NCBI RefSeq assembly: GCF_036226445.1
Contig: NZ_CP108474.1
Location: 3,224,001-3,288,000 of the forward strand
Reading direction: 5' to 3'
DNA from: Streptomyces sp. NBC_01255
Lineage (GTDB): Bacteria > Actinomycetota > Actinomycetes > Streptomycetales > Streptomycetaceae
DNA length: 64,000 nt
The position numbers and the translations under genes were made by a program. The notes under the pieces are model-generated. The model made no database searches. It saw only the letters and a list, made by a program, of their open reading frames with translations, and was not told the origin of the DNA. This document shows, piece by piece, positions 1 to 64,000 of this stretch (the first letter of the stretch is position 1; every line of letters starts with the position of its first letter).

Positions 1-1067
1 GTGAGGACCGCGAGCAGCGTCGCCAGCGCGCCCGGCCGGTCCGTCACCCGCAGCCGCAGGCTCAGATAGCGGCCCCCGGCGGCCATGCCGTGCCGCAGGA
101 TCCGCTGGAGGAGCAGCGGATCGACGTTCCCGCCCGACAGGATCGCGACGACGGGCCCCTGGAAGGCCCTCGGGTCGGCGAGGAGGGCCGCCACCGGGCT
201 CGCACCGGCCGGTTCGACGACCAGTTTGGCCCGCTCCAGGCAGAGCAGCAGCGCCGACGACAGGTCGTCCTCGGAGACGGTACGGACCTCGTCCACGTAC
301 TCCTGGACCAGGGCGAACGGCACGTCGCCCGGCCGCCCCACCTTGATCCCGTCCGCCATCGTCACCGGCGACTCGATCACCACCGGATGCCCGGCGGCCA
401 GCGACGGCGGATACGCGGCCGCGCCCTCCGCCTGCACGCCGATCACCTTCACGTCCGGACGCAGCGACTTCACCGCGAGCCCCACGCCGGCCGCGAGACC
501 GCCGCCGCCGACGCCCACGAGGATCGTCCGGACCTCCGGGCACTGCTCCAGGATCTCCAGGCCGACCGTGCCCTGCCCCGCGATGATGTCGGGGTGGTCG
601 AAGGGGTGGATGAAGACCGCGCCCGTCTCCCGGGCGTACGCCTCCGCCGCCGCCAGCGTCTCGTCGACGACATGGCCGTGCATCCGGACCTCGGCGCCGT
701 ACTCCCGGGTGGCCGCGACCTTCGGCAGCGGGGCGCCGACCGGCATGAAGACCGTCGCGTGCACGCCGAGCAGCTTCGACGCGAGCGCGACGCCCTGCGC
801 GTGGTTGCCCGCCGACGCGGCGACGACCCCGGCGGCCCGCTCCTCGGGCCGCAGCCCGGAGATCCGTACGTACGCCCCGCGCAGCTTGAAGGAACCGGTC
901 CGCTGGAGGTTCTCGCACTTGAGCTGGACCGGCGCCCCCACCAGCGACGACAGATGGCGGCTGCCCTCCATCGCGGTCACCCGGGCCACCCCGGACAGCA
1001 TCTTCTGCGCCCCCCGCACGTCGTCCAGCATGAGGTGGTGCAAGGGGTCTCGCGTACGGAAGCTCAT
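1..1067 (-). CDS. ilvA: Threonine ammonia-lyase (threonine dehydratase), 3' end cut by window edge
   Basis: PLP enzyme deaminating threonine to 2-oxobutyrate, the entry to isoleucine synthesis. The reverse-strand reading starts at the ATG at 1067 (MSFRTRDPLHHLMLDDVRGA) and stays open to position 1. The PLP-lysine motif GSFKLRGAY lies near residue 50, the substrate loop SAGNHAQG follows, and the glycine-rich phosphate-binding loop VGVGGGGLAAG sits mid-protein. The reading ends inside what looks like a C-terminal ACT-type domain (RYLSLRLRVTDRPGAL), as in the shorter ACT-containing threonine deaminases. The true 3' end lies outside the window. It is divergent from the MarR gene at 1216. The family is clear; whether the enzyme is biosynthetic or catabolic cannot be decided here. 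Confidence 0.9.
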   Translation of the reverse strand, partial: MSFRTRDPLHHLMLDDVRGAQKMLSGVARVTAMEGSRHLSSLVGAPVQLKCENLQRTGSFKLRGAYVRISGLRPEERAAGVVAASAGNHAQGVALASKLLGVHATVFMPVGAPLPKVAATREYGAEVRMHGHVVDETLAAAEAYARETGAVFIHPFDHPDIIAGQGTVGLEILEQCPEVRTILVGVGGGGLAAGVGLAVKSLRPDVKVIGVQAEGAAAYPPSLAAGHPVVIESPVTMADGIKVGRPGDVPFALVQEYVDEVRTVSEDDLSSALLLCLERAKLVVEPAGASPVAALLADPRAFQGPVVAILSGGNVDPLLLQRILRHGMAAGGRYLSLRLRVTDRPGALATLLAVL

Positions 1068-1215
1068 GACAGCAAGTCTCGCAGCTCACCGCCCTCGTGG
1101 CCGCTCGGCGGGCGGGTGCCGAATCCGGTTTGCGCAGCCCCGGTACGGACCCCCTCGGGTCCGCGTACTCTGTCCCCCACCGACCGACCACCCCCGCACG
1201 AGAGAGACCCCAGCC

Positions 1216-1752
1216 ATGCCCACATCTCAGGACATGACGACTGAGCTCGACCCCGGTCTCCTCGACGCCCTCCAGCACCAGGTGGCCGTCTTCGCCCGCC
1301 GGGCCGAGCAGACCCGCCTCGGCGGCACGGGACAGCTCCGCAACTCGATGGACCGCGCCGCCTACCTCCTCCTCAACCGGCTGGACCAGGAAGGGCCGAT
1401 GGGCGTCAAAGCGCTCGCGGCGGGCATGGGGATCGACTCGTCCACGGTCACCCGTCAGGTCGCCCCGCTCGTCGACACGGGCCTGGTCAAGCGGACCTCG
1501 CACCCGGAGGACGGGCGCGCGGTCGTGCTCCAGCTGTCGCCGCGCGGCCTCGCCCGCCTGGAGGAGGTCCGCTCCTCCCGCCGCCAGCTGATGGTGGAGG
1601 TCACGGACGGCTGGACGCAGGCCGAGCGCGAGTCCTTCTGCACGCTGCTCACGCGCTTCAACACCGCCCTGTCCGCACGGCAGTCGGCGCACACGGGGCA
1701 TCCGGGGGCCGGTTCCGGGGGTACGGCGACGGAGTCCGCGCCGACGTCTTGA
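1216..1752 (+). CDS. MarR-family transcriptional regulator
   Basis: A 178-aa winged-helix regulator. The start ATG at 1216 (MPTSQDMTTELDP) is chosen because the frame further upstream only shadows ilvA on the other strand. The winged-helix core spans roughly residues 45-120: helix GVKALAAGMGIDSSTVTRQV, then the wing SHPEDGRAVVLQLSPRG, which carries the DxR signature of MarR proteins. The tail is Gly/Ser-rich and probably disordered. It is divergent from ilvA with about 148 bp between the starts, so it may control ilvA, itself or both. No ligand can be inferred. Confidence 0.85.
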   Translation: MPTSQDMTTELDPGLLDALQHQVAVFARRAEQTRLGGTGQLRNSMDRAAYLLLNRLDQEGPMGVKALAAGMGIDSSTVTRQVAPLVDTGLVKRTSHPEDGRAVVLQLSPRGLARLEEVRSSRRQLMVEVTDGWTQAERESFCTLLTRFNTALSARQSAHTGHPGAGSGGTATESAPTS

Positions 1753-1825
1753 GCCGAGGGTCGTGAGCCGAGCCTGTTGAGCCGCGGCTCTTGACCCTGG
1801 CCTCCCGCTGCCCTCCTATGAGGGG

Positions 1826-2416
1826 GTGCGCGAGCATCGGATCGGACCTGGCAGCGAACAGGCCCACCGCACCCGGGAGTTCGAGACGTTCGTGGCCGGG
1901 GCGGCGGGACGGCTGCTGCATGCCGCGACCCTGCTCACCGCCGAGTCCCGTACCGCCAACCCCCACGCCAGGGCGCTGCTGAGCGCCGCCCTCGCCCATA
2001 CGTACGCGGTGTGGGCGCGGTTGCGCGACGAGGACCCGTACGACCTCACCCGCCGCGATCTCGCCGCCCGCTTCGCCCGCACCGCGTGGCGGCACCACGG
2101 CGGACACGGCCCGCTGGCCGCGCTCGGCCCGCAGGAACGTCTCGTCGTCGTGCTGCGGCTCTACGAAGGGGTGGCCGAGGAGCAGGTCGCGGCCCTGCTC
2201 GGGCTGTCCGAGGCGCGCGTCCGCGCCGTCTGCGCGCGCTCGGTCGCCGCGCTCCGGGCCGCGGCGCGCGGCGCGGCCGCCGCCTCGCAGGGGCCGGGTG
2301 GTCCCGGTGGTCCCGGTGGTCCCGGTGGTCCCGGTACTCCCGGAGCTCCCGGAGCTCCCGGAGCTCCCGGAGCTCCCGGAGCTCCCGGAGCTCCCGGTCG
2401 GAAGATCGCCGCGTGA
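1826..2416 (+). CDS. Sigma-70 region 4-like protein with collagen-like C-terminal tail
   Basis: A 196-aa protein starting at GTG 1826 (MREHRIGPGSEQ). Residues about 95-150 form a sigma region 4-type helix-turn-helix (LGPQERLVVVLRLYEG, EEQVAALLGLSEARVRAV), suggesting an ECF-like or regulatory sigma-related factor. The N-terminal half has no clear region 2. Residues about 157-192 are a Gly-Pro-X collagen-like run encoded by eleven 9-bp repeats. The stop overlaps the GTG start of the next gene, a small membrane protein, so the two are co-translated and may form a sigma/membrane-partner pair. A bona fide sigma function is unproven because region 2 is not obvious. Confidence 0.6.
   Translation: MREHRIGPGSEQAHRTREFETFVAGAAGRLLHAATLLTAESRTANPHARALLSAALAHTYAVWARLRDEDPYDLTRRDLAARFARTAWRHHGGHGPLAALGPQERLVVVLRLYEGVAEEQVAALLGLSEARVRAVCARSVAALRAAARGAAAASQGPGGPGGPGGPGGPGTPGAPGAPGAPGAPGAPGAPGRKIAA
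2297..2395 (+). repeat. Eleven 9-bp tandem repeats encoding Gly-Pro/Ala-Pro-Gly tail
   Basis: Four copies of GGTGGTCCC (2297-2332), one GGTACTCCC (2333-2341) and six identical copies of GGAGCTCCC (2342-2395) lie in tandem. The 8-bp palindrome GGAGCTCC recurs in the last block. In frame they encode collagen-like Gly-X-Pro triplets. Perfect identity suggests recent slippage, and repeat number is likely to vary between strains. Confidence 0.9.
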
Positions 2417-2664
2417 CCCGGCACGAGGACAAGGAGGCGGCGGTCCGGCGGATGCTGGACACCCCGCACCCGCCCGTCCCCGCGGATCTCGCCGTACAGG
2501 CCGTGGAGCGCGGGTCGCGGCGGGCGCGCCGGGAGCGGATGGCGCGCCGGGTGCTGTGGTGCCTGTTCGTCGTCGCCGTGTTCGCGTTCGTGGTGTGGGC
2601 GTCGGTGGAACGGCCGTGGGAGGTCCCGCCCGCGCAGACGACGCCACCGCTCGAAGGGTGGTGA
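2413..2664 (+). CDS. Small single-pass membrane protein, possible partner of the upstream sigma-like protein
   Basis: An 83-aa protein starting at GTG 2413, which overlaps the stop codon of the preceding gene (GTGA). The N-terminal half is charged (VTRHEDKEAAVRRMLDT...). An Arg-rich segment (about residues 35-45) is followed by one hydrophobic helix, VLWCLFVVAVFAFVVWA, and a short Pro-rich exterior tail ending TPPLEGW. The size, topology and translational coupling resemble a minimal anti-sigma or membrane tether, but no anti-sigma zinc motif (HxxxCxxC) is present, so the role is inference only. Confidence 0.6.
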   Translation: MTRHEDKEAAVRRMLDTPHPPVPADLAVQAVERGSRRARRERMARRVLWCLFVVAVFAFVVWASVERPWEVPPAQTTPPLEGW

Positions 2665-2710
2665 CAAGAGGCCGGGCCTAGCCTGGAGGAGGGGCCTACT
2701 GGAGGTCGCC

Positions 2711-2902
2711 ATGGCCAGGAAAGCAACGGACTGCCGGGACACCCCGAGCGTCTCCGGCTGCTCGCTCTACATCTCGGGCGAGGAGGAGGAGGTCGTCCGG
2801 GCCGCCGTCGAGCACATGGTGTCCGTACACGAACACACGGACACACTCGAACTCCGCGCGGAGGTGCGGGCCGCACTGAAGGACCCGCTGCCCGGGAGCT
2901 GA
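2711..2902 (+). CDS. DUF1059 family small protein
   Basis: A 63-aa protein, MARKATDCRDTP..., with the features of DUF1059: an N-terminal K-x-x-D-C-R-D segment, a CSLYISGEEEEV strand, and a C-terminal helix with H-x-x-x-x-H-T-D. The two conserved Cys and the His residues hint at metal or redox chemistry, but the family has no established function. A ribosome-binding sequence (GGAGG, about 2701) precedes the ATG. It appears to be a single-gene unit ending at the terminator near 2956. Confidence 0.75.
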   Translation: MARKATDCRDTPSVSGCSLYISGEEEEVVRAAVEHMVSVHEHTDTLELRAEVRAALKDPLPGS

Positions 2903-2910
2903 GCCGCGCT

Positions 2911-2954
2911 GAGCCGAACCGAGCTGAACCGAGCTGAACCGAGCTGAGCCGAGC
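2911..2954. repeat. 10-bp tandem repeat downstream of the DUF1059 gene
   Basis: Four adjacent decamers (GAGCCGAACC, GAGCTGAACC twice, GAGCTGAGCC) lie between the stop codon at 2902 and the terminator stem. The block is non-coding and looks like slippage-generated filler. Confidence 0.75.
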
Positions 2955-2955
2955 G

Positions 2956-2997
2956 ACGGAGGGCCCGGGCACCGTAACGGGACCCCGGACCCTCCGT
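2956..2997. terminator. Probable bidirectional terminator between DUF1059 gene and metB
   Basis: ACGGAGGG (2956-2963) pairs with CCCTCCGT (2990-2997), and inner GC-rich pairs (CCGGG/CCCGG) extend the stem with small bulges. It lies between convergent genes. There is no strong U-run, which is common in Streptomyces. Confidence 0.6.
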
Positions 2998-3008
2998 ACC
3001 GGCGTCGG

Positions 3009-4163
3009 CTAGCCCAGGGCCTGGCGGAGGTCCGCCAGGAGGTCCTCGACGTTCTCGATGCCCACCGAGAGGCGGACGAGGTCGGCCGGGACCTCCAGGG
3101 CGGAGCCCGCGACGCTCGCGTGCGTCATGCGGCCCGGGTGCTCGATGAGGGACTCGACGCCGCCCAGCGACTCACCGAGGGTGAAGAGCTGCGCGCGGTT
3201 GCAGACCTCGACCGCCGCCTCCTCGCCGCCCTGCACGCGGAAGGAGATCATGCCGCCGAAGGACCGCATCTGCTTGGCCGCGACCTCGTGCCCCGGGTGC
3301 TCCGGGAGGCCCGGGTAGAGGACCTGGGTGACCTTCGGGTGCTGGGTCAGCATCTCGACGACCTTCGCCGCGTTCTCGCTGTGGCGGTCCATGCGCACGG
3401 CGAGGGTCTTGATGCCGCGCAGCACGATCCACGAGTCGAACGGTCCGGCGACCGCGCCCATCGCGTTCTGGTGGTACGCGAGCTCCTCGCCGAGCGCCTC
3501 GTCGGCCGTCACGAGCGCGCCGCCGACGACGTCCGAGTGGCCGCCCATGTACTTGGTGAGCGAGTGCACGACGACGTCCGCGCCGAGCGCCAGCGGCTGC
3601 TGGAGGTAGGGCGAGGCGAAGGTGTTGTCGACGACGAGCTTCACGCCGGCCTGGCGGGCGACGCCCGCGACGGCCTCGATGTCGGTGATGCCGAGGAGCG
3701 GGTTCGAGGGGGTCTCGACCCAGATCAGCTTCGTACGGTCGTTGACGGCGTCCCGCACCGAGTCGATGTCGGAGGTGTTCGCCACCGAGAAGTCCACGCC
3801 CCAGCGCTGCACGACCTTGGCGAAGAGCCGGAAGGTGCCGCCGTAGGCGTCGTTCGGGATGACCACGTGGTCGCCGGGCGCGAGGAGGGTGCGCAGCAGG
3901 CAGTCCTCGGCGGCGAGCCCGGAGGCGAAGGCGAGACCACGCCGGCCGCCCTCCAGGGCCGCCAGGTTCTCCTCCAGGGCGGTACGGGTCGGGTTCGCGC
4001 TGCGGCTGTACTCGTATCCGCCGCGCAGCCCGCCCACGCCGTCCTGCTTGTAGGTGGACACCTGGTAGATGGGCGGGACGACCGCGCCGGTCAGCGGGTC
4101 GGCGGTGTTGCCCGCGTGGATCGCGCGGGTCTCGAAGCTCTGGTGAGAGTGCTGGTCGCTCAT
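3009..4163 (-). CDS. metB: Cystathionine gamma-synthase
   Basis: A 384-aa PLP enzyme of the Cys/Met metabolism family, joining an O-activated homoserine and cysteine to cystathionine for methionine synthesis. Diagnostic segments are ETRAIHAGN at the N-terminus, the tetramer PLP-phosphate contacts YEYSRSANPTR, the substrate-loop region GDHVVIPNDAYGGTFRL, and the Schiff-base lysine in HSLTKYMGGHSD (near residue 200). The length is normal for the family. Cystathionine gamma-lyase is the main alternative; the motifs do not separate the two. It is divergent from the gene at 4236. Confidence 0.88.
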   Translation of the reverse strand: MSDQHSHQSFETRAIHAGNTADPLTGAVVPPIYQVSTYKQDGVGGLRGGYEYSRSANPTRTALEENLAALEGGRRGLAFASGLAAEDCLLRTLLAPGDHVVIPNDAYGGTFRLFAKVVQRWGVDFSVANTSDIDSVRDAVNDRTKLIWVETPSNPLLGITDIEAVAGVARQAGVKLVVDNTFASPYLQQPLALGADVVVHSLTKYMGGHSDVVGGALVTADEALGEELAYHQNAMGAVAGPFDSWIVLRGIKTLAVRMDRHSENAAKVVEMLTQHPKVTQVLYPGLPEHPGHEVAAKQMRSFGGMISFRVQGGEEAAVEVCNRAQLFTLGESLGGVESLIEHPGRMTHASVAGSALEVPADLVRLSVGIENVEDLLADLRQALG

Positions 4164-4235
4164 GAGTCAGGAGCGTAGTCCTGAGCGCCCCCCGCCGCTT
4201 CGTTCGTCTCACCGGGTGTCCTGGACAATGGACGC

Positions 4236-5345
4236 ATGGAGATTCTCTGGTTCCTGATCGCGCTGGTGCTGCTGGTCAGCATCCTCGGCCCCTACCTGCG
4301 CCGCCGCAGGGGCGGTGTCGGGATCCGACAGGTCGCGCCGGGCGCACCGGACGCGGCGGACCCGGAGGCGTACGGCTTCGTGCGGCAGGAGGAGCAGGAC
4401 GTACGGCTGCCGGGGGCCGACGAGGAGCTTCTCCACGTCCTCGACGTCGTCCAGGCCACCCAGGACTGGCGGGCCGCCTCGCGGCTGCTGGCCGAGACCG
4501 GCAAGGACGGCGAGGTGCGCTGGCAGCGCGTCCAGGCCTTCGCGGGCGCCGCCTCCCTCGAACTCCAGGAGCGGCCCGGTGTGGGCGGGGCGTGGCTGCG
4601 GGCCTGGCGGGCGGACGCGCCGAAGGACGCGGGCGGGGCGGCCGTGCACGGCGAGTTCCTGGTGCAGCAGGCGTGGCGCTCCTCGGCTGCCGGGACGGAC
4701 GACTTCCGGATCATCCTGGAGGAGGGGCTGAAGGTCACCGAGGAGGCGGCGCTGCTCGCGCCCGGCGACCCCGTCCCGTACATCACGCAGCTGGCCGTGG
4801 CGCGTGGGCTCGGCTACAGCCACGAGCAGTTCGACCAGGTGTGGGCGAAGGTCATCGACCGCGCTCCGCAGCACATGGGGGCGCATCTGGCGGCCCTGCA
4901 CTACTGGTGCGAGAAGTGGCACGGTTCGCGCGAGGAGGCCGACCACTTCGCGACGACGGCCGCCGCGCGCGCCCCGCGGGGCTCGCTGCTCGCGGCGCTG
5001 CCGCTGTTCGCGGTGTACGAGCACGTGCCCGACGTGGTGCTCGTACAGGACTTCTTCCGTACGGCCGTGGTGAGCAAGGCGACGGAGGGCGCGCTGTACG
5101 CGGTCCACTCGGCTCGGCCCGAGGACCCGATGCTCGCGCACGTCCGGCACCTGCTCGTCTGGTTCCTGGTGCGCGGCGAGCGCTGGGGCGAGGCCATGCA
5201 CCAGCTGGTGCACGTCGACGGGCACGTGGGCGCGGTGCCGTGGACGCTGAGCGGGGACCCGGCGGCGGAGTACACGGTCTTCCGGAACCTGGCGGTGGCG
5301 GGGTACGAGGCGAACGGCGGCAGCCCGGTGACGCTGCCGCGCTGA
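4236..5345 (+). CDS. Membrane-anchored conserved protein of unknown function
   Basis: A 369-aa protein. The first ~18 residues (MEILWFLIALVLLVSILG) form one uncleaved N-terminal transmembrane helix, followed by a basic YLRRRRGG stop-transfer, so the body should face the cytoplasm. The body is helical and rich in Trp/Ala, with TPR-like spacing (ALHYWCEKWHGSREEADHF; LLVWFLVRGERWGEAMHQLV), suggesting a helical-repeat scaffold. No catalytic motif is visible. I recall a similar gene between metB and msrA in other Streptomyces, which would make this core chromosome. The function is unknown. Confidence 0.75.
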   Translation: MEILWFLIALVLLVSILGPYLRRRRGGVGIRQVAPGAPDAADPEAYGFVRQEEQDVRLPGADEELLHVLDVVQATQDWRAASRLLAETGKDGEVRWQRVQAFAGAASLELQERPGVGGAWLRAWRADAPKDAGGAAVHGEFLVQQAWRSSAAGTDDFRIILEEGLKVTEEAALLAPGDPVPYITQLAVARGLGYSHEQFDQVWAKVIDRAPQHMGAHLAALHYWCEKWHGSREEADHFATTAAARAPRGSLLAALPLFAVYEHVPDVVLVQDFFRTAVVSKATEGALYAVHSARPEDPMLAHVRHLLVWFLVRGERWGEAMHQLVHVDGHVGAVPWTLSGDPAAEYTVFRNLAVAGYEANGGSPVTLPR

Positions 5346-5364
5346 GGCGGGGCTGGACCGCTGA

Positions 5365-5392
5365 GGGCCGGAGGGGAATCCCTTCCGGCCCT
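5365..5392 (+). terminator. Probable terminator hairpin before msrA
   Basis: GGGCCGGA and TCCGGCCC flank a short GGGG-AAT-CCC core, then a T-rich tail (TTCCTTGTTG) follows on the plus strand. It sits between the stop at 5345 and the msrA ribosome-binding site. Confidence 0.6.
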
Positions 5393-5433
5393 TCCTTGTT
5401 GTGTCGACTGCCGACGTCGAGGAGAGATGCAGC

Positions 5434-6099
5434 ATGTTCCTGTCCCGCACCCCCGTCCTCCCCACCCCCGAGCAGGCCCTGCGCGGCCGCCCGGAGCCGG
5501 AGTTCTCCGTCCCGGATCGCCACACGGTCCTCGGCAACCCGCTCCTCGGCCCCTACCCCGAGGGCCTGGAGGTCGCCGACTTCGCCCTGGGCTGTTTCTG
5601 GGGTGCCGAGCGCAAGTTCTGGCAGACCGAGGGCGTCTGGACGACCCTCGTCGGCTATCAGGGCGGCATCACGCCGAACCCGGTGTACGAGGAGGTGTGC
5701 TCCGGTCTGACCGGCCACACCGAGGTCGTCCGGGTCGTCTTCGACCCGTCGAAGGTCTCGTACGCGTCGCTCCTGAAGCTCTTCTGGGAGTCCCACGACC
5801 CGACGCAGGGCTTCCGTCAGGGCAACGACGTGGGCACCCAGTACCGCTCCGCCGTCTACACGCACAGCGCGGCCCAGGCCGAGCAGGCCGAGGCCTCCCG
5901 CGCGGCGTACCAGAAGGTCCTCGCGGGCTCCGGCTACGGCGAGATCACCACGCACGTCCTGCCGGCGGACGAGGAGCGCCCGTTCTATCCGGCGGAGGCG
6001 TACCACCAGCAGTACCTGGACCGCAATGTTGGCGGCTACTGCGGCATCGGCGGCACAGGCGTGGCATGTCCGATCGGCATCGCGCCCGCTGACGAGTGA
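5434..6099 (+). CDS. msrA: Peptide-methionine (S)-S-oxide reductase MsrA, with 3' end apparently supplied by an inserted element
   Basis: A 221-aa enzyme reducing methionine-S-sulfoxide in proteins. ATG 5434 is preferred over GTG 5401 because GGAGAGA sits just upstream of it. The catalytic motif [10 protein letters not shown] contains the nucleophilic Cys (near residue 53), and the family segments GYQGG and [12 protein letters not shown] are present. The C-terminal resolving-Cys region (GGYCGIGG...GVACPIG) is intact. From about 6022 the codons change to AAT, GTT, ACA, GCA and TGT, unlike the strongly GC-ending codons before. A second, decayed version of this C-terminus lies at 8701-8772. I infer that the last ~25 codons came with the element at 6018-8709. 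Confidence 0.92.
6013..6027 (+). other. Candidate attL (msrA-side junction)
   Basis: TACCTGGAC shares TACC and GGAC with TACCCGGAC at 8701-8709. Large serine recombinases need only a short identical core, so crossover within GGAC (6018-6021) is plausible. Codon use shifts exactly here. Confidence 0.5.
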
Positions 6100-6170
6100 C
6101 GATCGCTTGGTGCATGCGCGGGCAGACTCGTTCGCGGGGTTGGCCGTGGCCAGTGGTTGGGTAGGTTCGC

Positions 6171-6193
6171 GGGAGGCTCGCAGTGAGCCTCCC
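6171..6193 (+). terminator. Hairpin downstream of msrA inside the element
   Basis: GGGAGGCTC (6171-6179) pairs perfectly with GAGCCTCCC (6185-6193) across a 5-nt loop, 70 nt after the msrA stop and 18 nt before the unknown gene. It could end msrA transcription or form part of the attachment-site region. Confidence 0.5.
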
Positions 6194-6210
6194 GACGCTG
6201 TGGGACGTAC

Positions 6211-7095
6211 ATGCGCTTCAACAACATGATCTACTTTTCGCGACGCAGACTGAACGCGTTCTTCCCTGAGCGCGCCGCGCGCCGCATGCCGGTCTTGAGC
6301 GCGGAAGTGGATCTGCAGGTTGCAACGGTGGCGGTGTCACCCGCTCCACCCAGAAATCCGACCGAATCGGAGCTTCACCGGCTCCGCCAAGTACGGCGAC
6401 AGCTTGAGCGCGAATCCTCCTACTTCCATGCTCCAGGGTTGGCTGTGGGTGAGTGGATCGTCTTCGACCTTGAGATGGGATGGAGCACGTCACACGAAGA
6501 CAGCAAGCTGCCCGACTTTGACGACGTCGTGTTCTTCATCGGGTCCCTGCGAGGCGAGCGGACTCTGGATGGAACCCCCGTCGATTTGATGCTCTGCGGT
6601 TCCACGGAGCATCTCCTCAAGAAGACGGCAACGGCGGGCAGGATGGGGTCGGGTACCCAGTGGCTGCACGACTTGGTCCTCAAGATCAACGACGCGGATG
6701 GGAACGGACTCACAGGCATCCCGGAAATGCTGACGGCTGCGGCCTTGGCCGTGCCACGAGTCAACCGCCCCGATCAGGTGGCGCGATGGGTGTTCGACAT
6801 CGCCAAAGGCCACCATGCGCCGCAGCATCGGGCAAGAGTCCATGGGCTGGCCCGAGTGGACCTACACATTCCGGAGTCGGAGTTTCAACCGCGTCTCATT
6901 GTGGCCACCCCGCTGTACGTCCACGACGCCTCGAAGAAGCCGGCGCGATGGATGACACGTCTACGTCTTCACCGTGACCTGTATCGGCGCCATCGCCGGT
7001 CCATCTGGCAGTGGCGCCCCGATCTGCCACCACGTGACCGAGGCAGGCTCTACTGCCCACCCGGGCAGGCCGAAGCCGCTGAAGCCTCGGAGTGA
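6211..7095 (+). CDS. Unknown cargo protein of the msrA element
   Basis: A 294-aa protein starting MRFNNMIYFSRRRLNAFFPE. It has no signal peptide or membrane helix. The first third contains a long charged stretch (residues ~45-65, ESELHRLRQVRRQLERESS). A central region has an acidic patch (LPDFDDVVFFIGSLRGER) then LDGTPVDLMLCGSTEHLL. The C-terminus is strongly basic (LRLHRDLYRRHRRSIWQW). I recognise no catalytic motif; it vaguely recalls an uncharacterised actinobacterial family whose members begin with a similar I-Y-x-S-x-x-K/R-L-x-x-F segment. Base composition is lower in GC than the neighbours, consistent with transfer alongside the recombinase, to which it is convergent. Confidence 0.55.
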   Translation: MRFNNMIYFSRRRLNAFFPERAARRMPVLSAEVDLQVATVAVSPAPPRNPTESELHRLRQVRRQLERESSYFHAPGLAVGEWIVFDLEMGWSTSHEDSKLPDFDDVVFFIGSLRGERTLDGTPVDLMLCGSTEHLLKKTATAGRMGSGTQWLHDLVLKINDADGNGLTGIPEMLTAAALAVPRVNRPDQVARWVFDIAKGHHAPQHRARVHGLARVDLHIPESEFQPRLIVATPLYVHDASKKPARWMTRLRLHRDLYRRHRRSIWQWRPDLPPRDRGRLYCPPGQAEAAEASE

Positions 7096-7156
7096 GAGCT
7101 CGCCGCACCTTGTAGGACAGGGATCCCCTGGTGGCCTTGTACGTCTCAGCTTGCCT

Positions 7157-8641
7157 TCAGTCGCGCCACTGCGGGACCAGCAGGTCAGGGTTGAACGGGC
7201 GACGACCTCCGCCCCCCACCGGCCGCACGATCACCGTGTGCAGTACCTCCCGGACCAGCGTGCGCTTCTGCACCAGGTCCAGCCTGCCCGAAGCCCACCG
7301 CTCGCGTACGTCACCCGTGACCTCAACGGCCCGTTGCTCACTCAGAGCGTGACGCGTCCTGTCCGCACGGAGTTCCTTGACGCGCGCTTCCATCTTCTGG
7401 CTTTCAGGGAAGAACAGCTCGTCCGGCATCCGGTCTTCCTGCCATGCCTGGAGGAACGTGCGCTGCTTGGCCATCAGACGGTCCAGCTCCTCCTCCCCTC
7501 CCCACTTCTCGTGGGCGCGCGTCGCCCTGGCAGCCCTCTCCTCCAGCTTCGCGAGTACGGCTTCCGTGATGAACTCATCGATCTTGGCGCCGTTCCGTCC
7601 GGTACCGCCGCATCCGCCCATCTCCTTGCTGGGACACTGGTAGAGATACCCCCCAGAGAGGTCGGCTCGCGCGGTTGCCCTAAGGGGCGAGTTGCAGATC
7701 TGACCGTCAGCGCAAGGCTTTCCGCACCGGAGGATTCCCGTCAGCAGATACGACGGGGTGCGATAGTCCGTGACCGATCCGTCAGCCTTCACGTTGGGAC
7801 CGACGCGGGCCGAGAAGATGGCGTCGATGGCCATCCACTCCTTGGGCGTGATGACGGACTCCCAGAGACCCGTAACCGGAACGCCGTTGGCATCGCGAAC
7901 CAACTCACCGTTGTGCTTCCGCCAGCCGCACAGCCGAGGGTTCCACAGCGCGAGCTTGAGTGAGCGGCTCGCCCAATCCTTGCCGTTGATCGTGCGAACG
8001 CCGCGCTCCCGCCACTCGCGGAGGATGGAGTGCAGGGACCTGCCCGCGATCACCTCGCGGGCGGCCTTCGCCAACCACGCCGCTTCCTCGGGCTCCAGCG
8101 TGAGCTTGTCGACCTGCCAGCCGAACGGACGCTTGCCACCAGCCGGGATACCTGACTCCGCGCGAGCGCGGTGCGAGCGGCGCGCACGCCGCTGCATCTT
8201 GCGCACCTCCATCTTGGAGATGACGACGCCGAAGAGCCCCATGGACTCCACGTCCTCGCTATAGAGGTTCTTCGACCCCTTGGCGTCGGCGTAGAGCCGG
8301 CCTTCTTCGTACGTGATCGCGTCCACGAACCGTTCGTAGTCGCCCGCCAGGCGCGCAAGCCGGTCGTCCGCGACCACGATGACGCCCTGCACAGGCTGTC
8401 CGTCGGGCATGTGGCCCGACTTCAGCGCCTTGACCATGGCCTCGAAGTCCGGACGCACCACCGACGCCTTGGCCGCCGACAGGTCGTTGTCTGCGTAGCG
8501 GTGCACGATCGTCCAGCCGAGACGGGCCGCCGTCTCACCGTTCACCTTGTGTTGATCCTCGACGCCGTGACCGTCCTTGGCCGTGTCGACGGAGACACGC
8601 GCATACGAGACAACCGGGATGACCGATGCCGCTTCGCTCAC
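7157..8641 (-). CDS. Large serine recombinase (site-specific integrase)
   Basis: A 494-aa protein starting at GTG 8641 (VSEAASVIPVVSYARVSVD), which has GAGGGG about 8 nt upstream; the open frame extends further but would run into the pikR leader. The N-terminal resolvase domain (residues ~1-150) has the catalytic Ser in YARVS, the Arg-containing VVADDRLARLAGD motif and a long E-helix (SKMEVRKMQRRARRSHR). A recombinase domain follows (GKRPFGW...), then a zinc-ribbon with Cys pairs (LRCGKPC; YQCPSKEMGGCGG) and a C-terminal coiled-coil region (EELDRLMAKQRTFLQAW). The length fits phage/ICE integrases. It probably catalysed insertion of the 6018-8709 segment into msrA. Confidence 0.92.
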   Translation of the reverse strand: MSEAASVIPVVSYARVSVDTAKDGHGVEDQHKVNGETAARLGWTIVHRYADNDLSAAKASVVRPDFEAMVKALKSGHMPDGQPVQGVIVVADDRLARLAGDYERFVDAITYEEGRLYADAKGSKNLYSEDVESMGLFGVVISKMEVRKMQRRARRSHRARAESGIPAGGKRPFGWQVDKLTLEPEEAAWLAKAAREVIAGRSLHSILREWRERGVRTINGKDWASRSLKLALWNPRLCGWRKHNGELVRDANGVPVTGLWESVITPKEWMAIDAIFSARVGPNVKADGSVTDYRTPSYLLTGILRCGKPCADGQICNSPLRATARADLSGGYLYQCPSKEMGGCGGTGRNGAKIDEFITEAVLAKLEERAARATRAHEKWGGEEELDRLMAKQRTFLQAWQEDRMPDELFFPESQKMEARVKELRADRTRHALSEQRAVEVTGDVRERWASGRLDLVQKRTLVREVLHTVIVRPVGGGGRRPFNPDLLVPQWRD

Positions 8642-8700
8642 TTCCCACCCCTCACTAAGAGTTACTAATCGTACACGTAGGGAAATGCTGTGATCGGCAT

Positions 8701-8715
8701 TACCCGGACAAGAAC
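8701..8715 (+). other. Candidate attR (element/chromosome junction)
   Basis: TACCCGGAC followed by AAGAAC. Left of GGAC is element DNA just upstream of the recombinase; right of it, reading resumes as a decayed msrA tail. It matches the core at 6018-6021. Confidence 0.5.
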
Positions 8716-8772
8716 CCGACCGGCTGGCGCGGCATCGGAGTCTCCTGCCTGTTCGTTGTCGGGGACGCCGGG
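8701..8772 (+). pseudogene. Displaced, decayed 3' end of the native msrA
   Basis: In the frame starting at 8701 the plus strand reads Y-P-D-K-N-P-T-G-W-R-G-I-G-V-S-C and then L-F-V-V-G-D-A-G. It aligns with the intact C-terminus [22 protein letters not shown] of msrA at 6013. Small losses (the YC pair has become WR, and GTG is missing) and the absence of a stop at the expected place show that it is no longer used. It is unlikely to be chance given the residue order and the adjacent recombinase, but the match is short. Confidence 0.55.
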
Positions 8773-8815
8773 AAACGTCAACGGGGTCGGTTTCCGGCGG
8801 TGTTACTCTGGCGCC

Positions 8816-8866
8816 ATGCAGTTCTGCCACGCTCAGGCCCGTTACATGAGGCTGCGCCGCTCCTAG
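8816..8866 (+). CDS. 16-aa macrolide-sensing leader peptide of the inducible pikR gene
   Basis: A short ORF encoding MQFCHAQARYMRLRRS, ending at TAG 8864-8866, 157 nt before the methyltransferase start. It contains the Arg-Leu-Arg (+x+) macrolide/ketolide arrest motif in a Met-Arg-Leu-Arg context like the ErmD-type leader. Known family behaviour is that a drug-bound ribosome stalls at this motif and exposes the ribosome-binding site of the downstream erm gene. A 6-bp hairpin (CGCCGC/GCGGCG) overlaps its stop codon. The start codon has only a weak Shine-Dalgarno sequence. Confidence 0.8.
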   Translation: MQFCHAQARYMRLRRS

Positions 8867-9017
8867 CGGCGGGCCCCTCTTCACGCGTCTCACTCTCCGC
8901 GCGTCCTCGCATTCCTGCGTCGGTACTCGCGCTCTCGCGTTCGTTCAGGCCCTCCGCTTCCGGGTCCCGCCGGTGCGGCTCTTCGTGCTGCCCCGGCTCC
9001 GAACGGTTTCGCGGAGC
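8855..9017 (+). promoter_or_regulatory. Translational attenuator between leader and rRNA methyltransferase
   Basis: Hairpin 1 is CGCCGC (8855-8860) with GCGGCG (8866-8871), formed from the arrest codons themselves. Near the gene, GCTCCG (8996-9001) pairs with CGGAGC (9012-9017), burying the GGAG ribosome-binding site (9013-9016) of the ATG at 9024. CGCTCC within the leader (8858-8863) could compete for the same GGAGC, offering a switch. The pairing logic matches erm-type induction; the exact alternative folds need structure prediction. Confidence 0.6.
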
Positions 9018-9023
9018 AGACTC

Positions 9024-9995
9024 ATGCCATATTCCCCGCAGGGCGGCCGACACGAGCTCGGCCAGAACTTCCTCGTCGACCGGTCCGTGATCGACGAGAT
9101 CGACGGCCTGGTGGCCAGGACCAAGGGTCCGATACTGGAGATCGGTCCGGGTGACGGCGCCCTGACCCTCCCGCTGAGCAGGCACGGCAGGCCGATCACC
9201 GCCGTCGAGCTCGACGGCCGGCGGGCGCAGCGCCTCGGTGTCCGTACCCCCGGTCACGTGACCGTGGTGCACCACGACTTCCTGCACTACCCGCTGCCGC
9301 GCAACCCGCACGTGGTCGTCGGTAACGTCCCCTTCCACCTGACGACGGCGATCATGCGGCGGCTGCTCGACGCCCAGCACTGGCACACGGCCGTCCTCCT
9401 CGTCCAGTGGGAGGTCGCCCGGCGCAGGGCCGGCGTCGGCGGGTCGACCCTGCTGACGGCCGGCTGGGCGCCCTGGTACGAGTTCGATCTGCACTCCCGG
9501 GTCCCCGCGCGCGCCTTCCGCCCGATGCCGGGCGTGGACGGTGGGGTCCTGGTGATCCGGCGGCGGTCGGCGCCGCTCGTGGGCCAGGTGAAGACGTACC
9601 AGGACTTCGTACGCCAGGTGTTCACCGGCAGGGGGAACGGGCTGAAGGAGATCCTGCGGCGTACCGGGCGGATCTCGCAGCGGGATCTGGCGGCGTGGCT
9701 GCTGCGGAACGAGATCTCGCCGCACGCGCTGCCGAAAGACCTCAAGCCCGGGCAGTGGGCGTCGCTGTGGGAGCTGACCGGCGGTACGGCCGACGGTGCC
9801 CTCGCCGGTGCGGGGGGCGGCGCGGCCGGATCGCTCGGGTCGGCCAGGGCAGGGGCCGGTCACCCGGGCGGGCGGGCCTCCGCGAGCCGTCGGGGGGTGC
9901 CGCAGGCGCGGCGCGGCCGGGGGCGGGTCGTACGGAGCTCCACCGGGACCGAGCAGGGGCGGGGCAGGGGCCGGGGTCGACCGGAAAGCTCCTGA
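9024..9995 (+). CDS. pikR2: 23S rRNA (adenine-N6)-methyltransferase, inducible macrolide/ketolide self-resistance
   Basis: A 323-aa Erm-family enzyme methylating A2058 of 23S rRNA. Start ATG 9024 (MPYSPQGGRHELGQNF) follows GGAG. SAM motif I is LEIGPGDGALT (residues ~35-45), the catalytic N-[IL]-P-[FY] equivalent is VGNVPFHLT, and RHELGQNFLVD is the usual Erm N-terminus. The C-terminal ~60 residues are a Gly/Arg-rich tail, as in ErmE. The cluster is known to have two paralogues, a constitutive monomethylase (PikR1) and an inducible dimethylase (PikR2). I assign PikR2 here because only this gene has an arrest leader; the numbering of the two could be the reverse. Confidence 0.72.
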   Translation: MPYSPQGGRHELGQNFLVDRSVIDEIDGLVARTKGPILEIGPGDGALTLPLSRHGRPITAVELDGRRAQRLGVRTPGHVTVVHHDFLHYPLPRNPHVVVGNVPFHLTTAIMRRLLDAQHWHTAVLLVQWEVARRRAGVGGSTLLTAGWAPWYEFDLHSRVPARAFRPMPGVDGGVLVIRRRSAPLVGQVKTYQDFVRQVFTGRGNGLKEILRRTGRISQRDLAAWLLRNEISPHALPKDLKPGQWASLWELTGGTADGALAGAGGGAAGSLGSARAGAGHPGGRASASRRGVPQARRGRGRVVRSSTGTEQGRGRGRGRPESS

Positions 9996-10043
9996 CCTGT
10001 GCCTGATCCGTATCTCGTGCTCGTCTCGGCGGTCTCACCCGTT

Positions 10044-10072
10044 CCCCTCCCGCTCGCACATGGCGGGAGGGG
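10044..10072. terminator. Bidirectional terminator between the convergent pikR genes
   Basis: CCCCTCCCGC (10044-10053) and GCGGGAGGGG (10063-10072) form a perfect 10-bp stem with a 9-nt loop between the two stop codons. Confidence 0.65.
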
Positions 10073-10105
10073 AGTGGCGGGGCTGTGTGCGGGGCTGCGG
10101 GGCGG

Positions 10106-11146
10106 TTATCTGCCCGTGCGGCGTCCGTACGACGAGCCTCGCGCGCCCTGGCGTCCCTTCGTCTGGCGGACCTGTGCGCGGGGAGCGCAGGGGTCGCCGC
10201 CGCGCGTGGGGCCGAATCTGCGGCCCTCGGGCGTCGCGGGGGGTGTCCGGTCGGGCCTGGCAGACGTGGAACGGGTCCTGTTCGCCTCCGGCTCGTACTC
10301 CCTGCCGCCGCCGCCCTGGGCGGGCATGCGCGCGCCGGTCGCTCCCGGTGCGTACCCCGGCTGGGAGGCCTGGAAAAGGGCGATCCATTGGGTGAGGGTC
10401 AGGTCCTTCGGCAGTCCGCCGTCCGGAATTCCGTGGCGGTCGGCGAGGGACCGGTAGGTCCGTTTGGGGATGTGGCGCCGGAGGATCTCGGCGAGGCCGC
10501 GTCCGGGTCCGGTGAAGACGGCTTCGGCGAACTGCTGGAAGGCGCGGCTCGCGCTCTCCGGCAGCAGGGGCCGGGGGCGCCGTCTGATCGTCAGGATGCC
10601 GCCGTCGACGCTGGGCATCGGACGGAACGACGTGGCGCGGACGCGGTCGTGGAGCGTGAACTCGTACCAGGGGGCCCAGGAGGTCGTGAGCAGCGATCCG
10701 CCGCTGCGACCGGCGCGTTTACGGGCGACCTCCCACTGCACGATCAGGGCCGCCGACTGCCAGTTCGTCGATTCCAGGAGACGCCGGAGGATCTGGGTCG
10801 TGATACCGAAGGGGACGTTTCCGACGACGGTGTCGATCTCGCGCGGAAAACGGAAGTCGAGGAAATCTCCTTGGAATACGGTGACCTTTTCCCGGTCGAA
10901 CTTCCTCCGTATGTGCGCGGCCCAGTGCGGGTCCATCTCCACGGCCGTCACGGTGTCGAAGGAGTGGAGCAGCTCCTCGGTGATCGCGCCCTTTCCGGGG
11001 CCGATTTCGAGAACGTGTCTCCCGTCTCCCTCGACCTGCCGGACGAGATTGCGCACGGCTCTGTCGTCCTGGAGGAAGTTCTGCCCTAATTCGCGGCGGA
11101 GGACGTCGCGATCCGCTCGTCTCGGTATGGAGTCGCGCACTGCCAT
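10106..11146 (-). CDS. pikR1: 23S rRNA (adenine-N6)-methyltransferase, second self-resistance gene
   Basis: A 346-aa Erm-family protein starting at ATG 11146 with a GGAGGGG ribosome-binding site. Motifs are RRELGQNFLQDDRAV, SAM motif HVLEIGPGKGAIT, catalytic VGNVPFGIT, then VQWEVARKRAGRSGG, which aligns with the paralogue at 9024. The last ~80 residues are basic and Pro/Arg-rich. No RLR-type leader is visible upstream, fitting the constitutive member of the PikR1/PikR2 pair. Codon 20 is a TTA (plus-strand TAA at 11087-11089), which would make translation depend on the bldA leucyl-tRNA. It is divergent from pikAI across a 795-bp gap. Confidence 0.72.
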   Translation of the reverse strand: MAVRDSIPRRADRDVLRRELGQNFLQDDRAVRNLVRQVEGDGRHVLEIGPGKGAITEELLHSFDTVTAVEMDPHWAAHIRRKFDREKVTVFQGDFLDFRFPREIDTVVGNVPFGITTQILRRLLESTNWQSAALIVQWEVARKRAGRSGGSLLTTSWAPWYEFTLHDRVRATSFRPMPSVDGGILTIRRRPRPLLPESASRAFQQFAEAVFTGPGRGLAEILRRHIPKRTYRSLADRHGIPDGGLPKDLTLTQWIALFQASQPGYAPGATGARMPAQGGGGREYEPEANRTRSTSARPDRTPPATPEGRRFGPTRGGDPCAPRAQVRQTKGRQGARGSSYGRRTGR

Positions 11147-11941
11147 GAACGATCCCCTCCCTGGCTGCCGTGGTCAATGGACTTGGCACGGACCATACCT
11201 CACGGTCCGTCGCCTGACAGGAGAGCGAGTTGACGTAGTGACGGCTTTCCGTACGGGAGTTGGGAGCGGGCCGAGAGGGCGGGGTGAGGGGTGAGCGGAA
11301 GAGGGCGGGAGGGCCGGCTCAGGGTCGCCTTCCCCCAAGTGAGGTGCGGCGGAGTGGTATTGGAGGGGCCGGGAGGCTTGCTGCGCGAAGACCCTCCAAC
11401 GCGCCTCCGGTGGGGTCGGGTTGAGGTCGCTGCTCGTCGGCCACTCCCGCCGTCGGGGCCGAACTATGTCATGTCGGGGATGAAATCAAGCCATTCCCCC
11501 GGGAACGGCTGTTACCCCTCCCTTTACCTGGCGTGGATTTCCCCACCATTGGTATAGAGCGTGAGTCGACACGACACCATGGGGACCGCGCATGCGGCGG
11601 ACACCACCCCCCGGCGCCCCGACAAGGGGGGTCCGCGACCCTGCCGGACTCCCGTGGCCTGGGGTCTACGCCAGGTATAGGGGGAACGTAGGGGGAGCAT
11701 AGGGGGGGTGCCCTGAGGTTGGGTGAAAGCGCGGCTTCCGGAAACGGAGCCGGATGTCTTCAGCCGGAATTACCAGGACCGGCGCGAGAACACCGGTGAC
11801 AGGGCCCTGGGGCGGCAGCGTGGGACATGGGGGGAGTGCGGGTCCGACGGGGGTTGCCCCCTGCCGGCTCTGATCATGCGGAGCACTCCTTCTCTCCTGC
11901 TTCCCACCGGTGATGTGCGCGCCGAATTGATTCGTGGAGAG
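11147..11941. promoter_or_regulatory. Intergenic control region between pikR1 and pikAI
   Basis: About 795 bp without a convincing gene. It must hold the promoters of pikR1 (leftward) and of the PKS operon (rightward). Visible elements are a possible -10 TATAGA at 11552-11557, three TAGGGGG heptamers spaced 11 bp apart (11678-11706), and a GGGGG/CCCCC short inverted repeat near 11849-11861. A frame running into pikAI from 11723 exists but lacks PKS-like sequence before residue 74. Confidence 0.6.
11678..11706 (+). promoter_or_regulatory. Three TAGGGGG direct repeats with exact 11-bp spacing upstream of pikAI
   Basis: TAGGGGG starts at 11678, 11689 and 11700, so the copies face the same side of the helix. 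This geometry is typical of activator operators, such as the heptamer repeats of SARP regulators. A related set lies at 55455-55482 before desIII. PikD or another pathway regulator is a candidate binder. Confidence 0.55.
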
Positions 11942-14900
11942 ATGTCGACAGTGTCCAAGAGTGAGTCCGAGGAATTCGTGTCCGTGTCGAACGACGCCGG
12001 TTCCGCGCACGGCACAGCGGAACCCGTCGCCGTCGTCGGCATCTCCTGCCGGGTGCCCGGCGCCCGGGACCCGGGAGAGTTCTGGGAGCTCCTGACGGCG
12101 GGCGGCCAGGCCGTGACCGACATCCCCGCGGACCGCTGGAACGCGGGCGACTTCTACGACCCGGACCGCTCCTCCCCCGGCCGCATGAACAGCCGGTGGG
12201 GCGGGTTCGTCGAGGACGTCGACCGGTTCGACGCGGCCTTCTTCGGCATCTCGCCCCGCGAGGCCGCGGAGATGGACCCGCAGCAGCGGCTCGCCCTGGA
12301 GCTGGGCTGGGAGGCCCTGGAGCGCGCCGGGCTCGACCCGTCCTCACTCGCCGGCACCCGTACCGGCGTCTTCGCCGGCGCCATCTGGGACGACTACGCC
12401 ACCCTGAAGCACCGGCAGGGTGCCGCCGCGATCACCCCGCACACCGTCACCGGCCTCCACCGGGGCATCATCGCGAACCGGCTCTCGTACACGCTCGGGC
12501 TCCGCGGCCCGAGCCTGGTCGTCGACTCCGGCCAGTCGTCGTCGCTCGTCGCCGTCCACCTGGCGTGCGAGAGCCTCCGGCGGGGCGAGTCCGAGCTCGC
12601 GCTCGCCGGCGGCGTCTCGCTCAACCTGGTGCCGGACAGCACCATCGGCGCGAGCAAGTTCGGCGGTCTCTCCCCCGACGGCCGCGCCTACACCTTCGAC
12701 GCGCGCGCGAACGGCTACGTACGCGGTGAGGGCGGCGGTTTCGTCGTCCTGAAGCGGCTCTCCCGGGCGATCGCCGACGGCGACCCGGTGCTCGCCGTGA
12801 TCCGGGGCAGCGCCGTCAACAACGGCGGTGCCGCCAAGGGCATGACGGCCCCCGACGCGCAGGCGCAGGAGGCGGTGCTCCGGGAGGCCCACGCGCAGGC
12901 CGGGACCGCGCCGGCCGACGTGCGGTACGTCGAGCTGCACGGCACGGGCACCCCCGTGGGCGACCCGATCGAGGCCGCGGCGCTCGGCGCCGCCCTCGGC
13001 ACCGGCCGCCCGGCCGGACAGCCGCTCCTCGTCGGCTCGGTCAAGACGAACATCGGGCACCTGGAGGGCGCGGCCGGGATCGCCGGCTTCATCAAGGCCG
13101 TCCTGGCGCTCCAGGGCCGCGCGCTGCCCGCCAGCCTGAACTACGAGACCCCGAACCCGGCGATCCCCTTCGAGGAACTGAACCTCAGGGTGAACACGGC
13201 GTACCTGCCGTGGGAGCCGGAGCGCGACGGACAGCGGATGGTCGTCGGCGTGTCCTCGTTCGGCATGGGCGGGACGAACGCGCACGTGGTGCTGGAGGAG
13301 GCCCCGGACGTCGAGGCAGCGGAGGGCGACGGGCCGTCGGCCGTCGGCGGTGTGGTGCCGTGGGTGGTGTCCGCGAAGACCCCGGCCGCGCTGGACGCGC
13401 AGATCGGGCGCCTCGCCTCGTACGCGGGCAGCCGTACGGACGTCGATGCGGGTGCGGTCGCGCGCGTACTGGCCGGTGGGCGTGCGGAGTTCGAGCACCG
13501 GGCCGTCGCGATCGGTGCCGGATGGGACGGCCTCGTACAGACCTTGGCCGATCCGGAAGGGCTGATACGCGGCACGGCCTCCGGCATGGGCCGGGTGGCG
13601 TTCGTGTTCCCCGGGCAGGGCACGCAGTGGGCCGGGATGGGCGCCGAACTCCTGGGTTCTTCCGAAGAGTTCGCCGCCTCGATGGCCGAATGCGAAGCCG
13701 CGCTCGCCCCGTACGTGGACTGGTCGCTCGAAGCCGTCGTCCGGCAGGCGCCCGGCGCGCCCACCCTGGAGCGGGTCGACGTCGTCCAGCCCGTCACCTT
13801 CGCCGTCATGGTCTCCCTCGCCCGCGTCTGGCAGCACCACGGCGTGACCCCGCAGGCCGTCATCGGACACTCCCAGGGTGAGATCGCCGCCGCATACGTC
13901 GCCGGAGCCTTGAGCCTGGACGACGCCGCGCGTGTCGTCACCCTGCGCAGCCAGTCCATCGCCGCACACCTCGCGGGCAAGGGCGGCATGCTCTCCCTCG
14001 CGCTGGGTGAGTCTGCGGTTCTGGAGCGACTGGGCGCCTTAGACCGGTTGTCGGTCGCCGCCGTGAACGGACCTGCCGCCACGGTGGTGTCGGGTGACCC
14101 CGTACAGATCGAGGAGCTTGCGCAGGCGTGCAAGGCCGACGGGGTCCGTGCGCGGATCATCCCCGTCGACTACGCCTCCCACAGTCAGCAGGTCGAGATC
14201 ATCGAGGACGAGCTCGCGGAGGTCCTCGCCGGGCTCACCCCGCAGGCGCCGCAGGTGCCGTTCTTCTCGACGCTCGACGGCGCCTGGATCACCGAGCCGG
14301 TCTTGGACGGCGGTTACTGGTACCGCAACCTCCGCCACCGCGTCGGCTTCGCCCCCACCGTCGAAACGCTGGCCACGGACGAGGGCTTCACCCACTTCGT
14401 CGAGGTCAGCGCCCACCCCGTCCTCACCATGGCTCTGCCGGAGACCGTCACCGGTCTGGCGACCCTGCGGCGTGACAACGGCGGCCAGGACCGCCTCGTC
14501 ACCTCCTTCGCCGAAGCATGGGCCAACGGCCTCGCGATCGACTGGAGCCCGCTCCTCCCCCCCGCGACCGGCCGGCACCCCGACCTCCCGACGTACGCCT
14601 TCCAGACCGAGCGCTACTGGCTGGGCGAGATCGAGGAGCTCGCCCCCGCGGCCGAACTGCCGGTCCGGCCCGCCGTGCTCCGCCCGGAGGCCGCCGAGCC
14701 GGCGGCGCTAGACCGGGACGAGCAGCTGCGCGTGATCCTGGACAAGGTCCGGGCGCAGACGGCCCAGGTGCTGGGGTACGCGTCCGGGGGCCGGGTCGAG
14801 GTCGACCGGACCTTCCGTGAGGCCGGTTGCACCTCCCTGACCGGTGTGGACCTGCGCAACCGGATCAACGCCGCGTTCGGCGTACGGATGGCGCCGTCCA

Positions 14901-17900
14901 TGGTCTTCGACTTTCCCACCCCCGAGACGCTCGCGGAGCAGCTGCTCGTCGAGATGCGCGGAGAGGCCCTGGGGAAGCGGGGGGCCGGGGTCGGGTCCGG
15001 GGCCGAGTCGGCTCCGGTGGCGGCGGTGGCCGGTGCCGTCGACGAGCCGGTGGCGATCGTGGGCATGGCGTGCCGCCTGCCGGGCGGTGTCGCCTCGCCG
15101 GACGACCTGTGGCGGCTGGTGGCCGGGGGCGGGGACGCGATCTCGGACTTCCCGCAGGACCGCGGGTGGGACGTGGAGGGGCTGTACCACCCGGACCCCG
15201 AGCACGCCGGTACGTCGTACGTCCGCGAGGGCGGGTTCATCGAGAACGTCGCCGGTTTCGACGCGGCGTTCTTCGGGATCTCTCCGCGCGAGGCCCTCGC
15301 CATGGATCCGCAGCAGCGTCTCCTCCTCGAAACCTCCTGGGAGGCCGTCGAGGACGCCGGGATCGACCCGACTTCCCTGCGGGGACGGCAGGTCGGCGTC
15401 TTCACCGGGGCGATGACCCACGAGTACGGGCCGAGCCTGCGGGACGGCGGGGAAGGCCTCGACGGCTACCTGCTGACCGGCAACACGGCCAGTGTGATGT
15501 CGGGCCGCGTCGCGTACACGCTGGGCCTGGAAGGCCCCGCCCTGACCGTGGACACGGCGTGTTCGTCGTCGCTGGTAGCCCTGCACCTCGCCGTGCAGGC
15601 CCTGCGCAAGGGCGAGGTCGACATGGCCCTCGCCGGCGGCGTGGCCGTGATGCCCACGCCCGGGATGTTCGTGGAGTTCAGCCGGCAGCGCGGCCTGGCC
15701 GGGGACGGCCGGTCGAAGGCGTTCGCCGCGTCGGCGGACGGCACCAGCTGGTCCGAGGGCGTCGGCGTCCTCCTCGTCGAGCGCCTTTCGGACGCGCGCC
15801 GCAACGGACACCAGGTGCTTGCGGTCGTGCGTGGCAGCGCGGTCAACCAGGACGGCGCGAGCAATGGCCTTACGGCTCCGAACGGGCCGTCGCAGCAGCG
15901 CGTGATCCGGCGGGCGCTGGCCGATGCCCGGCTCACGCCGGGTGACGTGGACGTCGTCGAGGCGCACGGCACGGGCACGCGACTCGGCGACCCGATCGAG
16001 GCCCAGGCCCTCATCGCCACGTACGGGCAGGGCCGGGACGGCGAACAGCCTTTGAGGCTCGGGTCGTTGAAGTCCAACATCGGACACACCCAGGCCGCCG
16101 CCGGTGTCTCCGGCGTCATCAAGATGGTCCAGGCGATGCGCCACGGGCTGCTGCCCAAGACGCTGCACGTGGACGAGCCGTCGGACCAGATCGACTGGAC
16201 GGCGGGCGCGGTCGAACTCCTCACCGAGGCCGTGGACTGGCCGGAGAAGGGCGATGGCGGACTGCGGCGGGCGGCGGTCTCTTCCTTCGGCATCAGCGGG
16301 ACGAACGCGCATGTCGTACTGGAGGAGGCCCCGGCTGTCGAGGCAGCGGAGGGCGACGGGCCGTCGGCCGGCGGTGGCGTGGTGCCGTGGGTGGTGTCCG
16401 CGAAGACCCCGGCCGCGCTGGACGCGCAGATCGGGCGCCTCGCCTCGTACGCGGACGGTCGTACGGACGTCGGTGCGGGTGCGGTCGCGCGTGTACTGGC
16501 CGGTGGGCGTGCGGAGTTCGAGCACCGGGCCGTCGCGGTCGGCGCCGGACGGGACGAGCTCGCGGGGGCGCTGGGCGCTCCTGAGGGCCTGGTCCGGGGT
16601 GTGGCCTCCGGTGTGGGTCGGGTGGCGTTCGTGTTCCCCGGGCAGGGGACGCAGTGGGCCGGGATGGGTGCTGAACTCCTCGATGTGTCGGAGGAGTTCG
16701 CGGCGGGGATGGCCGAGTGCGAGGCCGCGCTCGCTCCGTATGTGGATTGGTCGCTTGAGGCCGTCGTCCGGCAGGTGCCCGGCGCGCCCTCGCTGGAGCG
16801 GGTCGACGTCGTCCAGCCCGTCACCTTCGCCGTCATGGTCTCCCTGGCACGGGTGTGGCAGCACCACGGCGTGACCCCGCAGGCCGTCATCGGACACTCC
16901 CAGGGTGAGATCGCCGCCGCATACGTCGCCGGAGCCTTGAGCCTGGACGACGCCGCGCGTGTCGTCACCCTGCGCAGCCAGTCCATCGCCGCACACCTCG
17001 CGGGCAAGGGCGGCATGCTCTCCCTCGCGCTGGGTGAGTCTGCGGTTCTGGAGCGACTGGGCGCCTTAGACCGGTTGTCGGTCGCCGCCGTGAACGGACC
17101 TGCCGCCACGGTGGTGTCGGGTGACCCCGTACAGATCGAGGAGCTTGCGCAGGCGTGCAAGGCCGACGGGGTCCGTGCGCGGATCATCCCCGTCGACTAC
17201 GCCTCCCACAGTCAGCAGGTCGAGATCATCGAGGACGAGCTCGCCGAGGTTCTCGCCGGGCTCACCCCGCAGGCGCCGCAGGTGCCGTTCTTCTCGACGC
17301 TCGACGGCGCCTGGATCACCGAACCCGCCCTCGACGGCACCTACTGGTACCGCAACCTCCGCCACCGCGTCGGCTTCGCCCCCGCCGTCGAGATGCTCGC
17401 CGCGGAAGAGAACTTCACCCACTTCGTCGAGGTCAGCGCCCACCCCGTCCTCACCATGGCCCTCCCCGACACCGTCACCGGCCTCGCCACCCTCCGCCGC
17501 GACGAGGGCGGCCAGGAGCGTCTGGTCGCGTCCCTCGCCGAGGCGTGGGCCAACGGCCTCCCCGTCGACTGGAGCCCGCTCCTCCCCGCCACCACCGGCC
17601 GGCGCCCCGGCGTCCCGACGTACGCCTTCCAGACCGAGCGTTACTGGCTCCAGAACACGCCCGCCCCCCTCACCACCGCCGACGACTGGCGCTACCGCGT
17701 CGAGTGGAAGCGGCTCGCGGTCACCGAGGAGACCGCGCGCGCCGGACTGTCCGGTCGCTGGCTCGCCGTCACCCCCGAGGACCACTCCTCGCAGGCTGCC
17801 GCCGTGCTCACCTCGCTCGTCGACGCCGGCGCCCGGGTGGAGGTGCTGGCGGCCGGGGCGGACGACGATCGCGAGGCCCTCGCCGCCCGGCTCGCCGGAG

Positions 17901-20900
17901 TGACGGCCGGTGACGGATTCACCGGTGTCGTCTCGCTCCTCGACGGACTCGTGTCGCAGGTGGCGTGGGTGCAGGCGCTCGGTGACGCCGGGATCGGCGC
18001 GCCTCTGTGGTGTGTCACCCGAGGTGCGGTCTCCCTCGGGCGCCACGACTCCCCCGCCGACCCCGACCAGGCCATGCTCTGGGGCCTCGGCCGCGTCGTC
18101 GCCCTCGAACACCCCGAACGCTGGGCCGGTCTCGTCGACCTCCCCGCGGACGCCGACCAGACCGCTCTGGCCCACATGCTCGTGGTTCTCGCCGGCCGCA
18201 CGGGCGAGGACCAGGTCGCCGTACGCGCCACCGGGCTCCACGCCCGCCGTCTCGCCCGCGCACCCCTCCACGGACGCCGGCCCTCCCGCGACTGGCAGCC
18301 CCACGGCACCGTCCTCATCACCGGAGGCACCGGGGCCCTCGGCAGCCACGCCGCCCGCTGGATGGCCCACCTCGGAGCCGAGCATCTGCTTCTCGTCAGC
18401 CGCAGTGGGGAGCAGGCCCCCGGCGCCGTCCGACTCGCCGACGAACTGCGCACATTGGGCTCGCATGTCACTGTCGCCGCCTGCGACGTCGCCGACCTCG
18501 ACGCCATGCGCACCCTCCTCGGCACCATCCCCACCGACACCCCCCTCACCGCCGTCCTCCACACCGCCGGAGCGCTCGACGACGGCGTCGTGGACACGTT
18601 GACCGCCGCGCAGATCGAGCGGGCCCACCGCGCGAAGGCTGTCGGTGCCGCGGTGCTCGACGAGCTCACGCAGGACCTCGACCTCGACGCGTTCGTGCTC
18701 TTCTCCTCGGTGTCGAGCACCCTGGGCATCCCCGGTCAGGGCAACTACGCCCCGCACAACGCCTACCTCGACGCCCTCGCCGCCCGCCGCCGGGCCGGCG
18801 GCCGGACCGCCGTCTCGGTGGCCTGGGGGCCGTGGGACGGCGGCGGCATGGCCGCCGGTGACGGAGTGGCCGAGCGACTGCGCCGCCACGGTGTGCCCGG
18901 CATGGACCCGGAACTCGCCCTGGCCGCACTGGAGTCCGTGCTCGGCCGGGACGAGACCGCGATCACCGTCGCGGACATCGACTGGGACCGCTTCTACCTC
19001 GCGTACTCCTCCGGCCGCCCGCAGCCCCTGGTCGAGGAGCTGCCCGAGGTGCGGCGCATCATCGACGCGCGGGAGAGCGCCACGGCCGGGCAGGGCGGGA
19101 ACCCGTCCGCGGGCGGGAACCCCCTGGCCGAGCGGCTGGCCGCCGCGGCTCCCGGCGAGCGTACGGAGATCCTCCTCGGTCTCGTACGGGCGCAGGCCGC
19201 CGCCGTGCTCCGGATGCGCTCACCGGAGGACGTCGACAGCAGCCGGGCCTTCAAGGACATCGGCTTCGACTCGCTCGCCGGTGTCGAACTCCGCAACCGG
19301 CTGACCCGGGCGACCGGGCTCCAGCTGCCCGCGACGCTCGTCTTCGACCACCCGACGCCGCTGGCCCTCGCGGCCCTGCTCCGTGCCGAGTTCCTCGGCG
19401 AGGAGGAGACGGCGGCGGACACTGGGACGTCGGTCGCGGGCCCGGGCGATGCCGACACCGATCCGATCGCGATCGTCGCGATGAGCTGCCGCTACCCCGG
19501 TGGCGTCCGCAGCCCGGAGGATCTGTGGCGGATGCTGTCCGAGGGCGGCGAGGGCATCACTCCGTTCCCGGCCGACCGCGGCTGGGACCTGGACGGTCTG
19601 TTCGACGCGGACCCGGACGCGCTCGGCAGGGCGTACGTCCGCGAGGGCGGGTTCCTGCACGACTCGGCCGAGTTCGACGCGGAGTTCTTCGGTGTCTCGC
19701 CGCGCGAGGCGCTCGCCATGGACCCGCAGCAGCGGTTGCTCCTGGAGACGTCCTGGGAGGCGTTCGAGCGGGCCGGCATCGAGCCGGGCTCGCTGCGCGG
19801 CAGCAGCACCGGTGTCTTCATCGGCCTCTCCTACCAGGATTACGCGTCCCGCGTCCCCAACGCCCCGCGTGGCGTCGAGGGTTACCTGCTGACCGGCACC
19901 ACCGCCAGCGTCGCGTCCGGCCGCATCGCGTACACCTTCGGTCTCGAGGGCCCGGCGACGACCGTCGACACCGCCTGCTCGTCCTCGCTGACGGCCCTGC
20001 ACCTGGCGGTGCGGGCGCTGCGCGGCGGCGAGTGCACGATGGCGCTCGCCGGTGGCGTGGCGATGATGGCGACTCCGCACATGTTCGTGGAGTTCAGCCG
20101 GCAGCGGGCGCTCGCCCCGGACGGCCGGAGCAAGGCCTTCTCCGCGGACGCCGACGGGTTCGGCGCGGCGGAGGGCGTCGGGCTGCTGCTCGTGGAGCGG
20201 CTCTCGGACGCGCGACGCAACGGACACCCGGTGCTCGCCCTGGTCCGCGGCACCGCCGTCAACCAGGACGGTGCCAGCAACGGTCTGACCGCGCCCAACG
20301 GCCCCTCGCAGCAGCGGGTGATCCGGCAGGCGCTGGCCGACGCCCGGCTGACGCCCGGCGACATCGACGCCGTCGAGACGCACGGCACGGGCACCGCTCT
20401 CGGCGACCCCATCGAGGCCCAGGGGCTGCAGGCCACGTACGGGAAGGAGCGGCCCGCGGAACGTCCGCTCGCCATCGGCTCCGTGAAGTCCAACATCGGG
20501 CACACCCAGGCCGCGGCCGGTGCGGCGGGCATCATCAAGATGGTCCTCGCGATGCGCCACGGCACCCTGCCGAAGACCTTGCACGCCGACGAGCCGAGCC
20601 CGCACGTCGACTGGGCGAACAGTGGCCTGGCCCTCGTCACCGAGCCGGTCGACTGGCCGGCCGGCACCGGTCCGCGCCGGGCCGCCGTCTCCTCGTTCGG
20701 CATCAGCGGGACGAACGCCCACGTGGTGCTGGAGCAGGCGCCCGATGCGCCGGATGCAGTCGAGGTGGCCGACGTGGCTGGCGGGCACCTGCCCTGGGTG
20801 CTGTCCGCCAAGGACGAGCAGTCGCTGCGCGGCCAGGCCGCTGCTCTGCATGCCTGGCTGAGCGGCACCGGTAGCGACGTCGGCAGCGACCCCGCCGGTC

Positions 20901-23900
20901 TGCGGGACGTCGGGTACGCGCTCGCCACCAGCCGTACCGCCTTCGCCCATCGCGCCGCCGTGACCGCCGCCGACCGGGACGGGTTCCTGGACGGACTGGC
21001 CACGCTGGCCGGAGGCGGCACCTCGGCCCACGTCCACCAGGACACCGCCCGGGACGGCTCCACCGCGTTCCTCTTCACCGGCCAGGGCAGTCAGCGCCCC
21101 GGCGCCGGCCGTGAGCTGTACGACCGGTACCCCGTCTTCGCCCGGGCGCTCGACGAGATCTGCGCCCACCTCGACGGTCACCTCGAACTGTCCCTGCTCG
21201 ACGTGATGTTCGCCTCCGAGGGCAGTGCGGAGGCCGCGCTGCTCGACGAGACCGGGTACACGCAGTGCGCGCTGTTCGCCCTGGAGGTCGCGCTGTTCCG
21301 GCTCGTCGAGAGCTGGGGCATACGGCCGGCCGCGCTGCTCGGCCACTCGGTCGGCGAGATCGCCGCCGCGCACGTCGCCGGGGTGTTCTCGCTCGCCGAC
21401 GCCGCACGCCTGGTCGCCGCCCGCGGCCGGCTCATGCAGGAGCTGCCCGCCGGCGGCGCGATGCTCGCCGTCCAGGCCGCGGAGGACGAGATCCGCGCCT
21501 GGCTGGAGACAGAGGAGGAGCGGTACGCGGGCCGCCTCGACGTCGCCGCCGTCAACGGCCCGCAGGCGGCCGTCCTGTCCGGCGACGCCGACGCGGCGCG
21601 GGAGGCGGAGGCGCACTGGTCCGGTCTCGGCCGCAGGACCCGCGCGCTGCGGGTGAGCCACGCCTTCCACTCCGCGCACATGGACGCCATGCTCGACGGG
21701 TTCCGTGCCGTCTTGGAGACGGTGGAGTTCCGGCGCCCCTCCCTGACCGTGGTCTCTAACGTCACCGGCCGGGCCGCGGAGCCGGACGACCTGTGCGACC
21801 CCGAGTACTGGGTGCGGCACGTCCGCGGCACCGTCCGCTTCCACGACGGCGTCCGCGTCCTGCGCGACCTCGGCGTGCGGACCTGCCTGGAGCTGGGCCC
21901 CGACGGGGTCCTCACCGCCATGGCCGCCGACGGCCTCGGCGCCGACTCCGGCTCCGGCTCCGACGCTCCCCGGCCTCTGCTCGTGGCGCTGCTGCGCCGC
22001 AAGAGGCCGGAGACCGAGACCGTCGCGGACGCCCTCGGCAGGGCGCACGCGCACGGCACCGGACCCGACTGGCACGCCTGGTTCGCCGGATCCGGGGCGC
22101 GCCGCGTGGACCTGCCCACGTACGCCTTCCGGCGTGACCGCTACTGGCTGGACGCCCCGGCGGACGACACCGCCGCGGACACCGCCGGGCTCGGACTCGG
22201 CACCGCCGACCACCCGCTGCTCGGCGCCGTGGTCAGCCTCCCGGACCGGGACGGCCTGCTGCTCACCGGCCGTCTCTCGCTGCGCACCCACCCGTGGCTC
22301 GCGGACCACGCCGTACTGGGAAGCGTCCTGCTCCCCGGCACCGCGATGGTCGAACTGGCCGCCCACGCCGCCGAGTCCGCAGGACTGCGCGACGTACGGG
22401 AGCTGACCCTGCGCGAGCCGCTGGTCCTGCCCGAGCGCGACGGCGTCGAGCTGCGGGTGACGGTCGGGGAGCCCGCCGATGACGGAGCGCGGCCCGTGTC
22501 CCTCCACTCCCGGATCGCCGACGCGCCCGCCGGTACCCCGTGGTCCTGCCACGCGACCGGCGTGCTGGCCACCGACGGGCCCGAGCGGTCCGCCGAGTCC
22601 GACCGTGTGGCCGTGTGGCCGCCGCAGGGCTCCGAAGAGATTCCGCTCGACGGCCTGTACGAGCGGCTCCACGGCAACGGCCTCGCCTTCGGTCCGCTGT
22701 TCCAGGGGCTGAGCGCGGTGTGGTGGTACGAGGGCGAGGTCCTCGCCGACATCGCCCTGCCGGCGGACGCGCCCGCGCACGCGGCTGCGAACGCGGCTGC
22801 GGCGGCCCGCTACGGCATCCACCCCGCCCTGCTCGACGCGTCGCTGCACGCCATCGCGGTCGGCGGGCTCGTCGACGAACCCGAGCGCGTACGCGTCCCG
22901 TTCCACTGGAGCGGTGTCACCGTGCACGCGGCCGGTGCCTCGGCGGCCCGGGTCCGCCTCGCACCCGCGGGGAAGGACGCCGTCTCGCTGTCCCTGACGG
23001 ACGGCGAAGGACGCCCGCTGGTCTCCGTGGAACGCCTCACGCTGCGCCCGGTCTCCGCCGGCCAGGCGGCGGCGAGCCGCGTCGGCGGGCTGATGCACCG
23101 GGTGGCCTGGCGTCCGTACGCCCTGACCTCCGCCGGCGTACAGGACGGGTACACCGGCCTGTACGGGCCGACGGCCGTCCTGGGCAAGGACGAGCTGAAG
23201 GTCGCCGCCGCCCTGGAGTCCGCGGGCGTCGAGGTCGGGGTCTACCCCGACCTGGCCGCGCTGACCCGGGACGTGGCGGCGGGCGCCCCGGCGCCCCGTA
23301 CCGTCCTGGCCCCGCTGCCCGCGGGCCCCGCCGACGGCGGCGCGGCGAGCGTACGGGGCACGGTGGGCCGCACCCTGGAGCTGCTCCAGGCGTGGCTCGC
23401 CGACGAACACCTCGCGGACGCCCGGCTGGTCCTGGTCACCCGCGGTGCGGTCCGCGACCCCGAGGGGCCCCGCGCCGACGACGGCGGCGAGGACCTGTCG
23501 CACGCGGCCGCCTGGGGTCTCGTGCGGTCCGCGCAGACCGAGAACCCCGGCCGGTTCGGCCTGCTCGACCTGGCCGACGACGCCCCGTCGTACCGGACCC
23601 TTCCGTCGGTGCTCTCCGATGCCGGGCTGCGCGACGAGCCCCAGCTCGCCCTGTACGACGGCACCGTCCGGCTGGCCCGCCTGGCCTCCGTCCGCCCCGA
23701 GCCGGGCGCCGACGTGCCGGGGCTCGACCCGGAGGGCCTCAACTCGGAGGGAACGGTCCTGCTGACCGGCGGCACCGGCGCGCTGGGTGGCATCGTGGCG
23801 CGCCATGTGGTGAGCGAGTGGGGTGTGCGGCGTCTGCTGCTCGTGAGCCGTCGCGGCCCGGACGCCCCCGGGGCGACGGAGTTGGTGACCGAGCTGGAGG

Positions 23901-25282
23901 GTCTCGGGGCCGTGGTGTCGGTAGCCGCCTGCGACGTAGCCGACCGCGAAGGCCTGACCGGCGTACTGGCCGGGATTCCGGCCGAGCACCCGCTGACCGC
24001 TGTCGTCCACACGGCGGGAGTCCTGTCGGACGGAACCGTGCCGTCGATGACGACGCAGGACGTGGAGCACGTCCTGCGTCCCAAGGTCGACGCCGCTTTC
24101 CTCCTCGACGAGCTGACCTCGACGTCCGCATACGACCTGTCCGCGTTCGTCATGTTCTCCTCCGCCGCCGCCGTCTTCGGTGGCGCCGGCCAGGGCGCGT
24201 ACGCGGCAGCCAACGCCACCCTCGACGCCCTCGCCTCACGCCGCCGGGCAGCCGGACTCCCCGCCCTCTCCCTCGGCTGGGGCCTCTGGGCCGAGAACAG
24301 CGGCATGACCGGCGGACTCGGCCAGGCGGACCTGCGCCGGATGAGCCGCGCGGGCATCGGCGGGATCAGCGACGCGGAGGGCACCGCGCTCCTCGACGCC
24401 GCCCTCCGCGACGGCCGGTTCCCGGTCCTGCTGCCCCTGCGCCTCGACGCCGCCGGACTGCACGACGCGGCCGGGAACGACCCGGCCGGGATCCCCGCGC
24501 TCTTCCGGGACGTCGTCGGCACCGGGACTGTCCGGCCCCGGCCGTCCGCGGCCTCCGCCACGGCGACGCCGGGGACTCCGGGAACGGAGACCGGCCCCGG
24601 CCAGGCCGCCCCGGCCGCGGCCACGCTCGCCGAACGGGCCGCCGCCGTGGACGGGCCCGCACGGCAGCGCCTGCTCCTGGAGTTCGTCGTCGGCGAGGTC
24701 TCCGAGGTACTCGGCCACGCCCGCGGCCACCGGATCGACGCCGAACGGGGCTTCCTCGACCTCGGCTTCGACTCCCTCACCGCGGTCGAACTCCGCAACC
24801 GCCTCAACTCCGCCGGCGGCCTCGCCCTCCCGGCGACCCTGGTCTTCGACCACCCGAGCCCGGCCGCACTCGCCGCCCACCTGGACGCCGAACTGCCGCG
24901 CGCAGCCGAAGACGAAGCCACCGAAGACGTAGCCACCGAGGCCGGGACCGCGACCTCCCGGAGCGTCGCCGACACGGACGCGCTCCTGGCGCAACTCACC
25001 CGCCTGGAAGGCACCTTGGTGCTGACGGGCCTCTCGGGCGCCCCCGGGAGCGAAGAGGTCCTGGAGCAGCTGCGGTCACTGCGCTCGATGGTCACGGGCG
25101 AGGAGGGGATCGCAGCCGGGTCCGGAACCCCGGATGCGTCCGGGGTCATGGCCGAAGACCCGGCCTGGTTCGGGGGCGGGAGCGGGAGCGGGAGTGAGGG
25201 CGGCGCGGGAGTGCCGGACTTCATGACCGCCTCGGCCGAGGAACTCTTCGGCCTCCTCGACCAGGACCCCCGCACGGACTGA
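11942..25282 (+). CDS. pikAI: Pikromycin polyketide synthase PikAI: loading module, modules 1 and 2
   Basis: A type I PKS of about 4446 aa starting narbonolide assembly. Loading: KSQ (residues ~27-455, Cys replaced by Gln198 in DSGQSSS, a decarboxylase), AT (~552-854, GHSQGE Ser644, YASH = methylmalonyl), ACP (~934-1007). Module 1: KS (~1034-1464, Cys1207), AT (~1562-1867, YASH), KR (~1917-2370, [11 protein letters not shown] = B-type), ACP. Module 2: KS (~2507-2934, Cys2679), AT (~3042-3354, GHSVGE/HAFH = malonyl), DH (~3422-3710, [11 protein letters not shown]), KR, ACP (~4237-4320), docking tail. Start ATG 11942 is conventional; GGAGAG is better spaced for GTG 11951. TTA codons lie at 14039 and 17066. 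The product is a triketide passed to PikAII. Confidence 0.97.
13829..14217 (+). repeat. Perfect ~389-bp duplicate, loading-module AT copy
   Basis: Identical base for base to 16856-17244 (offset 3027 bp), including silent positions and the rare TTA codon at 14039-14041. It covers the AT active site GHSQGE through the YASH motif. The flanks diverge at once, as expected for recent gene conversion. Confidence 0.9.
16856..17244 (+). repeat. Perfect ~389-bp duplicate, module 1 AT copy
   Basis: Partner of 13829-14217; the TTA codon is at 17066-17068. The following stretch 17311-17532 is in turn identical to 27764-27985 in the module 3 AT of pikAII, so the AT regions exchange sequence between modules and between genes. 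Confidence 0.9.
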
Positions 25283-25385
25283 TCCCTGCCGCACGGTCGC
25301 CTCCCGCCCGGACCCCGTCCCGGGCACCTCGACTCGAATCACGTCATGCGCGCCTCGGGCGCCTCCAGGAACTCAAGGGGACAGC

Positions 25386-36506
<11,121 letters not shown>

Positions 36507-36593
36507 CCTGGCCTGACCCACCCACTCACAGCACTGACACCACCGGCACCACCAGCCCCTCACACACGGAACGGACAGGCGAGAACGGGAGCC

Positions 36594-39500
36594 ATGGCGA
36601 ACAACGAAGACAAGCTCCGCGACTATCTCAAGCGCGTCACCGCCGAGCTGCAGCAGAACACCAGGCGTCTGCGCGAGATCGAGGGACGCACGCACGAGCC
36701 AGTGGCGATCGTGGGCATGGCCTGCCGCCTGCCGGGCGGTGTCGCCTCGCCGGAGGACCTGTGGCGGCTGGTGGCCGGGGACGGGGACGCGATCTCGGAG
36801 TTCCCGCAGGACCGCGGCTGGGACGTCGAGGGCCTGTACGACCCGGACCCGGACGCGTCCGGCAGGACGTACTGCCGGTCCGGCGGATTCCTGCACGACG
36901 CGGGCGAGTTCGACGCCGACTTCTTCGGGATCTCGCCGCGCGAGGCCCTCGCCATGGACCCCCAGCAGCGCCTGTCCCTCACCACCGCGTGGGAGGCGAT
37001 CGAGCACGCGGGCATCGACCCGACGACCCTGAAGGGCAGCGGGCTCGGCGTCTTCGTCGGCGGCTGGCACACCGGCTACACCTCGGGCCAGACCACGGCC
37101 GTGCAGTCGCCGGAGCTGGAAGGCCACCTGGTCAGCGGCGCGGCGCTGGGCTTCCTGTCCGGCCGTATCGCGTACGTCCTCGGTACGGACGGACCGGCTC
37201 TGACGGTGGACACGGCCTGCTCGTCGTCGCTGGTCGCCCTGCACCTCGCCGTACAGGCCCTGCGCAAGGGCGAGTGCGACATGGCCCTCGCCGGCGGCGT
37301 CACGGTCATGCCCAACGCGGACCTCTTCGTGCAGTTCAGCCGGCAGCGCGGCCTTGCCGCAGACGGCCGCTCGAAGGCCTTCGCCACCTCGGCGGACGGC
37401 TTCGGTCCGGCGGAGGGCGCCGGCGTCCTGCTGGTGGAGCGTCTGTCGGACGCGCGGCGCAACGGTCACCGGGTGCTCGCCGTGGTTCGGGGCAGCGCGG
37501 TCAACCAGGACGGCGCGAGCAACGGCCTCACGGCTCCGAACGGGCCGTCGCAGCAGCGCGTGATCCGGCGGGCCCTGGCCGATGCCCGGCTCACCCCGGG
37601 TGACGTGGACGTCGTCGAGGCCCACGGCACGGGCACACGCCTCGGCGACCCGATCGAGGCCCAGGCCCTCATCGCCACGTACGGCCGGGAGCGCAGCGAC
37701 GCACAGCCCTTGCGGCTGGGCGCGTTGAAGTCGAACATCGGACACACCCAGGCGGCCGCCGGTGTCGCCGGCGTCATCAAGATGGTGCAGGCGATGCGCC
37801 ACGGGCTGCTGCCGAAGACCCTGCACGTGGACGAGCCGTCGGACCAGATCGACTGGACTGCGGGCACGGTCGAGCTGCTGACCGAGGCCATGGCGTGGCC
37901 GGAGAAGGGCGACGGCAGCCTGCGGCGGGCGGCGGTCTCTTCCTTCGGCATCAGCGGGACGAACGCGCATGTCGTACTGGAGGAGGCCCGGGCCGCCGAA
38001 GACACCCCGGCCGCCGAGCCGTCGGCGGGTGTGGTGCCGTGGATGGTGTCCGCGAAGACCCCGGCCGCCCTCGACGCCCAGATCGGACGACTCGCCGCCT
38101 ACGCGGACACCCGTGCGGACCTGGATGCGGCCGGGGCGGCCCGTGCGCTGCTCGACGGGCGCACGGCGATGGAGCACCGAGCGGTCGCGATCGGCGACAG
38201 CCGGGAGGCCCTGCGGGACGCGCTCCGGATGCCGGAAGGGCTGATACGCGGCACGGCCTCCGCCGTGGGTCGGGTGGCGTTCGTCTTCCCGGGCCAAGGA
38301 ACCCAGTGGGCCGGGATGGGCGCCGAACTCCTCGACACATCCAAGGAGTTCGCCACCGCCATGACCGAGTGCGAGACCGCATTCACCCCGTACGTCGACT
38401 GGTCACTCGAAGCCGTCGTCCGGCAGACGCCCGGCGCGCCCACCCTGGACCGGGTCGACGTCGTCCAGCCCGTCACCTTCGCCGTCATGGTCTCCCTCGC
38501 CCGCGTCTGGCAGCACCACGGCATCACCCCCCAGGCCGTCATCGGACACTCCCAGGGCGAGATCGCCGCCGCGTACGTCGCCGGAGCCCTCACCCTCGAC
38601 GACGCCGCCCGCGTCGTCACCCTGCGCAGCAAGTCCATCGCCGCACACCTCGCAGGCAAGGGCGGCATGCTCTCCCTCGCCCTCAGCGAGAGCGCAGTCC
38701 TCGAACGGCTGGTGACCTTCGACGGGTTGTCGGTGGCAGCGGTCAACGGACCTACCGCCACCGTCGTCTCCGGCGACCCGGCCCAGATCGAAGAGCTCGC
38801 CCGCGTCTGCGAGGCCGACGGGATCCGCGCCCGGATCATCCCCGTCGACTACGCCTCCCACAGTCAGCAGGTCGAGACCATCGAGAAGGAGCTCTCCGAG
38901 GTCCTCGCGGGTCTGACTCCCCAAGCTCCCCGAGTGCCGTTCTTCTCGACCCTCGAAGGCGCCTGGATCACCGAACCCGCCCTCGACGGGGCTTACTGGT
39001 ATCGCAACCTCCGCCACCGCGTCGGCTTCGCCCCCGCCGTGGAAACGCTCGCCACAGAGCAGGGCTTCACCCACTTCGTCGAGGTCAGCGCCCACCCCGT
39101 CCTCACCATGGCCCTCCCCGACACCGTCACCGGCCTCGCCACCCTCCGCCGCGACCACGGAGGCCAGGACAGCCTCGTCAGCTCCCTCGCCGAAGCCTGG
39201 GCCAACGGCCTGCCCATCGACTGGGACTCCTTCCTCCCCGCCGCCGCCTCCCGCCCCGACCTGCCCACGTACGCCTTCCAGACCGAGCGCTACTGGCTCC
39301 AGGACTCCGCTCCCACCAGCGCCGCCGACGACTGGCGCTACCGCGTCGAGTGGAAGCCGCTGACGACCGCCGGCCAGGCGGACCTGTCCGGCCGGTGGCT
39401 CGTCGCCGCCGAGGGCCGGCCCGACGCCGAGCTGCTGGACACGCTGAAGGCCGCCGGGGCGGACGTGGAGGTGCTGGAAACCGGGGCGGACGACGACCGC

Positions 39501-41291
39501 GAGGCCCTCGCCGCCCGGCTCGCCGGGCTGACGGCCGGTGACGGATTCACCGGTGTCATCTCACTCTTCGACGGACTCACGCCCCTCGTCGCCTGGGTGC
39601 AGGCGCTGGGCGACGCCGGAATCAAGGCGCCTCTGTGGTGTGTCACCCGGGGCGCCGTCTCCCTCGGGCGCCACGACTCCCCCGCCGACCCCGACCAGGC
39701 CATGCTCTGGGGCCTCGGCCGCGTCGTCGCCCTCGAACACCCCGAACGCTGGGCCGGTCTCGTCGACCTCCCCGCCCAGCCCGACGCGGCTGCCCTCGCC
39801 CACCTCGCCACCGCCCTCACCGGCAACACCGGCGAGGACCAGATCGCCATCCGCGCCACCGGACTCCACGCCCGCCGTCTCGCCCGCGCACCCCTCCACG
39901 GACGCCGGCCCACCCGCGACTGGCAGCCCCACGGCACCGTCCTCATCACCGGAGGCACCGGAGCCCTCGGCAGCCACGCCGCCCGCTGGATGGCCCACCA
40001 CGGAGCCGAACACCTCCTCCTCGTCAGCCGCAGCGGCGAGCAGGCCCCCGAAGCCACCCGACTCGCCGACGAACTCCGCACATTGGGCTCGCGTGTCACT
40101 GTCGCCGCCTGCGACGTCGCCGACCCCGACGCCATGCGCACCCTCCTCGACACCATCCCCACCGACACCCCCCTCACCGCCGTCCTCCACACCGCCGGAG
40201 CGCCGGGCGGTGACCCGCTCGACGTCACCGGTCCCGAGGACATCGCCCGCATCCTGGGCGCGAAGACCCGCGGCGCGCAGGTGCTCGACGACCTGCTCCG
40301 CGACACTCCCCTGGACGCCTTCGTCCTGTACTCCTCCAACGCCGGGGTCTGGGGCAGCGGCGGTCAGGGTGTCTACGCGGCGGCCAACGCCCACCTCGAC
40401 GCCCTCGCCGCCCGGCGCCGTGCCCGTGGCGAGACCGCGACCTCGGTCGCCTGGGGACTCTGGGCGGGCGACGGCATGGGCCGGGGCGCAGACGACGCGT
40501 ACTGGCAGAGGCGCGGCATCCGCCCGATGAGCCCCGACCGCGCCCTGGACGAGCTGGCCAAGGCCCTGCGCCACGACGAGACCTTCGTCGCCGTGGCCGA
40601 CGTGGACTGGGAGAGGTTCGCGCCCGCGTTCACGGTCTCCCGCCCCAGCCTCCTGATCGACGGTGTCCCGGAGGCCCGGCAGGCGCTCGCCGCGCCCGTC
40701 GCGCCCGCCGGCGCCCCGGCTCCCGGCGACGCCGCGTCGGCGCGCGCCGGGCAGTCGTCGGCGCTGGCCGCGATCGCCGCGCTCCCGGCACCCGAGCACC
40801 GGCCCGCGCTCCTCACCCTCGTCCGTACGCACGCGGCCGCCGTACTCGGTCATTCCTCCCCCGACCGGGTGGCTCCCGGCCGGGCCTTCACCGAGCTCGG
40901 TTTCGACTCGCTGACGGCCGTGCAGCTCCGTAACCAGCTCTCGGCGGCGGTCGGCAGCCGGCTCCCCGCCACCACGGTCTTCGACCACCCGACGCCCGCC
41001 GCGCTCGCCGAGCACCTCCATCAGGAGTACCTCGCGCCGGCCGAACCGGCCCCCACCGACTGGGAGGGGCGGGTACGCCGGGCCCTGGCCGAGCTGCCTC
41101 TCGACCGGCTGCGGGACGCGGGCGTCCTCGACACGGTCCTGCGCCTCACCGGCATCGAGCCCGAGCCCGTACCCGGCGGCCCGGACGGCGCCACCGCGGG
41201 CCCCGACGCGGAGCAGGAGCCGGCGGCGTCGATCGACGACCTCGACGCCGAGGCCCTGATCCGCATGGCCCTCGGCCCCCGCACCACCTGA
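36594..41291 (+). CDS. pikAIII: Pikromycin polyketide synthase PikAIII: module 5
   Basis: A 1565-aa single-module PKS that adds the fifth methylmalonyl unit, giving the hexaketide. ATG 36594 follows CGGGAG. Domains: docking helix (residues 1-33), KS (~37-466, DTACSSS), AT (~560-866, GHSQGE and YASH = methylmalonyl), KR (~913-1360, [14 protein letters not shown], catalytic Tyr in [15 protein letters not shown]), ACP (~1401-1480, GFDSLTAVQ) and a C-terminal docking region (~1490-1565). The KR lacks the LDD motif ([10 protein letters not shown]). Its NADPH-binding half closely matches KR1, the rest does not, suggesting a recombinant KR. The hexaketide goes to PikAIV for elongation or direct cyclisation. 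Confidence 0.97.
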
Positions 41292-46260
<4,969 letters not shown>

Positions 46261-46279
<19 letters not shown>

Positions 46280-47484
46280 CCGACGACCTGGCGGGGGCCC
46301 TCACACAGCCCCCGCTGGGCCGCACCGTCCGCGCGGTGGCCGACCGTGAACTCGGCACCCACCTCCTGGAGACCCGCGGCATCCACTGGATCCACGCCGC
46401 GAACGGCGACCCGTACGCCGGCGTGCTGCGCGGCCAGTCGGACGACCCGTATCCGGCGTACGAGCGGCTGCGCGCCCGCGGCCCGCTCTCCTTCAGCCCG
46501 ACGGGCAGCTGGGTCACCGCCGATCACGCCCTGGCGGCCCGTGTCCTCTCCTCGGCGGACTTCGGCGTGTCCGGCGCCGACGGCGGCCCCGTGCCGCAGC
46601 AGGTCCTCTCCTACGGGGAGGGCTGCCCGCTGGAGCACGAGCGGGCGCTGCCGTCGGCGCGCGACGCGGCGGAGGCCGGGCACCGCACCGAGGTCGAGCG
46701 GATCCACCGGGAGACCCTGGAGGGGCTCGCCCCGGACGTGTCGGCGTCGTACGCGTTCGAGCTGGTGGGCGGTTTCGTCCGTCCGGCGGTGACGGCCGCG
46801 GCAGCCGCCGTGCTCGGTGTTCGCGAGGACCGGCGCGGGGAGTTCGGCGACCTGGTGGAGCGGCTCCGGCCGCTGTCCGACAGTCTGCTGGCCCCGCAGT
46901 CCCTGCGGACGGTACGGGCGGCCGACGGCGCGCTGGCCGCGCTCGCGGCGCTGCTCGCCGACTCCTCCGGCCGGACGGACGGGGCCCTGCTGTCGGCGCT
47001 CGGTGTCACCGCCGCCGTCCAGCTCACCGGCAACGCCGTGCTCGCCCTCCTCGCCCACCCCGAGCAGTGGGGCGAGCTTTGTGCCCGGCCCGGGCTCGCC
47101 GCGGCCGCGGTGGAGGAGACCCTCCGCTACGACCCGCCGGTGCAGCTGGACGCCCGGGTGGTCCGCGCGGAGACGGAGCTGGCGGGCCGACGTCTTCCGG
47201 CCGGCGCCCATGTCGTCGTCCTCACCGCCGCCGCCGGCCGCGACCCGGAGGTCTTCACGGACCCGGAGCGCTTCGACCTCGCGCGCCCCGACGCCACCGC
47301 GCACCTCGCGCTGCACCCCGCCGGCCCGTACGGCCCGGTGGCGTCCTCGGTCCGGCTCCAGGCGGAGGTCGCGCTGCGGACCCTGGCCGGGCGTTTCCCG
47401 CGGCTGCGGCAGGCCGGGCCCGTGCTCCGCCCCCGCCGGGCGCCCGTCGGCCGCGGGCCGCTGAGCGTCCCGGTGAGCGCCTGA
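46261..47484 (+). CDS. desVIII: DesVIII, P450-like activator protein of the desosaminyltransferase
   Basis: A 407-aa cytochrome P450-fold protein that assists DesVII rather than oxidising substrates. ATG 46261 overlaps pikAV and is preceded by GAAGGAG. P450 features remain (the EETLRYDPPVQLDARVV K-helix region and PERFDLARPDATAHLAL), but the heme-ligand signature FGxGxHxCxG is replaced by LHPAGPYGPVASSVRLQ, with no Cys. The I-helix oxygen-activation segment is also lost (AAVQLTGNAVLAL). The family (EryCII, TylM3, DesVIII) is known to be required for full glycosyltransferase activity. It lies directly upstream of desVII. Confidence 0.93.
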
Positions 47485-47561
47485 GACACCGGGACGCGGT
47501 CCTCCCCGGCCGCCGCCCCACCCCGCCCCGCCCCTCCACCGGCAGGAAGGACAACGACGCC

Positions 47562-48842
47562 ATGCGCGTCCTGCTGACCTCGTTCGCACATCACACGCAC
47601 TACTACGGCCTGGTGCCCCTGGCCTGGGCGCTGCTCGCCGCCGGGCACGAGGTGCGGGTCGCCGGCCAGCCCGCGCTCACGGACACGATCACCGGGTCCG
47701 GGCTCGCCGCGGTGCCCGTCGGCACCGACCACCTCATCCACGAGTACCGGGTGCGGATGGCGGGCGAACCGCGCCCCAACCACCCGGCGATCGCCTTCGA
47801 CGAGGCCCGTCCCGAGCCGCTGGACTGGGACCACGCCCTCGGCATCGAGGCGATCCTCGCCCCGTACTTCTACCTGCTCGCCAACAACGACTCGATGGTC
47901 GACGACCTGGTCGACTTCGCCCGTTCCTGGCAGCCGGACCTGGTGCTGTGGGAGCCGACGACGTACGCGGGCGCCGTCGCCGCGCAGGTCACCGGTGCCG
48001 CGCACGCCCGGGTCCTGTGGGGGCCCGACGTGATGGGCAGCGCCCGCCGCAAGTTCGTCGCGCTGCGGGACCGGCAGCCGCCGGAGCACCGCGAGGACCC
48101 CACGGCCGAGTGGCTGACGTGGACGCTCGACCGGTACGGCGCCTCCTTCGAGGAGGAGCTGATCACCGGCCAGTTCACGGTCGACCCGACCCCGCCCAGC
48201 CTGCGTCTCGGCACCGGCCTGCCCACCGTCGGCATGCGTTACGTCCCGTACAACGGCACGTCGGTCGTGCCCGGCTGGCTGGGCGAGCCGCCCGCGCGGC
48301 CCCGGGTCTGTCTCACCCTCGGTGTCTCCGCGCGTGAGGTTCTCGGCGGCGACGGTGTCTCGCAGGGCGACATCCTGGAGGCGCTCGCCGACCTCGACAT
48401 CGAGCTGATCGCGACGCTCGACGCGAGCCAGCGCGCCGAGGTGCGCAGCTACCCGAAGCACACCCGGTTCACGGACTTCGTGCCGATGCACGCGCTGCTG
48501 CCGAGCTGCTCGGCGATCATCCACCACGGCGGGGCCGGCACCTATGCGACCGCCGTGATCAACGCGGTGCCGCAGGTGATGCTCGCCGAGCTGTGGGACG
48601 CGCCCGTCAAGGCGCGGGCCGTCGCGGACCAGGGGGCCGGGTTCTTCCTGCCGCCGGCCGACCTCACCCCGCAGGCCGTCCGGGACGCCGTCGTCCGCAT
48701 CCTCGACGACCCCTCGGTGACCGCCGCCGCGCACCGGCTGCGCGACGAGACCTTCGGCGACCCCACCCCGGCCGGGATCGTCCCCGAGCTGGAGCGGCTC
48801 GCCGCACAGCACCGCCGCCCGCCGGCCGGCGACCGTCCCTGA
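47562..48842 (+). CDS. desVII: DesVII, TDP-desosamine macrolide glycosyltransferase
   Basis: A 426-aa GT1-family (GT-B fold) enzyme transferring D-desosamine to narbonolide and 10-deoxymethynolide. ATG 47562 lies after GGAAGGACAACGACGCC. The N-terminus MRVLLTSFAHHTHYYGLVPLAWAL binds the acceptor. The C-terminal half carries the nucleotide-sugar motif with CSAIIHHGGAGT and later PQVMLAELWDAPVKA. It is unusually tolerant of ring size in the known pathway and needs DesVIII. The 77-nt gap after desVIII holds no strong terminator, so it is likely co-transcribed. Confidence 0.95.
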   Translation: MRVLLTSFAHHTHYYGLVPLAWALLAAGHEVRVAGQPALTDTITGSGLAAVPVGTDHLIHEYRVRMAGEPRPNHPAIAFDEARPEPLDWDHALGIEAILAPYFYLLANNDSMVDDLVDFARSWQPDLVLWEPTTYAGAVAAQVTGAAHARVLWGPDVMGSARRKFVALRDRQPPEHREDPTAEWLTWTLDRYGASFEEELITGQFTVDPTPPSLRLGTGLPTVGMRYVPYNGTSVVPGWLGEPPARPRVCLTLGVSAREVLGGDGVSQGDILEALADLDIELIATLDASQRAEVRSYPKHTRFTDFVPMHALLPSCSAIIHHGGAGTYATAVINAVPQVMLAELWDAPVKARAVADQGAGFFLPPADLTPQAVRDAVVRILDDPSVTAAAHRLRDETFGDPTPAGIVPELERLAAQHRRPPAGDRP

Positions 48843-48954
48843 CCCCCGTCGGAAGACCGCTCGGATACCACCCGGACACCGCCCGGAACCACCCGGACAT
48901 CGCCCGGACATCGCCCGGGAAATCCTCAACCCTCAGCCCGAAAGCAGGAGTTCC

Positions 48955-49668
48955 GTGTACGAAGTCGACCACGCCGACGTCTACGACCTCTTCTACCTCG
49001 GTCGCGGCAAGGACTACGCCGCCGAGGCCTCCGACATCGCCGACCTGGTGCGTTCCCGTACCCCCGAGGCGTCCTCGCTCCTGGACGTGGCCTGCGGCAC
49101 GGGCACCCACCTGGAGCACTTCACCAAGGAGTTCGCCGACACCGCGGGCCTGGAGCTGTCCGAGGACATGCTCACCCACGCCCGTACGCGGCTGCCCGAC
49201 GCGACGCTCCACCAGGGCGACATGCGGGACTTCCGGCTCGGCCGCCGGTTCTCCGCCGTCGTCAGCATGTTCAGCTCCGTCGGCTACCTCCGTACGACCG
49301 GTGAACTCGACGCGGCCGTCGCGTCGTTCGCGCAGCACCTGGAGCCCGGCGGCGTCGTCGTGGTGGAGCCGTGGTGGTTCCCGGAGACCTTCGCCGACGG
49401 CTGGGTCAGTGCCGACGTCGTCCGCCGGGACGGGCGCACCGTGGCCCGCGTCTCGCACTCGGTGCGCGAGGGGAACGCGACGCGCATGGAGGTGCACTTC
49501 ACGGTGGCCGACCCGGGCCGCGGCGTACGGCACTTCTCCGACGTCCACCTCATCACCCTCTTCCAGCAGGCGGAGTACGAGGCAGCCTTCACGGCCGCGG
49601 GGCTGCGCGTCGAGTACGTGGAGGGCGGCCCGTCGGGCCGTGGCCTCTTCGTCGGCGTCCCCGCCTGA
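48955..49668 (+). CDS. desVI: DesVI, TDP-amino sugar N,N-dimethyltransferase
   Basis: A 237-aa SAM-dependent methyltransferase adding both N-methyl groups in the last step of TDP-D-desosamine synthesis. GTG 48955 (VYEVDHADVYDLFYLGRGKD) follows GCAGGAG. SAM motif I is LLDVACGTGTHLEHF (about residue 42), motif II-like VVSMFSSVGYL, and GGVVVVEPWWFPE later. It belongs to the DesVI/TylM1/EryCVI family. It consumes SAM, and metK lies at the right end of the window. Confidence 0.95.
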   Translation: MYEVDHADVYDLFYLGRGKDYAAEASDIADLVRSRTPEASSLLDVACGTGTHLEHFTKEFADTAGLELSEDMLTHARTRLPDATLHQGDMRDFRLGRRFSAVVSMFSSVGYLRTTGELDAAVASFAQHLEPGGVVVVEPWWFPETFADGWVSADVVRRDGRTVARVSHSVREGNATRMEVHFTVADPGRGVRHFSDVHLITLFQQAEYEAAFTAAGLRVEYVEGGPSGRGLFVGVPA

Positions 49669-49695
49669 GGCCGCTCGGCCCCCACACACAGACCC

Positions 49696-49714
49696 CCCGG
49701 GGCAACGCCCCGGG
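49696..49714 (+). terminator. GC-rich hairpin between desVI and desR
   Basis: CCCGGGGC (49696-49703) pairs with GCCCCGGG (49707-49714) over a 3-nt loop, 30 nt before desR. It may attenuate read-through or affect desR translation. Confidence 0.4.
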
Positions 49715-49743
49715 TGCACCAAGCACAGAGAGAGAAACGAACC

Positions 49744-52230
49744 GTGACAGGTAAGACCCGAATACCGCGCGTCCGCCGCGGCCGTACGACCCCCAGGGCC
49801 TTCACCCTGGCCGTCGTCGGCACCCTCCTGGCGGGCACCACCGTGGCGGCGGCCGCTCCCGGCGCCGCCGACACGGCCAACGTCCAGTACACGAGCCGGG
49901 CGGCGGAGCTCGTCGCCCGGATGACGCTCGACGAGAAGATCGGCTTCGTCCACTGGGCCCTGGACCCCGACCGGCAGAACGTCGGCTACCTCCCCGGCGT
50001 GCCGCGTCTCGGCATCCCGGAGCTGCGTGCCGCCGACGGCCCGAACGGCATCCGTCTGGTGGGCAGGACCGCCACCGCGCTGCCCGCGCCGGTCGCCCTG
50101 GCCAGCACCTTCGACGACACCATGGCCGACAGCTACGGCAAGGTCATGGGCCGCGACGGACGCGCGCTCGGCCAGGACATGGTCCTGGGCCCGATGATGA
50201 ACAACATCCGGGTGCCGCACGGCGGCCGGAACTACGAGACGTTCAGCGAGGACCCCCTGGTCTCCTCGCGCACCGCGGTCGCCCAGATCAAGGGCATCCA
50301 GGGTGCGGGTCTGATGACCACGGCCAAGCACTTCGCGGCCAACAACCAGGAGAACAACCGCTTCAGCGTGAACGCCACGGTCGACGAGCAGACGCTCCGC
50401 GAGATCGAGTTCCCGGCGTTCGAGGCGTCCTCCAAGGCCGGCGCGGCCTCCTTCATGTGTGCCTACAACGGCCTCAACGGCAAGCCGTCCTGTGGCAACG
50501 ACGAGCTCCTCAACAACGTGCTGCGCACGCAGTGGGGCTTCCAGGGCTGGGTGATGTCCGACTGGCTCGCCACCCCGGGCACCGACGCCATCACCAAGGG
50601 CCTCGACCAGGAGATGGGCGTCGAGCTCCCCGGCGACATCCCGCCGGGCGAGCCCTCGCCGCCTGCCAAGTTCTTCGGTGACGCGCTGAAGCAGGCCGTC
50701 CTGAACGGCACGATCCCCGAGTCGGCCGTGACCAGGTCGGCGGAGCGCATCGTCGGGCAGATGGACCGCTTCGGTCTGCTGTCGGCGACCCCGGCGCCCC
50801 GGCCCGAGCGCGACAAGGCGGGTGCCCAGGCGGTGTCCCGCAAGGTCGCCGAGAACGGCGCGGTGCTCCTGCGCAACGAGGGCCAGGCCCTGCCGCTCGC
50901 CGGTGACGCCGGCAAGAGCATCGCGGTCATCGGCCCCACGGCCGTCGACCCCAAGGTCACCGGCCTGGGCAGCGCCCACGTCGTCCCGGACTCGGCGGCC
51001 GCGCCGCTCGACACCATCAAGGCCCGCGCCGGCGCGGGTGCGACGGTGTCGTACGAGACGGGTGAGGAGATCTTCGGGTCGCAGATCCCGGCGGGGAACC
51101 TCAGCCCGGCGTTCCACCAGGGCGTGCAGCTCCAGCCGGGTCAGGCCGGGGCGCTGTACGACGGCACGCTGACCGTGCCCGCCGACGGCGAGTACCGCAT
51201 CGCGGTCCGCGCCACCGGTGGTTACGCCACGGTGCAGCTCGGCAGCCACACCATCGAGGCCGGCCAGGTCTACGGCAAGGTGAGCAGCCCGCTCCTCAAG
51301 CTGACCAAGGGCACGCACAAGCTCACCGTCTCGGGCTTCGCGATGAGCGCCACCCCGCTCTCCCTGGAGCTGGGCTGGGTGACGCCGCAGGCGGCCGACG
51401 CGACGATCGCGAAGGCCGTGGAGGCGGCGATGAAGGCCCGTACGGCCATCGTCTTCGCCTACGACGACGGCACCGAGGGCGTCGACCGTCCGAACCTGTC
51501 GCTGCCGGGTACGCAGGACAAGCTGATCGCGGCGGTCGCCGACGCCAACCCGAACACGATCGTGGTCCTCAACACCGGTTCGTCGGTGCTGATGCCGTGG
51601 CTGTCGAAGACCCGCGCGGTCCTGGACATGTGGTACCCGGGCCAGGCGGGCGCCGAGGCCACCGCCGCGCTGCTCTACGGTGACGTCAACCCGAGCGGCA
51701 AGCTCACCCAGAGCTTCCCGGCCGCCGAGAACCAGCACGCGGTCGCCGGCGACCCGAACCGCTACCCGGGCGTCGACAACCAGCAGCAGTACACCGAGGG
51801 CATCCACGTCGGGTACCGCTGGTTCGACAAGGAGAACGTCAAGCCGCTGTTCCCGTTCGGGCACGGCCTGTCGTACACCTCGTTCACGCAGAGCGCCCCG
51901 ACCGTCGTGCGCACGTCCACGGGCGGTCTGAAGGTCACGGTCACGGTCCGCAACAGCGGGCAGCGCGCGGGCCAGGAGGTCGTCCAGGCGTACCTCGGTG
52001 CCAGCCCGAACGTGACGGCCCCGCAGGCGAAGAAGAAGCTGGTGGGCTACACGAAGGTCGCGCTCGCCGCGGGCGAGTCGAAGACGGTGACGGTGAACAT
52101 GGACCGTCGTCAGCTGCAGTTCTGGGACGCCGCGGCCGACTCCTGGAAGACCGGAACGGGCAACCGGCTCCTGCAGACCGGTTCGTCCTCCGCGGACCTG
52201 CGCGGAAGCACCACGGTCAACGTCTCGTGA
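49744..52230 (+). CDS. desR: DesR, secreted beta-glucosidase that reactivates glucosylated macrolides
   Basis: An 828-aa glycoside hydrolase family 3 enzyme. It removes the protective glucose that the producer adds to desosamine, releasing active antibiotic outside the cell. GTG 49744 follows GAGAGAGAAACGAACC. A signal peptide is clear: basic RVRRGRTTPR, hydrophobic AFTLAVVGTLLAGTTVA, likely cleavage in AAAAPGAADTA. The GH3 nucleophile lies in WVMSDWLAT and the substrate-binding segment is TAKHFAANNQE. An insertion about residues 450-545 ([20 protein letters not shown]) looks like a PA14-type domain, and a fibronectin III-like domain closes the protein. The intracellular glucosyltransferase partner is not in this window. 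Confidence 0.95.
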   Translation: MTGKTRIPRVRRGRTTPRAFTLAVVGTLLAGTTVAAAAPGAADTANVQYTSRAAELVARMTLDEKIGFVHWALDPDRQNVGYLPGVPRLGIPELRAADGPNGIRLVGRTATALPAPVALASTFDDTMADSYGKVMGRDGRALGQDMVLGPMMNNIRVPHGGRNYETFSEDPLVSSRTAVAQIKGIQGAGLMTTAKHFAANNQENNRFSVNATVDEQTLREIEFPAFEASSKAGAASFMCAYNGLNGKPSCGNDELLNNVLRTQWGFQGWVMSDWLATPGTDAITKGLDQEMGVELPGDIPPGEPSPPAKFFGDALKQAVLNGTIPESAVTRSAERIVGQMDRFGLLSATPAPRPERDKAGAQAVSRKVAENGAVLLRNEGQALPLAGDAGKSIAVIGPTAVDPKVTGLGSAHVVPDSAAAPLDTIKARAGAGATVSYETGEEIFGSQIPAGNLSPAFHQGVQLQPGQAGALYDGTLTVPADGEYRIAVRATGGYATVQLGSHTIEAGQVYGKVSSPLLKLTKGTHKLTVSGFAMSATPLSLELGWVTPQAADATIAKAVEAAMKARTAIVFAYDDGTEGVDRPNLSLPGTQDKLIAAVADANPNTIVVLNTGSSVLMPWLSKTRAVLDMWYPGQAGAEATAALLYGDVNPSGKLTQSFPAAENQHAVAGDPNRYPGVDNQQQYTEGIHVGYRWFDKENVKPLFPFGHGLSYTSFTQSAPTVVRTSTGGLKVTVTVRNSGQRAGQEVVQAYLGASPNVTAPQAKKKLVGYTKVALAAGESKTVTVNMDRRQLQFWDAAADSWKTGTGNRLLQTGSSSADLRGSTTVNVS

Positions 52231-52248
52231 CGTGACACGCACGAAGAC

Positions 52249-52286
52249 GGCGGTGCCCGCCACCCGGAAGGGTGGCGGGCACCGCC
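52249..52286. terminator. Strong terminator between desR and desV
   Basis: A perfect 17-bp stem (52249-52265 with 52270-52286) and a GGAA loop, followed by TTT on the plus strand. It lies between convergent genes and probably works in both directions. Confidence 0.85.
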
Positions 52287-52306
52287 TTTCGGGCCTGGTA
52301 CGCCGG

Positions 52307-53425
52307 TCAGCCGGCGTGCAGCGCCCACTCGCGTACGGCGTCGATCACCCGCAGCGCCTGCTCGCGCTCCAGGTGCGGGCCGATCGGCAGGCTGAGGACC
52401 TGCCGCGCGAAGCTCTCGGCGCGCGGCAGCGAGCCCTCCGCCGGGGCGTCGCCCGCGTAGGCGGGAGAGAGGTGCACCGGCACCGGGTAGTGCGTGAGCG
52501 TGTCGACGCCGCGGGCGTCCAGGTGGTCCCGCAGGTCGTCGCGGCGGTCCGTGCGCACGGTGAAGAGGTGCCAGACCGGGTCGGTGTCGGCTGCGGTCAC
52601 CGGCAGGGTGATGCCGGGGAGTCCGGCGAGCCCGGACAGGTACTCCGCGGCCAGCGCCGACCTGCGGCCGTTCCAGTCGTCCAGGTGGGCGAGGCGGATC
52701 CGCAGGACGGCCGCCTGCATCTCGTCCAGGCGGGAGTTGGTGCCCTTCATCTCGTGGCTGTACTTCTGCCGGGAGCCGTAGTTGCGGAGCATCCGCAGCC
52801 GTTCGGCGAGCTCGGGGTCGCCGGTCACGACGGCGCCGCCGTCGCCGAAGCAGCCGAGGTTCTTGCCCGGGTAGAAGCTGAACGCGGCCACCGACGAACC
52901 GGCGCCGATCCGCCGGCCCCGGTAGCGGGCGCCGTGCGCCTGCGCGGCGTCCTCCACGATGTGCAGGCCGTGCCGGGCCGCCAGGTCGCGGAGGGCGTCC
53001 AGGTCGGCCGGGTGGCCGTAGAGGTGGACGGGGAGGAGTGCCCGGGTGCGGGGGGTGATCGCCTTCTCGACGAGCAGCGGGTCCAGGGTGGGGTGGTCCT
53101 CGTGGGGTTCGACGGGCACGGGGGTCGCGCCGGTGGCCGACACCGCGAGCCAGCTGGCGATGTACGTGTGCGAGGGGACGATCACCTCGTCGCCGGGTCC
53201 GATGCCGAGGCCGCGGAGCGCCAGCTGGAGGGCGTCCATGCCGCTGTTCACGCCGACGGCGTGGCCGGTCTCGCAGTAGGCGGCGAACTCGCCCTCGAAG
53301 GCTTCCAGTTCGGGTCCGAGGAGGTAGCGCCCGGAGTCGAGGACGCGGGCGACGGCGGCGTCGGTCTCCGCGCGCAGCTCCTCGTAGGCGGCCTTGAGGT
53401 CGAGGAAGGGGACGCGGGGGGTCAC
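52307..53425 (-). CDS. desV: DesV, PLP-dependent TDP-3-keto-sugar 3-aminotransferase
   Basis: A 372-aa DegT/DnrJ/EryC1-family aminotransferase that installs the C-3 amino group of desosamine. GTG 53425 overlaps the desIV stop (GTGA), which fixes the start; the longer open frame upstream is a shadow of desIV. Motifs: VNSGMDALQLALRGLGIGPGDEV (cofactor phosphate), VEDAAQAHGARY (Asp stacking on the pyridine ring), and the Schiff-base Lys in FSFYPGKNLGCFGDGGA. Last gene of the desIII-IV-V unit, ending at the terminator shared with desR. Confidence 0.95.
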   Translation of the reverse strand: MTPRVPFLDLKAAYEELRAETDAAVARVLDSGRYLLGPELEAFEGEFAAYCETGHAVGVNSGMDALQLALRGLGIGPGDEVIVPSHTYIASWLAVSATGATPVPVEPHEDHPTLDPLLVEKAITPRTRALLPVHLYGHPADLDALRDLAARHGLHIVEDAAQAHGARYRGRRIGAGSSVAAFSFYPGKNLGCFGDGGAVVTGDPELAERLRMLRNYGSRQKYSHEMKGTNSRLDEMQAAVLRIRLAHLDDWNGRRSALAAEYLSGLAGLPGITLPVTAADTDPVWHLFTVRTDRRDDLRDHLDARGVDTLTHYPVPVHLSPAYAGDAPAEGSLPRAESFARQVLSLPIGPHLEREQALRVIDAVREWALHAG

Positions 53426-54426
53426 GAGGCCACTCCCGCGGCGAGCTCCGGCGCGGGTGCCTTGAGCGGCTCCCACCAGTCGCGGTTCTCCCGGTACCAG
53501 CGGACGGTGCGCGCGAGGCCGTCCGCGAAGGCGACCTGCGGCCGGTAGCCGAGCTCGCGCTCGATCTTCCCGCCGTCGAGGGAGTAGCGCAGGTCGTGGC
53601 CCTTGCGGTCGGCGACCTTCCGGACGGACGACCAGTCCGCGCCGAGCGACTCCAGGAGCATGCCGGTGAGTTCGCGGTTGGTCAGCTCCAGGCCGCCGCC
53701 GATGTGGTAGACCTCGCCGGCCCGGCCGCCCGCGAGGACGAGCGCGATGCCCCGGCAGTGGTCGTCGGTGTGCACCCACTCGCGGACGTTGGCGCCGTCG
53801 CCGTACAGGGGCAGCGTCCCGCCGTCGAGGAGGTTCGTCACGAACAGCGGGATCAGCTTCTCGGGGTGCTGGTACGGCCCGTAGTTGTTGCAGCAGCGGG
53901 TGATCCGCACGTCGAGGCCGTACGTCCGGTGGTAGGCGCGGGCGACGAGGTCGGATCCGGCCTTCGAGGCGGCGTAGGGGGAGTTGGGCTCCAGCGGGCT
54001 GCTCTCAGTCCAGGAACCGGAGTCGATCGACCCGTACACCTCGTCGGTGGAGACGTGCACGACCCGTCCCACGCCGGCGTCGACGGCGCACTGGAGGAGG
54101 GTCTGCGTGCCCTGCACGTTGGTCTCGGTGAACACGGACGCGCCCGCGATGGAGCGGTCGACGTGGCTCTCGGCCGCGAAGTGGACGACGGCGTCGACGC
54201 CGCGGAGCTCCCGGGCGAGGAGCTCGGCGTCGCGGATGTCGCCGTGGACGAAGCGCAGTCGCGGGTCGCCGGCCGCGGGGGCCAGGTTGGCGATGTTGCC
54301 CGCGTAGGTGAGGCTGTCGAGGACGATCACCTCCTCGGCGGGCACGTCGGGGTACGCCCCGGCGAGGAGCTGCCGCACGAAGTGCGAGCCGATGAAGCCC
54401 GCACCTCCGGTCACCAGAAGCCGCAC
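53422..54426 (-). CDS. desIV: DesIV, TDP-glucose 4,6-dehydratase
   Basis: A 334-aa short-chain dehydrogenase/reductase converting TDP-glucose to TDP-4-keto-6-deoxyglucose. GTG 54426 (VRLLVTGGAGFIGSHF) has GGGAG 7 nt upstream. NAD motif GGAGFIGSH at the N-terminus, FAAESHVDRSI, catalytic Thr-Asp-Glu in STDEVYG, and YAASKAGSD with the YxxxK pair. Length and motifs match RmlB-type dehydratases. Translationally coupled to desV by a 4-nt overlap. Confidence 0.95.
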   Translation of the reverse strand: MRLLVTGGAGFIGSHFVRQLLAGAYPDVPAEEVIVLDSLTYAGNIANLAPAAGDPRLRFVHGDIRDAELLARELRGVDAVVHFAAESHVDRSIAGASVFTETNVQGTQTLLQCAVDAGVGRVVHVSTDEVYGSIDSGSWTESSPLEPNSPYAASKAGSDLVARAYHRTYGLDVRITRCCNNYGPYQHPEKLIPLFVTNLLDGGTLPLYGDGANVREWVHTDDHCRGIALVLAGGRAGEVYHIGGGLELTNRELTGMLLESLGADWSSVRKVADRKGHDLRYSLDGGKIERELGYRPQVAFADGLARTVRWYRENRDWWEPLKAPAPELAAGVAS

Positions 54427-54453
54427 TGCTGTCTCCCTTTCGGTGGCGCGGTG

Positions 54454-54497
54454 GGTCGCGCTGTCGGTCGCGATGTCGGTCGCGCTGTCGGTCGCGC
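54454..54497. repeat. 12-bp tandem repeat between desIII and desIV
   Basis: GGTCGCGCTGTC (54454-54465), GGTCGCGATGTC (54466-54477), GGTCGCGCTGTC (54478-54489), and a partial fourth unit. It lies in the transcribed gap before desIV. It is likely slippage-prone; no role is evident. Confidence 0.8.
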
Positions 54498-54524
54498 GTA
54501 CGCGGCGGTCGCGAGGCGTCGCCC

Positions 54525-55403
54525 TCACGGGGCTCCCTCGCGGCCGGCGATCTCCATCAGATACGTGCCGTACTCGGTGCGGGAGAGACGTTCTCCCAGG
54601 CGGTGGCAGGCCTCGGCGTCGATGAAGCCCATCCGGAAGGCGATCTCCTCTAGGCCGGCGATCCAGACGCCCTGCCGCTCCTCCAGGACCTGGACGTACT
54701 GCGCGGCCCGGAGGAGCGAGTCGTGGGTGCCGGTGTCCAGCCAGGCGAAGCCGCGGCCCAGGTCGACGAGTTCGGCCCGGCCCCGCTCCAGGTAGACGCG
54801 GTTGACGTCGGTGATCTCCAGCTCGCCGCGCGCCGAGGGCCGGATGTTCTTGGCGATGTCCACGACGTCGTTGTCGTAGAGGTAGAGGCCGGTGACGGCG
54901 AGGTTGGAGCGCGGCTTGACGGGCTTCTCGACGAGGCCGGTCAGCCGGCCCTCGGCGTCCACCTCGGCGACGCCGTACCGCTCGGGGTCCTTGACCGGGT
55001 AGCCGAAGAGCACGCAGCCGTCGAGCCGCGCGATGCTGTCCCGCAGGAGCGTGTACAGGCCGGGCCCGTGGAAGATGTTGTCGCCCAGGATCAGGGCGCA
55101 GGTGTCGTCGCCGATGTGGCCGGCGCCGACGAGAAGCGCGTCCGCGATTCCCGCGGGCTCTTTCTGTACCGCATAGTCGAGTTCGATTCCGAGGTGGCTG
55201 CCGTTTCCGAGCAGCGACTCGAAGAGTTCGATGTGCTGGGGGGTGGAGATGATTTGTATCTCGCGAATACCGCCGAGCATGAAAACCGACAGCGGATAGT
55301 AGATCATCGGTTTGTTGTAGACCGGAAGAATCTGTTTCGAAATCACCGAGGTCGCCGGATGCAGTCGAGTTCCGCTCCCGCCGGCCAGGACTATTCCCTT
55401 CAT
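54525..55403 (-). CDS. desIII: DesIII, glucose-1-phosphate thymidylyltransferase
   Basis: A 292-aa RmlA-type nucleotidyltransferase making TDP-glucose from glucose-1-phosphate and dTTP, the first step to TDP-desosamine. ATG 55403 (MKGIVLAGGSGTRLHPAT) carries the nucleotide-binding GGxGTRL signature. Also present are the lysine in SKQILPVYNKPMIYYPLS, LILGDNIFHG for metal/phosphate binding, and EKPVKPRSNLAVTGLY. Full length. It begins a transcription unit downstream of a terminator, with its own control region at 55404-55518. Confidence 0.96.
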   Translation of the reverse strand: MKGIVLAGGSGTRLHPATSVISKQILPVYNKPMIYYPLSVFMLGGIREIQIISTPQHIELFESLLGNGSHLGIELDYAVQKEPAGIADALLVGAGHIGDDTCALILGDNIFHGPGLYTLLRDSIARLDGCVLFGYPVKDPERYGVAEVDAEGRLTGLVEKPVKPRSNLAVTGLYLYDNDVVDIAKNIRPSARGELEITDVNRVYLERGRAELVDLGRGFAWLDTGTHDSLLRAAQYVQVLEERQGVWIAGLEEIAFRMGFIDAEACHRLGERLSRTEYGTYLMEIAGREGAP

Positions 55404-55518
55404 TCCCGGAAGCTAGCAGGAGAAGGCCGGTATTAACGGTTGGCGTGGCGGAGATAGGGGGCGCTAGGGGATGCGCAGGGGGAGTGTCGCCGCGCCTTTG
55501 GGGGGGGGTGGGAAAACG
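55404..55518 (-). promoter_or_regulatory. desIII promoter region with TAGGGG-type direct repeats
   Basis: On the plus strand TAGGGGG (55455), TAGGGGA (55465) and CAGGGGG (55476) recur at 10-11 bp spacing, 50-80 bp upstream of desIII. They match the triple repeat upstream of pikAI. A possible -10 hexamer TAATAC reads on the minus strand near 55428. The repeats are oriented opposite to desIII transcription. Confidence 0.5.
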
Positions 55519-55550
55519 CCGAGGGCCCGGCCGTCCGGCCGGGCCCTCGG
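55519..55550 (-). terminator. Intrinsic terminator between desII and desIII
   Basis: A perfect 14-bp stem (55519-55532 with 55537-55550) and a 4-nt loop. On the minus strand it is followed by CGTTTTCCC, a short U-run. It divides the sugar genes into desI-desII and desIII-desIV-desV units. Confidence 0.85.
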
Positions 55551-55574
55551 AAGGGGAGTGCGTGCGGGTGCGGG

Positions 55575-57032
55575 TCAGCGCAGGAAGCCGCGGACCTCCT
55601 CCCAGCCGTCCGCGGCGTCCCGCTCCAGCTGGTTCAGGCGGGCGGTGACGACCTGGTCGAAGCCGTCCATGAAGTACTCGTCGCCGTCGTGGGGCGCCAC
55701 CTGGCCGCCGCGCTCGACGAAGTCGCGGACCACCTCGGTGAGGGAGGTGTCGGGGTCCACGCGGCCCGCGATGTACCGGGTGGCGCCGTCCAGGTCGGGG
55801 AAGCCGGCCTCGCGGTACAGGTACACGTCGCCGAGGAGGTCCACCTGCACCGACACCTGCGGGTGCGCGGTGGGCCGCATGGTGGCGGGCTTGATCCGCA
55901 GCAGTTCGGCGTCGGCCCCGGCCCGCAGGCTGTTCAGGGCGTAGCCGTAGTCGATGTGGAGTCCGGGGGTGCGCTCGTTGACCCGCTCCTCGAAGGCGTT
56001 GAGGGCCTCCTGGAGCTCGGCCCGCTCCTCCTGGGGCAGCTTGCCGTCGTCACGGCCGCTGTAGTCCTCGCGGATGTTGACGAAGTCGATCGTCCTGCCC
56101 TGCCCGGCCTCGTCGAGGTCGGCGATGAAGTCGACCAGGTCGAGCAGGCGCGAGGCGCGGCCCGGGAGCACGATGTAGGCGAAGCCGAGGTTGATCGGCG
56201 AGTCGCGTTCGGCGCGCAGCTGCTGGAAGCGGCGGAGGTTCTCGCGGACGCGGCGGAAGGCGGCCTTCTTGCCGGTGGTCTGCTCGTACTCCTCGTCGTC
56301 GAGGCCGTAGAGCGAGGTGCGGATGGCGTGCAGGCCCCACAGGCCGGGCTGGCGCTCCAGGGTCCGCTCGGTGAGCGCGAACGAGTTCGTGTAGACGGTG
56401 GGCCGCAGGCCGTGCTCGGTGGCGTGCGCGGCCAGGGTGCCGAGGCCGGGGTTGGTGAGCGGCTCCAGGCCGCCGGAGAAGTACAGGGCGTACGGGTTGC
56501 CCGCGGGTATCTCGTCGATGACCGACCGGAACATGGTGTTGCCGGCGTCGAGGGCGGACGGGTCGTAGCGGGCGCCGGTCACGCGGACGCAGAAGTGGCA
56601 GCGGAACATGCAGGTCGGGCCGGGGTAGAGGCCGACGCTGTACGGGAAGGCGGGCTTCCTGGCGAGGGCCGCGTCGAAGACGCCGCGCTGTTCGAGGGGT
56701 AGCAGGGTGTTCTTCCAGTACGCCCCCGCGGGGCCGGTCTCGACCGCGACGCGGAGCTCCGGGACCTGCCCGAACAGGGCGAGGAGGCGCCGGAAGGCGT
56801 CCCGGTCGACGCCCAGGTCCTGGCGGGCCTCCTCCAGCGGGGTGAAGGGGCTGTTGCCGTAGCGCACGGCGAGCCGGACCAGCTGCTCGGCGGTGCTCCC
56901 GGCCTCGTCGGGCGGTACGAGGCCGCCTGCGACGAGGCTCTGGCCGACGGCGTGGACCGCCGCCCCGATATCGGCTCCGGGATGCGCGCAGCGTTCGGCC
57001 GGGGCGGTGGCGGCGGGGGCAGGGGCGGTCAT
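55575..57032 (-). CDS. desII: DesII, radical SAM TDP-4-amino-4,6-dideoxyglucose deaminase
   Basis: A 485-aa radical SAM enzyme performing the C-4 deamination that gives the 3-keto-4,6-dideoxy sugar. ATG 57032 overlaps the desI stop by one base (TGATG), so it is coupled to desI. The [4Fe-4S] motif is C-M-F-R-C-H-F-C (CxxxCxxC, about residue 132), followed by a TIM-barrel pattern (YALYFSGGLEPLTNPGLG = glycine-rich SAM contact). There is no C-terminal SPASM extension. It works after DesI and before DesV. Very distinctive of desosamine clusters. Confidence 0.95.
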   Translation of the reverse strand: MTAPAPAATAPAERCAHPGADIGAAVHAVGQSLVAGGLVPPDEAGSTAEQLVRLAVRYGNSPFTPLEEARQDLGVDRDAFRRLLALFGQVPELRVAVETGPAGAYWKNTLLPLEQRGVFDAALARKPAFPYSVGLYPGPTCMFRCHFCVRVTGARYDPSALDAGNTMFRSVIDEIPAGNPYALYFSGGLEPLTNPGLGTLAAHATEHGLRPTVYTNSFALTERTLERQPGLWGLHAIRTSLYGLDDEEYEQTTGKKAAFRRVRENLRRFQQLRAERDSPINLGFAYIVLPGRASRLLDLVDFIADLDEAGQGRTIDFVNIREDYSGRDDGKLPQEERAELQEALNAFEERVNERTPGLHIDYGYALNSLRAGADAELLRIKPATMRPTAHPQVSVQVDLLGDVYLYREAGFPDLDGATRYIAGRVDPDTSLTEVVRDFVERGGQVAPHDGDEYFMDGFDQVVTARLNQLERDAADGWEEVRGFLR

Positions 57033-58258
57033 CAGGAGCGTCCAATCGTGGGCGTGGATGTCTGGGGGGCCGGGTCGTGGTGGCGCGCGGTCAGTTCGTG
57101 GCCCTTGGCGGCGCAGAGCCGCAGCACGTCGCCGACGCGGCGGATGTCGTCGTCGCCGACGGCGGTGCCGGTCGGCAGGGAAAGCACGCGTTCGGCGAGG
57201 CGTTCGGTGTGCGGCAGCGGGGCGTGCGTCCGGCCGCGGTACGGCTCCAGCTGGTGGCAGCCCGGGGAGAAGTAGGCGCGGGCGTGGATCCCCTCGGCCC
57301 GCAGGACGTCCAGGACGAGGTCGCGGTGGATGCCGGTGGTGTCCTCGTCGATCTCGACGATCACGTACTGGTGGTTGTTGACGCCGTGCCGGTCGTGGTC
57401 GGCGACCAGGACGCCGGGGATGTCCGCCAGCTGCGCGCGGTAGGCGGCGTGGTTGCCGCGGTTGCGGGCGGTGACCTCGGGGAACGCGTCCAGCGAGGTG
57501 AGTCCCATCGCGGCGGCGGCCTCGCTCATCTTGGCGTTGGTCCCGCCGGCCGGGCTGCCGCCGGGCAGGTCGATGCCGAAGTTGTGGAGGGCGCGGATCC
57601 GGGCGGCGAGGTCGCCGTCGTCGGTGACGACGGCGCCGCCCTCGAAGGCGTTGACGGCCTTGGTGGCGTGGAAGCTGAAGACCTCGGCGTCGCCGAGGCT
57701 GCCGGCGGGCCGGCCGTCGACCGCGCAGCCGAGGGCGTGCGCGGCGTCGAAGAACAGTCTCAGGCCGTGCTCGTCGGCGACCTTCCGCAGCTGGTCGGCG
57801 GCGCAGGGGCGGCCCCAGAGGTGGACGCCGAGGACGGCCGAGGTGCGGGGGGTGACCGCGGCGGCCACCTGCTCGGGGTCGAGGTTGCCGGTGTCCGGGT
57901 CGACGTCGGCGAAGACGGGGGTGAGGCCGATCCAGCGCATCGCGTGCGGGGTGGCGGCGAACGTCATCGACGGCATGATCACTTCGCCGGTCAGGCCGGC
58001 GGCGTGCGCGAGGAGCTGGAGTCCTGCCGTGGCGTTGCAGGTGGCCACGGCGTGCCGGACCCCGGCGAGGCCGGCGACGCGCTGCTCGAACTCGCGGACG
58101 AGCGGGCCGCCGTTGGACAGCCACTGGCCGTCGAGGGCCCGGCCGAGCCGCTCGAAGAGCTTGGCGCGGTCGATGCGGTTGGGCCGCCCCACGAGGAGCG
58201 GCTGGTCGAAAGCGGCGGGGCCGCCGAAGAATGCGAGGTCGGATAAGGCGCTTTTCAC
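57032..58258 (-). CDS. desI: DesI, TDP-4-keto-6-deoxyglucose 4-aminotransferase
   Basis: A 408-aa DegT-family PLP aminotransferase making TDP-4-amino-4,6-dideoxyglucose. Start GTG 58258 (VKSALSDLAFFGG) has GGAGGG 7 nt upstream. Motifs: VATCNATAGLQLLAHAAGL, FFDAAHALGC with the cofactor Asp, Schiff-base Lys in VFSFHATKAVNAFEGGA. Codon 5 is TTA (plus-strand TAA 58244-58246), so translation should need the bldA tRNA. First gene of the desI-desII unit, divergent from pikC. Confidence 0.95.
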   Translation of the reverse strand: MKSALSDLAFFGGPAAFDQPLLVGRPNRIDRAKLFERLGRALDGQWLSNGGPLVREFEQRVAGLAGVRHAVATCNATAGLQLLAHAAGLTGEVIMPSMTFAATPHAMRWIGLTPVFADVDPDTGNLDPEQVAAAVTPRTSAVLGVHLWGRPCAADQLRKVADEHGLRLFFDAAHALGCAVDGRPAGSLGDAEVFSFHATKAVNAFEGGAVVTDDGDLAARIRALHNFGIDLPGGSPAGGTNAKMSEAAAAMGLTSLDAFPEVTARNRGNHAAYRAQLADIPGVLVADHDRHGVNNHQYVIVEIDEDTTGIHRDLVLDVLRAEGIHARAYFSPGCHQLEPYRGRTHAPLPHTERLAERVLSLPTGTAVGDDDIRRVGDVLRLCAAKGHELTARHHDPAPQTSTPTIGRS

Positions 58259-58619
58259 GGATGTTCCCTCCGGGCCACCGTCACGAAATGATTCGCCGAT
58301 CCGGGAATCCCGAACGAGGTCGCCGCGCTCCACCGTGACGTACGACGCGATGGTCGATTGTGGTGGTCGATTTCGGGGGGACTCTAATCCGCGTGCAACG
58401 GACCGACAAGAGCGCACTGCGCGCTTCGGATGTGCTTCGGATCACATCCACTCCCCGGGTATTCCATCGGCGGCGCTAATGTGGTGATGCTTGTCAAGAT
58501 CCGGGAATCAGCGGAGCCGCCGGGAGGGCCGGGGCGCGCTCCGCGGAAGAGCACGCGCGAGAAGTTCCGTTCCTCTTCCCGTTTCCGTTCCGCTTCCGGT
58601 TCCCAGTCAGGAGTTCTCA
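58259..58619. promoter_or_regulatory. Divergent control region between desI and pikC
   Basis: 361 bp without a credible gene; an open frame from 58491 leads into pikC but the true start is 58620. It holds GATCCGGGAATC twice (58298-58309 near desI; 58498-58509 near pikC), GCTTCGGAT twice at exactly 11-bp spacing (58423 and 58434), and TGGTCGATT twice (58351, 58364). These look like operator repeats for shared control of both genes. Confidence 0.55.
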
Positions 58620-59870
<1,251 letters not shown>

Positions 59871-59887
59871 AACCCGCGTCCGCCGTG

Positions 59888-59912
59888 GCCGGGCCGTCCC
59901 GTACGGCCCGGC
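59888..59912 (+). terminator. Terminator hairpin downstream of pikC
   Basis: GCCGGGCCGT (59888-59897) pairs with ACGGCCCGGC (59903-59912) over a 5-nt loop, 18 nt after the pikC stop. It separates pikC from pikD. Confidence 0.65.
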
Positions 59913-60003
59913 TGATCGGTCCCCATTCTCCGTAACAAGAGCTGGTTAGAGTGATCATCGGACGGCCGAAGGGTTCGGCACCCGGACGAGGGGGACTTCC
60001 GCG

Positions 60004-62790
60004 ATGAATCTGGTGGAACGCGACGGGGAGATAGCCCATCTGCGGGCCGTTCTTGACGCATCCGCCGCCGGTGACGGGACGCTCTTACTCGTCTCCGGAC
60101 CGGCCGGCAGCGGGAAGACGGAACTGCTGCGGTCGCTCCGGCGTCTGGCGTCCGAACGGGGCACGCCCGTGTGGACGGTCCGTGCGCTGCCGGGCGACCG
60201 CGGCGTCCCGCTGGGCGTGCTCTGCCAGTTACTCCGGAGCGCCGAGCAGCACGGTGCCGCCACGTCCGCCGTCCGCGACCTGCTGGACGCCGCCTCGCGG
60301 CGGGCCGGGAACCGCACGTCCCCGGCCGACGCCCCGCTCCGCGTCGACGAGACGCACCAACTGCACGACTGGCTGCGCTCCATCTCCCGCCGTACCCCGT
60401 TCCTCGTCGCCGTCGACGACCTGACCCACGCCGACACCGCGTCCCTGAGGTTCCTCCTCCACTGCGCCGCCCACCACGAGCAGGGCGGCATCGGCTTCGT
60501 CCTGACCGAGCGCGCGTCCCAGCGCGCCGGGTACAGGGTGTTCCGCGCGGAGCTGCTCCGCCAGCCGCACTGCCGCAGCATGTGGCTCTCCGGCCTTCCC
60601 CCCGGCGGGGTACGCCGGTTCCTCGCCCACCACTACGGCCCCGAGGCGGCCGAACGGCGAGCTCCCGCCTACCACGCGACGACCGGCGGGAACCCGCTGC
60701 TCCTCCGGGCGCTGACCCAGGACCGGCAGGCGGCCCGCACCACCCTCGGCACCGCGGGCGACGACGATCCCGTGTACGGCGACGCCTTCGCCCAGGCCGT
60801 CCTCGACTGCCTGCACCGCAGCGCCGACGGCACGCTGGAGACCGCCCGCTGGCTCGCCGTCCTCGAACAGTCCGACCCGCTCCTCGTGGAGCGGCTCACC
60901 GGCGCGACGGCCGCCGCCGTCGAGCGTCACCTCCAGGAGCTCGCCGCCATCGGCCTCCTCGACGAGGACGGCACCCTGAGGCATCCCGCGATACGCGAGG
61001 CCGCCCTCCAGGACCTGCCTGCCGCGGACCGCACCGAGCTGCACCAGCGCGCCGCGGAGCAGTTGCACCGCGACGGCGCCGACGAGGACACCGTGGCCCG
61101 CCATCTGCTCGTCGGCGGCGCCCCCGACGCCCCCTGGGCGCTGCCCCTGCTCGAACGGGGCGCGCAGCAGGCCCTGTTCGACGACCGTCTCGACGACGCG
61201 TTCCGGATCCTCGAGTTCGCCGTGCGTTCCAGCACCGACAACGCCCAGCTGGCCCGCCTCGCCCCGCATCTGGTCGCGGCCTCCTGGCGGATGAACCCGC
61301 ACATGACGACCCGGGCCCTCGCGCTCTTCGACCGGCTCCTCGGCGGCGAACTGCCCCCCAGCCACCCGGTCATGGCGCTGATCCGCTGTCTCGTCTGGTA
61401 CGGGCGGCTGCCCGAGGCCGCCGACGCGCTGTCCCGGCTGCGGCCCGCCACGGACGGCGACGCCCTGGAACTGTCCCTCACCCGGATGTGGCTGGCGGCG
61501 CTGTGCCCGCCGCTCCTGGAGTCCCTGCCGCCGGCGCCCGAGCCGGAGCGGGGGCCCGTGCCGGTGCGGCTCGCGCCCCGGACGACCGCGCTCCAGGCCC
61601 AGGCGGGCGTCTTCCAGCGAGGCCCGGAGAACGCGTCCGTCGCGCAGGCCGAGCAGATACTCCAGGGCTGCCGTCTTTCGGAGGAGACGTACGAGGCCCT
61701 GGAGACCGCTCTCCTGGTCCTCGTCCACGCCGACCGGCTCGACCGGGCGCTGTTCTGGTCGGACGCGCTGCTCGCCGAGGCCGCGGAGCGGCGGTCGCTG
61801 GGCTGGGAGGCGGTCTTCGCCGCGACCGGGGCGATGATCGCGATCCGCTGCGGGGACCTCCCGACGGCGCGGGAGCGGGCCGAGCTGGCGCTCTCCCACG
61901 CGGCGCCGGAGAGCTGGGGTCTCGCCGTGGGCGTGCCTCTCTCCGCGCTGCTCCTCGCGTGTACGGAGGCCGGCGAGTACGAGCAGGCGGAGCGGGTCCT
62001 GCGGCAGCCGGTGCCGGACGCGATGTTCGACTCGCGGCACGGCATGGAGTACATGCACGCCCGGGGCCGCTACTGGCTGGCGACGGGACGGCTGCACGCG
62101 GCGCTCGGCGAGTTCATGCTCTGCGGGGAGATCCTGGGCAGCTGGAACCTGGACCAGCCCTCGATCGTGCCCTGGCGGACCTCGGCCGCCGAGGTGTACC
62201 TGCGGCTCGGCAACCGCCAGAAGGCCAGAGCGCTGGCCGAGGCCCAGCTCGCCCTGGTGCGGCCCGGGCGTTCCCGCACCCGGGGGCTCACCCTGCGGGT
62301 CCTCGCGGCGGCGGCGGAAGGTCAGCAGGCGGAGCGGCTGCACGCGGAGGCGGTCGACATGCTGCACGACAGCGGGGACCGGCTCGAACACGCCCGTGCG
62401 CTGGCCGGGATGAGCCGCCACCAGCAGGCCCAGGGGGACAACTACCGGGCCCGGATGACCGCGCGGCTCGCCGGTGACATGGCCTGGGCCTGTGGCGCGT
62501 ATCCGCTGGCCGAGGAGATCGTTCCGGGCCGCGGCGGCCGCCGGGCGAAGGCCGTGAACCCCGACCTCGAACTGCCGGGCGGCCCGGACGTCGGGCTGCT
62601 GTCGGAGGCCGAGCGGCGGGTCGCGGCCCTCGCGGCCAGGGGGTTGACGAACCGCCAGATAGCGCGCCGGCTCTGTGTCACCGCGAGCACGGTCGAGCAG
62701 CATCTGACGCGGGTCTACCGCAAGCTGAACGTGACCCGCCGGGCGGACCTCCCGGTGAGCCTCGCACAGGACAAGTCCGTCACCGCGTGA
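60004..62790 (+). CDS. pikD: PikD, LAL-family (large LuxR-type) pathway activator
   Basis: A 928-aa activator of pik transcription. The N-terminal ATPase domain has Walker A GPAGSGKTE (about residue 37) and a Walker B-like FLVAVDDLTHAD. A long helical TPR-like middle follows, and the C-terminal LuxR helix-turn-helix (LSEAERRVAALAARGLTNRQI, then TASTVEQHLTRVYRKLNV) ends the protein. ATG 60004 is preceded by GAGGGGG. Two TTA codons, 28 (60085-60087) and 76 (60229-60231), put it under bldA control. It is the only obvious cluster-situated regulator and is expected to act on the pikAI, desI/pikC and desIII control regions. Confidence 0.95.
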   Translation: MNLVERDGEIAHLRAVLDASAAGDGTLLLVSGPAGSGKTELLRSLRRLASERGTPVWTVRALPGDRGVPLGVLCQLLRSAEQHGAATSAVRDLLDAASRRAGNRTSPADAPLRVDETHQLHDWLRSISRRTPFLVAVDDLTHADTASLRFLLHCAAHHEQGGIGFVLTERASQRAGYRVFRAELLRQPHCRSMWLSGLPPGGVRRFLAHHYGPEAAERRAPAYHATTGGNPLLLRALTQDRQAARTTLGTAGDDDPVYGDAFAQAVLDCLHRSADGTLETARWLAVLEQSDPLLVERLTGATAAAVERHLQELAAIGLLDEDGTLRHPAIREAALQDLPAADRTELHQRAAEQLHRDGADEDTVARHLLVGGAPDAPWALPLLERGAQQALFDDRLDDAFRILEFAVRSSTDNAQLARLAPHLVAASWRMNPHMTTRALALFDRLLGGELPPSHPVMALIRCLVWYGRLPEAADALSRLRPATDGDALELSLTRMWLAALCPPLLESLPPAPEPERGPVPVRLAPRTTALQAQAGVFQRGPENASVAQAEQILQGCRLSEETYEALETALLVLVHADRLDRALFWSDALLAEAAERRSLGWEAVFAATGAMIAIRCGDLPTARERAELALSHAAPESWGLAVGVPLSALLLACTEAGEYEQAERVLRQPVPDAMFDSRHGMEYMHARGRYWLATGRLHAALGEFMLCGEILGSWNLDQPSIVPWRTSAAEVYLRLGNRQKARALAEAQLALVRPGRSRTRGLTLRVLAAAAEGQQAERLHAEAVDMLHDSGDRLEHARALAGMSRHQQAQGDNYRARMTARLAGDMAWACGAYPLAEEIVPGRGGRRAKAVNPDLELPGGPDVGLLSEAERRVAALAARGLTNRQIARRLCVTASTVEQHLTRVYRKLNVTRRADLPVSLAQDKSVTA

Positions 62791-62794
62791 GGCG

Positions 62795-62826
62795 CGTCCC
62801 GGGAGGCCGGACGGCCTCCCGGGACG
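62795..62826. terminator. Bidirectional terminator between pikD and the kinase gene
   Basis: A 15-bp perfect inverted repeat (62795-62809 with 62812-62826) right after the pikD stop, between convergent genes. It marks the right edge of the macrolide cluster. Confidence 0.8.
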
Positions 62827-62902
62827 CCGGGATCACACGGTGGTGCCGAGCGGGGTGCCGACCGGTGAGCCGAGCCCGCCGCCGTCTGCTCCGTCGGCTC
62901 CG

Positions 62903-63886
62903 TCACAGGGCCTTGCTGAAGAGGGCGGGCGCGATCACCGCGGCCTCCGGGCCGTACGTGGCGACGAGCCGCTCGTGGAGTCCTTCCCGCGTGACCTCGT
63001 ACGTCTGCGGTCCGACCGACTCCAGGGCGAAGGTGGCCATGGCGGCACCCGCCCGGGCGGCGTCGACGATCTCCAGGCCGGAGGCCAGGGCCGCCAGGAA
63101 GCCCGCGCGGAAGGCGTCGCCGCCGCCGGTGGGGTCCGCGGCGTTCGTCGCGGGCACGGCCGCGCTCTCGATGCCCGGCCCGTCGGCCGTGTCGATGCGG
63201 CACCCCTTGGCGCCGAGCGTGGTGATCCAGGTCCCGACCCGGGCGAGCACCTCCGCCTCGGTCCAGCCGGTCTTGCTGAGCAGCAGCGCCCGCTCGTACG
63301 CGTTCGTGAACAGCAGCTCGGCTCCGTCGACGAGCTCCCGGACGCTGTCGCCCTCCAGCCGGGCGAGCTGCTGCGAGGGGTCCGCGGCGCGGCGCAGGCC
63401 CAGCTCGCGGCAGACCCGGGTGTGGCGCACCATCGCCTCGGGGTCGTCCGCGCCGACGAGGACGAGGTCGAGCCCGCCGGGCCGCCGGGCCGTCTCGCCC
63501 AGGTCGATGTCGCGTGCCTCGGCCATCGCGCCCGCGTAGAACGAGGCGAGCTGGTTGCCGTCCTCGTCGGTGGTGCACATGAAGCGGGCGGTGTGCTGCC
63601 GGTCCGACACCCGTACGGCGTCGGTGTCGACGCCCGCGGCGCGGAGCAGCTGACCGTACCCGTCGAAGTCCTTGCCGACGGCGCCGACGAGGACGGGGCG
63701 GCGGCCGAGCAGGCCGAGGCCGTACGCGATGTTGGCCGCGACGCCGCCGTGCCGGATGTCGAGGGTGTCGACGAGGAAGGACAGGGACACGTGGGCGAGC
63801 TGGTCCGGCAGGATCTGCTCGGCGAAGCGGCCCGGGAAGGTCATGAGATGGTCGGTGGCGATCGACCCGGTGACGGCTATGCGCAT
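62903..63886 (-). CDS. PfkB-family carbohydrate/nucleoside (adenosine-type) kinase
   Basis: A 327-aa ribokinase-superfamily kinase, MRIAVTGSIATDHLMTFPG. The N-terminal substrate-binding glycines are in IRHGGVAANIAYGLGLLG, and the C-terminal catalytic-base signature is DPTGGGDAFRAGF (Asp is the base). Adenosine kinase is the best guess because it sits next to metK, where clearing adenosine from S-adenosylhomocysteine recycling makes sense, but sugar kinases share these motifs. It starts 1 nt from the metK stop, so the two are likely co-transcribed. Confidence 0.8.
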   Translation of the reverse strand: MRIAVTGSIATDHLMTFPGRFAEQILPDQLAHVSLSFLVDTLDIRHGGVAANIAYGLGLLGRRPVLVGAVGKDFDGYGQLLRAAGVDTDAVRVSDRQHTARFMCTTDEDGNQLASFYAGAMAEARDIDLGETARRPGGLDLVLVGADDPEAMVRHTRVCRELGLRRAADPSQQLARLEGDSVRELVDGAELLFTNAYERALLLSKTGWTEAEVLARVGTWITTLGAKGCRIDTADGPGIESAAVPATNAADPTGGGDAFRAGFLAALASGLEIVDAARAGAAMATFALESVGPQTYEVTREGLHERLVATYGPEAAVIAPALFSKAL

Positions 63887-63887
63887 G

Positions 63888-64000
63888 TCAGATCCCCGCG
63901 GCCTTCTTCAGGGCGTCCACGCGGTCCGTGCGCTCCCAGGTGAAGTCCGGCAGCTCGCGGCCGAAGTGGCCGTAGGCCGCGGTCTGCGAGTAGATCGGGC
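63888..64000 (-). CDS. metK: S-adenosylmethionine synthase, C-terminal fragment at window edge
   Basis: Only the last 37 codons are present, ending at TGA (63890-63888). The reading is [14 protein letters not shown], then [20 protein letters not shown], typical of the MetK C-terminus (YGHFGR...W E). It supplies SAM, used here by DesVI, the radical enzyme DesII and the PikR methylases. Continues outside the window. Confidence 0.85.

What the first reader, a model, noticed from the sequence alone, without database searches (positions are those of the whole stretch)
6018..8709. Minimal 2.7-kb serine-recombinase element that targets and rebuilds the 3' end of msrA
The sequence shows a large serine recombinase and one unknown gene bounded by TACCTGGAC in msrA and TACCCGGAC at 8701. 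Beyond the second junction a decayed msrA tail reads in the right frame (D-K-N-P-T-G...G-I-G-V-S-C). The msrA gene now ends with codons of foreign character that still encode the resolving-cysteine region. I infer insertion into msrA with replacement of its last ~25 codons by element-encoded ones, which is unusual for serine integrases, since they often disrupt protein-coding targets. The insertion lies at the edge of the pik cluster, so it may have influenced its mobility or arrival.
Basis: partly seen in the sequence, partly recalled or inferred. Interest (0 to 1): 0.78.

Follow-up and report, generated by a model that had tools for sequence, protein, structure and literature searches.

The report
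Mobile element rebuilding a repair gene
A small piece of mobile DNA has inserted itself into the end of a bacterial protein-repair gene (msrA) and supplied a replacement ending so that the gene can still be read in full; its relatives, several of them with conjugation genes, do the same in other actinobacteria.

Summary
Confirmed and extended. A 2,688-bp element (6009-8696: DUF7019 gene plus large serine recombinase, LSR) sits in the 3' end of msrA and supplies its last ~28 codons, including both C-terminal cysteines; a decayed displaced host tail lies beyond (8703-8772). Three relatives with the same pik cluster have uninterrupted msrA joined to the far flank; identity is 93-95% up to the crossover, then 73%. 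So the element came after pik and did not bring it. Twenty-five non-redundant family recombinases have an msrA tail beside them; 21 have both ends known (19 measured, 2.2-17 kb), and several carry AICE transfer/replication genes. A second, unrelated LSR family inserts ~45 nt further 3'. The window copy is probably a reduced, decaying derivative. LSR-driven AICEs and gene-preserving islands are known; an LSR recoding the end of msrA was not found in three literature searches. New variant of a known kind.

The parts
5434..6099 (+). msrA, chimeric: host codons up to the crossover, element-encoded codons after it; stop TGA at 6097-6099
   Evidence: Pfam PMSR E 2e-58; closest solved structures are MsrA; identity to three pik-bearing relatives falls from 93-95% (450 nt upstream) to 73% (first 60 nt after the crossover)
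6009..6014 (+). attL crossover core GCAGTA
   Evidence: attL = attR in 21 of 21 elements at five of the six positions, 17 of 21 at the fourth
6015..6099 (+). element-encoded msrA 3' end ([28 protein letters not shown]), presumably also the right half of attP
   Evidence: 78-87% nt identity over 60 nt to the same stretch in seven related elements, 73% to host tails of pik-bearing relatives
6009..8696 (.). whole integrated element, 2,688 bp
   Evidence: attL/attR cores; empty site in G292, G329, G346
6211..7095 (+). cargo gene, DUF7019 (PF22880), 294 aa, function unknown
   Evidence: Pfam E 8e-12; 80% aa orthologue in the element of S. anulatus NRRL B-2873; the two closest homologues among 392 genomes (G018 78%, G261 64%; the rest at most 41%) lie 1.0 kb from msrA and about 4 kb from an msrA relic
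7157..8641 (-). large serine recombinase (integrase), 494 aa, open frame; S17, R15, R94, R97 present
   Evidence: Pfam, PHROG 95 integrase, invariant residues in A1
8642..8696 (.). element end next to the recombinase start (presumed left half of attP)
   Evidence: compared by eye with other members; low but alignable identity to S. anulatus
8697..8702 (+). attR crossover core, here GCATTA
   Evidence: the same variant in L147
8703..8772 (+). displaced, decayed host msrA tail (9-nt deletion, YC to WR, stop lost with a further deletion)
   Evidence: alignment with five uninterrupted msrA genes; tblastn E 0.007

Best explanation
The element belongs to a family of integrative elements of actinobacteria whose large serine recombinase recombines an attP with an attB inside the 3' part of msrA (crossover at codon 193 here). 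The attP carries, in frame, an alternative 3' end of msrA, so integration exchanges the host tail for an element-encoded tail (about 28 codons with both C-terminal cysteines, which by recalled MsrA biochemistry are the recycling cysteines) and the reading frame is kept; the host tail is pushed to the far side and decays. Because attP must differ from attB for directionality (established for serine integrases), the element uses a recoded, more AT-rich solution for this stretch that should still work as protein. Larger members carry a GntR regulator, an FtsK-type transfer protein and RepSA and are presumably conjugative (AICE); the window copy has only DUF7019 plus the recombinase and is probably a reduced derivative that entered after the pik cluster already stood beside msrA. 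Shown by sequence: insertion, empty site, tail exchange, shared target, decay of displaced tails, transfer between species. Inferred: enzymatic activity, excision, function of the chimeric MsrA, conjugation, loss of autonomy of this copy.
For: (1) Empty sites: G292, G329, G346 (pik beside msrA, 3 of 3 examined) and G015, G004 (no pik match) have msrA read through the crossover. (2) Identity break at the crossover, 93-95% to 73%, while the tail is 78-87% identical to tails of seven other elements. (3) Target: 14 of 14 recombinases at 57-100% identity (window included) have an msrA tail at their 5' side, 0 of 12 at 35-46% do; 19 of 48 named loci do. (4) 21 elements with both ends: attached tail open with both cysteines in 21 of 21; displaced tail with indel, frameshift or loss in 7 of 21, classed by eye (one-sided Fisher p = 0.004). 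(5) Recoding: AT fraction at +12..+30 is 0.47 attached, 0.37 displaced, 0.38 in 25 uninterrupted genes (p = 0.001 and 0.0002). (6) Transfer: recombinase region 96.4% against msrA body 80.7% nt between G281 and S. anulatus. (7) RepSA and FtsK genes in relatives. (8) 21 Streptomycetaceae recombinases with this target form one supported clade (96/99).
Against: No activity, circle or free attP was seen: no relative found in viral contigs, about 30% at best in phages, and in plasmid records only one long hit above 50% (53%, in a chromosome-sized record). In 3 of 21 elements (G289, L170, L179) much of the attached tail equals the displaced one, which needs gene conversion or a host-adapted element. 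The fourth core base differs between the ends in 4 of 21 (window, L147, G098, L146). No directionality factor was identified. On the tree the msrA target needs two changes, not one. Recombinases at about 50-55% identity lie beside other genes, often inside them, and apart from one lead (L188) I could show no rebuilding there, so gene preservation is not shown for the wider group. Outside the recombinase, the window and S. anulatus elements are about as similar as their hosts.
Confidence: 0.93

Rival explanations
1. An active minimal mobile unit: two genes plus att sites are sufficient, moved by its own recombinase and carried between cells by chromosome conjugation, transduction or helper AICEs, rather than a decaying leftover of an AICE.
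For: Six of 19 measured elements are under 3 kb with open recombinase frames (window, G098, G158, G333, L143, L146); the same DUF7019 + LSR pair occurs in S. anulatus NRRL B-2873 with GCAGTA at both ends.
Against: The window copy has a decayed attR side and a core mismatch; full AICE modules exist in relatives, and loss is easier than gain; no circle seen.
Confidence: 0.3
2. The second msrA tail is a tandem or segmental duplication of the msrA end, and the recombinase gene is incidental.
For: Both tails are msrA 3' ends in direct orientation.
Against: Empty sites, the abrupt identity break, and the same crossover in 21 elements, of which 19 measure 2.2-17 kb with differing cargo.
Confidence: 0.02
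3. Remnant of a temperate phage.
For: LSR of PHROG 95; phage integrases are the best-known relatives.
Against: Best phage match about 30% identity; no relative in viral contigs; among 20 cargo proteins scanned from relatives (chosen from a crude ORF call) no virion family passed its cut-off, while RepSA or FtsK did in several.
Confidence: 0.04
4. The element carried or helped to install the pik cluster.
For: It lies at the pik edge; the msrA-ADH interval is 62 kb here against 0.5 kb (G004) and 2.6 kb (G015).
Against: G292, G329 and G346 have pik directly beside an uninterrupted msrA; pik is outside attL/attR, and no further msrA tail was found at its far end (no third hit below E 1).
Confidence: 0.02

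Closest known systems
AICEs (pSAM2-type actinomycete integrative and conjugative elements), serine-recombinase subset
   Same: Relatives at the same site carry RepSA and FtsK-type transfer genes; AICEs with serine recombinases, some in protein-coding genes, were reported (19 of 144; PMC3218068, section 6 and passages read)
   Different: The window copy lacks rep and tra; msrA as target and replacement of its coding end do not appear in the parts I read (tables and supplements not seen)
SCCmec / ECC elements (CcrA/CcrB large serine recombinases at the 3' region of rlmH)
   Same: LSRs, 3' end of a conserved protein-coding gene, variable cargo (PMC6222049, abstract and passages read)
   Different: Two recombinases there, one here; different gene; I did not compare how many codons are exchanged there
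Genomic islands and prophages that reconstitute their target gene
   Same: Reconstitution is said to occur in many islands (PMC12884075, introduction passage); an M. abscessus prophage replaces the last 7 residues of MAB_2979 with 8 (PMC8092301, passages)
   Different: In the latter paper the three serine-integrase sites all disrupt their genes; here an LSR element keeps the frame and about 28 codons with two cysteines are exchanged
phiC31, phiBT1, SV1 and other phage serine integrases
   Same: Domain layout and short shared core (SV1: 4 bp; PMC4068962, passages)
   Different: About 30% identity at best among phage records; different attB

Membership tests
Large serine recombinase (serine integrase) | Resolvase domain + Recombinase domain + zinc ribbon, catalytic serine and arginines | tested here: met
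Large serine recombinase (serine integrase) | attL/attR sharing a short core, empty attB in relatives | tested here: met
   6-bp core (fourth base variable), longer shared stretch in some (21 bp in G025)
Large serine recombinase (serine integrase) | Catalyses attP x attB integration | not testable with these tools
   needs an assay
AICE | Replication protein (RepSA, RepAM or Prim-Pol) | tested here: not met
   Window element holds only DUF7019 and the LSR; RepSA met in relatives
AICE | FtsK/SpoIIIE-type transfer protein | tested here: not met
   absent from the window element; met in relatives
AICE | Site-specific integrase and att sites | tested here: met
SCC-like cassette chromosome | ccr recombinases inserting at the 3' region of rlmH | tested here: not met
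   Target is msrA, single recombinase
Prophage | Virion structural or lysis genes | tested here: not met
   the 2.7-kb element has no further gene

The most novel reading that the evidence does not exclude
The 3' end of msrA in Streptomyces and related actinobacteria is a docking site used independently by at least two unrelated serine-recombinase families (crossovers about 45 nt apart), each of which overwrites the C-terminal redox tail of MsrA in frame; layers of insertion, gene conversion and loss have written part of the natural diversity of MsrA C-termini (for example the long ...P...NWG..CPTG tails found where no such recombinase was detected), so that a conserved enzyme's tail is repeatedly supplied by mobile elements.
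Probability: 0.4. Interest if true: 0.75.

Novelty: new variant of a known kind. Interest (0 to 1): 0.6.

Why it matters
It shows serine integrases solving the problem that tyrosine integrases solve with tRNA genes: using a conserved gene as a landing site without destroying it, although attP must differ from attB and must also encode working protein. It gives 21 natural att pairs and a candidate host-neutral landing site (msrA) for Streptomyces genetics, a direct test of how far an attP half-site and a protein-coding constraint can be reconciled, and a case in which mobile elements rewrite the tail of a housekeeping repair enzyme.

Tried and rejected
Rejected: pik as cargo; tandem duplication; phage remnant. 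I first took GCATTA at attR as a late mutation that would block excision; the same variant in L147 makes an attP-borne difference equally likely, so I do not claim immobility from it. Tail rebuilding in aldo/keto-reductase-targeting relatives: a similar gene lies inside three Herbidospora elements, but it is a paralogue of about 49% identity over 34-37 residues and proves nothing. One Parafrankia relative (L188) does show a second, 80% identical gene end about 10 kb away; not followed. The tblastx screen gave many hits of 30-60% identity in high-GC DNA which I treated as chance and dropped. The random-window control (38 of 2000 windows hit) contained true tails and is not used. DUF7019: no PADLOC match. 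From the tree L185 was dropped for an internal stop, and L186-L189 were not entered.
Full report
WHAT IS THERE. The window holds msrA (5434-6099), a 294-aa DUF7019 gene (6211-7095), and on the minus strand a 494-aa large serine recombinase (7157-8641) with Resolvase, Recombinase and zinc-ribbon domains above Pfam cut-offs. Right of the recombinase start, at 8697-8772, is a degraded copy of an msrA 3' end in the same direction as msrA.

THE EMPTY SITE. A search of 392 genomes of the genus with that methyltransferase gave three others at 93-97% identity (G329, G292, G346). In all three msrA lies directly beside it, with no recombinase between, and reads [25 protein letters not shown]...stop. Window 4000-6083 aligns to them at 92-94%, window 8697-8772 (8697-8761 in G292) to their msrA tail at 69-74%, and the DNA from about 8.76 kb on to their flank at 83-86%. 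Two further relatives, G015 and G004, without a match, also have an intact msrA, and collinearity with the window genome resumes near window coordinate 68.0 kb at an alcohol-dehydrogenase-like gene (gene named by eye). Thus the pik region stood beside msrA first; the element entered later, in the lineage of this genome. The displaced tail has since lost 9 nt, the Tyr-Cys pair, its stop codon and the inverted repeat that follows msrA in the relatives (the repeat is read by eye).

TAIL EXCHANGE. In the 450 nt before the crossover the window is 93-95% identical to the three pik-bearing relatives; in the first 60 nt after it, 73%. The same 60 nt are 78-87% identical to the attached tails of seven other elements. 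The crossover falls at codon 193; residues differ from the host type from R197 on. Both cysteines of the tail ([12 protein letters not shown]) are kept; the best-matching solved MsrA proteins have the corresponding GYCGLGGTGVSCP. That these are the recycling cysteines is recalled, not tested.

A FAMILY WITH ONE TARGET. Among 392 genomes there are 26 places at E <= 1e-80. All 14 recombinases at 57-100% identity (window included) have an msrA tail at their 5' side; none of the 12 at 35-46% does. A scan of the named genome collection gave 48 loci; 19 have such a tail within 400 nt at E <= 0.01, 15 of them in Streptomycetaceae and one each in Dactylosporangium, Actinoplanes, Actinomadura rubrisoli and a Pseudonocardiales MAG. 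Two of the 48 could not be judged (L161 has 45 nt on that side, L189 is a fragment). In a tree of 52 recombinases the 21 Streptomycetaceae ones with this target form one clade (96/99); the Micromonosporaceae pair and the Actinomadura one lie elsewhere, so the label needs two changes. Other relatives lie beside other genes: ten an aldo/keto reductase and three an ExoIII-like gene (genes named by eye).

BOTH ENDS. For 21 elements I had both ends; 19 lie in one locus and measure 2,248 to 16,909 bp, six of them under 3 kb: window, G098, G158, G333, S. anulatus NRRL B-2873 (L143) and Actinacidiphila oryziradicis (L146). G193 is split over two contigs and G180 over two fetched stretches. attL and attR agree in 21 of 21 at positions 1, 2, 3, 5 and 6 of GCANTA and in 17 of 21 at position 4; agreement falls off, unevenly, to both sides. 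The attached tail is open with both cysteines in 21 of 21. By eye, the displaced tail has lost frame, stop or a cysteine in five (window, G098, G309, G408, L147) and has in-frame deletions in two more (L143, G281); 7 of 21 against 0 of 21 gives p = 0.004, and 5 of 21 gives p = 0.024. Between +12 and +30 the attached tails are more AT-rich (0.47) than displaced tails (0.37) or 25 uninterrupted genes (0.38); further on they are equal. This is what one expects if that stretch is an attP half-site that must also be coding. Against a simple reading, three attached tails (G289, L170, L179) equal the displaced one over much of their length, which I take as gene conversion; and the ends differ at core position 4 in window, L147, G098 and L146.

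WHAT THE ELEMENTS ARE. Relatives at the same site carry a GntR regulator (KorSA-like, name recalled), an FtsK/SpoIIIE transfer protein and RepSA: G180, G192, G061, G289, L149 and L150 by local search (the attL end of L149 and L150 was not seen), with Pfam support for FtsK and RepSA in G289, G192 and G061; L148, L170 and L179 have RepSA. RepSA and FtsK/SpoIIIE are among the AICE markers of PMC3218068. Others hold a DUF3885 gene or its remains next to msrA, which in G025 lies outside the element as the neighbour of the displaced tail, so elements have picked up or exchanged host DNA at this end. The window copy has none of the transfer genes. Its closest counterpart in content is the 2,767-bp element of S. 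anulatus NRRL B-2873 (DUF7019 80% aa; recombinase 89% aa). Transfer between species is clear for G281 and S. anulatus: recombinase region 96.4% nt, msrA body 80.7%; over all 171 pairs the recombinase is the more similar of the two in 36. I conclude that the window holds a reduced AICE-type element; that it has lost mobility is likely but not shown.

A SECOND FAMILY. G018 has a DUF7019 gene (78%) 1.0 kb from msrA and a recombinase only 28% identical to the window's, and directly beside that recombinase the fragment GTGVSCPIGIAEA. A search with this second recombinase gave 28 places in 25 of 392 genomes at E <= 1e-50. Of the nine at 75-100% identity, eight (G018, G282, G079, G380, G325, G321, G069, G129) have an msrA tail fragment beside them and msrA 6.7-21 kb away in the matching orientation; the ninth (G394) has a stop inside, no tail beside it, and an msrA tail relic about 24 kb away. 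Of the 19 places at 42-60% I looked at ten; none has such a tail. The tail fragment begins about 45 nt further 3' than the first crossover. Seven of the eight attached tails have an insertion of the type V-K/N-L-x-x-P before the last cysteine; in one of these (G325) there is a stop codon inside it; G129 has a native-looking tail. Five of the eight carry the GntR regulator, FtsK and RepSA. Long tails of this kind also occur in five msrA genes of the comparison set (V-K-L in G022 and G011; a related A-T-L-E-S-P form in G002, G029 and G021). G002 and G011 are listed without this recombinase; the other three are not among its 25 hits, but I did not confirm that they were in that sample. The displaced tails of four elements of the first family (G309, G408, L146, L150) are of the V-K-L type too, so the two families may have layered on each other. 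Whether those tails are scars or an old allele that was captured, I cannot tell.

COMPARED WITH WHAT IS KNOWN. Serine-recombinase AICEs, some inside protein genes, are known (PMC3218068, section 6 and passages). Islands often reconstitute the gene they enter (PMC12884075, passage); SCCmec and ECC use CcrAB at the 3' region of rlmH (PMC6222049, abstract and passages). In one M. abscessus survey the three serine-integrase sites all disrupt their genes, while another prophage exchanges 7 residues for 8 (PMC8092301, passages). A large LSR survey treats targets as genes disrupted by insertion (PMC10083194, passages). Two searches for serine integrase or integrase with methionine sulfoxide reductase and attB found no paper; a third, on large serine recombinase, attB and msrA, found 99 papers with at least two of the terms, of which 15 were listed, and the only listed one with all three is an MRSA review that I did not open. 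Subscription papers and supplements were not searched. Hence a new variant of a known kind: LSR, protein-coding target, long functional tail exchanged, and two unrelated recombinase families converging on the same gene end.

Noticed in passing
L200-L206, L208 and L048, L228-L233, L235 (G018, G282, G079, G380, G325, G321, G069, G129): A second, unrelated serine-recombinase family also inserts in the msrA 3' end, about 45 nt further on; seven of eight attached tails are a longer variant, and five of eight elements carry AICE genes.
   Followed up: partly
L187:1-13117 (Pseudonocardiales MAG): Two msrA tails with the same element-type left arm lie 1.16 kb apart beside the recombinase, as if two elements had accreted at the site.
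   Followed up: no
L052 (G024) and L053 (G032): No msrA body of this type was found; only a tail of element type (LDRNING) remains, beside the DUF3885 neighbour.
   Followed up: partly
window 6.0-68 kb; L124, L125: The interval between msrA and an alcohol-dehydrogenase-like gene is 0.5 kb (G004), 2.6 kb (G015) or 62 kb here; the whole pik region and a glycosidase-like gene (named by eye) sit in it in this genome.
   Followed up: partly
L127, L134, L144, L146, L131, L129: A DUF3885 gene, intact or decayed, lies inside several elements directly after the msrA stop, although in G025 it lies downstream of the displaced tail.
   Followed up: partly
L070-L076, L078, L079: Nine of the 12 recombinases at 35-46% identity lie next to the start of a gene beginning M(K/N)ISQDIRR, suggesting another fixed target.
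   Followed up: no
L131 (G309) 6149-11395: Cargo with an NB-ARC/TPR protein and a radical SAM protein that matches PADLOC viperin models (E 2e-11), possibly defence.
   Followed up: no
L188 (Parafrankia sp. EUN1f): A relative of the recombinase lies beside a different gene whose end occurs twice, 80% identical and about 10 kb apart, so gene rebuilding may extend to other targets.
   Followed up: no
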